Shown here: one piece after another, positions 1-40,385 of the stretch
Layout: the number at the start of each line of letters is the position of its first letter
Numbering within the stretch: position 1 is the stretch's first letter
Source: an uncultured Lachnospiraceae bacterium
GTDB lineage: Bacteria > Bacillota > Clostridia > Lachnospirales > Lachnospiraceae
Assembly (NCBI GenBank): GCA_902781455.1
Contig: CACZJF010000020.1
Coordinates: forward strand, 1 to 40,385
DNA length: 40,385 bases
Direction of reading: 5' to 3'
Translations under genes and position numbers: made by a program
Notes under the pieces: generated by a model
Databases searched by the model: none
Told to the model about the DNA's origin: nothing
Seen by the model: the letters and a program-made list of their open reading frames with translations, nothing else

Positions 1-87
1 CAACAATTCAAGCAGTCCATCTTTTTCAGGGTAATCTCCGGCACGCACTGAATCAATGAGTAGTTTTCTATATTCAATTTCTGTCAA
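1..87 (-). CDS. Possible N-terminal fragment of an unidentified protein, cut by the window edge
   Basis: The minus strand from 87 to 1 reads as 29 residues beginning TEIEYRKLL and ending EKDGLLELL, if the TTG at 87-85 is taken as start. The residue mix (charged, amphipathic, few Ser/Pro) looks coding. A TAA codon lies immediately upstream in frame, so this is either a true start or the stub of a broken gene. A GGGATGAGAG stretch about 11 bases upstream could serve as ribosome binding site. Family unknown; only the fragment inside the window can be judged. Confidence 0.35.
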   Translation of the reverse strand, partial: MTEIEYRKLLIDSVRAGDYPEKDGLLELL

Positions 88-120
88 TTATAGTCTCTCA
101 TCCCTTAATAATATTTCGCT

Positions 121-215
121 CATCACTCAACAAGTAACATCTATCTCACAGCCACAACTACCCCAACATCTAACTCGGCAACTCAACATAGTAACATCTA
201 TCGTGGCAACTCAAC
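121..215. repeat. Degenerate ~28-bp tandem repeats in an AT-richer intergenic stretch
   Basis: ACTCAACA-AGTAACATCTATC at 125-145 recurs at 181-202 with one inserted base, and GGCAACTCAAC occurs at 177-187 and again 28 bases later at 205-215. The intervening GCCACAACTACCCCAACATC looks like a decayed copy, so the array can be read as about four 28-bp units. 28 is not a multiple of three and stops occur in all minus frames, so this is not coding repeat. The rest of 88-300 shows no gene. Confidence 0.5.
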
Positions 216-300
216 CCTCACACTTTTTGACCCGATCTGCCTTTGGATAAGTTACCGAGAAGCGTTTGCTTTGCCCAATGCCAAATTTTCCCAATTGCCC

Positions 301-326
301 GAAAGCCGCAGTATTACTGGGCTTTC
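301..326 (-). terminator. Stem-loop just downstream of rlmD
   Basis: GAAAGCC and GGCTTTC pair as a 7-bp stem that continues as CAGT/ACTG around a three-base loop, with one bulged base. It begins 8 bases after the rlmD stop codon on the minus strand. The following bases are not a clean U-run, so termination may be weak or Rho-assisted. Confidence 0.5.
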
Positions 327-333
327 ACGGCTA

Positions 334-1719
334 TTATTCTTTGACCTTTGACATCAATACTACCGTCTCGACGTGGCATGTGCCTGGGAAGAGATCGACA
401 AGCGCTGTTTTCCTGACACGGTAGCCGGCCTGCTGCATCACTTTAAGATCACGCTTCAGGCTGGTTGCCTTGCAGGAAATATAGACAATTGTATCCACTC
501 CGTACTTCAGAATCTTTGGCAGTGCCTTCGGGTGGATTCCATCCCGCGGAGGATCAAGAACGATCATGTCCGGCTTGAGCGGCATGGAATCGATTACCTT
601 CAGCACATCCCCGCAGATAAACTCACAGTTCGACAGATGATTCTGACGGGCGTTTCTGCGGGCAGCTTCCACCGCTTCCTCCACAATCTCAACGCCGGTC
701 ACATGCTTAGCGACAGGCGCAAGAATCTGCGCAATTGTTCCGGTCCCACTGTACAGGTCATAAATCACTTTATCCTTTGTATCTCCGATATAGCTGCGTA
801 CCGTATCGTAGAGCACTTCCGCCCCTGCGGAGTTTGTCTGGAAAAATGAAAACGGGGTGATCTGGAATTCCATCCCCAGCAATGTCTCCGTGATGCACGC
901 TTCCCCATACAGAAGATCCGTCCTGTCATTCTGTATGGTATCTGCCACAGAGTCATTGCAGGTGTGCAGAATACCAGTGACAGTTCCCTCCAGAGAAAGC
1001 TGTGTCAGAACTTCAACCAGCTTTCTTTCCACCTCCTGCATCTGAGAGGCCGTAAGAATCTGTGTCGTCGTGACAAGGTCGACGAGGATCTGACCACTGT
1101 GCCTTGCCTTTCTTACCAAAAGGTGCCTGAAAAAACCGGTGTGTGTCAGCCTGTGATAGTAGGGATAGCCGGTTTCCTCCGCCAGATGCTTCACTGCGTT
1201 TCTGACTGCGCGCAGATCGGCATCCACGATGGCACAGTCTGTTGTGTCTACAATATCATAGAAGCTGCCCTTCTTATGCATGCCGAGCACCAGCGGTCCG
1301 CCCTTGAAGGCATCACCGAAAGTAAACTCCATCTTATTACGGTATCCGTCCTGGACAGGGGAAGGTTTGATTCCTTCAAACCATTCAGGATCCGGGTTTT
1401 CCAATGCGCTCTCCAGAAGGCGCCGGATCTGCTCCGACTTTATATCCAGCTGCTCCTGATATGGAATTGTCTGCATCTGGCAGCCGCCGCATTCCGGAAA
1501 ATGCAGGCAGCTGCTGTCCTGTTCCAGAGACGATCTTTCAATCACCTCCAGAAGGATTGCTTCACACCTGGAAGAATTCTTTTTTTTGATTCTGCATCGA
1601 ACCTTTTGTCCCGGCAGGACACCTTTCAGAAAGATTTCCCTGCCCTCTGCCGCCAGGACGCCTTGACCGGGATAATCGTACCGGACTACGGTTCCTTCAA
1701 CAATATCGCCCTTTTTCAT
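334..1719 (-). CDS. rlmD: 23S rRNA (uracil-C5)-methyltransferase, RlmD/RlmCD family
   Basis: 461 residues, normal length for the family. It transfers a methyl group from S-adenosylmethionine to C5 of uracil in 23S rRNA; the Bacillus homologue RlmCD modifies both U747 and U1939. A TRAM RNA-binding domain occupies about residues 1-60. A [4Fe-4S] site is formed by Cys71, Cys77, Cys80 and Cys162. The Rossmann-like SAM site contains DLYSGTGTIAQ, followed by the DPPRDGIHPKAL motif and the catalytic-cysteine motif YISCKATSLKRDL near the C-terminus. The ATG at 1719 matches the usual start of the TRAM domain, but its only ribosome binding site, GAGGG, sits just 3 bases upstream, directly behind the U-run of a terminator. 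Expression is therefore probably by read-through from the small gene before it. Confidence 0.95.
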   Translation of the reverse strand: MKKGDIVEGTVVRYDYPGQGVLAAEGREIFLKGVLPGQKVRCRIKKKNSSRCEAILLEVIERSSLEQDSSCLHFPECGGCQMQTIPYQEQLDIKSEQIRRLLESALENPDPEWFEGIKPSPVQDGYRNKMEFTFGDAFKGGPLVLGMHKKGSFYDIVDTTDCAIVDADLRAVRNAVKHLAEETGYPYYHRLTHTGFFRHLLVRKARHSGQILVDLVTTTQILTASQMQEVERKLVEVLTQLSLEGTVTGILHTCNDSVADTIQNDRTDLLYGEACITETLLGMEFQITPFSFFQTNSAGAEVLYDTVRSYIGDTKDKVIYDLYSGTGTIAQILAPVAKHVTGVEIVEEAVEAARRNARQNHLSNCEFICGDVLKVIDSMPLKPDMIVLDPPRDGIHPKALPKILKYGVDTIVYISCKATSLKRDLKVMQQAGYRVRKTALVDLFPGTCHVETVVLMSKVKE

Positions 1720-1727
1720 ATTCCCTC

Positions 1728-1755
1728 AAAAAAAGACTGCCGCACCTGCGGCAGC
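1728..1755 (-). terminator. Intrinsic terminator between the small acidic gene and rlmD
   Basis: On the minus strand a 7-bp stem (CTGCCGC/GCGGCAG, extendable by a G-U pair) with loop AGGT is followed by TC and seven T. The U-run ends 8 bases before the rlmD start codon, leaving no room for a separate rlmD promoter, so this element probably attenuates read-through into rlmD. Confidence 0.75.
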
Positions 1756-1780
1756 CCATTACAAACAACAAAAGACATGC

Positions 1781-2092
1781 TTACTTCTCGACTGAGTTCT
1801 CTTCTTCCGCTTCCTCAGCTGCTTCCGGTGCTTCTTCAGCTGCTTCTTCTGCACTCTCTTCTTCCGCGGTTTCTTCTTCGTCTTCATCATCGAAGAAATC
1901 GTCGAAATCATCGTCAAAATCATCATCGAAGTCTTCCAGATAATCCGGAGTCAGATAACGATAGACAGCATACGCAATAGCAGCAATCGCTGTGATGGCA
2001 CCGATAATTGCCAGGCACCACAGAATAGCGTTTCTATGCTTTGCATTGTCACGGTCTCTCAGGGCTTGTATCAGTTCATCTTTTTTCATCAT
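1781..2092 (-). CDS. Small single-pass membrane protein with a highly acidic tail
   Basis: 103 residues from the ATG at 2092 (a second ATG follows directly). AAAGGA lies 8 bases upstream, which rules out the longer frame reaching 2299. A charged N-terminus (MMKKDELIQALRDRD) is followed by one hydrophobic segment at about residues 20-42. The C-terminal half is almost all Asp/Glu/Ala, including DDDFDDDFDDFF and repeated EEAAEEAPEAAEEAEEE. Topology by the positive-inside rule would put the acidic tail outside, but this is not certain. I do not recognise a named family. It follows pcrA and precedes rlmD, with its own likely promoter at 2142-2147. Confidence 0.75.
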   Translation of the reverse strand: MMKKDELIQALRDRDNAKHRNAILWCLAIIGAITAIAAIAYAVYRYLTPDYLEDFDDDFDDDFDDFFDDEDEEETAEEESAEEAAEEAPEAAEEAEEENSVEK

Positions 2093-2141
2093 GTCCAATA
2101 TCCTTTCTCCAATTATCAGCATTGGTCTGCCTGTTTTCATG

Positions 2142-2147
2142 AGTATA
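2142..2147 (-). promoter_or_regulatory. Extended -10 promoter for the small acidic membrane protein
   Basis: Minus-strand TGTGCTATACT places a TG dinucleotide one base before TATACT, the extended -10 arrangement, about 50 bases before the start codon at 2092. No convincing -35 is visible 17-18 bases upstream. Between here and the pcrA stop, GGCATCTGC (2236-2228) can pair with GCAGATGTC (2202-2194), a possible 3' stem of the pcrA message without a U-run. Confidence 0.45.
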
Positions 2148-2252
2148 GCACAGGTTATCCATTTTATCCATAGAAAAGTCATCTGATTGTGCTGACATCT
2201 GCTGCCCGGATCTGACTGCCCTGCCGCGCAGATGCCTGCCTTCTGCATCCGG

Positions 2253-4589
2253 TTATTCCTGATCTTTTCCTGTCCGCTCAAGCTTCGCAAACCCGGCAAA
2301 CATCTTCTTTATGCCGAAGCGTTCAAATTCCACCGTCACCTCTTTGTCCCGGCCGCCGTCCCGGATCTCCTTTACGATCCCCTGTCCGAACTTCACATGG
2401 CGCACTGTGTCTCCCACTTCATAGGCCAGCACCCCGGACGACGCCGGCGCTTTCTGCTCCGTCATCAGAAATGGTTTCTTTGTCTGCATGCTGTTCTTTT
2501 TTTCAGGCAATGTCCACGGCTTCGGCTTCGCCGCATAGGGACTGCGTACGCTCCTTTCAGCCGGCTTCTCTTTTGCTGAATTCGGGAGTTCATCCAGAAA
2601 ACGGGATTCCCTGTACCAGTCCATCTGTCCGCGCAGCATGCGGACACTGGCGCCGGTCATCGTGAGGTGATCCATCGCACGCGTAATGCCGACATAACAC
2701 AGCCTGCGCTCTTCCTCCAGATCCGCCGGGTCAGTGGAAGTCACCGCGTGGTAGCTGGGGAACAGGCCTTCGTCCATGCCAGTGATATACACATTTGGAA
2801 ACTCCAGTCCCTTCGCAGAATGGAGTGTCATCAGTACGGCGCGGTCGTCCTGTCCCTCAAAAGAATCAATATCCGCAACGAGAGAAACTTCCTCCAGAAA
2901 GCCCTGCAGACTGGGCCGCAAATCAGGCTCTTCTGTCTCAGATCCGCCGGGCGCTGCTGCATTAGCCATGTTTTCCCCGGACGCTTCCATGTCAGGCTGC
3001 ACGGTGTTGAATGACGCCTCATAGACAGCAGCCTTACTCAGAAGTTCTCCGATATTGTCCAGGCGGTCTCTTGCTTCGTCCGTTCCCTCCAGCTTCAGTT
3101 CTTCCTCATATCCGGTCTTTTCCATGATGATCCGGATCATTTCAGAAGGAAGAACCGTCTTCGAGCATTCTTTCAGCTCCTGCATAAAATGCACAAACTG
3201 ACGGATCTTCAGCCCTCCCCTGCCGATACCCGGGACCTTGTCCGCCATTCTGGCTACGTCCATGAAACTCATGCCGTGATTGTGGGCATACTCGTCCACG
3301 CGTTTGATCGAAGTCTGCCCGATCCCTCGTTTGGGTACATTGATGATCCTTTTTACGGCGACATCATCACTGCTGTTGGAGATCACTCTCAGATACGCAA
3401 GAATGTCCTTTATCTCACGTCTTGCATAGAAGTTGGTTCCCCCTATGATCGTATAAGGGACATTCTCATACAGAAGCTGCTCCTCGATCGCACGGGACTG
3501 GGCGTTGGTCCGGTACAGAACAGCGCTGTCCTTATACTGGAAAATTCCCTGCCTCTTCTTTCTGGCAATGTCATCAACAATATACTTTGCCTCCGAGCGT
3601 GCGTCTTCAAACCGTTTTACGGTAACCGGATCTCCCATGCCGCGGTCTGTCCACAGATGCTTGCGCTTGCGTCCGGTATTGTTCGCGATTACACTGTTCG
3701 CGCAGTCAAGAATATTCTGCGTGGAACGATAGTTCTGCTCCAGCCGGATCACCTTCGTTTCCGGGAAGATCTTCTCGAAATTCAGGATATTTCCGATATC
3801 AGCGCCGCGGAATCGGTAGATCGACTGGTCATCGTCGCCTACCACGCACAGATTCCTGTACTTCTGTGCCAGGAGAGAAATAAAGACAAACTGCGCCTTG
3901 TTGGTATCCTGGTATTCGTCCACCATCAGATATTTCCAGCGATCCTGATAGAATTCCAGAACGTCCCTGTGCTCCCTGAACAGATACACGGTCTGGCTGA
4001 TCAGATCATCAAAATCAAGCGCGTTGCAGTCCTTCAGACGGTGTTGATACTGTGCATAAACCTTTGCCAGAAGAATCTCCGTCTCGTCTGCAGACAGGCT
4101 GGCTTCCTCCTGAAACTGCACCGGATCAATCAGCTCTTCCTTGAGATGGGAGATTCTGGCCAGAAGCATTTTCTCCTTGTACCGCTTCGTATCGATCCCC
4201 ATCCGGGAGCAGACGTCCTTCATCAGGCTCTTCGAGTCATCGGTATCGTAGATGTCAAAACTGTTCTGATATCCGATCCGGTCGATATGCCGGCGGAGAA
4301 TCCGCACACAGGTGGAATGAAAGGTCGCGACATGCACCGCCTGCGGAAAGTCTGGAACCATTCTCTCAACACGTTCCTTCATCTCCCGGGCAGCTTTGTT
4401 GGTAAATGTGATCGCCAGGATGTTCCACGGGGCGACCTGCTTTTCGCCGATCAGCCACGCGACGCGGTTGGTCAGCACCCTGGTCTTTCCCGATCCGGCG
4501 CCGGCCAGAATCAGCAGCGGTCCGTCCAGGTGTTCCGATGCCTTCCTCTGTTCCGGATTCAGCATGTTTTCTGCTCTGTTATTCTCCAC
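2253..4589 (-). CDS. pcrA: ATP-dependent 3'-5' DNA helicase PcrA/UvrD
   Basis: SF1A helicase for DNA repair and removal of replication or transcription blocks; 778 residues from the GTG at 4589. Motifs run in order: Walker [22 protein letters not shown] (Walker B), [33 protein letters not shown] and YVGITRA. A Tudor-like C-terminal segment ([15 protein letters not shown]) matches the PcrA RNA-polymerase interaction region. The GTG start is chosen because AGGAGG sits 5 bases before it; the ATG at 4565 lacks a site. The start lies inside the upstream gene, overlapping its TAA by 11 bases, so the two are translationally coupled. Confidence 0.95.
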
Positions 4590-4851
4590 TTCTTCCTCCT
4601 GCTTCTTCCTCCGGACCGTCAGGTTCCTCAAAAGACGCAATGACCGTATACCCGCTCTCGTCCGTCCGGACTTCCTCTACGATCCCGTCAAAGACCTTCA
4701 GCCGTTCCCGGAAAGTATAATTCGCGCTCATCGCCACAGCCGGCTCGATGGTGTAGTACCAGGTCTCCGGCAGTTTTCCTTCTGACACATGGATGCGGTC
4801 TCCGGGGCTGACAAGATTTTCCCGCTCCATTTTAAATTCCATTGTTCTCAA
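4579..4851 (-). CDS. Small unknown protein coupled to pcrA
   Basis: 90 residues if the TTG at 4851 is used, which has GGGG 6 bases upstream; the in-frame ATG at 4842 is 15 bases away and less likely. The sequence is hydrophilic with alternating beta-type stretches ([29 protein letters not shown]) and an acidic, Gly-rich end. There is no signal peptide or membrane segment. I do not recognise the family. The overlap with the pcrA start suggests co-expression, so a role tied to DNA repair is possible but only inferred from position. Its promoter must lie in the short divergent region shared with the DUF1836 gene. Confidence 0.75.
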
Positions 4852-4876
4852 TGCTTTCCCCTCTTTCTGATTCTGT

Positions 4877-4905
4877 TTGACACATAGTTTGTGAAACTAT
4901 ATAAT
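4877..4905 (+). promoter_or_regulatory. Consensus sigma-70 promoter containing a perfect palindrome
   Basis: TTGACA (4877-4882) and TATAAT (4900-4905) are separated by exactly 17 bases, a full consensus promoter for the DUF1836 gene. The spacer is filled by ATAGTTT-GTG-AAACTAT (4884-4900), a perfect 7-bp inverted repeat. On the other strand the same bases overlap a possible -10 (TATATA) facing the pcrA-side gene. A protein bound here would control both directions. Confidence 0.8.
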
Positions 4906-4927
4906 GAGTACATGGAGGTGACAACCT

Positions 4928-5593
4928 ATGGCTTCAAAGAAAAACCCTACTGTTCCCGACACTTCATCCGACAGCGGAAAGAGCCAGGAGCTTCTGCTCT
5001 ATCTTCTGGACGCAGTCGACAAGGTCGATCTGATCGATCCAGCGGATATTCCGGATATCAGCCTGTACATGGATCAGGTTACCACCTATATGGATGAACA
5101 TCTGAAGCAGTCGCGACGCCGAGATGAGGACAAGATCCTCACAAAAACGATGATCAACAATTACGCGAAGAACAAACTGCTTCCGCCGCCTGAAAGGAAG
5201 AAATACGCCAAGGAGCACATCATGCTCCTGATCCTGATCTATTATTATAAGGGAACCTTATCCCTGCAGGATATCCAGATGATCCTCCAGCCGATCGGAG
5301 AGCGCTACTTCCACGCAAAATCAGGCAGAGGCATCGATGATCTTTACGCTGAGATCGTTCGCATGAACCGTGACCGCCAGAAGGACTTCCGTGAAGATGT
5401 CAACGACATGGTAGACACCGCCGCGGACTATTTCTCTGACGCAAAGGACGAGGAACGCGAATTTCTGCGTGTCCTCGCCATGATCAATATGCTTTCCTAC
5501 GATGTGTTTGTGCGCAGAATGCTGATCGAGAAACTGATTGACCGTTATTTCTATGAGGACGGCAGCCAGACTTCCCGGAAGAAGAAGCAGTAA
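4928..5593 (+). CDS. DUF1836 domain protein, probable DNA-binding regulator
   Basis: 221 residues. The core from about residue 55 to 125 carries the DUF1836 signature: LTKTMINNYAKNKLLPPP, KKYAKEHIMLLILIYYYK and LSLQDIQMIL. This resembles a winged-helix/MerR-type DNA-binding fold, although the biochemical role of the family is not established. The C-terminal half is helical and charged, with no membrane segment. GGAGG lies 9 bases before the ATG. The gene has an almost ideal promoter with an operator-like palindrome, which fits autoregulation. It converges on yerC with only 6 bases between stop codons; an 8-bp stem without a U-run (5606-5626) lies inside the yerC end. Confidence 0.85.
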   Translation: MASKKNPTVPDTSSDSGKSQELLLYLLDAVDKVDLIDPADIPDISLYMDQVTTYMDEHLKQSRRRDEDKILTKTMINNYAKNKLLPPPERKKYAKEHIMLLILIYYYKGTLSLQDIQMILQPIGERYFHAKSGRGIDDLYAEIVRMNRDRQKDFREDVNDMVDTAADYFSDAKDEEREFLRVLAMINMLSYDVFVRRMLIEKLIDRYFYEDGSQTSRKKKQ

Positions 5594-5599
5594 GGAATT

Positions 5600-5899
5600 T
5601 CAATCCGGATCGGAAGTACTGATCCGTTCCAGAACCATGGAGTATCCGTCGTTCCCGTAAACCAATGCCCTGTTGACGCGGCTGATGGTAGCGGTGGATG
5701 CTCCTGTTTTTTGCGCAATTTCCAGATAGGTTTTCTTCTGCATCAGCATCTTCGCAACCGCAAACCGCTGGGACAGGCTGGCAATTTCATTGACAGTACA
5801 GACATCCTGGAAAAAACGATAGCATTCGTCCCTTGAACGAAGTGACAGAACCGCGTCACAAAAATCATCTGCTTCAGGTGTTCTGATCGGTTTACTCAT
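5600..5899 (-). CDS. yerC: YerC/YecD family TrpR-related regulator
   Basis: 99 residues, the usual size. The TrpR-like helical fold ends in a helix-turn-helix, TYLEIAQKTGASTATISRVNRAL (about residues 57-79), preceded by the family hallmark NEIASLSQRFAVAKML. Members are small DNA-binding proteins of unclear target; in Bacillus yerC also lies near pcrA, so the neighbourhood is partly conserved. GGAGG is located 5 bases before the ATG. No amino-acid biosynthesis operon is adjacent, so tryptophan control is not implied. Confidence 0.85.
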   Translation of the reverse strand: MSKPIRTPEADDFCDAVLSLRSRDECYRFFQDVCTVNEIASLSQRFAVAKMLMQKKTYLEIAQKTGASTATISRVNRALVYGNDGYSMVLERISTSDPD

Positions 5900-5971
5900 A
5901 ACCGCCTCCGTTTCTGCTGTTTACACTCTTTCTGACTGCAGTGTTGTACTGCGTGAAAGTATTGCCGCGGG

Positions 5972-5999
5972 AAAAAAGCTGCAGACAATGCATGCAGCC
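5972..5999 (-). terminator. Terminator downstream of the SH3b lipoprotein gene
   Basis: Minus-strand GCTGCA and TGCAGC pair around a 9-base loop and are followed directly by six T (5977-5972). It is 63 bases past the stop codon at 6062. Confidence 0.65.
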
Positions 6000-6061
6000 T
6001 CTCCCTTATTGATATGAATGAAACTACTGCTTTACGGATGATGCAGTCCGCCTGATGTCCG

Positions 6062-7570
6062 TCAGCCTGTCACCTGCGTCGCGGAAATCGATCCGTCACC
6101 GTTCACAGAGTATCCCACACTGACATACAATCCGGAGTTCAGGCCTTCTGATGCGGAAATCTCCGCAGTCCCGGTATAGATGTTGTATGTGTTGCCATCA
6201 TCTCCCGCAATCGTAATGCTGTCTCCGGAAGCACTCGTAATGACACCGGATATATATCCGCTCCCGCCCGACGAGGCCTGTGCCTGCGCGCCGGACTGGT
6301 CTGCCGATGCGTCCGCGGCGCCCGCCGGCGCGGTCTGATTCAGCAGTCCCTTTGATATATAGCCTGTGCCGGATCCGGTTGATACCACATACCAGTTAGG
6401 TGTTTCTCCCACAACCGTGACCGCTGTCCCGAGTCCGAGTGTCGCGCTGACATCGGAGGAAGTTGACGGCTGGGATCTGACATTGACTCCGTCTGACGTA
6501 TACATCGTTACTGCAGACCCATAATTGGTCGCCGCTTCGCCGGCCACAGAAGTGTCCGTGGCGGCTGTTGTGCCGGTGCTGTTCTGGGCAGGCGTCTGAC
6601 TTGCCGAGAGCAGATCCTTCCTGATATATCCGGTCTGTCCGTCTACGCTGACCTGATACCAGCCGTTCGTCTCACCAATCACGGTTACGGCGTCACCGCC
6701 CATGTATCCGCCGATTACATCCGTATCCGTTCCCGGGCCTGATCTGACATTGACGGTATCTGAAGCATACATGACGGAACTGGAACCATACGTTGACAGC
6801 GAGGAACTCTCCTGGGCGGAATTCGCGTCTGCCCCGCTTCCTGCCGGTACAGCTGAAGTTTCTCCACTGGCTGATGTCCCGGCAACGGTATCCGGGCCGG
6901 TAACGTTCTTCAGTTCTTCATCCTTCAGTACCGTAAAGCTGTCTACGGAATCCTCCACTGCCTGCAGCAGCGCGCTGTTGTCTTCCGTCACGGTACCTGT
7001 GATCACGTATGCCTGATCCGGCGCGACTATGCCATATGTCACGGAATAAGCCCACATGCGGGCCGCAGCGTTGTACTTGACAACATACCGGTACACATCA
7101 ACATTATCAATCTTCTTTGTCTCAAAGCTCTGAATCTCATACGCATTGGCATCAGAGTACTGCTTGGTAAGCGCTGTCTCCAGCTCCTCTTCTGTTTTCT
7201 GGATGGACAGTGTCTTCATCGCGGATTCCGTACTCGCATGAACGATATTGATCATCGCGTCGCTTCCGGAAGAAAACACTCTCATCTCATCGGCATCTTG
7301 CGTCACCTTCCAGGTATTATCCGGAAGCGTGATCTTCACCGTGCCATCCTTGGACGTATATTCTACAGAGGTGATCAGTTTCTGGGTCTCGCTCTCTGTT
7401 TCCTTTTCCTCTACCCTGACAACGGGCGCGCTGGTCTGCGGCTGGGTCTGTGCCTGCGTTTCACTCTCCTTGACGGTTTCCGGACTGGTTCCGCGTCCCT
7501 GCCCGCAGCCTGCAAGGCATACTGCAGCAGCCGCAACCATCATGATATAGAGCAGTCTGTTCTTCTTCAT
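6062..7570 (-). CDS. SH3b-domain lipoprotein
   Basis: 502 residues. The N-terminus is a lipoprotein signal with lipobox LAGC, acylated at Cys22, so the protein is anchored on the outer face of the membrane. After a Glu/Thr/Gln-rich linker comes an alpha/beta domain (about 68-215) that resembles PsbP/LpqN-type folds only in general shape. Then follow two bacterial SH3 domains (about 265-322 and 353-411) with the typical NVRSGPG/NVRSQPS and WYQV/WYVV motifs, which in related proteins bind peptidoglycan. A compact beta domain (437-502) ends the chain. GGAGG precedes the ATG. A second SH3b lipoprotein follows upstream, and the pair probably belongs to the cell-wall interface; no enzymatic residues are evident. 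Confidence 0.85.
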   Translation of the reverse strand: MKKNRLLYIMMVAAAAVCLAGCGQGRGTSPETVKESETQAQTQPQTSAPVVRVEEKETESETQKLITSVEYTSKDGTVKITLPDNTWKVTQDADEMRVFSSGSDAMINIVHASTESAMKTLSIQKTEEELETALTKQYSDANAYEIQSFETKKIDNVDVYRYVVKYNAAARMWAYSVTYGIVAPDQAYVITGTVTEDNSALLQAVEDSVDSFTVLKDEELKNVTGPDTVAGTSASGETSAVPAGSGADANSAQESSSLSTYGSSSVMYASDTVNVRSGPGTDTDVIGGYMGGDAVTVIGETNGWYQVSVDGQTGYIRKDLLSASQTPAQNSTGTTAATDTSVAGEAATNYGSAVTMYTSDGVNVRSQPSTSSDVSATLGLGTAVTVVGETPNWYVVSTGSGTGYISKGLLNQTAPAGAADASADQSGAQAQASSGGSGYISGVITSASGDSITIAGDDGNTYNIYTGTAEISASEGLNSGLYVSVGYSVNGDGSISATQVTG

Positions 7571-7632
7571 ACAAAGTCCTCCGGTTCTTGCTGAATTTCT
7601 GAAGCTGTTCGTTCTGGTACTGTCTCAGTCAC

Positions 7633-8523
7633 TCAGCCAACCATGCTTGACTTGATATATCCCTGCACACCGTTGTAGTCAATCTGAACCCAACCATCAG
7701 CTGAGCCGATCTGTGTCACCGCTGTTCCCTTGTTCACAACGCCCACAACCGATGCTGTCTCATACGCGTCAGAGCGGATATTCGCATCGGAAGTAACCGT
7801 AACCTGCGGGCCGGAAGCCTGGCTGGCCGGCGCACTGTTCTCCTGAACGATTGCAGGCTCGGCAGGCTGTGCCTCTACAGGCTGCGCTTCTACATTCTGT
7901 GCCTCAGGCTGTGCCGCCTGCTCCGGCACGGAAGGCGTGGTTTCCTCAGGCTGTGCCGCCATGGCGTCCTCATATGTATCGGAGGTATACCTCTTCATGA
8001 TAAATCCCTTCAGATCTGTCATTCCGGTCACGGTATCCTCAGCCTTATAGATCTCATACCAGTTCGCGGTCTCACCGATGACAGTAACTTCTTCGCCCTT
8101 GTCCAGGCTCGATACGATGTTATCTCCATCCGTGGTCGGACTCTGTCGGACATTCATGTCCGCGTTGGCGAATCTTGTTCCGATTTCATCATCCGCGAAT
8201 TCGTAGAGCTGATTCAGTTCTTCTTCCTCACTCAGCGCAGCTGGCGTAGGAGCCTGTGTCTGCGGAGCCTGCGTCTCCGGCGCCTGCGTCTCGGGTGCCT
8301 GTGTCTCAGGCGCCTGCGTCTGCGGCTGTGTCTCCGGTTCGGTCTGAGGTGCTTCTGTCTGAATCACAATCGGCGCCTCGGTCACCGCCGGAACTGCTTC
8401 CGTCTGAACGACCGTACTTTCACTCTGGCCTTCCGGACGGGCCTGCCCGCAGCCGGTTACAGCCGCAAGCACAAGCGCTGCCGAAGCCATACTCAACGCG
8501 AAAGACCTGGTGCTTTTTCTCAT
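7633..8523 (-). CDS. SH3b-domain lipoprotein with ETQAP linker
   Basis: 296 residues from the ATG at 8523; AAGGGGG lies about 9 bases upstream, while the longer frame to 8604 has no signal-like start. Lipobox VTGC gives an acylated Cys25. A long Thr/Gln/Glu/Pro linker containing five ETQAP-type pentapeptides acts as a wall-spanning stalk. Two SH3b domains follow, the first with MNVRQSPTTDGDN and WYEIY, the second with NIRSDAY, GWVQID and GVQGYI at the extreme C-terminus. This resembles the neighbouring lipoprotein at 6062 and the anchored protein at 10788, suggesting a paralogous set of wall-associated sensors or scaffolds. The exact ligand is unknown. Confidence 0.85.
   Translation of the reverse strand: MRKSTRSFALSMASAALVLAAVTGCGQARPEGQSESTVVQTEAVPAVTEAPIVIQTEAPQTEPETQPQTQAPETQAPETQAPETQAPQTQAPTPAALSEEEELNQLYEFADDEIGTRFANADMNVRQSPTTDGDNIVSSLDKGEEVTVIGETANWYEIYKAEDTVTGMTDLKGFIMKRYTSDTYEDAMAAQPEETTPSVPEQAAQPEAQNVEAQPVEAQPAEPAIVQENSAPASQASGPQVTVTSDANIRSDAYETASVVGVVNKGTAVTQIGSADGWVQIDYNGVQGYIKSSMVG
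8248..8322 (-). repeat. Five 15-bp in-frame repeats (ETQAP/QTQAP) in the lipoprotein gene
   Basis: Five consecutive pentapeptides QTQAP-ETQAP-ETQAP-ETQAP-QTQAP are encoded by near-identical 15-bp units. Such runs change length by slippage, which would alter stalk length without breaking the frame. Confidence 0.85.
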
Positions 8524-8844
8524 AATTCTTATCCCCCTTAGTCCCTTACTATCTTTACAATACTTATCCCCTGAATCATGCAAAGAGATTTCATATCCAA
8601 ACAAAACATACTTGTTCTAATAATACCAGTTAAACCCTCAAAAAACAAGTAGTAATGGTAGATACGGGATTTCTGCGGACTTTCATGATCCGTGCAGTCT
8701 GCCCCGTTGTCATGACCGCCGTACGCGGACTGACTGTGACCGGCAGTGACTTTGCCGTATGTCGGTTGCGGCAGGCTGGTTTCACGTGATATACTTATCA
8801 GAAATATCAGCATATCCACTATTTTTCAAACAGGAGGACAGGCC
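8524..8844. promoter_or_regulatory. Divergent intergenic region between lipoprotein and signal peptidase genes
   Basis: No gene is evident in these 321 bases. On the plus strand GTGATATACTT (TATACT at 8790-8795, with TG one base before it) is an extended -10 about 50 bases before the signal peptidase start; TTGCGG at 8766-8771 is a poor -35. On the minus strand TTAACT (8633-8628), a 17-base spacer and TATGTT (8610-8605) are the best candidate for the lipoprotein promoter. That would leave an ~80-base leader. The middle (8650-8760) shows nothing I can name. Confidence 0.45.
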
Positions 8845-9609
8845 ATGTCCGGAAAAAAGAAAAAAACCGGGAAGATGACAGCAGCGAAAGAAGCCCGGAA
8901 CACCAAAGAACAGGTCAATGAGGCTCTGAACGCAGAGTCCGGGAAAGCACAGCAGGGAAAGGAGAAGGGAACCAATCTGAAAGCAGAAATCATCAGCTGG
9001 GTTGAGGTAATCGCCATTGCCGTCGCCCTTGCTCTCTTCATAAACAGTTTCATCATCATCAATGCGAATGTGCCTTCCGGTTCCATGGAAAAGACAATCA
9101 TGACCGGCGACCGTGTGCTGGGGCTGCGGTTCTCCTACTGGTTCAACGACCCGCAGCGGGGCGACATTGTCGTGTTCAAGTACCCGGTCGAGTATGCCCA
9201 GATCCAGGAGATGTCATTTTTTGAAAGGCTCGGATACAGGCTGTCAGGAAAGAGTACGGAAAACTATATCAAAAGAATCATCGGACTTCCGGGAGAGACC
9301 GTGGAGATCAAGGACGGTGCTGTTTACATTGACGGAGAAAAGCTGGAAGAAGATTACATCAACGGAACCTGGACCGTGGTGAACGACGGACTCACATTTG
9401 AGGTGCCCGAGGACCATTACCTGATGCTCGGCGATAACAGGAACAATTCTTCGGATGCCCGTTACTGGCCAAGGATCGCCATAAAAGAGGGGCTGACCGA
9501 CGACATTGAGGAAGCCATGACTTACGCCTATGTTCCCCGGAAACATATTCTCGGGAAAGCATATCTGCGCTACTGGCCTTTCAGCAGCTTCGGCACCCTG
9601 TATAAATGA
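8845..9609 (+). CDS. lepB: Signal peptidase I
   Basis: 254 residues from the ATG at 8845, preceded by AGGAGG. It cleaves signal peptides of secreted proteins on the outer face of the membrane. A long basic, Lys-rich cytoplasmic tail (residues 1-50) is followed by one membrane helix (52-73). The Ser/Lys dyad is visible: Ser80 in PSGSMEKT and Lys143 in YIKRIIGLPGE. The later family box GDNRNNSSDAR is also present. The single membrane anchor is the Gram-positive SipS type. It heads a short plus-strand run with the DUF2007-like gene and plsY. The two non-lipidated binding proteins at 23687 and 34429 would be typical substrates. Confidence 0.93.
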   Translation: MSGKKKKTGKMTAAKEARNTKEQVNEALNAESGKAQQGKEKGTNLKAEIISWVEVIAIAVALALFINSFIIINANVPSGSMEKTIMTGDRVLGLRFSYWFNDPQRGDIVVFKYPVEYAQIQEMSFFERLGYRLSGKSTENYIKRIIGLPGETVEIKDGAVYIDGEKLEEDYINGTWTVVNDGLTFEVPEDHYLMLGDNRNNSSDARYWPRIAIKEGLTDDIEEAMTYAYVPRKHILGKAYLRYWPFSSFGTLYK

Positions 9610-9656
9610 GCTGAATCAGATATAAAACATGGTTTTATGGAGGAGAACACGCATCC

Positions 9657-10001
9657 ATGCCCGATAAGAATGACCAAAAACACTATGTCCGGGCGGCTTA
9701 CGCCCCTGACGGTCCTTCCGCCGTATCCATGACTGCTCTTCTGGAGGAACACGGGATCGACGCGTTCCGCAAAGGAGGTGTCAAGGATATCTACAAGATC
9801 GGAGGAGATGTTTTCGGGGAGGAAATCATGGTTGCCCCGGATAATCTGCAAAAGGCGCAGGAACTGCTGCAGCAGTATCCCGGAAGCAGACCTCCGGCTC
9901 CCACCACACCGTTTTCCTGGAAGAAAACCATTCTGGCACTGCTTGCAGCGCTCGTGTTGTTTATTGTGCTTTTGTTTCTGAGAGGGAGGTTGATGGCATG
10001 A
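9657..10001 (+). CDS. DUF2007-like protein with C-terminal membrane anchor
   Basis: 114 residues. The N-terminal ~75 residues (VRAAYAPDGPSAVSMTALLEEHGI, then EIMVAPDNLQKAQELLQQY) fit the DUF2007 'putative signal transducing protein' fold, a small ferredoxin-like domain. A Pro-rich hinge leads to one hydrophobic helix (about 86-108). GGAGGAG lies 11 bases before the ATG. Its stop overlaps the plsY start as ATGA, so the two are translationally coupled and perhaps function at the same membrane site. No biochemical role can be given. Confidence 0.75.
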   Translation: MPDKNDQKHYVRAAYAPDGPSAVSMTALLEEHGIDAFRKGGVKDIYKIGGDVFGEEIMVAPDNLQKAQELLQQYPGSRPPAPTTPFSWKKTILALLAALVLFIVLLFLRGRLMA

Positions 10002-10660
10002 TGAGCGCAACGCTGTATTTTGTCCCCAGGTGCGCCAGCCTGGTGATCGGCTATTTCTTCGGCTGTTTTCTGACAGGTGCGCTTGTCGTCAGACTGAAGA
10101 CGGGAAAAAGCGCGGCGCAGTTCGGTACAGGCAATCCGGGCATGGCGAATGTGACAGTCGTATTCGGTCTGAAATACGGACTGATTGTCCTGGCCGGTGA
10201 TCTTCTGAAGACAATTCTTGCCTGCCTGCTCTGTCTGTTTCTGTTTGGCGGGAAGTATCTGACGGATCCGTACCTTGCGCTGGGGCAGATCAGCTGCCTG
10301 TGGGCAGGTTTCGGAGCGGTGCTCGGCCACAACTGGCCGTTCTGGAGAGGGTTCTCCGGCGGGAAAGGAGTTGCCGTCACCTGCATGGCGATCTTCCTCT
10401 TCTCCCCTGTCTGGGGACTTCTGGCTGATCTCTCCGGGATGCTGACCGTTATGGCGACGGGATATCTCCCTCTCGGCGCTGTCGTGATTACGATTGCGTA
10501 TACACTGTTCTGTTACTTCTTCGTTTCAACAGAGGCTTTTGTACTTGCTTTGCTTCTGATGGTCATCATGTTCTCCCGTCACTGGAAGGGTTTGATCGGA
10601 ATGGTCAGGGGGACGGAAGAACGGTACTGCCAGTTCTTCAGACGCAGGAAAGCGGATTGA
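9998..10660 (+). CDS. plsY: Acyl-phosphate:glycerol-3-phosphate acyltransferase PlsY
   Basis: 220 residues, an integral membrane enzyme that transfers an acyl group from acyl-phosphate to glycerol 3-phosphate, the first step of phospholipid synthesis in most Firmicutes. The family's three cytoplasmic motifs are present in slightly altered form: GTGNPGMANV (usually GSGNPGATN), GHNWPFWRGFSGGKGVAVT, and a late Glu-containing loop. Five to six hydrophobic segments are seen. The start overlaps the previous stop by 4 bases, with GGGAGG just upstream. A strong stem-loop follows at 10695. Confidence 0.9.
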   Translation: MMSATLYFVPRCASLVIGYFFGCFLTGALVVRLKTGKSAAQFGTGNPGMANVTVVFGLKYGLIVLAGDLLKTILACLLCLFLFGGKYLTDPYLALGQISCLWAGFGAVLGHNWPFWRGFSGGKGVAVTCMAIFLFSPVWGLLADLSGMLTVMATGYLPLGAVVITIAYTLFCYFFVSTEAFVLALLLMVIMFSRHWKGLIGMVRGTEERYCQFFRRRKAD

Positions 10661-10694
10661 AATAAATACTGACGAAAAGAAAACCAGCTTGTGA

Positions 10695-10726
10695 AAGCGC
10701 CGCGGACGCAAGAGTCCGCGGCGCTT
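10695..10726. terminator. 13-bp perfect stem-loop between convergent genes
   Basis: AAGCGCCGCGGAC and GTCCGCGGCGCTT form an uninterrupted 13-bp stem with a 6-base loop between plsY (plus) and the SH3b repeat gene (minus). T-rich but interrupted tails follow on both strands, so it probably serves as a shared bidirectional terminator. Confidence 0.75.
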
Positions 10727-10787
10727 ACTTATTCTTATCTGTTTCCAGTTCTATCTTCCGCCGGTGCCTTTCACGCGGGGAGAATTC

Positions 10788-12365
10788 TCACTGGAGGAAT
10801 CTCGGGCCGATGTAACCGACGATCCCGTTGTACTCAATCTTGTACCACCCGGCTTCTTCTCCATAGAACAGAACGGTCTCTCCTCCGCCCAGGCCGCCGA
10901 TCACGTTGTCTCCGTAATCCGGATAACTCCGGATATTGCAGGCGCTGATTACCGTACGGTAAGTCGGAGATGGCTCCGGTTCAGGCTCGGGCTCCCACGT
11001 TTCCTGTCCCACAATCTCAATATCACTGCCGGAAGTGTCTTCCTGGCTCTGGTTTGCCACCGGGTCTACCGTAACCAGTCCGCCGGAACTGTCTGCGTCA
11101 CCGGAAGAAGAAACTGCTGCCGGAGCGGCAGATCCTGCCGCTGAAGACGGAGTGCTTCCCGCCCCATGATAGGCGCCAATCGTCGTTCCGGTGTCCATGT
11201 TTGTAATCATGGCCCGGCTGCTTCCTGACGAAGAGCCGCCGCTGACAAGCGCTGTGACGCGCTTTACCGGTTTGCTGCTTGTCACGGTAATGGTTCCACT
11301 GTCGGTACTGCTTGCTTCTGTTTCCGAACCATATCCTGCAAGAGCCTGCGTCTCTGTCTTTCTGGAAGGATCAGAGGGTGCCTTTACCGTCTTTTCCGTA
11401 GAGCTCGTCGTCGTTTTCCCTGTGGTCTTCGCTGTCTGCCTGTCTTCTGTCTTTTTCTGATCCTCGTCCTGCTTTGCGGAAGCTGCTTTCTTCCCGGCTT
11501 CCGTCTCTGTTTCTGTCTCTGTCTCTGTTTCCGTTTCGGTCTCGGCTTCTGTCTTCGCCTTGCTCTTCGATTCGGTTTTTACTTTGGTCCCGGCTTTTGT
11601 CTCCGCCGCAGTTTCTGTTTCAGATGCCGGCTTTGCCTCGGTCTCGGACTCCGCTGCCGTCTCGGTTTCCGGCTTTGCTTCGGTCTCAGATTCCGCTGCC
11701 GTCTCGGTTTCCGGCTTTGCCTCGGTCTCAGATTCCGCCGCCGTCTCGGCTTCTGGATTTGCCTCAGTCTCGGATTCCGCTGCCGTCTCGGTTTCCGGCT
11801 TTGCCTCGGTCTCAGATTCCGCTGCCGCCTCGGTTTCCGGTTTTGCCTCAGTCTCAGATTCTGCTGCCGTCTCAGTTTCCGGCTTTGCCTCGGTCTCAGC
11901 TTCCGCTGCCGCCTCGGTCTCCGGTTTTGCCTCAGTCTCGGATTCTGCTGCCGTCTCGGTTTCCGGTTTTGCCTCAGTCTCAGATTCTGCTGCCGTCTCA
12001 GTTTCCGGCTTTGCCTCGGTCTCAGACTCTGCTGCCGCCTCGGTCTCCGGCTTTGCCACAGTCTCAGGCTCAGCCTTCTTCTCTGTTTCCTCTGTCAGGG
12101 CCGGGGACAGTTCTGATGATACCGCTTCCGAAGAAGCAGTCTCTGCCAGCTGCGCCGCCTCCGACATAATTACAACATCATTCGAATCGCCGTCCGCTCC
12201 CTGCTTTGAGCTTCCCTGACGGTTGTCCAGAAGGCTTACTGCCATGATGATGACAACAATCGCAAGGAGAAGCGCAATCAGAAAAACAAGATAGCGAAGA
12301 TGGTCCGAGAGCCATTCCCGGAACGCATCTTCGCCGTTATTACGATTACCCGAAGACTTACTCAT
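10788..12365 (-). CDS. Membrane-anchored SH3b protein with Glu/Thr-rich repeat stalk
   Basis: 525 residues from the ATG at 12365, which has GGAGG 6 bases upstream; the ATG at 12371 touches the GGAGG and is rejected. A single membrane segment (about 26-46) anchors it. It is followed by ten perfect-length 14-residue repeats of the AKPETETAAESETE type, a degenerate eleventh, and an (ET)n run, altogether a long acidic extended stalk. After a Ser/Thr-rich region, one SH3b domain closes the protein (NIRSYPDYGDN, GWYKIEYNGIVGYIG). The architecture suggests a rod that holds an SH3b wall-binding module away from the membrane. Stalk length should vary between strains. Confidence 0.85.
   Translation of the reverse strand: MSKSSGNRNNGEDAFREWLSDHLRYLVFLIALLLAIVVIIMAVSLLDNRQGSSKQGADGDSNDVVIMSEAAQLAETASSEAVSSELSPALTEETEKKAEPETVAKPETEAAAESETEAKPETETAAESETEAKPETETAAESETEAKPETEAAAEAETEAKPETETAAESETEAKPETEAAAESETEAKPETETAAESETEANPEAETAAESETEAKPETETAAESETEAKPETETAAESETEAKPASETETAAETKAGTKVKTESKSKAKTEAETETETETETETETEAGKKAASAKQDEDQKKTEDRQTAKTTGKTTTSSTEKTVKAPSDPSRKTETQALAGYGSETEASSTDSGTITVTSSKPVKRVTALVSGGSSSGSSRAMITNMDTGTTIGAYHGAGSTPSSAAGSAAPAAVSSSGDADSSGGLVTVDPVANQSQEDTSGSDIEIVGQETWEPEPEPEPSPTYRTVISACNIRSYPDYGDNVIGGLGGGETVLFYGEEAGWYKIEYNGIVGYIGPRFLQ
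11637..12056 (-). repeat. Ten 42-bp tandem repeats encoding a 14-residue unit
   Basis: Exactly ten in-frame copies of the unit AKPETETAAESETE (variants AKPETEAAAESETE, AKPETEAAAEAETE, ANPEAETAAESETE), residues 104-243 from the chosen start. Copies differ at synonymous positions, so the array is old enough to have drifted. No spacers or palindromes occur, so it is not a CRISPR array. Confidence 0.9.
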
Positions 12366-12404
12366 AATCATCCTCCCCTTATCAAAGCTCCCCTTAATAT
12401 CTCA

Positions 12405-12433
12405 ATGATAATCGATTTTACTGCTTCCTTCAA
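12405..12433 (-). promoter_or_regulatory. Promoter for the SH3b repeat protein gene
   Basis: TTGAAG (12433-12428), 17 bases, TATCAT (12410-12405) on the minus strand, about 40 bases before the start at 12365. Confidence 0.55.
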
Positions 12434-12455
12434 GCTTTTGTTTCGTTCCCTTGTG

Positions 12456-12464
12456 TGATATATT
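12456..12464 (+). promoter_or_regulatory. Extended -10 promoter for the AI-2E family gene
   Basis: TGTGATATATT has TG one base before TATATT (12459-12464); only a weak T-rich -35 is present. It lies 52 bases before the ATG at 12516 and back to back with the divergent SH3b promoter. Confidence 0.5.
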
Positions 12465-12515
12465 CTCAAATGAAAGATGCCCGGCAGATCATTTCCGGGA
12501 AAGGAGGCAGGCTTC

Positions 12516-13730
12516 ATGTTTAAATGGACAAAACTCAGAAAAGTGCTGGAACGTCCGTGGGCGGCCTATACATTCGCTGTCTGCTCCGGTGTCCTCCTGT
12601 TTCTGTTTCTTTCAAATCTCGGCGTCCTGTGGGATATTCTGCGCGGGTTCTACCATGTTGTCTATCCGGTTCTCACAGGGATTGTGATCGCGTATGTTCT
12701 GGACCCGCTGGTCAAGTTTTTTGAGATCCGGATCTTCGGAAAGCTGAGACGGCGCCCTGTCACAAGAGGTCTGAGTGTTGTGCTCACATTCGCCCTGATC
12801 ATATTCCTGCTCACCATTCTGCTGGTCGCGATGGTTCCGCAGCTGATCTCCAGTGTCCGGATGTTCGCCGAAAACCTGGGTTCCTATGCCGCCTCCCTCA
12901 ACAGGATGCTGCATGATCTCCAGAAGTTCGCTGCCCAGCATAACGTAGATATCGCAGATTTCATAGATTCTGCCAGAGAGATGATCCGGACCATTACCCG
13001 GTCTCTCCCGCAGCGCCTGAATACGATTCTTGATACGACCATCAATTACGGAATCGAATTCTTCAATCTGATTATCTCCTGTATCATCGCGATCTACATG
13101 CTGATGGACAAGACCCGGCTCCTGAACGGCAGCAAGCGTCTCTGGAAGGCTATTACAAATGAAAAGTCCTACCAGGTGTCGAATGATTTCCTCGGGCGCT
13201 GCAACGCCATCATGATCCGGTACATCATATTCGACCTTCTGGATGGTCTCCTGATCGGAACGCTGAATGCCGCGTTCATGCTGATCGTCAGGTACCCCTA
13301 TGTGCCCCTGATCTCTGTCATTGTCGGAGTGACCAATCTCGCTCCGACCTTCGGACCAGTCCTCGGTGCCGTGATCGGCGCGGTCATTCTGTTCCTGATC
13401 AACCCATGGTACTCTCTCGTGTTCCTGATCTTTACGGTTGCCCTCCAGACAATGGATGGGTATGTCATCAAGCCCAGGCTGTTTGGCGGCCAGCTGGGTG
13501 TTCCGTCGATCTGGATCCTGATCGCCCTGATTGTGTTCAGCCGTCTGTGGGGTGTCAGAGGCATGCTGCTTGCGATTCCTTTTGCGGCAATCATTGATTT
13601 CATTTATCAGGAGGTTATCCTTGTCCGTCTGGAACGCAGGAAGAAAAAAGCAGCCGCGGCCGAAGCCGCGGCAAAAAGCATCACCGATCACACCCGGACA
13701 CACTCCGGCACAGACCACCGTCCGGAGTAA
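12516..13730 (+). CDS. AI-2E family (DUF20) membrane transporter
   Basis: 404 residues from the ATG at 12516, 8 bases after AAAGGAGG. The protein has the family layout: two N-terminal helices, a longer extracellular helical segment, then paired helices including a conserved stretch PLISVIVGVTNLAPTFGPVLGAVIGAVILFL near the end. Members have been linked to autoinducer-2 export or to Na+/H+ exchange, so the substrate here is open. The hydrophilic tail is Lys/Ala-rich (KKKAAAAEAAAK), and its coding sequence also forms a hairpin that looks like the terminator of the convergent deacetylase gene. Confidence 0.85.
   Translation: MFKWTKLRKVLERPWAAYTFAVCSGVLLFLFLSNLGVLWDILRGFYHVVYPVLTGIVIAYVLDPLVKFFEIRIFGKLRRRPVTRGLSVVLTFALIIFLLTILLVAMVPQLISSVRMFAENLGSYAASLNRMLHDLQKFAAQHNVDIADFIDSAREMIRTITRSLPQRLNTILDTTINYGIEFFNLIISCIIAIYMLMDKTRLLNGSKRLWKAITNEKSYQVSNDFLGRCNAIMIRYIIFDLLDGLLIGTLNAAFMLIVRYPYVPLISVIVGVTNLAPTFGPVLGAVIGAVILFLINPWYSLVFLIFTVALQTMDGYVIKPRLFGGQLGVPSIWILIALIVFSRLWGVRGMLLAIPFAAIIDFIYQEVILVRLERRKKKAAAAEAAAKSITDHTRTHSGTDHRPE
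13644..13672 (-). terminator. Likely terminator of the deacetylase gene, embedded in the convergent coding sequence
   Basis: Minus-strand GCCGCGGC-TTCG-GCCGCGGC is a perfect 8-bp stem with a UUCG tetraloop, followed after three bases by six T (13649-13644). It lies ~120 bases past the deacetylase stop but within the last codons of the AI-2E family gene. Confidence 0.55.
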
Positions 13731-13795
13731 TCCCTTCTGTTTGTTCAGTTATCAGTTCCATGTTCCGCTGTCAGATCTGTGTTCGGCTGTTCTTC

Positions 13796-15457
13796 TCAGC
13801 CCTGTCCGTTCGCCACAACAGGGGTCGGGCGTTCCTCATCGAAGATGTCGGTCAGGTCAATCAGCTGGCTGAGTGAGCTGTCCTCTCCATTCTTCGCGAG
13901 CCACAGGCGGTAGCCGTCAACATCGATTCTTCCCTGACGTACATACCGGTCCGTAATCTGCACCCAGTATGGAACCGACCCATCGACATTGCAGTAGAAA
14001 TGATACCCGGCGGAATTGTAATATTCATACTGCTCATTGCCTTCATATCCTTCCCAGCTGCCGATGTCATTGCCATGCGCGAAGATAATGGTATCTACCT
14101 TTCCGACGATGGGCTCAACTGTATTCACCCACTTCTCATTATCTGTTCTGAGCTCGTCCACAGTCTTATCCGTGACAGACAGATGGCCCCAGGTATGAGA
14201 CGCGAACTCCCAGCCTTCTTCCTTCAGCGCGTCCGCGATCTTCGTCGCCTCGGCGACCTCCTGATCAAAGTTAAAGTCCGGATGCGCGTTCAGCCATGCG
14301 CTCTGATCCTCCATCAGATGTTCCTTCACCAGGTAGTCGGTATCGGTCCTGTATCCGAAAACACCATTGTATCCGGTCATGGCAAGGATTCCGCGCGCGC
14401 CGTGGTACGCTCCGTCCGGATGCGCTTCCAGGAAGGTATTCAGCCTCGGCACCACATCATAATCCCCGACACTTGTATTGCCTGCTGCATCCGTATAGAG
14501 ACACTTCACATTCCCGTTCTCATCAAGAACCAGTTTCTCCGGGAAACCGGCGGGCTCATAAGAATGATAGTAGCTGCAATCGTCGACGGAAAGGACGATG
14601 GCTTTCTTTCCTTCAGGCAGCTTCAATTCGGTATTCGCCGCGAAATGCACCGTTCCGTCCGCATCCGTCGTCTGTGTGACGAGATCGCGGAGCCGCACAT
14701 AGACATACCCGGAATCATACAGTTTCTGTGTGATCTGGTCAAATTCCTTGACCGTCACCATCCAGGCGTTGTATCCATCCACGGCGCCCTGCCCGAGCAT
14801 CTCCACGTTAAAAGCCTTCGCGGGAGCATTCAGAAGAGAATGATAGAAAATGTGCGGAACCGTGTACGGGTCAACCGCCACACAGGCATCTCTCTGCGCT
14901 GTATAATCTGTGATCAGCTGCTGAATCGTCTGATCTGTATCATAGCCGGATATATTCATCAGCTGCGCGATGGCTCCGTCATAGTCGTATCCCATGGCGA
15001 GTGTCTGTGCCTTAGCGATCAGCGCCTGCCCTTCCTCACTCTGTGAAGGCTCCACTTTCGGCGCTTCCGTCTGGGGAATCACCGCCTCTGTCTGCGGAGC
15101 GGTCTCCTGTACCGCCGGAGCAGGGGCCGGAGCCGGGTCCGTTTCCTTCTGTACCGCTTCCTGACTGCCGCCAGCGTCAAGAATCGTGATCCCTTCCTCC
15201 TTCGTGCCGCTCTGGCTTTCCGTTTTCATGGCAGGACGCTTCCAGAGGAAGGCAGGCCATGGAAGATCCGGATCCCTGGGCACAAGCAAAAAGGCATAGA
15301 CAAGTGCCGCAGCCGCCAGGATCACCAGCAGCGTAATCACTGCTGTAATCTTTTTCAGCCTGCTCTCTCTCTTTCTTCTGGCGCGCCTCCTGCGGGCTGC
15401 TTCATCCATCTCTTCTGCGTTCAGTGTTTCCTCGAACTGCATGTCATCTCTGTCCAT
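13796..15457 (-). CDS. Membrane-anchored polysaccharide deacetylase-like protein
   Basis: 553 residues. After a basic cytoplasmic tail one membrane helix (about 34-56) places the rest outside. A Pro/Gln/Glu linker and a helical segment precede a NodB-type domain. Its motifs are SVDDCSYY (the Asp pair of motif 1), ASHTWGHLSV (motif 2, two metal-binding His) and a late IIFAHGNDIG. Such enzymes remove acetyl groups from wall or exopolysaccharide sugars. The motif-1 form SVDD and the large insertions make this a divergent branch, so the substrate is uncertain. GAGGG lies 9 bases before the ATG. It ends convergently with the AI-2E family gene. Confidence 0.85.
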   Translation of the reverse strand: MDRDDMQFEETLNAEEMDEAARRRRARRKRESRLKKITAVITLLVILAAAALVYAFLLVPRDPDLPWPAFLWKRPAMKTESQSGTKEEGITILDAGGSQEAVQKETDPAPAPAPAVQETAPQTEAVIPQTEAPKVEPSQSEEGQALIAKAQTLAMGYDYDGAIAQLMNISGYDTDQTIQQLITDYTAQRDACVAVDPYTVPHIFYHSLLNAPAKAFNVEMLGQGAVDGYNAWMVTVKEFDQITQKLYDSGYVYVRLRDLVTQTTDADGTVHFAANTELKLPEGKKAIVLSVDDCSYYHSYEPAGFPEKLVLDENGNVKCLYTDAAGNTSVGDYDVVPRLNTFLEAHPDGAYHGARGILAMTGYNGVFGYRTDTDYLVKEHLMEDQSAWLNAHPDFNFDQEVAEATKIADALKEEGWEFASHTWGHLSVTDKTVDELRTDNEKWVNTVEPIVGKVDTIIFAHGNDIGSWEGYEGNEQYEYYNSAGYHFYCNVDGSVPYWVQITDRYVRQGRIDVDGYRLWLAKNGEDSSLSQLIDLTDIFDEERPTPVVANGQG

Positions 15458-15542
15458 ACGCTAATTCCCTCTGCTCCCCTTTGATCCGCTGTTTCAGCCA
15501 TGAAAAGCTTGTCCTTTGGCCTGTCTGTTCTACATCAGTCAA

Positions 15543-15562
15543 TGAGACCCCGAAGGGTCTCA
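15543..15562 (-). other. UUCG-capped hairpin in the cytidylate-kinase-like/deacetylase interval
   Basis: TGAGACCC-TTCG-GGGTCTCA is a perfect 8-bp stem on the minus strand. It lies 39 bases after the 15602 gene and 85 before the deacetylase start. There is no U-run. Its 3' arm plus two bases (GTCTCATT) is also fully complementary to AATGAGAC 24 bases upstream (15579-15572), so two structures compete. It could be a processing or attenuation element. Confidence 0.5.
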
Positions 15563-15601
15563 GAAATGCAAGTCTCATTCATCCTGTGATGCTGCGCATT
15601 C

Positions 15602-16243
15602 TTACAGGGCATCGTTCCTGTAATCCGGGAACCGGATCCGGATGTATTCCTTGATCGCGTCTACACAGCCCTGGAACCCGATTGCCGCGCTGTTCAGGCA
15701 CAGATCATAATTGCGGCAGTCATTCCAGTCATGTCCGGTATAATACTTGTAGTATTCCGCCCGGTAGCGGTTCGTCTCTTCAATGTACTTCATCGTTGTC
15801 CGGCCGCCGAACGCGCCGCGCTCCTTCGCCTGCTCAAGGCAGTATTCCGGATTCGCGTAAATGAAAACCCTGATCAGGTTCTCCCTGCCCTCAAGTATGA
15901 AGTCACCGCACCGTCCGATGATGATACAGGATTCCTCATCCGCAAGCATACGGATGATCTTAGCCTGATAGTTGAAAAGGTTCTGATTCGACAGAAAATC
16001 TCTGCTCTCAGGCGGAATCACCGTTCCGTCGTATGCTTTCCGCGCGATGCGGAACAAAGATGTCCTTCTGAGTTTCTCGTCTGCCTGTGCGAACAGCGCC
16101 TCATTGATGCCGGAATCATCGGATGCCATCCGAAGGATCTCACGGTTGTAAAACGGGATGTTCAGTTCCCTGCCGAGCATTTCGCCGATGGTTTTTCCGC
16201 CGCTGCCGTAATAGCGGGCGATGGTTATCACGATTTTTTCCAT
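15602..16243 (-). CDS. Cytidylate kinase-like family protein
   Basis: 213 residues. The P-loop is ARYYGSGGKTIGEML near the N-terminus, followed by LNIPFYNREILRMAS, CIIIGRCGDFIL and an R-rich lid region (QAKERGAFGGRTTMKYIEETNRYRAEYYKYYTG). These are hallmarks of the cytidylate-kinase-like family (Pfam cytidylate_kin_2), whose members are P-loop nucleotide kinases of unproven substrate, distinct from the housekeeping Cmk. It has its own strong promoter inside the end of rho. No signal or membrane segment is seen. Confidence 0.85.
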   Translation of the reverse strand: MEKIVITIARYYGSGGKTIGEMLGRELNIPFYNREILRMASDDSGINEALFAQADEKLRRTSLFRIARKAYDGTVIPPESRDFLSNQNLFNYQAKIIRMLADEESCIIIGRCGDFILEGRENLIRVFIYANPEYCLEQAKERGAFGGRTTMKYIEETNRYRAEYYKYYTGHDWNDCRNYDLCLNSAAIGFQGCVDAIKEYIRIRFPDYRNDAL

Positions 16244-16316
16244 AGAATCGCCCCTTTCACTATCAGATTATGCTAAAAGCGAAACAAACCCCAATCAAGT
16301 GTCTGCTTCTGACTCA

Positions 16317-16345
16317 AGTATATCACAATGACACTTTTGTGTAAA
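16317..16345 (-). promoter_or_regulatory. Strong promoter for the cytidylate kinase-like gene
   Basis: TTTACA (16345-16340), a 17-base spacer and TATACT (16322-16317) with TG one base before it. The -35 is bracketed by a 7-bp inverted repeat, ATGACAC (16328-16334) and GTGTCAT (16353-16359), whose outer arm covers the rho stop codon. The repeat may be an operator or the 3' stem of the rho message. Confidence 0.7.
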
Positions 16346-16355
16346 CAAGCAGGTG

Positions 16356-18050
16356 TCATACAACGTGAGAGTGCTTGACACGCATGATCAGCTCCTCATT
16401 GCTTCTCGTCCGGGCGAACATATCCAGAATTCTCTCGACGGCATCCTCGCCCTTCATGCCATTCATTGCCCTGCGCATGACATACGCAGCCTCCCCTTCA
16501 TCGCTTGTCAGTAGAAGGTCCTCTCTTCTCGTTCCGGACTTCTGGATATCGATGGCGGGGAACACACGGCGCTCGGAAAGCTTGCGGTCAAGAATCAGTT
16601 CCATGTTGCCGGTTCCCTTGAATTCCTCATACACGACGTCGTCCATCTTGGATCCGGTATCCACAAGCGCGGTTGCCAGAATGGTCAGGCTTCCGCCCTC
16701 ACGCATGTTTCTGGCAGCGCCGAAAAACCGCTTGGGCGGATGAAGCGCGGCCGGATCAAGGCCGCCGGACAGGGTTCTGCCGGACGGAGGGACAATCAGG
16801 TTATACGCTCTGGCAAGGCGGGTGATGGAATCAAGCAGAATCACAACATCTCTCCGATGTTCTACCAGACGGCGCGCCCTTTCAATTCCCATCTCAGCGA
16901 CTCTTCTGTGATGCTCCGGCGTCTCGTCAAAGGTCGAATCGAGAACTTCCACATTCTCTCCGACAATCGCCTCCCGGATATCTGTCACTTCCTCAGGGCG
17001 CTCATCGATCAGCATGATGATGATATGCATCTCTGGATTGTTCCTGAGGATCGATCTCGCAATGTCTTTCAGCAGGGTCGTTTTTCCTGCCTTCGGCGGT
17101 GAGACGATCAGTCCTCTCTGCCCCTTGCCGATCGGCGCAAGAAGATCAACGATCCGCATGGCGACTTCCCGGCCGGTACGCTCCATCTTCAGCCGCTCAT
17201 TCGGGAAGACCGGCGTCATATCGTCAAAGTCATACCGCCTGGCAGCCTCCGACGGCGTATATCCGTTGATCAGCTTCACGAACAAAAGCGCGGAGAACTT
17301 TTCCTGCTGTGCGTGTACACGCGTATTGCCACACACAATGTCTCCCGTCTTCAGACCGAACTTCCGGATCTGAGACGGAGACACATACACATCGTCCTCT
17401 CCGGGAAGGTAATTGTTCGACCGGATAAACCCGTATCCGTCGGACATGACCTCCAGGACACCGCTGACCTCATTCCCGGAATCCAGCTGCTTCAGCTCCA
17501 TCGGCGGACGATCCTGCTCCATACGGTCCTGCAGGGTTTCCGTATGCTCACTCTTCGGCTGCGGATTGGACTGGTGCATCTCCCCCCGGGTCGCAGGCTG
17601 TGACGAGCGCGCGGCTCTTGGCTGCTGGTCCGAGGCACCCCTTGCCTGGGTTCCCTGTCCTGCCGCGCTCTGCTGCCTTCGCACGATCACACGGGCGTGT
17701 CCGTCCTGCCGGGGCGGCATCTGGCGCCTTGCCTGTCTGTTTCTGCCCTGCGCGTCCTGGCTGCCTTCCTGCGCTTTGCGCTCCGGATTTCTGGAAGGTT
17801 CTCTGTCCTCTGTTCCGGCGTTTCCTGCTCCGGCGTTTCCTGCTCCGGCATTTCCTGCTCTTCGCTCCGCGTTCCTTGCCGGTTTCCGTTCCTCCGCAGG
17901 CCGGGCCGGTTTCTTCTGGTCTTCTCCCGCCTGCATGACAGCGTCAATCAATTCTTTCTTGCGCAGCGAAGAAACCCCCTTGATTCCGAGCTTTTTTGCC
18001 TGTTCCCTGAGCTCGGCAACAGCAAGCTTTTCATATTCTTCTCTTGTCAT
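16356..18050 (-). CDS. rho: Transcription termination factor Rho
   Basis: 564 residues from the ATG at 18050 (AAGGA 8 bases upstream). This hexameric RNA helicase terminates transcription. The N-terminal helical Rho_N domain (MTREEYEKLAV to VMQ) is followed by a ~130-residue Arg/Gln/Asn-rich insert absent from E. coli Rho but common in Clostridia and Actinobacteria. Then come the cold-shock RNA-binding domain (GVLEVMSDGYGFIRS) and the ATPase core: Walker A SPPKAGKTTLLK, Walker B DVVILLDSITRLARAYN, and GGLDPAALHPPKRFFGAARN. The Q- and R-loop regions are intact, so it should be active. The presence of Rho fits the several stem-loops here that lack U-runs. Confidence 0.96.
   Translation of the reverse strand: MTREEYEKLAVAELREQAKKLGIKGVSSLRKKELIDAVMQAGEDQKKPARPAEERKPARNAERRAGNAGAGNAGAGNAGTEDREPSRNPERKAQEGSQDAQGRNRQARRQMPPRQDGHARVIVRRQQSAAGQGTQARGASDQQPRAARSSQPATRGEMHQSNPQPKSEHTETLQDRMEQDRPPMELKQLDSGNEVSGVLEVMSDGYGFIRSNNYLPGEDDVYVSPSQIRKFGLKTGDIVCGNTRVHAQQEKFSALLFVKLINGYTPSEAARRYDFDDMTPVFPNERLKMERTGREVAMRIVDLLAPIGKGQRGLIVSPPKAGKTTLLKDIARSILRNNPEMHIIIMLIDERPEEVTDIREAIVGENVEVLDSTFDETPEHHRRVAEMGIERARRLVEHRRDVVILLDSITRLARAYNLIVPPSGRTLSGGLDPAALHPPKRFFGAARNMREGGSLTILATALVDTGSKMDDVVYEEFKGTGNMELILDRKLSERRVFPAIDIQKSGTRREDLLLTSDEGEAAYVMRRAMNGMKGEDAVERILDMFARTRSNEELIMRVKHSHVV
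17814..17858 (-). repeat. Three 15-bp repeats (AGNAG) in the Rho insert
   Basis: Three consecutive AGNAG pentapeptides are coded by nearly identical 15-bp units inside the low-complexity basic insert of Rho, a sign of recent slippage expansion. Confidence 0.8.
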
Positions 18051-18083
18051 AAACAACATCCTTATTACTCGAAAATGGTTACC

Positions 18084-18098
18084 GTGCAGATCCTGCAC
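18084..18098 (-). other. Small hairpin in the rho leader
   Basis: GTGCAG-GAT-CTGCAC on the minus strand gives a 6-bp stem with a three-base loop, 34 bases before the rho start. Rho genes are commonly autoregulated through their leaders, but nothing here proves a role. Confidence 0.35.
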
Positions 18099-18176
18099 AT
18101 AAGACCCTGGCACATCAGGCCGGGCAGCTGTGAAAAACATAGATATCTGAAGATCCAGCTATCGCTCTTTTGCAGT

Positions 18177-18206
18177 AGTATATCACATGTATTGCAAAAA
18201 CGTCAA
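18177..18206 (-). promoter_or_regulatory. rho: Promoter for rho
   Basis: TTGACG (18206-18201), an 18-base spacer and TATACT (18182-18177), again in the form TGTGATATACT. It predicts a leader of ~120 bases. Confidence 0.7.
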
Positions 18207-18208
18207 AA

Positions 18209-18229
18209 CTATAGTAATTCTATAGTAAT
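18209..18229. repeat. Two direct repeats one helical turn apart in the rho/CNNM divergent region
   Basis: CTATAGTAAT at 18209-18218 and 18220-18229, offset by 11 bp so both lie on the same face of the helix, directly upstream of the rho -35 and ~45 bases before the TTG start of the divergent gene. This fits a regulator site or paired -10-like elements for the plus-strand gene. Confidence 0.4.
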
Positions 18230-18273
18230 GCTTTCACGGTAGTGTTTACAGCAGCAGAAGGGAGTGAACATTC

Positions 18274-19554
18274 TTGTCAACTGAGATTACGATACAGGTC
18301 GTGGGACTGATCATACTGCTGGGACTATCAGCATTCTTTTCTTCCGCGGAGACAGCGCTGACTACGGTAAACCGGATCCGGATCCGTAATCTGGCGGAAA
18401 GCGGAGACCGGCGCGCGAAGACAGCCATGAAAATCCTGGACGCCCAGAACAAGATGCTCAGCTGTATTCTGATCGGCAACAATCTGGTCAACATCTCCGC
18501 CACGTCCCTCGCGACAACGCTGACGATCTCTTTGTTCGGCTCTTCGATGGTCGGTTTCATGACCGGACTTCTCACCCTGTTCGTGCTGATCTTCGGAGAG
18601 ATCACGCCGAAAAACGCAGCGACTGTATCCTCTGAGAAACTGACCCTGCGCTACGCCAGAATCATACGCCTGCTCATGATTCTCTTCACGCCTCTGATCT
18701 GGCTGGTGAATCTGCTCGCACTCTCCGTCATGACACTGCTCCGGATCCCGAAAGAAAGCAGTGATTCTGCCATCACGGAAGACGAGATCCGTACCATGGT
18801 CGACGTGAGCCACGAAAGCGGAGAGACGACCCGTGAAGAACGCGAGATGATCAATAATGTCTATGACTTCGGAAGCCGGTGCGCAAGAGATGTCTGTGTG
18901 CCCCGCGCGGATATCGTGTCTGTCAGTACGGACGACGATTACGACACTGTCGCCGCCCTCTACCGCAGCGAGCATTTTACCCGCCTTCCTGTCTATGAGA
19001 AGGAACGGGATCATATCGTCGGCATCCTGAATATCAAGGACTTCTGCTTTATCGATGACAGAGAGAACTTTACGCCGAAGGACCTGATGTATGAGCCTTA
19101 CTACACCTATGAAACGAAGAAAGTATCCGAGCTGATGATCGAGATGCGGGACCGCTCCATGGCTGTCACGATCGTGCTGGACGAGTATGGCTCTGCAGTG
19201 GGAATGATCACCTTTGAGGATCTGATTGAAGAAGTGGTCGGAGAAATCCGGGATGAGTATGACGCGGATGAGAAAGACCTGATCCACCGCATCTCTGACC
19301 GCCAGTATCTGGTGGCGGGAAGTGTCAAGCTGGATGATCTGAATGACGCCACTTCCCTGGATCTTCATTCAGACGACTACGATTCCATCGGCGGCTATCT
19401 CATCGAACAGCTCGGGCACCTGGCCGTGCGCGGAGACCGTGTTACGACACAGGATTCCCTGATGCTGATCGCAGATAAGGTCAGCGGAAACCGGATTCTG
19501 AAAGTGCGCATCGTCCTCCCGGAAAAGGAACCGGATCAGGTCACGGATCACTGA
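18274..19554 (+). CDS. CNNM/CorC-type (hemolysin family) membrane protein with CBS pair
   Basis: 426 residues from a TTG start; GGGAG is 9 bases upstream. Order: DUF21 membrane domain with three to four helices and the GEITPKNAA signature (about residues 1-150), two CBS domains (about 200-320; VCVPRADIVSV, LPVYEKERDHIVGILNIKD, EYGSAVGMITFEDLIEEVVGEI), and a C-terminal CorC_HlyC domain. Family members export or sense Mg2+ or similar cations, with CBS domains binding nucleotides; hemolysis is a historical name. It converges on the sigma-like gene and overlaps its end by 14 bases. Confidence 0.92.
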   Translation: MSTEITIQVVGLIILLGLSAFFSSAETALTTVNRIRIRNLAESGDRRAKTAMKILDAQNKMLSCILIGNNLVNISATSLATTLTISLFGSSMVGFMTGLLTLFVLIFGEITPKNAATVSSEKLTLRYARIIRLLMILFTPLIWLVNLLALSVMTLLRIPKESSDSAITEDEIRTMVDVSHESGETTREEREMINNVYDFGSRCARDVCVPRADIVSVSTDDDYDTVAALYRSEHFTRLPVYEKERDHIVGILNIKDFCFIDDRENFTPKDLMYEPYYTYETKKVSELMIEMRDRSMAVTIVLDEYGSAVGMITFEDLIEEVVGEIRDEYDADEKDLIHRISDRQYLVAGSVKLDDLNDATSLDLHSDDYDSIGGYLIEQLGHLAVRGDRVTTQDSLMLIADKVSGNRILKVRIVLPEKEPDQVTDH

Positions 19555-20113
19555 CCATCAGATCCTCTCCTCCGATTCTCAGAAGATCCCTGATGTCCTC
19601 AACGGGAATCTCCAGAAAAGCGGACAATTCATCAATGGATGGCTTGCGGCCGAGCTGGTCGGTCAGTTCCCTGATCAGATCGGCAAGCTGGTTCATGCGG
19701 TTCACCAGCCGCCTGTCAGATGAAAGCATCTCTTCCAGTTCTCTGACACTTTCCTCCAGATAAGAAGTGACACTGTTGAGCAGCCGCACGCGGTAAGCAG
19801 ACAGTGTCTTCTCTCTCTCCAGTGCCTGAACGCCAATCACCAGCCCGGTGTTTGCTTCCTGCACAAGATCTTCCGCATCCACTTTCGGGTGCGTTCTCTC
19901 ATATTCCGATGCAAGATCGCACACCGTCTGAAGATATCGCTCAATCAGTGTATCGGCGGCCTGCCTGTCTCCCTGCGCAGCCTTCTCGAAAAGCAGATAT
20001 TCCATCTCCTCCGGAAGCGGCGTAAACCGGTCAAGTTCCTCCAGATACATCTCCAGCGATCTTCTTCCGCCAGTGTTCACGTCATCCATCTTTCTGTCTC
20101 CCGGACGATTCAT
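19541..20113 (-). CDS. Sigma-70-like protein with regions 2 and 3 but no region 4
   Basis: 190 residues. The stretch RSLEMYLEELDRFTPLPEEME resembles sigma region 1.2. A region-2-like part follows (GDRQAADTLIERYLQTVCDLASEY, then VDAEDLVQEANTGLVIGVQALE, close to the core-binding DLIQEGNxGL). Region 2.3-2.4, normally FSTYAxWWIR, is degraded to LSAYRVRLLNSVTSYL without the Trp pair. A region-3-like part is clear (DLIRELTDQLGRKPSIDELSAFLEI), but the chain ends where region 4 should begin. It could bind RNA polymerase core without reading a -35, or be a decoy. Its ATG directly follows the TAA of the PucR-type gene (TAAATG), so it is translationally coupled to that regulator. A later ATG at 20089 has GGGAG 8 bases before it. 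Confidence 0.75.
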   Translation of the reverse strand: MNRPGDRKMDDVNTGGRRSLEMYLEELDRFTPLPEEMEYLLFEKAAQGDRQAADTLIERYLQTVCDLASEYERTHPKVDAEDLVQEANTGLVIGVQALEREKTLSAYRVRLLNSVTSYLEESVRELEEMLSSDRRLVNRMNQLADLIRELTDQLGRKPSIDELSAFLEIPVEDIRDLLRIGGEDLMVSDP

Positions 20114-21202
20114 TTAGTAATCCTGCAGTTCCATATAGGACATGTACTTGACAACCATCAGCGCGATCTTCAGCGTAATCGCGTCCTCAAACACGCGAAG
20201 GTCAAGCCCTGTCTGCTTCTGCAGCTTGTCAAGCCGGTACACCAGCGTATTGCGGTGAATGTACAGCTGGCGGCTTGTCTCCGAAACATTCAGACTGTTC
20301 TCGAAGAACTTGTTGATGGTGGAAAGGGTCTCTTCGTCAAAGTCATCCGGACTCTTTCCTTCAAAGACCTCTCTGATAAACATCTTGCACAGCGGGACGG
20401 GAAGCTGGTAGATCAGACGTCCGATTCCCAGGGAACTGTACGCGATGATCTGACGGTCGGCGAAAAAGATCTTCCCGACATTCAATGCCATGCGTGCTTC
20501 CTTATAGGAGCGGGAAACCTCTTTCAGTTCTCCCACCACAGCGCCATAGGAAACGATCGCCTCTCCTCTCCGGTCAGCCGGCAGCGCATTCAGAATCGAC
20601 TGTGCCATCGCTTCTGTCTCCTGGCTTCCCTCCCCGGAGATCAGCTCCCGGATCACGATCACGCTCTTCTCGTCAACGGCCGTCACAAAATCACCCGGCC
20701 GTGCGTCAATTCCATCCTTGACCAGTTCAAGGGAGCTGTTCTCCCTCTCGTTCTCCAGTTCCACGATAAACACGACACGGCGTGCCTCAGACTCAATGTG
20801 AAGCTTTTTCGCGCGGTTATAGATGTCGACAAGCAGAAGATTATCCAGAAGCAGGTTCTTGATAAAGCTGTCTTTGTCAAAGCGCTCCTTGTAAGCGACA
20901 ATGAGTGTCTCCAGCTGGAACGCGGCCAGCTTCGCGACCATGTATACATCGTCTGTGTTTCCGTTCGCGATCAGGATATACTCAAGCTGTGCCTCATCCA
21001 TCACGCGGAAAAACTGATAGCCTGATATGACCTGGCTCTCGGCAGGAGAATTCATAAAGCTGATCACCAGATCACGGAAATCCTCCACGTGCGTAAAGGT
21101 TGACGCCACCTCTGTTCCATCCGTATCCACGACACACATGTCAACTCTGCTGACCTGCTTTAACCCTTCAAGTGTAGACTGAAGCACCTGGTTTGAGATC
21201 AT
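20114..21202 (-). CDS. PucR/CdaR family transcriptional regulator
   Basis: 362 residues. The C-terminal PucR-type helix-turn-helix (HTH_30) is clear: SRQLYIHRNTLVYRLDKLQKQTGLDLRVFEDAITLKIALMV. A middle GGDEF-like/CdaR domain and an N-terminal small-molecule sensing segment (VDMCVVDTDGTEVAS) precede it. Relatives respond to sugar diacids or purine catabolites, but the ligand here is not evident and no glucarate or purine genes are nearby. GGGAGG lies close to the ATG. It sits between glnN and the sigma-like gene. Confidence 0.85.
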   Translation of the reverse strand: MISNQVLQSTLEGLKQVSRVDMCVVDTDGTEVASTFTHVEDFRDLVISFMNSPAESQVISGYQFFRVMDEAQLEYILIANGNTDDVYMVAKLAAFQLETLIVAYKERFDKDSFIKNLLLDNLLLVDIYNRAKKLHIESEARRVVFIVELENERENSSLELVKDGIDARPGDFVTAVDEKSVIVIRELISGEGSQETEAMAQSILNALPADRRGEAIVSYGAVVGELKEVSRSYKEARMALNVGKIFFADRQIIAYSSLGIGRLIYQLPVPLCKMFIREVFEGKSPDDFDEETLSTINKFFENSLNVSETSRQLYIHRNTLVYRLDKLQKQTGLDLRVFEDAITLKIALMVVKYMSYMELQDY

Positions 21203-21314
21203 AAGCGCCCCTCCCGCTGTTGTTTAATCAGCTTCCTGCATGAATCATCGGGGGATCAAGCCCTAATACATGTAGAAAATTACCATATCGCATTTTCAGT
21301 GTAACCTTTTTCCC

Positions 21315-21345
21315 AAAAAAAAGCAACTAAATTTGTTGAAATTGC
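21315..21345 (-). terminator. Terminator of glnN
   Basis: Minus-strand GCAATT/AGTTGC (with a G-U pair) around an 11-base loop, followed at once by eight T (21322-21315). It starts 25 bases after the glnN stop. The stem is weak but the U-run is long. Confidence 0.6.
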
Positions 21346-21369
21346 ACTATGGCTCTGCGGGAAGCGGCA

Positions 21370-23481
21370 TCATAACTCGAACAGCAGATCTCCGTATGAC
21401 GGCATCGGCCACATCTCTTTGTCTACAATCATCTCCAGGCGGTCTACCGGTCTGCGCAGTGTCTCCATCGCCGGGCAGATCTCCCGGTGGCAGAACACAG
21501 CCTTCTTGCGTCCTTCCGGCATCTTCTCCTCGCTCCGGATGAGGCGGATCAGCTCCTGCAGCGCTTCGCTCGTCTGTGTCAGCAGCGTACCGGATTCATC
21601 GAGCAATTGTCTGTGCACCTTCGTGTCAGCGCCTATGCTTTCCAGATCCCGGATGGTCCCCGCCAGGGATCCTGTCCAGTGCACAATCGCGGGAATGATG
21701 GACTTGGAAGCCATATCCACCATCGTCATCGCCTCAATGTGAATGATATTCGCGTAATTCTCATACTTGATCTCAACACGGCTTTCCAGTTCGGACCGTG
21801 AGAAAACACCGAATTTTTCAAACATCGAGACAGAACGGTCTGTCACCAGAGCCGGGATCGCGTCCACCATGGACGGCAGATTCGGGAGTCCTCTTTGCTC
21901 AGCCTCCTTCACCCAGTCCTCAGAGTATCCGTTTCCGTTGAAGATAATTCTCTGGTGCTGTGTCAGGTATCTGCGGATCAGCTCCTGCAGTGCCCTGTCA
22001 AAATCTTCCGCCTTCTCCAGCTCGTCGCAGGCATCCGAGAAAGCTTCCGCGACAATCGTGTCGAGCACGATATTCGGCGCCGCGATGGAATCTTTCGAAC
22101 CGACCATGCGGAATTCAAATTTATTGCCTGTAAACGCGAAAGGACTCGTACGGTTTCTGTCTGTCGCGTCCTTTGAAAAATCCGGAAGCGTGCTGGCACC
22201 GGTAACCAGCTTTCCGCCACGGATCGATCTGGTCGCTGCTCCGGTCCGGATCAGCTGCATGACCAGATCCTCCAGCTGGTCTCCAAGGAACACGGAGATC
22301 ACGGCAGGAGGTGCTTCATTGGCACCAAGACGGTGGTCATTGCCCGGGTCAGCCGCGGATTCCCGCAGCAGGTCCGCATGCTCGTCCACAGCCTTCAGGA
22401 TGCAGGAAAGTACCAGCAGGAACTGGTCATTCTCATGCGGTGTCTTTCCCGGATCAAGCAGATTGATACCGTCATCTGTCTGCAGCGACCAGTTGTTATG
22501 CTTGCCGGATCCATTGACGCCGGCAAATGGTTTTTCATGAAGCAGGCAGCGCATGTTATGCCAGGAAGCCACCCGCTTGAGGGTCTGCATCACCAGATGG
22601 TTATTGTCCACTGCCAGCGAAGCATTCTCATAGATCACCGCCAGCTCATGCTGGGCGGGAGCCACCTCATTGTGCTGTGTTTTCGCCGGAACCCCCAGCC
22701 GCCACAGCTGCCGGTTGACGTCCTTCATGAAAGAGGCAACCCGCGTTCTGAGCGATCCATAATAGTGATCATCCAGTTCCTGCCCTTTCGGAGGCATCGC
22801 CCCGAACAGTGTCCTGCCGGTATAAACCAGATCTCTGCGCTTATGGAAGGTTGTTTTATCCACAAGGAAATATTCCTGCTCAGGCCCGACATAAGGCCTG
22901 ACCTTCTTCGACGTCGTATTGCCGAACAGGCGGAGCAGGCGCAGAGACTGTCTGTTGATCGCATCCATGGAACGAAGCAGCGGGGTCTTGAAATCAAGTG
23001 CCTCCCCATTGTAGGAGCAGAAAGCGGTCGGGATGCACAAAGTGGCACCGGCAGCGTCCCTGCGTACAAAGGCAGGCGAAGTCATGTCCCATGCCGTGTA
23101 GCCTCTCGCCTCAAAGGTTGCCCGAAGCCCGCCGGAAGGAAACGAAGACGCGTCCGACTCCCCCTTGATCAGGTTCCTGCCGGACAGCTCCATCAGAACT
23201 CTCCCGTCCTCTCCCGTCGAAGCCAGGAAGCTGTCATGCTTCTCTGCCGTGGTTCCGGTCAGCGGCTGGAACCAATGCGTGTAATGGGTCGCTCCCTTCT
23301 CGATCGCCCACTGCTTCATCGCCTCCGCGATCTCATCAGCGACGAGCGGATTCAGTTCTCCTCCCTCATCCATCGCCTTGTGAAGCTCACGGTAAACATT
23401 TTTCGGAAGACGGTCTCTCATGACACTGTCCGAAAAAACATCCTCGCCGTAGATATCCGCAACGTTGAAACACTCTTCCAC
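21370..23481 (-). CDS. glnN: Type III glutamine synthetase
   Basis: 703 residues, typical for GSIII, which is about 250 longer than GSI. It makes glutamine from glutamate, ammonia and ATP in the cytosol. Recognisable catalytic motifs are VGPEQEYFLVD, EVAPAQHELAV, NGSGKHNNWS and RLGANEAPPAVISVFLGD, with the GSIII-specific N-terminal RDRLPKNVYRELHK and a C-terminal helical bundle. Translation starts at GTG (23481), with AAAGGAG 10 bases upstream. The gene follows the sugar locus but is separated from it by a strong terminator. No nitrogen regulator site is recognisable in the GC-rich leader. Confidence 0.95.
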   Translation of the reverse strand: MEECFNVADIYGEDVFSDSVMRDRLPKNVYRELHKAMDEGGELNPLVADEIAEAMKQWAIEKGATHYTHWFQPLTGTTAEKHDSFLASTGEDGRVLMELSGRNLIKGESDASSFPSGGLRATFEARGYTAWDMTSPAFVRRDAAGATLCIPTAFCSYNGEALDFKTPLLRSMDAINRQSLRLLRLFGNTTSKKVRPYVGPEQEYFLVDKTTFHKRRDLVYTGRTLFGAMPPKGQELDDHYYGSLRTRVASFMKDVNRQLWRLGVPAKTQHNEVAPAQHELAVIYENASLAVDNNHLVMQTLKRVASWHNMRCLLHEKPFAGVNGSGKHNNWSLQTDDGINLLDPGKTPHENDQFLLVLSCILKAVDEHADLLRESAADPGNDHRLGANEAPPAVISVFLGDQLEDLVMQLIRTGAATRSIRGGKLVTGASTLPDFSKDATDRNRTSPFAFTGNKFEFRMVGSKDSIAAPNIVLDTIVAEAFSDACDELEKAEDFDRALQELIRRYLTQHQRIIFNGNGYSEDWVKEAEQRGLPNLPSMVDAIPALVTDRSVSMFEKFGVFSRSELESRVEIKYENYANIIHIEAMTMVDMASKSIIPAIVHWTGSLAGTIRDLESIGADTKVHRQLLDESGTLLTQTSEALQELIRLIRSEEKMPEGRKKAVFCHREICPAMETLRRPVDRLEMIVDKEMWPMPSYGDLLFEL

Positions 23482-23595
23482 TGATCCGGTTCTCCTTTCC
23501 CATCTGGCAGCACAGCCGCTTCGTTCCAGTCTGCCACCGTCAGCCTCACATGCAGGTTCCTGCAGGCATGACCGGCTCGTTCGGCCTTATCGCTC

Positions 23596-23633
23596 AAAAA
23601 AGGGCTTCCCGATGTCTGAACACCGGAATGCCC
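23596..23633 (-). terminator. Strong intrinsic terminator ending the sugar locus
   Basis: A 14-bp minus-strand stem (GGGCATTCCGGTGT with ACATCGGGAAGCCC, one mismatch and two G-U pairs), loop TCAG, followed by six T. It lies 53 bases past the stop of the binding-protein gene and isolates glnN. Confidence 0.88.
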
Positions 23634-23686
23634 TTACCATCTGCTTCGGATACTGTACATCATGTCCGCAGGCGATGCAAGCGTCG

Positions 23687-24907
23687 TTACTGAAGCAATG
23701 CCGTATAAGAAGCTGCGTTGTCCGTCTTGACCATGTTGACCGCGTATGCGTCATACTGGTCCGGGTTGTCCAGACGGTTGGTGATGTTGGACTCTGTCTG
23801 TCCGTCGCCGCCGATGTACGCGACATTCAGGTTCAGCAGATCATCATACTTCTCAAGCAGCGGCTGGTAGGTGGAGCTCAGGAAGTTATCGGACGCGTTG
23901 TAGATGTCAAGCCAGATGTTCTTTACCGGAGCAGCTTCTTCACTCAGCTGGTTCGCAACCGGCGCATAGACAACCGTGGAATCAAGGAAGTCTTCATAGT
24001 TGTCGGAAGTAACCGCAAGGTTCAGCGCGTAGTAGGAACGTGACGCCTCATCATAATAATAATCTGTATCAGAGAGGACATTGCCCGCCTCATCGGCGAT
24101 GCCGATTCCGGTATCCGGGTCAACGCCGTCAATCGCATTTCTCAAAACCCTGAGGGTCAGGTAAGCCTGCACGTCAGCACGCTGGGAGATGGTGCCGGCA
24201 TATCCTTCTGCGATCGCTGCAACAGCGTCGCTGTTCGCGTCATAGCCGAAGGTCGGAACCTCCTCCGCCTGAGACCATGCATGGAACATCGCCATCCCCA
24301 TGCCGTCGTTGTTGGATATGACCACATCGATCTGGTCGCCGAAGGAAGCGGCCCAGGTACCGATGATGCTGCCGGCTGTCGCTGCGTCCCAGGTGGCACC
24401 GGAAGCGTTCTTCATCTCGTGGGAGGCAAGCTCTCTGACCGTCAGTCCGCCGATCTCGCCGTCCTGCACAACAGAAGCGCTTCCGTCAACGTTCGTCTCA
24501 GCCGGTGACGGATCGATCTCACCGCCTGCCTCAACGCCGGTTCCGAGCGCCTTGCGGACGCCCAGGTTGCGGGCGATGGAGTCATTATGTCCGATATCAC
24601 CGATCGCCAGGACATAACCGATGATGCCGTCGCCATTGCGGTCGATGGTGTCAATGTTCTCATTGATGTAATCCGCGATCATCTGACCCTGCAGTTCCGC
24701 ACCCTGACTGGCATCGAATCCGACATAATATGTCTTGTCGTTCCAGGTAAGCGCAGCCATGTCAAGTTCTCCGGTGGAGCTGTTGGAGGGCTGACGGTTC
24801 CACCAGACCAGCGGCTTGTCTGCGTTGCCGCCCGCGAAAGCAGCCATGCCAAAAACCAGGCTCGTGGCAGCAGCAATGCTGAGTACGAAAAGTGTCCTGT
24901 TGTTCAT
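23687..24907 (-). CDS. Galactose/glucose-type (MglB-like) binding protein, apparently circularly permuted
   Basis: 406 residues with a non-lipoprotein signal peptide ending AAFA. Residues 31-310 align with MglB from its middle onward: KPLVWWNRQPS (MglB VPVVFFNKEPS), DKTYYVGFD, the Ca2+ loop DRNGDG (89-94), GDIGHNDSIAR, TWDAATA, VISNNDGMGM, VPTFGYDAN. Residues 326-406 then match the MglB N-terminus: IWLDIYNASDNFLS (MglB IGVTIYKYDDNFMS) through DAYAVNMVKTDNAA (MglB ALAINLVDPAAA). Sugar contacts are kept: Asp340, Phe342, Asn37, His107, Asp109, Arg113, Trp173, Asn200 and Asp223 correspond to E. coli 14, 16, 91, 152, 154, 158, 183, 211 and 236; only Asn256 is replaced (Gln242). AAAGGAGG precedes the ATG at good spacing, so strong translation is likely. 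It is last in the operon. Confidence 0.88.
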   Translation of the reverse strand: MNNRTLFVLSIAAATSLVFGMAAFAGGNADKPLVWWNRQPSNSSTGELDMAALTWNDKTYYVGFDASQGAELQGQMIADYINENIDTIDRNGDGIIGYVLAIGDIGHNDSIARNLGVRKALGTGVEAGGEIDPSPAETNVDGSASVVQDGEIGGLTVRELASHEMKNASGATWDAATAGSIIGTWAASFGDQIDVVISNNDGMGMAMFHAWSQAEEVPTFGYDANSDAVAAIAEGYAGTISQRADVQAYLTLRVLRNAIDGVDPDTGIGIADEAGNVLSDTDYYYDEASRSYYALNLAVTSDNYEDFLDSTVVYAPVANQLSEEAAPVKNIWLDIYNASDNFLSSTYQPLLEKYDDLLNLNVAYIGGDGQTESNITNRLDNPDQYDAYAVNMVKTDNAASYTALLQ

Positions 24908-24951
24908 GCTTCAACCTCCTTTTTCCGGGCGGCTGCCCGTCAGATACCTTC

Positions 24952-24982
24952 AGTATAATTAAAGCCTGTCCGTGACTGTCAG
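24952..24982 (-). promoter_or_regulatory. Possible internal promoter before the MglB-like gene
   Basis: TATACT (24957-24952) is preceded by CTGACA at a long 19-base spacing. It overlaps the xylF-like stop codon. A CGGGC/GCCCG mini-hairpin lies between it and the ribosome binding site. Weak evidence. Confidence 0.35.
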
Positions 24983-26067
24983 TCAATATTCAGATACACA
25001 TCTTCTCTTTGATGGAACCCGCCTTCAATGATCACTTCGTCCAGGTTCTCCTTTGTCACCGCAACGGGCTCGAGCGGATAGTACGGGATCTCGCCGCTTC
25101 CGTCATTCATGGTCTCCGTGACCAGAATCGGGCTTTCCGGATCGGTAATGTCCTCTCCCTTTGCCAGCGCCACTGCAAGCTTCGCCGCAGCGGAAGCCTC
25201 CTTGTCGACAGACTTGTAGACTGTCATTGTCTGCGTTCCTTCGACGATTCTCTGACAGGCGCTCAGCTCAGCATCCTGTGCCACAACAGGGATTGTTCCG
25301 GCCATCTTTTTCTCTGTCAGGGCACGTATGGCCTGGCCGGCCAGGTCATCATTGCCGCACATGATGCCATCGACCTTTCCCCCGTTTTGCTCAAGTCCTT
25401 CCCCGACAGCGTCAAACGCAAGCTCTGCCAGCCAGTTGTCGCAGAAGGTCGAATACGTGATCCGGATGCCGGTCCCCTTCAAAGCTTCCTCAAAACCTTC
25501 TCTGACAAGGTCTACATTGTAATCGCTCGACGATCCCTGGATCTGGAAGATCTCCCCTCCGTCCGGAAGGCTGTCAGCAAGCGCCTGCCCCATCAGGGTG
25601 CCGACCATGCGGTTGTCAAATGAGATATACAGATCCGTCCCGGCATTCCGGATCAGGCGGTCATAGCAGATGATCCGTATGCCAGCCTGCTGCGCTTTTT
25701 TGACGACATCCGTCAAGGCTCCGGCGTCGATGGCAATGATCGTGATGACATCCATCTTCTTTTCGATCAGATACTCAATCTGGGAAATCTGCTCCTCCAC
25801 ATCGCCGTTCGCGTTCTGGACATTTACCTCAGCGCCCAGCCCCTGCGCGGTCGCAACAAAAACATCCCTGTCGCGCAGCCATCGTTCGATGACAAAGGAG
25901 TCAAATGAGATGCCGATCCGGATGTTCTCCTCCCCTGCCTCGCTTACCGGCTGCGGCTGATCCGCGCGCTTCTCTCCGTCCGCGGAACAGCCACCGGCGA
26001 AGCAGCAGCACAGAACCAGTCCGGCCACAATCCTTCCAAATCTTCCAAGCCACCTGCATGTCGACAT
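24979..26067 (-). CDS. xylF: XylF-like D-xylose-binding lipoprotein
   Basis: 362 residues from the ATG at 26067 (GAGG 8 bases upstream); an earlier GTG overlapping the regulator's stop lacks a binding site. The signal ends with a lipobox-like FAGGC (Cys27), although the -3 residue is Ala, not Leu. The mature part follows XylF closely: IGISFDSFVIERWLRDRDVF, VNVQNANGDVEEQISQIEYLI, ICYDRLI, DLYISFDNRMVGTLMGQAL, MCGNDDLAGQAI, VVAQDAELSACQRI, GTQTMTVYKSV and DEVIIEGGFH. It should bind xylose or a similar pentose outside the cell. It follows the two-component genes rather than the transporter genes, so it may feed the distant permease or the sensor. Confidence 0.88.
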   Translation of the reverse strand: MSTCRWLGRFGRIVAGLVLCCCFAGGCSADGEKRADQPQPVSEAGEENIRIGISFDSFVIERWLRDRDVFVATAQGLGAEVNVQNANGDVEEQISQIEYLIEKKMDVITIIAIDAGALTDVVKKAQQAGIRIICYDRLIRNAGTDLYISFDNRMVGTLMGQALADSLPDGGEIFQIQGSSSDYNVDLVREGFEEALKGTGIRITYSTFCDNWLAELAFDAVGEGLEQNGGKVDGIMCGNDDLAGQAIRALTEKKMAGTIPVVAQDAELSACQRIVEGTQTMTVYKSVDKEASAAAKLAVALAKGEDITDPESPILVTETMNDGSGEIPYYPLEPVAVTKENLDEVIIEGGFHQREDVYLNID

Positions 26068-26108
26068 CTTTCTATCCTCATGTTCTCTTCCGCCGGAATC
26101 ACCCGGCT

Positions 26109-27740
26109 TCACGGACGATCTGTGACAGGGGCAGCAGCGCCTTGCAGATTCCTCTCTCTGTATTCACGCGGCGTCATCCCCGTGTGCTTCTTGAAGATCC
26201 GGCTGAAATAGTTCGGATCCGCATACCCCGACTGCAGCCCCGCCTCCCGGACCGAGAGAATCGGACGTTTCAGAAGTTCCTTCGCGTTGCCGATCCGAAG
26301 GGCAGTCAGGTAATCGATAAAGTTTTCTCCCACTTCTTCCTTGAAAAGCTTGCTGAAATAATACGGGCTGACATTGACCTCCTTGGATACGTCATCCAGA
26401 GACAGCTCCTGCCGGAAATTCTCCTGAATATACTTGCAGGCTCTCGCGACAGTCGATTCGTCTTTTTCCTCCGCCTGATTGTGAATGGTTCCGGCGATCG
26501 ATGTCATGTGATCCAGAAACCAGTCACGGATCTGTCGCACATCCTGCAGCGCATTGACCTGTGTGAGATAATCCTTGCGGTAGTCGAACGCATAGTTGAC
26601 GGAACCCGCCGCAAATGCATCATGCTCGGACCGCAGAACCAGCTCCAGCACTTTCAGGCGCATACTGTCAAGGTCCATCGGATCATGTCTCTCCATCCAG
26701 TCAAAGAAGACGTTGGCCTTCTCACGCACACCGGCCACGTCTCCCCTGGACAGTGCGGTAAATGTATCCCGCTCCAGCTCGATGGGGTAATCGTCCTCAT
26801 AGACACCATGCTCGGAAATATCCTCAATATGGACAACCCGCGCGCGGGAATCCCGCAGCGCCTGAACCGCCTCCAGATAACTCATACGCAGATCCGCAAA
26901 CCTGCAGATCTTTCCGATTCCTGCCCTGACACGGATCGACAGCATCTCAGACAGCCGCTGAAGCAGTGATCTCATGTTATTGATGGTCTCGATCCGCTCA
27001 TCGTAGGTGATGGTCTCGTCTTCATGCGGGACCACGATCACAATCCGGTCACTCATGACAGGACCGATGATGCACCGCTGGAAGGACTTGATCGCGGAAC
27101 GGATCTGCATATAGTTGTCCTGCGCTTTTACCCTGCTCTCCACCGGGCTGAGCATCTGATCCTGTTCCTGCTCCTGCTTCGGCCCGAACCAGATGACCTC
27201 GACATAGGCATCTCTTTCCCGGATCTCCAGAAGCTGCCGGTAATACTCCTCATCCTGCAGGTCGTCCGACAGCAGCATTCCCGTGACAAACCCGTTCTCC
27301 ACAACCGGAAGAATCGTCTCCAGCTTCTCCTGAATCTTCAGCTGGTCAGAACGCTTCTCACGGATCCGGTCCACCTTCTTCATGGCATCCGCCACCGTCT
27401 TGAGAATGATATCCCGCGATACCGGCTTCATAATGTACTGTTCCACCCCGAGGGAAATCGCGTCCTGCGCATAGTCAAATTTCTCGTAGGCAGATATGAC
27501 ATAAAACAGGCAGGACGAATTGAAGGAGCGGATCTCCCTGATTGCCGCGATCCCATTGATGCCGGGCATCTGGATGTCCATGAACACAATGTCAGGATGA
27601 AAGTTTTCCGCCTGTTCGATGGCTGTCCTTCCTGTTTTCGCCGTCGCAATCTCCACGACATCTTTATACTGTCTCAGTATGATCTCCCGGAGAGATTCCA
27701 CCATGATGCCTTCGTCGTCCGCAATCAGAATCCGATACAT
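26109..27740 (-). CDS. YesN-type response regulator (receiver plus AraC HTH)
   Basis: 543 residues. The receiver domain (1-120) has Asp8/Asp9, phospho-acceptor Asp55 in FMDIQMPG and Lys105 in MKPVS. A long middle segment (about 150-420), typical of YesN regulators, is of unknown fold. The C-terminal AraC domain contains both helix-turn-helix units: LSLDDVSKEVNVSPYYFSKLF and SVREAGLQSGYADPNYFSRIFK, ending GMTPREYRERN. It starts 6 bases after the kinase gene. By analogy with Clostridium xylose sensing, it should activate the sugar-uptake promoter; the inverted repeat at 35556-35586 is the best candidate site. Confidence 0.92.
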   Translation of the reverse strand: MYRILIADDEGIMVESLREIILRQYKDVVEIATAKTGRTAIEQAENFHPDIVFMDIQMPGINGIAAIREIRSFNSSCLFYVISAYEKFDYAQDAISLGVEQYIMKPVSRDIILKTVADAMKKVDRIREKRSDQLKIQEKLETILPVVENGFVTGMLLSDDLQDEEYYRQLLEIRERDAYVEVIWFGPKQEQEQDQMLSPVESRVKAQDNYMQIRSAIKSFQRCIIGPVMSDRIVIVVPHEDETITYDERIETINNMRSLLQRLSEMLSIRVRAGIGKICRFADLRMSYLEAVQALRDSRARVVHIEDISEHGVYEDDYPIELERDTFTALSRGDVAGVREKANVFFDWMERHDPMDLDSMRLKVLELVLRSEHDAFAAGSVNYAFDYRKDYLTQVNALQDVRQIRDWFLDHMTSIAGTIHNQAEEKDESTVARACKYIQENFRQELSLDDVSKEVNVSPYYFSKLFKEEVGENFIDYLTALRIGNAKELLKRPILSVREAGLQSGYADPNYFSRIFKKHTGMTPREYRERNLQGAAAPVTDRP

Positions 27741-27746
27741 AAGCCT

Positions 27747-29288
27747 TTAGTCCCTTTCTGTCCGGACGCTGTTCCTGGGCAGAAGAATGGTTACCTCCGT
27801 CCCGGTCCCCGGTCCGTCACTCCAGATGCTGAACAGATTATCCCGGTTGTAATACAGTTCCAGGCGGGAGATAACATTCGCGATGGCAATTCCGGTCGAA
27901 TCCGTTCCGCCTTCCGCGTCCTCTTCCTTCCTGCTTACTCCCGGCTCCATGATCCGGTCAAGCTGCTTCCGGGTCATCCCCGTCCCGTTGTCTGAAACCG
28001 TGATCCGGACACAGTCCGTTCCGGTCTCATTTTCCTTCTCATCGACATTGTCTACGGTAAGCGTGATGATCCCATTCTCATGGTCATCATGAATCCCATG
28101 CTGGATCGCATTTTCCACCAGTGGCTGAAGAATCATGCTGGGCATCCTGGTTGCCTCCAGGTCGATCTCCGGATCAATCTGCTTCACGTAGTGTATGTCA
28201 CCCGCAAACCGCACATTCAGAATATAGATATAATTATCGACAGAATCGATCTCCTCGCTGAGCGCGGCGTCTCCTCCCGTCTTCTTGACGTTGTACCGGA
28301 AAAACTGCGCCATGCGCGAAAGGAAGTGTTCTGTCCTGTCCGCTCCTTCCATCATGGCGAGCTGGGATCCCGCGTTCAGGCTGTTGAACAGGAAGTGCGG
28401 GTTGATCTGCGCCTGCAGGAATTTCAGCTGTGCCTCCTTCAGGTGCGCCTGCATGGAAAGCTCATTTTCCTTCATCTGTGCTTCCTTCTCCATGGAAGCA
28501 CGCTGGGATTCGATATAGTCGCGGATGCTGCCCAGCATCTTGTGGAACGCATTGGTAACAACGCCGACCTCGTCCGGTCTCTGGGACTCCTTGACATCGA
28601 CACTGAAGTCACCGCCCGCCACACTCTCCGCAGCCGCAGACAGGGTACTCAGAGGACCGATCATCGCTCTCACGCTCATGATGCACAGGAACAGGGCAAA
28701 TGCGCTGACAGAGAGAATCATCACAAGACTCATGCGCTCAATGTTTCTCATGCTGCGAAGAAGGGACAGATAATTCTCCGTATTCTGCGAAAATCGTCTG
28801 CTGTTGAGCGCATAGATGTAGTTGTTGATGTAATCAAACAGTGTCGCTGCCTGCGCGTACGCCGCCTTGTACTCTTCGACATTTCTCGCGCGCCTTGCCT
28901 GAATTGCCTCCTCTGAAACCGTCAGATAAGACTGGGTCATGGACCGGATGTTCTTTTCCAGCATCAGAAGCTCATTGCCCACGTTGCGGTCATTCAGGTC
29001 GTCTGTCTGTTCCCGCAGGCGCTGTTCATATCTGTAAAAGTCTTCCAGGGAAGCCGAACTTTTCGTACTCAGGTAGTCGTGCATGCTGCTCTGGGCAGAC
29101 GCCAGCGTATCGCTCAGGTCCATGATCACCGCATTGGACGCGAAGACCTCGTGAATCCGCTGCACAGTCTGGCTGCTCTGGCGGAACGCGAACAGGTTCA
29201 CGGAAAGTGCCATCAGAAGCACCGTCGCCACGACAATCGTAATGCGGGTCTGTATGGAAGAGGCGAAACGGATCCTGTTTTTCTTCAT
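27747..29288 (-). CDS. LytS/YesM-type sensor histidine kinase
   Basis: 513 residues. Two membrane helices (about 16-35 and 186-206) enclose a ~150-residue extracellular helical domain. HAMP follows (207-262), then a coiled coil, the His_kinase domain with phospho-acceptor His298 in QINPHFLFNSLN, and an ATPase domain with LVENAIQHGI, DNGTGM and STGIAIANVISRL. The start overlaps the sensor-protein stop (ATGA), so the two are made together. The extracellular domain has no obvious sugar pocket, so the membrane-anchored binding protein next to it probably supplies the ligand signal. Confidence 0.93.
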   Translation of the reverse strand: MKKNRIRFASSIQTRITIVVATVLLMALSVNLFAFRQSSQTVQRIHEVFASNAVIMDLSDTLASAQSSMHDYLSTKSSASLEDFYRYEQRLREQTDDLNDRNVGNELLMLEKNIRSMTQSYLTVSEEAIQARRARNVEEYKAAYAQAATLFDYINNYIYALNSRRFSQNTENYLSLLRSMRNIERMSLVMILSVSAFALFLCIMSVRAMIGPLSTLSAAAESVAGGDFSVDVKESQRPDEVGVVTNAFHKMLGSIRDYIESQRASMEKEAQMKENELSMQAHLKEAQLKFLQAQINPHFLFNSLNAGSQLAMMEGADRTEHFLSRMAQFFRYNVKKTGGDAALSEEIDSVDNYIYILNVRFAGDIHYVKQIDPEIDLEATRMPSMILQPLVENAIQHGIHDDHENGIITLTVDNVDEKENETGTDCVRITVSDNGTGMTRKQLDRIMEPGVSRKEEDAEGGTDSTGIAIANVISRLELYYNRDNLFSIWSDGPGTGTEVTILLPRNSVRTERD

Positions 29289-30337
29289 CCTTTCTCCTCC
29301 TTGCGCCTGTTTGCTTCATGCTCCTTTTCATACTTCTCCACCGTCATCGGCGTGATTCCCGACAGCGCGATATTGTAGTAGCTGCTGACACGGCCGAGCT
29401 GAAGGTATTCGTCCAGCGCCTGGACACAGTCCTCTCCGAGAGAACCGGTATCAATTGTCATCGTCACGGGTATCAGGTCCTGCCGCAGTGCCTGCAGGAT
29501 CTGGTCCGTCACATAATAGCCGATCACCTGCACTTGGCCGACCAGGTTATACTCGATCAGCGCCTGGATCGCGCATTCTGTCTGAACACTGTTCAGGCAG
29601 ATCAGGATGTCCGGCCGGTCCTTTCCAAGGAGAAGATCGCGGATGACTTCCTCCGCGTCAAAATCCGTTCTGCTATCAACGCTCTCCATCCGAAGTTCCA
29701 TCGACTTGCCGGAAGGAGCACCGTTGCGGATCGCCTGCACCATCTGCGTGTAGATCAGCTGGGTCTCATTCTCCGGGTCGGCAGAGTCTGTCAGCAGGCA
29801 CACTTCATTGTTCCCGTTGTGCAGGAGGCTCAGAAGATGTCCTCCGTACAGATCTCCCATCTGGTAATTGGAAACACCGATATAGCTGACGCGTCCGGAG
29901 GACGGCAGATCCCTCAGTATGGTAACCACCGGAATGCCGGCATCATAGGCCCTCGTGATCGCGGCGTTCAGATCTGTGGAACTGTCCGGGAAGACGATGA
30001 TGCCGTCTGCCTTCATCGCGACGGAGATGTCAACGCAGTCCGCCGCGGAGTAATCCCCCGGCATGTCCTTTCCGCACCATTCCAGATATGCGCCGGAGGC
30101 TTCGCAGGAAGCTGCGGTCTGATTGTAGATATCGCGGAGCATCTGGGATTCATCCGTTGAGACAAACAGATAATGCCTGTCGTAACTGCTGACGCTGTCA
30201 GCACTCACATCAAGCTCTTTCGCCCTGTTCTGGTAAAGAAGGACCAGGCCTGTCACCAGGATTCCTCCCATTCCCAGAAGTATGATCATCAGATAGACCA
30301 GTCTCTTCAAAGTCCGCTCCTGTATCCGTACGTTCAA
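29285..30337 (-). CDS. Membrane-anchored sugar-binding sensor protein (XylFII-like)
   Basis: 350 residues. An uncleaved N-terminal helix (about 13-33, no lipobox, no AxA site) anchors a periplasmic-binding-protein type 1 domain: YLFVSTDESQMLRDIYNQTAASCEA, DGIIVFPDSSTDLNAAITRAYDAGIPVVTI, SYIGVSNYQMGDLYGGHLL, ILICLNSVQTECAIQALIEY, VQVIGYYVTDQIL. The expected sugar-stacking aromatics are less obvious than in transport proteins. Gene order (sensor, kinase, regulator) and anchoring match the XylFII-LytS-YesN system that detects xylose in Clostridium, so a signalling rather than transport role is likely. A C-terminal charged tail (EKEHEANRRKEEKG) is unusual for the family. Confidence 0.85.
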   Translation of the reverse strand: MNVRIQERTLKRLVYLMIILLGMGGILVTGLVLLYQNRAKELDVSADSVSSYDRHYLFVSTDESQMLRDIYNQTAASCEASGAYLEWCGKDMPGDYSAADCVDISVAMKADGIIVFPDSSTDLNAAITRAYDAGIPVVTILRDLPSSGRVSYIGVSNYQMGDLYGGHLLSLLHNGNNEVCLLTDSADPENETQLIYTQMVQAIRNGAPSGKSMELRMESVDSRTDFDAEEVIRDLLLGKDRPDILICLNSVQTECAIQALIEYNLVGQVQVIGYYVTDQILQALRQDLIPVTMTIDTGSLGEDCVQALDEYLQLGRVSSYYNIALSGITPMTVEKYEKEHEANRRKEEKG

Positions 30338-30377
30338 GAACGCCCAGGGTTTTCTCTCACCGCAGCATAGTTTCGAA

Positions 30378-30415
30378 AGGGAGATCTGCTTTCATACAGA
30401 TCTCCCTCCATTATA
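30378..30415 (-). promoter_or_regulatory. Extended -10 promoter with an 11-bp perfect inverted repeat at the start point
   Basis: Minus-strand TGGTATAAT gives TG one base before TATAAT (30415-30410), with no good -35. Immediately downstream AGGGAGATCTG and CAGATCTCCCT (30378-30388 and 30397-30407) form a perfect 11-bp inverted repeat with an 8-base loop. It lies between the second permease and the sensor gene. It may be a terminator of the transport genes (the U-run is only TTT), a 5' RNA stem of the sensor transcript, or an operator. Confidence 0.55.
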
Positions 30416-30471
30416 CCATGATTACAGTGCCTGACGTAATGCAATCCACACTCAGCCGGCAGTTGAATCAC

Positions 30472-31638
30472 TTATTTGCTCTTCTGCTTGGAGATGATAT
30501 CAAATGCAACCGCTCCGAGCAGAACGATGCCCTTGACAACCTTCTGGAAGTTGGCATCGATGTTCATCAGGCTCATGCCCAGATTGATCACGCCGATCAG
30601 GAGGGCTCCGATGAGCATACCCGGTACGGTTCCGGCTCCGCCGTAAGCGGAGACGCCGCCGACAACACACGCCGAGATCGCGTCCATCTCATAGTTGGTG
30701 CCAAGCGTTGAGTTTGCCGCCTGGACCTTGCTCAGGACCGCGAAGGAAGTGATAACCGTGATCACCGCCATATTCAGGTAGGCAAGGAACATCACTCTTC
30801 TGGTATCAATACCGGACAGACGCGCAGCCTCGCGGTTGCCGCCCACCACGTAGAAGTGACGGCCGATCGTTGTCTTTCCCGTGATAAAGCTGTACAGGAG
30901 AACAATGACCGCGACCCAGATCAGAACGGTAGGAATGCCGCCCGACATCGCCAGCTTCCATGTAAACAGCAGAATGACCGCGTCCAGAAGAACCGTCTTT
31001 CCCAGCACCCATGCGAAGGAATCCGCTTCATAGCCCTTCTTCAGTCTTGCGGCACGGCTCCTGAAGTTCAGGAAGACAACCAGCAGGCAGGCAACGATTC
31101 CCACGATCATGCAGGGCATGTTCAGTTCCCCGAGCTTGGTGGAAAACACCTTGCCGGCAAAAATGTCAAGGAAGCTCTGCGGGAACGGTGCCAGGGATCC
31201 GGTCGAGCTGTTCGAGCTCAGAATCTGGGTGCCGAGTCCGCGGAAGGCAAGATATCCGGCCAGGGTTGCGATCCAGGGCGGAATCTCTACATATGCGACA
31301 AGATATCCGAGCACGCAGCCATAAACCACTCCGACCAGAAGCAGAAGGGCAATGGATACTCCCGTATTCATTCCTTTGATGATCATCAGGTAACCGCCGA
31401 TCGCTCCGATCAGGCAGACGAAGGATCCGCAGCTCAGGTCAATGTTTCCGCCGGTCAGCATGCACATCAGCATACCGCAGGCCAGGATAAAGACATACGC
31501 GTTCTGTGTGATCAGTGCGTTAAACTGCATCGGCTGGAACATCATTCCCTTAGTCGTGATCGTAAAGAAGACGAAGACAAGAACCAGGACGATGAGCATA
31601 GTATTGTCTTTTAACAGAGTTTTTACATCCTTTTTCAT
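30472..31638 (-). CDS. Second sugar ABC permease, paralogue of the preceding gene
   Basis: 388 residues with about ten membrane segments, of the MmsB/GguB/XylH family (inner-membrane pore subunits). The hallmark near the middle of the first half is GGNIDLSCGSFV; later come GGNREAARLSGIDTRR and GYEMDAISACVVGG-type motifs (here NYEMDAISACVVGGVSAYGG). It aligns along its whole length with the adjacent permease. It lacks an extended N-terminus and follows 15 bases after it. A heterodimeric pore with its neighbour is the simplest reading. It ends the transport unit before a palindrome. Confidence 0.9.
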   Translation of the reverse strand: MKKDVKTLLKDNTMLIVLVLVFVFFTITTKGMMFQPMQFNALITQNAYVFILACGMLMCMLTGGNIDLSCGSFVCLIGAIGGYLMIIKGMNTGVSIALLLLVGVVYGCVLGYLVAYVEIPPWIATLAGYLAFRGLGTQILSSNSSTGSLAPFPQSFLDIFAGKVFSTKLGELNMPCMIVGIVACLLVVFLNFRSRAARLKKGYEADSFAWVLGKTVLLDAVILLFTWKLAMSGGIPTVLIWVAVIVLLYSFITGKTTIGRHFYVVGGNREAARLSGIDTRRVMFLAYLNMAVITVITSFAVLSKVQAANSTLGTNYEMDAISACVVGGVSAYGGAGTVPGMLIGALLIGVINLGMSLMNIDANFQKVVKGIVLLGAVAFDIISKQKSK

Positions 31639-31653
31639 CTTTCCTCCCCTCCT

Positions 31654-32823
31654 TTATTCCTTCTTCTTGGAAACGACATCGAACAGAACCGCAATCAGGA
31701 GAACCAGTCCCTTGACCACACTCTGATAGTTCGTGGATACGCCCATGATACTCATGCCCTGGTTGATGACACCCAGGAGCACCGCACCGATGACGGTTCC
31801 GGGAACGGCTCCGATTCCGCCGTAAGCGGAAGCGCCGCCGATAAAGCAGGCCGCAATGGCATCCATCTCATAACCCAGTCCGAAGGTCGGATTGCCCTGC
31901 ACCATTCTTGCAAGGGTCAGGATTCCGGCAAGGCCTGCAAGCAATCCCATATTCGAGTAGGCGATGAAAAAGACTCTCTTGGTATTGACACCCGACAGCT
32001 CGGTTGCCTTCCGGTTGCCGCCGACCGCGTACAGGTAACGGCCGATCGCGGTTTTCTGTGAAATATAATGGTAGATCAGAAGAACCGCAAGAATCCAGAT
32101 CACGACAGTCGGGATGCCCTTAAACTGCGCAAGCTTCCATGTGATGTAGAGAATCAGAATTGCCATGACCGCAACCTTGACAAGCTCGGATGTCATGCTG
32201 TCATTGGTATACCCCTTTACCTTACGGGTAATCCAGGTCTTGATGTTCAGGACAACAAACAGCACGGCGATGATGATGCCGGCGATCATGCAGGTCATAT
32301 TGAGATTCCCGACTTTACCGATGAAGTCCGGAATGTAGCAGTCCGCGCCGCCGCCGAATACATTCAGGAATGTCGTGTTGTCCACGCCGATGGAATAGCC
32401 CTGCAGCACAACATTGGACAGTCCGCGGAAGGCGTACATGCCTGCCAGTGTGGCGATAAAGGGCGGCACCGATACATAAGCGATCCAGAAGCCCTGGAAC
32501 ATGCCGATGGCCAGTCCTACCGCCAGCATGACAATCACTGTCAGAAGCCAGTTCATATCTCTGTCCAGCATCACGGCTCCGATTCCGCCGGTAAAGCAGA
32601 CGACAGAGCCAACAGACAGGTCAATGTTTCCGCCGGTCAGGATACACAGCAGCATACCGGTTCCAAGCACGAACACATATGCGTTCTGGGAAAACAGGTT
32701 GTTTACGTTCTGCGGAAGCAGGATCGTCCCGCCGGTCCGCCAGTAGAAAAACAGGATCACAACGACCAGGGCAATGATCATGGTGTTCTTCTTAAAGAAG
32801 GCTTTTGCCGATCTTGTCTGCAT
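31654..32823 (-). CDS. mmsB: Sugar ABC permease, multiple-monosaccharide type
   Basis: 389 residues, about ten helices. Motifs GGNIDLSVGSVVCFTGG, VPPFIATLAGMYAFRGLSNVV, VGGNRKATELSGVNTKR and GYEMDAIAACFIGGASAYGG match the MmsB/GguB permease that works with MmsA and ChvE. The start is 2 bases after the ATPase stop, with AAGGGGGG upstream. Known systems usually have one such permease forming a homodimer, whereas here a paralogue follows. Confidence 0.92.
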   Translation of the reverse strand: MQTRSAKAFFKKNTMIIALVVVILFFYWRTGGTILLPQNVNNLFSQNAYVFVLGTGMLLCILTGGNIDLSVGSVVCFTGGIGAVMLDRDMNWLLTVIVMLAVGLAIGMFQGFWIAYVSVPPFIATLAGMYAFRGLSNVVLQGYSIGVDNTTFLNVFGGGADCYIPDFIGKVGNLNMTCMIAGIIIAVLFVVLNIKTWITRKVKGYTNDSMTSELVKVAVMAILILYITWKLAQFKGIPTVVIWILAVLLIYHYISQKTAIGRYLYAVGGNRKATELSGVNTKRVFFIAYSNMGLLAGLAGILTLARMVQGNPTFGLGYEMDAIAACFIGGASAYGGIGAVPGTVIGAVLLGVINQGMSIMGVSTNYQSVVKGLVLLIAVLFDVVSKKKE

Positions 32824-32825
32824 AA

Positions 32826-34310
32826 TCAGTCCCCCCTTCCTGAAGCAAGGATCATACTCATGATATTCTCCTGAGTTGCTTCCTCGGCTTTCATCTCACC
32901 AACAATGCGGGACGCGTTCATGATATAGATCCTGTCACTCATACCGATGACCTCCGGAAGCTCGGAGGAGATCATGATAACCGACTTGCCGGCCTTCGCC
33001 AGATCATTGATGATGCAGTAGATCTCATACTTCGCGCCGACGTCGATACCTCTGGTCGGCTCGTCCAGAATCAGGACATCCGGCTCCGCGAACATCCATT
33101 TTGCCAGCAGGACCTTCTGCTGGTTGCCGCCGGAAAGGTTGCCGACCAGCTGCTCCACAGACGGGGTCTTCGTGTTCAGCTTCTTCCGGTATTCCTCGGC
33201 CGCGGCATATTCCGCGTCGGTGTCGAGCACCGTGTTCTTTGACACTCCACCCAGATTTGCCAGAGTCGTATTGACCCGGATTGACTGGGAAAGAACCAGT
33301 CCGTTGCCCTTGCGGTCCTCCTTGCCGTCAAGCTTGAGCGTGCCGGACAGCAGCGTACCGTAGGACTGTCCGAAGATGCTCATCGCCAGCTCAGTACGTC
33401 CTGCACCCATCAGGCCGTAGATTCCGACAACCTCGCCCTTGCGCACATACATGGAAACATCATTGACCACATTGCGCTCTGTGTACTTGGGATGCTGAAC
33501 GGTCCAGTTCGAAACCTCCATCATGACGTCGCCGATGGCAACGTTCTCCCGCTTCGGGAAGCGGTTCGTCATCTCACGGCCAACCATGCCCTTGATGATC
33601 CGGTCCTCCGAGATCTGCTCCGCGCCATGGCAGTCGAGCGTCTCGATCGTGGATCCGTCGCGGACGACCGTGATCTTGTCGGATACGTAGGCAACCTCAT
33701 TCAGCTTGTGGGTGATGATGATCATCGTCATACCCTGCTTCTTGAAGCCAAGCATCAGATCCAGCAGCGCCTTTGAGTCTTCTTCATTCAGAGAAGAGGT
33801 AGGCTCGTCAAGAATCAGCAGTCTTGCATGCTTCGAAAGCGCCTTTGCGATCTCTACCAGCTGCTGCTTTCCGGTTCCGATTTCCTTGACCTTGGTCTTG
33901 GAGGATTCGGTCAGTCCAACCATCTTCAGATATTTATCCGCCTCGGAATAGGTCTTATCCCAGTCAATCGCGCTCTTGCGGCCGATCTCATTTCCAAGGT
34001 ACATATTCTCGCCGATCGTCATCTCGGGAACAAGTGCCAGCTCCTGGTGAATGATAACGATGCCCTTGCTTTCGGAGTCTTTTATCTTATGAAATTTACA
34101 GACCTCTCCCTCATATACGATGTCGCCCTCGTAGGTCCCGTACGGATAGATGCCGCTCAGCACGTTCATCAGTGTGGACTTGCCGGCGCCGTTCTCTCCG
34201 ACCAGAGCGTGAATCTCGCCCTCTTCGACCTGGAAATTGACATTATCCAGCGCCTTGACGCCGGGGAAGGTCTTTGTAATATTCTTCATTTCCAGAATAA
34301 TCTTAGCCAA
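32826..34310 (-). CDS. mmsA: Sugar ABC transporter ATPase (MmsA/XylG/GguA type)
   Basis: 494 residues from the TTG at 34310, with GGAGG 8 bases upstream; this gives the family-typical start [20 protein letters not shown]. Two ABC domains are fused, as usual for monosaccharide importers. The first has Walker [25 protein letters not shown] and [15 protein letters not shown]. The second has [10 protein letters not shown], signature LSGGNQQKV and [13 protein letters not shown]. It drives import through the two following permeases and is separated from the binding-protein gene by a strong RNA hairpin, which probably lowers its expression relative to that protein. Confidence 0.94.
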
Positions 34311-34351
34311 TGTGTCTCCCTCCAAATGTTTGTCCTATATCGCGGTTCAGA

Positions 34352-34381
34352 TATATAGGCGGGTCTTCACCCGCCTATATA
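34352..34381 (-). other. 13-bp intercistronic hairpin after the ChvE-like gene
   Basis: TATATAGGCGGGT-GAAG-ACCCGCCTATATA is a perfect 13-bp stem on the minus strand, 48 bases after the ChvE-like stop and 42 before the ATPase start. No U-run follows. Such stems commonly protect binding-protein mRNA from 3' decay and reduce read-through, giving more binding protein than transporter. Confidence 0.75.
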
Positions 34382-34428
34382 CCTGATTGCTGTTCAGTTA
34401 GAACTTCTCAGGAATCTGTCGGTTCAGA

Positions 34429-35460
34429 TTACTTGAGGTCATCCTCGGTGTAGTAACCGGAATCCAGAAGCAGTTCCTTGTAGTTGTTCACATCCGCGAA
34501 TACCGGTTCGCACAGATAGGACGGAACAGTGATTACGTTGTTGTTATAGGTCTCGGTATCGTTGACATCGACATCAACACCATTCAGGATCTGGCCGATC
34601 ATCTTGACAACCTGCGTTGCCAGAGTACGGGTATCCTTGAAGACGGACATTGACTGCTTGCCGGCGATCATGTTCTTGACATTCTCCTTGTCGCAGTCCT
34701 GACCGGTAACGATCGGATACTCGCCGGTGTAGTTGGCAGCAAGTGCATTCTCAACACCAAGAGCGGTGGAGTCGTTGGAGCACAGCCATGCATCGATGTT
34801 GGTGCCATCCGCATAATTGGAAGCGATGATGTTCTCGGCTCTGGACTGAGCAGTCTCGGTCTTCCACTGAGCAGTTGCGCACTCTTCGAACTCGGTCTGT
34901 CCGGACTTAACAACCAGCTTGCCCTCTTCGATGTACGGCTTCAGAAGATCCATCGCGCCGTTGAAGAAGAATCCGGCGTTGTTGTCACCCGGGTCACCGG
35001 CAGTGATCTCAAGGTTAAACGGGCCATCAGCATTCTCCAGATCCAGGGTATCAATGATGTACTGGCCCTGAACGGTTCCGACCATGTAGTTGTCGAAAGT
35101 TGCATAATAGGAAACGCCATCGTTGTCCATCAGCAGACGGTCATAAGCGATAACCGGGATCTCGTTCTCTTTCGCCATGTCAAGCGCCTCGCCAAGGGAG
35201 GAACCTTCGATTGCGGCAATGACAAGAACCTCAGCTCCGGAGGAGATCATGTTCTCGACCTGAGAAAGCTGTGTCTGCGGATCGTTGGAAGCGTACTGAA
35301 GATCGACTTCATAGCCGGCATCCTCAAGCATCTTCTGCATATTCTCGCCGTCCTGATTCCATCTCTGCAGATCCTTTGTCGGCATGGAAACGCCGATCTT
35401 CTGTCCGTTCATACCGGCAACAAGCGCGGTTGACAGTGCAAGTGCTAAAAATTTCTTCAT
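34429..35460 (-). CDS. chvE: ChvE-like monosaccharide-binding protein lacking a lipobox
   Basis: 343 residues from the ATG at 35460 (GGAGG 8 bases upstream). The mature sequence is ChvE/MmsE type: KIGVSMPTKDLQRWNQDGENM, DLQYASNDPQTQLSQVENMI, VIAYDRLLMDNDGVSYYATFDNYMVG, AWLCSNDSTALGVENAL, PIVTGQDCDKENVKNM and MSVFKDTRTLA. It binds hexoses or pentoses for the ABC importer encoded next. The signal peptide MKKFLALALSTALVAGMNG runs straight into the first beta strand. There is no cysteine and none of the usual Ser/Gly/Ala linker, so it would be released, or cut by signal peptidase I near VAG, rather than lipid-anchored. Regulation: activator-type promoter upstream and hairpin downstream. Confidence 0.92.
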   Translation of the reverse strand: MKKFLALALSTALVAGMNGQKIGVSMPTKDLQRWNQDGENMQKMLEDAGYEVDLQYASNDPQTQLSQVENMISSGAEVLVIAAIEGSSLGEALDMAKENEIPVIAYDRLLMDNDGVSYYATFDNYMVGTVQGQYIIDTLDLENADGPFNLEITAGDPGDNNAGFFFNGAMDLLKPYIEEGKLVVKSGQTEFEECATAQWKTETAQSRAENIIASNYADGTNIDAWLCSNDSTALGVENALAANYTGEYPIVTGQDCDKENVKNMIAGKQSMSVFKDTRTLATQVVKMIGQILNGVDVDVNDTETYNNNVITVPSYLCEPVFADVNNYKELLLDSGYYTEDDLK

Positions 35461-35528
35461 GTTGAAAACCTCCATTATATAAATGAAAAACAACACCTGG
35501 GACTACCTTCGTCCCTGTTACTGGGTCT

Positions 35529-35586
35529 ACTATATCACAGTCAAAATGACGATGGAATGGACTGTTTTGAGTAGTTTTAGTCCATT
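35529..35586 (-). promoter_or_regulatory. Activator-dependent promoter and candidate YesN-type operator for the transport operon
   Basis: TATAGT (35534-35529) with TG one base before it is an extended -10; at the -35 position only TTCCAT is found. Overlapping and upstream of that -35 is a perfect 8-bp inverted repeat, AATGGACT (35556-35563) and AGTCCATT (35579-35586), 15 bases apart. Between its arms on the plus strand GTTTTGAGT is followed by GTTTTAGT, a direct repeat of the kind AraC-type regulators use. The leader can fold GGGAC/GTCCC (35516-35500 region). Confidence 0.65.
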
Positions 35587-35591
35587 TTTAA

Positions 35592-35621
35592 CGACACCGC
35601 CAAAAAGCGGTGCCGTTTTTT
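35592..35621 (+). terminator. Plus-oriented terminator upstream of the ChvE promoter
   Basis: CGACACCGC and GCGGTGCCG form a 9-bp stem with one mismatch and loop CAAAAA, followed by six T on the plus strand. On the minus strand the tail is TTAAAAA, much weaker. No plus-strand gene lies within 15 kb upstream, so it may stop antisense transcripts; partial use as the galM terminator is possible. Confidence 0.65.
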
Positions 35622-35722
35622 AGCACATTTTTTACTAAAACAGCCAGGCAGAGCAAAAGAATCCTATTCGCCCAAATCCGGTTCCGGATGTAAGGCTGCC
35701 CGCCCTTCGGCCGGTCCGCGGG

Positions 35723-36757
35723 TTATCTGACCGAGAACTTATAGGCAGTGACAGACTTGAATTCTTCTCCTGCTTTCAGGATCGGTTTCGCGAATCCGTC
35801 CTGGTTGATGGAATTCGGATAGAACTGCGTCTCAAGGCAGAACCCGCTGCGGTTTCTGTACACGGCGCCGCCTTTGCCCGCCTTCTCGCCGATGCCGTTG
35901 CCTGCATAGAACTGGACGCCCGGAAGGTCTGTGTAGCACTCCATGCAGATTCCTGTCTTCGGCTGATAAGCCTGCGCGAACTTGATGACCGGTCCTCTCT
36001 CTTTCCGGATCACGAAGTTGTGGTCATAGCCGCCGACGAACTTCAGCTGCTCATCGTCCGCTCCGATGTCCTGCCCGATCGGCTTCGCCTGCGTAAAGTC
36101 AAACGCGGTGCCCTTTACCGGACGGTATTCACCGGTCGGGATCGCCTGATGATCGATCACCGGCGTATAGTATTCACAGTTCAGCTGAAGCAGCGTGTCC
36201 TCCATGGATCCACAGTCATGCCCGCCCAGGTTGAAATAGGAATGGTTTGTCATATTGCAGACCGTGTCCTGGTCACACTCTGCCCGGTATTCCATGCGCA
36301 GCGCGTTGTCCTCGGTGAGCGTATAGGTCACTTCTGCGGTAAAGCTGCCCGGATAGCCCTGCTGCAGGCTGGCATCCTTAAGCCGGAAAGTCACTGCATC
36401 CTCCAGGACGCTGACCACTTCTGCCCTGCGGCGGCTGAACACGTCCGGTCCGCTGTGCAGGTTGTTCTCATTGTCATTGACCGGGAGCTGATAAGTCTTC
36501 CCGCCCAGGGTAAACTTCGCCTTGTCGATCCGGTTTCCGCTGCGGCCGACCCACGCGCCCAGGTATCCGCCGTTTGTCATGTACGCTTCCGGCGTATCAT
36601 AGCCAAGGACGACATCCCGCATGGTCTCATTTTTATCTTCGAAAAGAATCGATACCACAGTTCCGCCGAGATCTGTCAGTTTGACCTGCGTTCCCTGCCC
36701 GTTTGTGATTGTGTAAAGGGTATAGTCATTTCCAAAAGGTTCTTTCGTTACAGCCAT
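35723..36757 (-). CDS. galM: Aldose 1-epimerase (mutarotase)
   Basis: 344 residues from the ATG at 36757, the normal family length; the longer frame upstream runs through a terminator and is rejected. It interconverts alpha and beta anomers of aldoses in the cytosol. Signature features: NLHSGPDVFSRR, the catalytic-His segment NMTNHSYFNLGGHD, YDHNFV and the catalytic Glu in LETQFYPNSINQDGF. It sits between the isomerase/kinase pair and the transport operon. A bidirectional terminator separates it from the isomerase, so it probably has its own promoter, although I see no clear one. Confidence 0.93.
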   Translation of the reverse strand: MAVTKEPFGNDYTLYTITNGQGTQVKLTDLGGTVVSILFEDKNETMRDVVLGYDTPEAYMTNGGYLGAWVGRSGNRIDKAKFTLGGKTYQLPVNDNENNLHSGPDVFSRRRAEVVSVLEDAVTFRLKDASLQQGYPGSFTAEVTYTLTEDNALRMEYRAECDQDTVCNMTNHSYFNLGGHDCGSMEDTLLQLNCEYYTPVIDHQAIPTGEYRPVKGTAFDFTQAKPIGQDIGADDEQLKFVGGYDHNFVIRKERGPVIKFAQAYQPKTGICMECYTDLPGVQFYAGNGIGEKAGKGGAVYRNRSGFCLETQFYPNSINQDGFAKPILKAGEEFKSVTAYKFSVR

Positions 36758-36829
36758 CTCAATTCTCTCTACTTTCTCCAATATCTGGAATACTGCCTGT
36801 CTCGGTTTACAGCCGCTGTTTTCTGATAA

Positions 36830-36864
36830 AAAAGCCCCGGTCCGGCAGCCGAACCGGGGCTTTT
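36830..36864 (-). terminator. Strong terminator after the isomerase gene
   Basis: GCCCCGGT/ACCGGGGC 8-bp core stem, extended by A-T pairs on both sides (36830-36864), with an inner CGG/CCG pairing. On the minus strand it is followed by TTTTTT, on the plus strand by TTTT. It lies 41 bases after the isomerase stop. Confidence 0.88.
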
Positions 36865-36904
36865 CTGTCATAGATGATCCGACGATCAACCCGCCAGAAG
36901 CCGA

Positions 36905-38395
36905 TTACGCGAACGGATTCTCCGTTGCGTAGGGAAGTGACGCCGGCTGATTGTAGCCGATCTCACACGGACACACGCCGATGTACTTGAAGACTTCATA
37001 CAGAGCCTTTCCATAGTGGCCGAAGGCAACCGCGCCGTGATGCGGATAGCCCTTCTCGATCAGGACATGGCGGTAGAAGCGTCCCATCTCCTTGATCGCG
37101 AATACGCCGATGCCGCCGAAGGATCTGGTCGCGACCGGAAGGACCTCGCCCTGCGCCACATAGGCACGGAGGATGTTGTCCGAGGTGCTCTGCAGACGGT
37201 AGAAGGTGATCTCACCCGGAGCGATATCGCCCTCGAGGGTGCCGTTGGTCACCTCGATCGGCAGGTTGCGGGCCATGATCTTCTGGTACTTCATCTCGTA
37301 GCTCACCAGTCTCGTGGAGCAGGTGTTGCCGCAGTGGAAGCCCATGAAGGTATCGGTGTGCTTGTAATCAAACTTGCCCTTGATGTCGGCGTCATACATG
37401 TCATCCGGCACGGAGTTGTTGATGTCCAGAAGGGTGACGGACTCACCGCTGACGCAGGTGCCGATGAACTCGGACAGAGCGCCGTAGACGTCAACCTCGC
37501 AGGATACCGGAATGCCAAGCTTGCCGGTCAGACGGCTGTTGACATAGCAGGGAACAAATCCGAACTGTGTCTGGAATGCAGGCCAGCACTTTCCGGCGAT
37601 GCAGACATACTCTCTGTATCCCTTGTGTGCTTCCACCCAGTCAAGCAGGGTCAGCTCATACTGCGCAAGCTTCTGAAGTACTTCCGGCTTCTTGTTGCCC
37701 TGGCCCAGTTCCTTCTCCATATCCGCGACGACTTCCGGAATTCTCTCGTCGCCGGCATGCTTGTTGAAGGATTCGAACAGATCCAGTTCAGAGTTCTCCT
37801 CGACCTCTACGCCAAGGTTGTACAGCTGCTGGATCGGGGCGTTGCAGGCAAGGAAGTTGTTCGGTCTCGGACCAAAGGTGATCAGTTTCAGCTTGGACAG
37901 ACCGTAGATGGCGCGGGCAATCGGGACGAATTCATGAATCATATCCGCGCACTCTGCAGCGGTGCCGACCGGATACTCCGGAATGTAAGCCCTGACGCTG
38001 CGCAGTCTCAGGTTGTAGCTGGCGTTCAGCATACCGCAGTATGCATCGCCTCTTCCGTCGGACAGGTCATTCTGGCTCTCCTCAGCGGCAGCACAGAACA
38101 TCTTCGGTCCCTCGAAATGCTTCGCAAGCAAAGTCTCAGAGATCTCCGGTCCGAAGTTTCCAAGGTAGACGACCAGCGCATTGCAGCCAGCCTTCTTCAC
38201 ATCCTCAAGAGCCTCAACCATCTGGGTCTCGCTCTCGATGATGCAGACAGGACACTCATAGATGTCGTCCGCGCCGTACTTGGCTGTGTAAGCTTCGACC
38301 AGGGCCTTCCTGCGGTTGATCGCAAGAGACGCAGGGAAGCAGTCACGGCTGACAGCCACGATGCCGATCTTTACCTTTGGAATGTTTTTGAACAT
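36905..38395 (-). CDS. L-fucose/L-arabinose isomerase family protein
   Basis: 496 residues, ATG with AGGAGG 8 bases upstream. The family comprises Mn2+-dependent aldose-ketose isomerases (FucI, AraA). Visible parts are the N-terminal Rossmann-like domain (KIGIVAVSRDCFPASLA, NALVVYLGNFGPE, FCAAAEESQNDL), the middle domain (LITFGPRPNNFLACNAP, FGFVPCYVNSRLTGKLGIPVSCEVDVYGAL) and a C-terminal domain with FMGFHCGNT, TLEGDIAPGEITFYRL and HHGAVAFGHYGKAL. Metal-ligand candidates are the Glu/Asp in CEVDVYG and the His in GFHCGNT. It is neither classical XylA nor typical AraA. Being next to xylulokinase, it may make xylulose from xylose, or ribulose/xylulose from another pentose. Confidence 0.85.
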   Translation of the reverse strand: MFKNIPKVKIGIVAVSRDCFPASLAINRRKALVEAYTAKYGADDIYECPVCIIESETQMVEALEDVKKAGCNALVVYLGNFGPEISETLLAKHFEGPKMFCAAAEESQNDLSDGRGDAYCGMLNASYNLRLRSVRAYIPEYPVGTAAECADMIHEFVPIARAIYGLSKLKLITFGPRPNNFLACNAPIQQLYNLGVEVEENSELDLFESFNKHAGDERIPEVVADMEKELGQGNKKPEVLQKLAQYELTLLDWVEAHKGYREYVCIAGKCWPAFQTQFGFVPCYVNSRLTGKLGIPVSCEVDVYGALSEFIGTCVSGESVTLLDINNSVPDDMYDADIKGKFDYKHTDTFMGFHCGNTCSTRLVSYEMKYQKIMARNLPIEVTNGTLEGDIAPGEITFYRLQSTSDNILRAYVAQGEVLPVATRSFGGIGVFAIKEMGRFYRHVLIEKGYPHHGAVAFGHYGKALYEVFKYIGVCPCEIGYNQPASLPYATENPFA

Positions 38396-38520
38396 ATCGA
38401 ATTCCTCCTGTTTCTTGAATATAATGTTTCTTTATCCAGCTTTCCTGATGCGGCAAGCTGATTGGTTACCATGATTCATACAAGTCTTCGTCCATTCCTT
38501 CCCGGAATAAACAGTTCCCG

Positions 38521-39999
38521 TTACTGAAGCTGCGGGAAGACGCCTTTCAGGGCCGGATAGATGCTCCTGAACTGCAGATATCTCTTCTCGTACTTCGCGG
38601 CAAGGACCGGATCCGGATCTTCGAAGCCCGTGATCGACACGATCTTCTTGCAGGCGGTCTTCACGTCCGGATACTCTCCGCATGCCACCGCGGCCAGCAT
38701 CGCGCCGCCCATGGACGGTCCTTCCTCACTGGCAGGGAACTCCAGACGGATGTTCAGGATGTTCGCCGCCATCTTTCTCCACAGCGGGCTCTTTGCCCCG
38801 CCGCCGACGATCGTGCTCTTCTTCACATCGATCCCAAGCGACTTCGCCACTTCCAGCGAATCTCTCAGTCCGAAGATAACACCTTCCAGCACTGCCTGTG
38901 TCATATCGCTCCGGCTGGTATCCATCGTCATGCCGACGAAGGTTCCTCTGGCCAGCGGATCATTCAAAGGACTGCGCTCTCCCATGAGATAGGGGAGATA
39001 GAATACGTGATTCTCTCCAAGCTTGTCTGCGGTGATCTCCTCCTGCTCCTTCGCGTAATCCCTGGTATGAAGGATCTCTTCATTCCACCACTTGTTGCAG
39101 CTTGCCGCGGACAGCATGCATCCCATCAGATGGAAATGGCCATCCGAATGTGCGAAGCTGTGAAGCGCGGTATGTCCGTTCGTTGGCACAAAATGATCCG
39201 ATGAGATGAACAGCGTACCGGAAGTACCGAGGGAAATGTTGCACTTTCCTTCTCCGACCGTTCCCGTACCGACAGCGGAAGCCGCATTGTCGCCTCCGCC
39301 CGCCGCGACGATGACATCGTCAGACAGGCCAAGCCCGGCGGCGATCTCCTTCTTCACCGTTCCGATCTTCTCATAGCTCTCGAACAGCTGCGGAAGCATA
39401 TCCTCGGTAATGCCGCAGATTCCGCACATCTCCTTCGACCAGCACTTGTTCGCAACGTCAAGCAGAAGCATGCCCGAAGCGTCCGAATAGTCCGTTGAAA
39501 ACGTGCCGGTCAGGCGGTATGCCAGGTAATCCTTCGGCAGCATGATCTTTTTGATTCTGGCAAAATTCTCAGGCTCGTTCTTCCGCATCCAGAGAATCTT
39601 CGGGGCAGTAAACCCTGCATACGCGATATTGGCGGTATACTTCTCCAGGATACCTTTTCCGACCTCTCTGTTCAGGTATTCCGTCTCCTCCATGGTACGG
39701 CCGTCGTTCCACAGGATCGCGGGGCGGATCACCTGATCCTTCTCGTCCAGGACAACAAGCCCATGCATCTGTCCGCCGAACGAAATGCCGGCAACCTTGC
39801 TCTTGTCCTGACCGTCAAGCAGTTCCTTCAGTCCGGCTACAGACTGCTCATACCAGTCCACCGGATTCTGCTCGGACCAGCCTGGGTGCGGGAAAGAAAG
39901 GGCATATTCCTTCGATACGATCTTTACGATCTTTCCGCCTGATTCCATCAGCAGAAGCTTCACCGCGCTTGTTCCGAGATCAATTCCGATATACAGCAT
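38521..39999 (-). CDS. xylB: Xylulokinase
   Basis: 492 residues, FGGY carbohydrate kinase that phosphorylates D-xylulose to D-xylulose 5-phosphate. Motifs: MLYIGIDLGTSAVKLLLME (phosphate-binding), HPGWSEQNPVDWYEQ, ISFGGQMHGLVVLD (XylB-type substrate loop), LPKDYLAYRLTG, AGGGDNAASAVG, SLGTSGTLF, YLMGERSPLNDPLARG and IVGGGAKSPLWRKMAANIL. AGGAGGG precedes the ATG. It is the first gene after a good promoter and a terminator of the previous gene. The isomerase follows after 125 bases in which I see no clear signal, so the two are probably co-transcribed. Confidence 0.95.
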   Translation of the reverse strand: MLYIGIDLGTSAVKLLLMESGGKIVKIVSKEYALSFPHPGWSEQNPVDWYEQSVAGLKELLDGQDKSKVAGISFGGQMHGLVVLDEKDQVIRPAILWNDGRTMEETEYLNREVGKGILEKYTANIAYAGFTAPKILWMRKNEPENFARIKKIMLPKDYLAYRLTGTFSTDYSDASGMLLLDVANKCWSKEMCGICGITEDMLPQLFESYEKIGTVKKEIAAGLGLSDDVIVAAGGGDNAASAVGTGTVGEGKCNISLGTSGTLFISSDHFVPTNGHTALHSFAHSDGHFHLMGCMLSAASCNKWWNEEILHTRDYAKEQEEITADKLGENHVFYLPYLMGERSPLNDPLARGTFVGMTMDTSRSDMTQAVLEGVIFGLRDSLEVAKSLGIDVKKSTIVGGGAKSPLWRKMAANILNIRLEFPASEEGPSMGGAMLAAVACGEYPDVKTACKKIVSITGFEDPDPVLAAKYEKRYLQFRSIYPALKGVFPQLQ

Positions 40000-40082
40000 A
40001 CTTCTCCCTCCTCAGATCATTCCGGACACAGCTGCAGCCTTCTGCGCTGCCCGGTTGTTCAAACAGAGTCCGTTTGGATTCT

Positions 40083-40111
40083 ATAATAAAGCATTCCTGA
40101 ATTCATTTCAA
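40083..40111 (-). promoter_or_regulatory. Promoter for xylB
   Basis: TTGAAA (40111-40106), a 17-base spacer and TATTAT (40088-40083) on the minus strand, giving a ~75-base leader. It begins 21 bases after the terminator of the upstream gene. Confidence 0.75.
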
Positions 40112-40132
40112 TCGATTAAGGAAAAAAAGGAC

Positions 40133-40161
40133 AAAAAACACCGGACAAAAGAATTGTCCGG
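40133..40161 (-). terminator. Terminator of the partial gene at the right edge
   Basis: CCGGACAA/TTGTCCGG 8-bp stem with a 5-base loop, followed on the minus strand by TG and six T. It lies 74 bases past the stop at 40236. Confidence 0.8.
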
Positions 40162-40235
40162 CGATGCGTCACTGTATTTGATTCGGGAATTGCCATGCTT
40201 CCCGGAAGCCCCCCTGCATTCCCATGGTTTTTCAT

Positions 40236-40385
40236 TCAGATACTCAGGTTTTTCAGACTCTCATTGAGTTCGGCACTGTCCTTCAGCTGCGGAATCATGT
40301 TGTCCCGCTCTCTGTCAGGGATCATGATCGGCAGCGCCTCGGGGATGTTTTCAATGACAAGATGGCTGTGGTCTCCGCCGTACTC
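40236..40385 (-). CDS. C-terminal 49 residues of an unidentified protein, cut by the window edge
   Basis: The minus strand from 40385 reads EYGGDHSHLVIENIPEALP, then IMIPDRERDNMIPQL, and ends NESLKNLSI before TGA at 40238-40236. The reading frame is open to the edge, the composition is coding-like, and a terminator follows. GGDHSH suggests a metal- or substrate-binding His pair, and the position ahead of xylB suggests carbohydrate metabolism, but I do not recognise the family. Confidence 0.7.
   Translation of the reverse strand, partial: EYGGDHSHLVIENIPEALPIMIPDRERDNMIPQLKDSAELNESLKNLSI

Follow-up and report, generated by a model that had tools for sequence, protein, structure and literature searches.

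The window (the whole stretch of 40,385 nucleotides analyzed here, from contig CACZJF010000020.1 of an uncultured Lachnospiraceae bacterium) encodes a circularly permuted MglB-type sugar-binding protein with no mglA or mglC gene behind it. The protein almost certainly belongs to the described Tp0684/MglB-2 group. Its identity, segment order, predicted fold, sugar contacts, selection, and lack of mglA-mglC behind it are shown, and its ligand, the deletion of mglA-mglC, and a new partner are inferred. Its membership in a kind already described is confirmed and unremarkable, and its evolutionary history adds a modest story. The same permutation is present in Tp0684 (MglB-2; PDB 5jx2, 6bgc, and 6bgd) from Treponema pallidum, solved in 2016 (PMC4990184), so that the permutation itself, in print with structures since that year, adds little. 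PMC4990184 traces the permutation through the individual strands and suggests Type Ic (cluster Bc) as its name. The paper also reports the Tp0684 topology from further treponemes and from many Gram-positive species, and that Tp0684 binds D-glucose with a conformational change. An earlier note on this DNA, made from the sequence alone, had known of no described natural circular permutant in the family, a statement that is wrong in view of that crystal structure and the glucose-binding data.

Gene and protein architecture

The permuted mglB gene is read from position 24907 to position 23687 on the minus strand as one open frame, and a plus-strand reading runs into stops (Table 1); the coordinates in the earlier note, which named no strand, are correct. 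GGAGG precedes the start codon, and the 406-residue product begins with a signal of the signal peptidase I type, cleaved, as read by eye, between AFA and GG; the single frame, signal peptide, and ribosome binding site described in the earlier note are thus all present. The gene's own terminator, also described there, fares less well. A hairpin-like pattern does exist at 23628-23607, but one terminator-like pattern was found in the region against 1.4 expected by chance, and it lies past a block conserved before the next gene, so that its assignment to the permuted mglB is uncertain. Lying in the leader of the glutamine synthetase gene, it might act there as an attenuator; Rfam gave no match over 22500-25300 up to an E value of 0.5. 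By eye, hairpins similar to this one in the glutamine synthetase leader are seen in genomes G013 and G014, and none is visible in the printed gaps of G016, G008, and G002.

Table 1. Features of the permuted mglB gene and its surroundings in the window
Feature	Position	Strand	Remarks
Circularly permuted MglB-type sugar-binding protein	23687..24907	(-)	Tp0684/MglB-2 type, 406 aa
Signal peptide	24833..24907	(-)	Residues about 1-25; signal peptidase I type, no lipobox Cys, no linker; cleavage site by eye
MglB middle and C lobe	24008..24823	(-)	Residues about 29-300
Moved MglB N-terminal strand-helix region	23690..23944	(-)	Residues about 322-406; PF18610 at 329-398
Ca2+ loop	24614..24643	(-)	Residues 89-98, DRNGDGIIGY
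Block just 3' of the stop codon	23637..23686	(-)	Likely glutamine synthetase promoter region; similar to the stretch between mglC and GS3 in G012 and, more weakly, in G002
Intrinsic-terminator-like hairpin beyond the post-stop block	23607..23628	(-)	Pattern match
XylF-like binding protein with lipobox (SBP2), immediately upstream	24979..26112	(-)	xylF 282.6 bits, below the cut-off of 389.55; lipobox by eye
Response regulator with AraC-type DNA-binding domain	26109..27740	(-)	
Sensor histidine kinase	27747..29288	(-)	Weak family matches
SBP3, binding protein with N-terminal hydrophobic stretch	29285..30337	(-)	Probably membrane anchored; anchor by eye
GguB2 and GguB1 permeases and GguA ATPase	30472..34325	(-)	Multiple-monosaccharide-type ABC transporter; candidate new partner
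Glutamine synthetase (GS3), next gene downstream	21370..23481	(-)	703 aa; NCBIfam matches weak

The segment order is that of Type Ic, with the MglB middle and C lobe first and the N-terminal strands last in one chain. Positions 94-256 (of 258) of PF13407 match residues 57-261, and PF18610, which occurs once in the window's genome (an assembly 81% complete), matches residues 329-398. In a phmmer search of the PDB, Tp0684 aligned collinearly with query residues 29-404 (E 2.5e-91), and MglB chains of the E. coli/Salmonella type matched in two stretches. Together with the profile comparison described below, the Pfam order and the collinear Tp0684 match uphold the earlier reading of 23687-24907 as a circularly permuted MglB.

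Structure prediction, which the earlier note had proposed, pointed to the same group. The AlphaFold model, built on an input alignment of 42 sequences including the window's, had a mean pLDDT of 83.9 and a pTM of 0.85; of the five models computed, two scored lower (62.0 and 58.3). Its top four PDB matches in Foldseek were Tp0684 chains (TM to target, 0.80-0.88), and ordinary enteric-type glucose/galactose-binding proteins stood at ranks 5-16 (TM, 0.59-0.62 over about 280 columns). The predicted model shows a two-lobed type I fold whose N-lobe sheet would be permuted, in agreement with the expectation that the chain would close as a type I binding protein.

The sugar contacts listed in Table 2 of PMC4990184 were placed via alignment of the window protein with PDB chains. 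Nine of the ten (NHDRWNDQDF in the window protein) are identical to those of E. coli MglB (EcMglB), the sole change being N256 to Q242, and the Ca2+ loop motif DRNGDG is present; both had been read correctly before. The protein would close on D-glucose, perhaps also on D-galactose, between its two lobes, like an ordinary MglB. With the first MglB strands and helices placed at the C terminus, the new ends would lie in the N lobe, and the chain would presumably cross the hinge four times, as has been shown for Tp0684. The window protein has no lipobox Cys and is not a tethered lipoprotein; PMC4990184 noted a membrane tether in 2016 as a commonality of Tp0684-type proteins, which is not strictly defining. 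Nor is it encoded beside the cognate mglA and mglC genes of an mglBAC-type ABC importer.

Origin of the moved C-terminal piece

According to PMC4990184, the tail of Tp0684 and the N terminus of EcMglB are 13% identical, and its authors left open an origin from another gene. In a profile-profile comparison of 42 permuted and 21 ordinary MglB-like sequences, residues 322-406 matched ordinary MglB residues 24-115 (E 2e-6; probability, 78.8; 79 columns), and there was no match to the middle (E 0.64) or to the C-terminal part (E 0.84) of ordinary MglB. The whole protein scored higher, at 244.9 over 299 columns, once the MglB alignment had been rearranged to follow the permutation than it did with the ordinary order (222.0 over 224 columns). 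The tail match was weak when single sequences replaced the MglB profile, with an E value of 0.021 against the front 140 residues of E. coli MglB and of 0.17-0.64 against the N-terminal portions of three further binding proteins encoded in the window. The comparison supports homology between the moved piece and the ordinary MglB N terminus without settling it, since the pairwise profile E values are uncalibrated against a database. The profile evidence suggests that the moved segment is MglB sequence rather than a convergent piece from another gene, a distinction that could matter.

Distribution of permuted MglB

Among 397 genomes sampled from the window's family, 45 have PF18610, the profile search of Lachnospiraceae having been suggested in the earlier note; in a phylum sample it is present in 2 of 398 genomes, one of them the window's own. 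The collection comprised 43 distinct permuted loci, window included, from 49 rows, six of which were second copies of the same contig (L050-L054 and L056); a scan of named organisms gave 7 loci, six on contigs already among those collected. Relatives (n = 41) are 63-88% identical to the window protein. The 43 permuted proteins are 357-498 residues long, the shortest being cut by a contig edge, and none is an intermediate of the tandem duplication from which the earlier note took the gene to have arisen. In L096, L126, and L124, the immediate upstream neighbor of the permuted gene, in the same orientation, is an MglB-like gene of ordinary order.

The mglA gene lies directly behind the permuted gene in 37 of the 43 distinct loci, and mglC comes next in 34 of those 37, with L114, L123, and L127 ending too early to tell. 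All 34 of these MglC proteins carry an extra N-terminal stretch of about 215 residues (L108, 896-2593; L113, 12209-13870; and 32 more). This stretch had no Pfam match in the two that were scanned and is absent from five of five other MglC-like proteins above 150 bits in the loci examined, including that of E. coli.

Absence of mglA and mglC

Six loci lack mglA: those of the window, G016 (L107), G008 (L109), G013 (L110), and G014 (L118) and a second copy in G416 (L101). In the first five, the orphans, the next gene is GS3, a glutamine synthetase taken as type III from its length (703 aa in the window), with extra gap sequence in G013 and G014. In the sister genomes G002 and G012, mglA and mglC stand at this same place, in that order, between the permuted gene and GS3, and the permuted gene of G002 stands behind SBP2. 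Ten of 11 further members of the genus examined around GS3 (G015, G018, G005, G007, G010, G003, G006, G004, G017, and G001) have SBP2 directly before GS3 with no permuted gene between them; in the eleventh, G009, different genes occupy the place. GS3 had no match in G011. With the MglC of G002 as query, orthologues of at least 917 bits were found in all five other genus members that have the permuted gene (G002, G012, G017, G006, and G004), and no extended MglC orthologue was found in the five orphan genomes, which are 68-84% complete (best match, 113.6 bits).

In the window, G016, and G008, a block within a few bases of the stop codon resembles the mglC-GS3 gap of G012 and G002. In local alignments against G012, 0 of 1000 shuffles reached the score for any of the three, and against G002 the score was reached by 2, 1, and 0 of 1000 shuffles for the window, G016, and G008, respectively; the stretch of G002 that separates its permuted gene from mglA had no such block match. 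The block is probably the promoter region of GS3 itself and would be present in any arrangement, so that the junction alone is no proof of deletion. What suggests a deletion is that mglA and mglC follow the gene in most relatives. On the simplest account, the operon arrived complete and mglA-mglC were then lost, once or twice; it is less simple to suppose that the permuted gene came by itself and that G002 and G012 acquired mglAC afterwards.

The five orphans alone as one clade were rejected by the AU test (p 0.006). In the best tree, they form one side of a branch together with G015, in which the site is empty (support, 43/0), and two other groupings are not rejected (p 0.49 and 0.17); the glutamine synthetase gene tree alone leaves the clade unresolved. 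In this subclade of the genus, the permuted gene lies between the Ggu-transporter/two-component cluster and the glutamine synthetase gene, with mglA-mglC missing, most simply by deletion.

Selection and candidate partners

The ten contact residues are the same in 42 of the 43 rows, the remaining one (L117) being cut at a contig edge before the first contact. Among the orphans, dN/dS is 0.065-0.126 in nine of ten pairs, the tenth falling outside the dS limit of 0.1-1.3; the other 38 rows (L101 and the cut row L117 included) have a median of 0.087 and a range of 0.016-0.350 over 147 pairs within the dS limit. Relaxed selection after permease loss had been suggested by one transporter-bearing pair (0.017 versus 0.09-0.14) and was rejected, the 147 pairs giving it no support. 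At positions 67, 180, and 209, all five orphans have lost a residue shared by 37, 38, and 38, respectively, of the 38 other rows, and at another 24 conserved positions between one and four orphans are changed; the surface or specificity of the orphan proteins may have shifted.

Because every sugar contact is kept and purifying selection is of ordinary strength, the orphan probably works with a different partner, for which the GguAB permease and the adjacent sensor kinase are candidates. It would hand its sugar to another permease, most likely the upstream GguAB, or present it to the neighboring kinase, with GguAB as the first-choice candidate and the kinase system as the second. Several binding proteins sharing one permease is a general precedent. 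The GguB match on 30475-31638 reached 398.4 bits, below the cut-off of 450, and the other two Ggu proteins were named by similarity and position. In the ChvE-like binding protein at 34429-35496 of the window, about 16 residues are seemingly missing around the signal cleavage site in comparison with the L164 relative, through either a real deletion or an assembly error.

We put forward, tentatively and as one possibility, the fuller scenario in which the permuted binding protein, unlipidated and deprived of the ABC importer that belonged to it, was reassigned under ordinary purifying selection to GguAB or to the two-component sensor, with the changes at positions 67, 180, and 209 as possible marks of the event. 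Sister genomes that keep the permease genes behind this binding protein and others that lack them form a natural set, which could matter as a direct test of such a change of partner.

It is conceivable, if rather doubtful, that the orphan is a co-sensor and feeds no permease, the sugar-loaded protein binding SBP3/histidine kinase (or SBP2) and tuning the sugar operon. The permuted gene ends the run of SBP3, kinase, regulator, and SBP2 genes, the ligand contacts are all kept, and a clostridial solute-binding protein with a signaling role, CuaD, is described in PMC10384115. The permuted gene, however, is at the site in none of the 11 further genus members, eight of which (G015, G018, G005, G010, G003, G006, G004, and G001) still have the kinase cluster, so that the kinase does not need the permuted protein; the gap of 71 bp to SBP2, with a promoter-like match no better than chance, also weighs against this role.

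A transitional relic, with the permease genes lost and the binding protein on its way out, is an unlikely reading. The same may have happened in G015, which lies inside the same clade and has no permuted gene in its SBP2-GS3 gap, and export without a lipid anchor could shed the protein, but the frames are open in all five orphan genomes, all ten contacts are kept, and dN/dS is of ordinary strength at dS 0.4-1.3. It is quite improbable that cognate mglA-mglC genes lie elsewhere in the orphan genomes and were lost in assembly gaps: at the completeness of these genomes a distant mglAC copy could be missing from some of them, but mglA-mglC were found in none of the five orphan genomes and, directly behind the permuted gene, in five of five other genus members that have it. 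That the order is an assembly or annotation artefact of an ordinary MglB, as the earlier note had considered, has next to no chance, with nothing in its favor beyond the window being a draft contig, and is already refuted by the recurrence of the PF18610 tail profile across the family sample and by the same order in the 43 loci read, from many separately assembled genomes, and in crystal structures.

Lipid anchor

A lipobox-like Cys is present in 30 of the 42 rows with complete starts and absent from the other 12. These 12 include L109, in which the Cys falls within the signal peptide; the cut row L117 was left out. A link between the lost lipobox and the lost permease was ruled out by lipobox-less relatives with mglA behind the gene (L108, L111, L115, L116, L123, L091, and L055), the contig of L123 ending before mglC. 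The window genome has family matches for lgt and lspA, and unlipidated binding proteins alongside these two genes are unusual in a one-membrane bacterium. By eye, several sugar-binding proteins of this genome (L034, L035, L039, L040, L043, and L046) have signals of the signal peptidase I type and no lipobox. In 2016, PMC4990184 put forward adaptation to tethering as the origin of the permutation. The unlipidated forms do not refute this idea, since they may be derived, but the permuted form can persist without a tether.

Comparison with known systems

E. coli MglB (GGBP) has homologous parts, the Ca2+ loop, and nine of the ten ligand-site residues in common with the window protein and differs in its ordinary segment order. 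Tp0684 has the same permutation, is collinear over query residues 29-404 with 43% identity in the Foldseek alignment, and shares the contact set, including Q for N256 of EcMglB, and the Ca2+ site. According to PMC4990184, Tp0684 is a lipoprotein with a putative permease, tp0686, and has N in place of EcMglB D14, whereas the window protein keeps D at that position and has neither a lipobox nor mglA-mglC behind its gene. The permuted MglB proteins of other Lachnospiraceae-type genomes (for example, L113, L120, and L108) have the same order and contacts as the window protein, and most of them differ from it in having a lipobox, a linker of roughly 15-50 residues, and mglA-mglC behind the gene.
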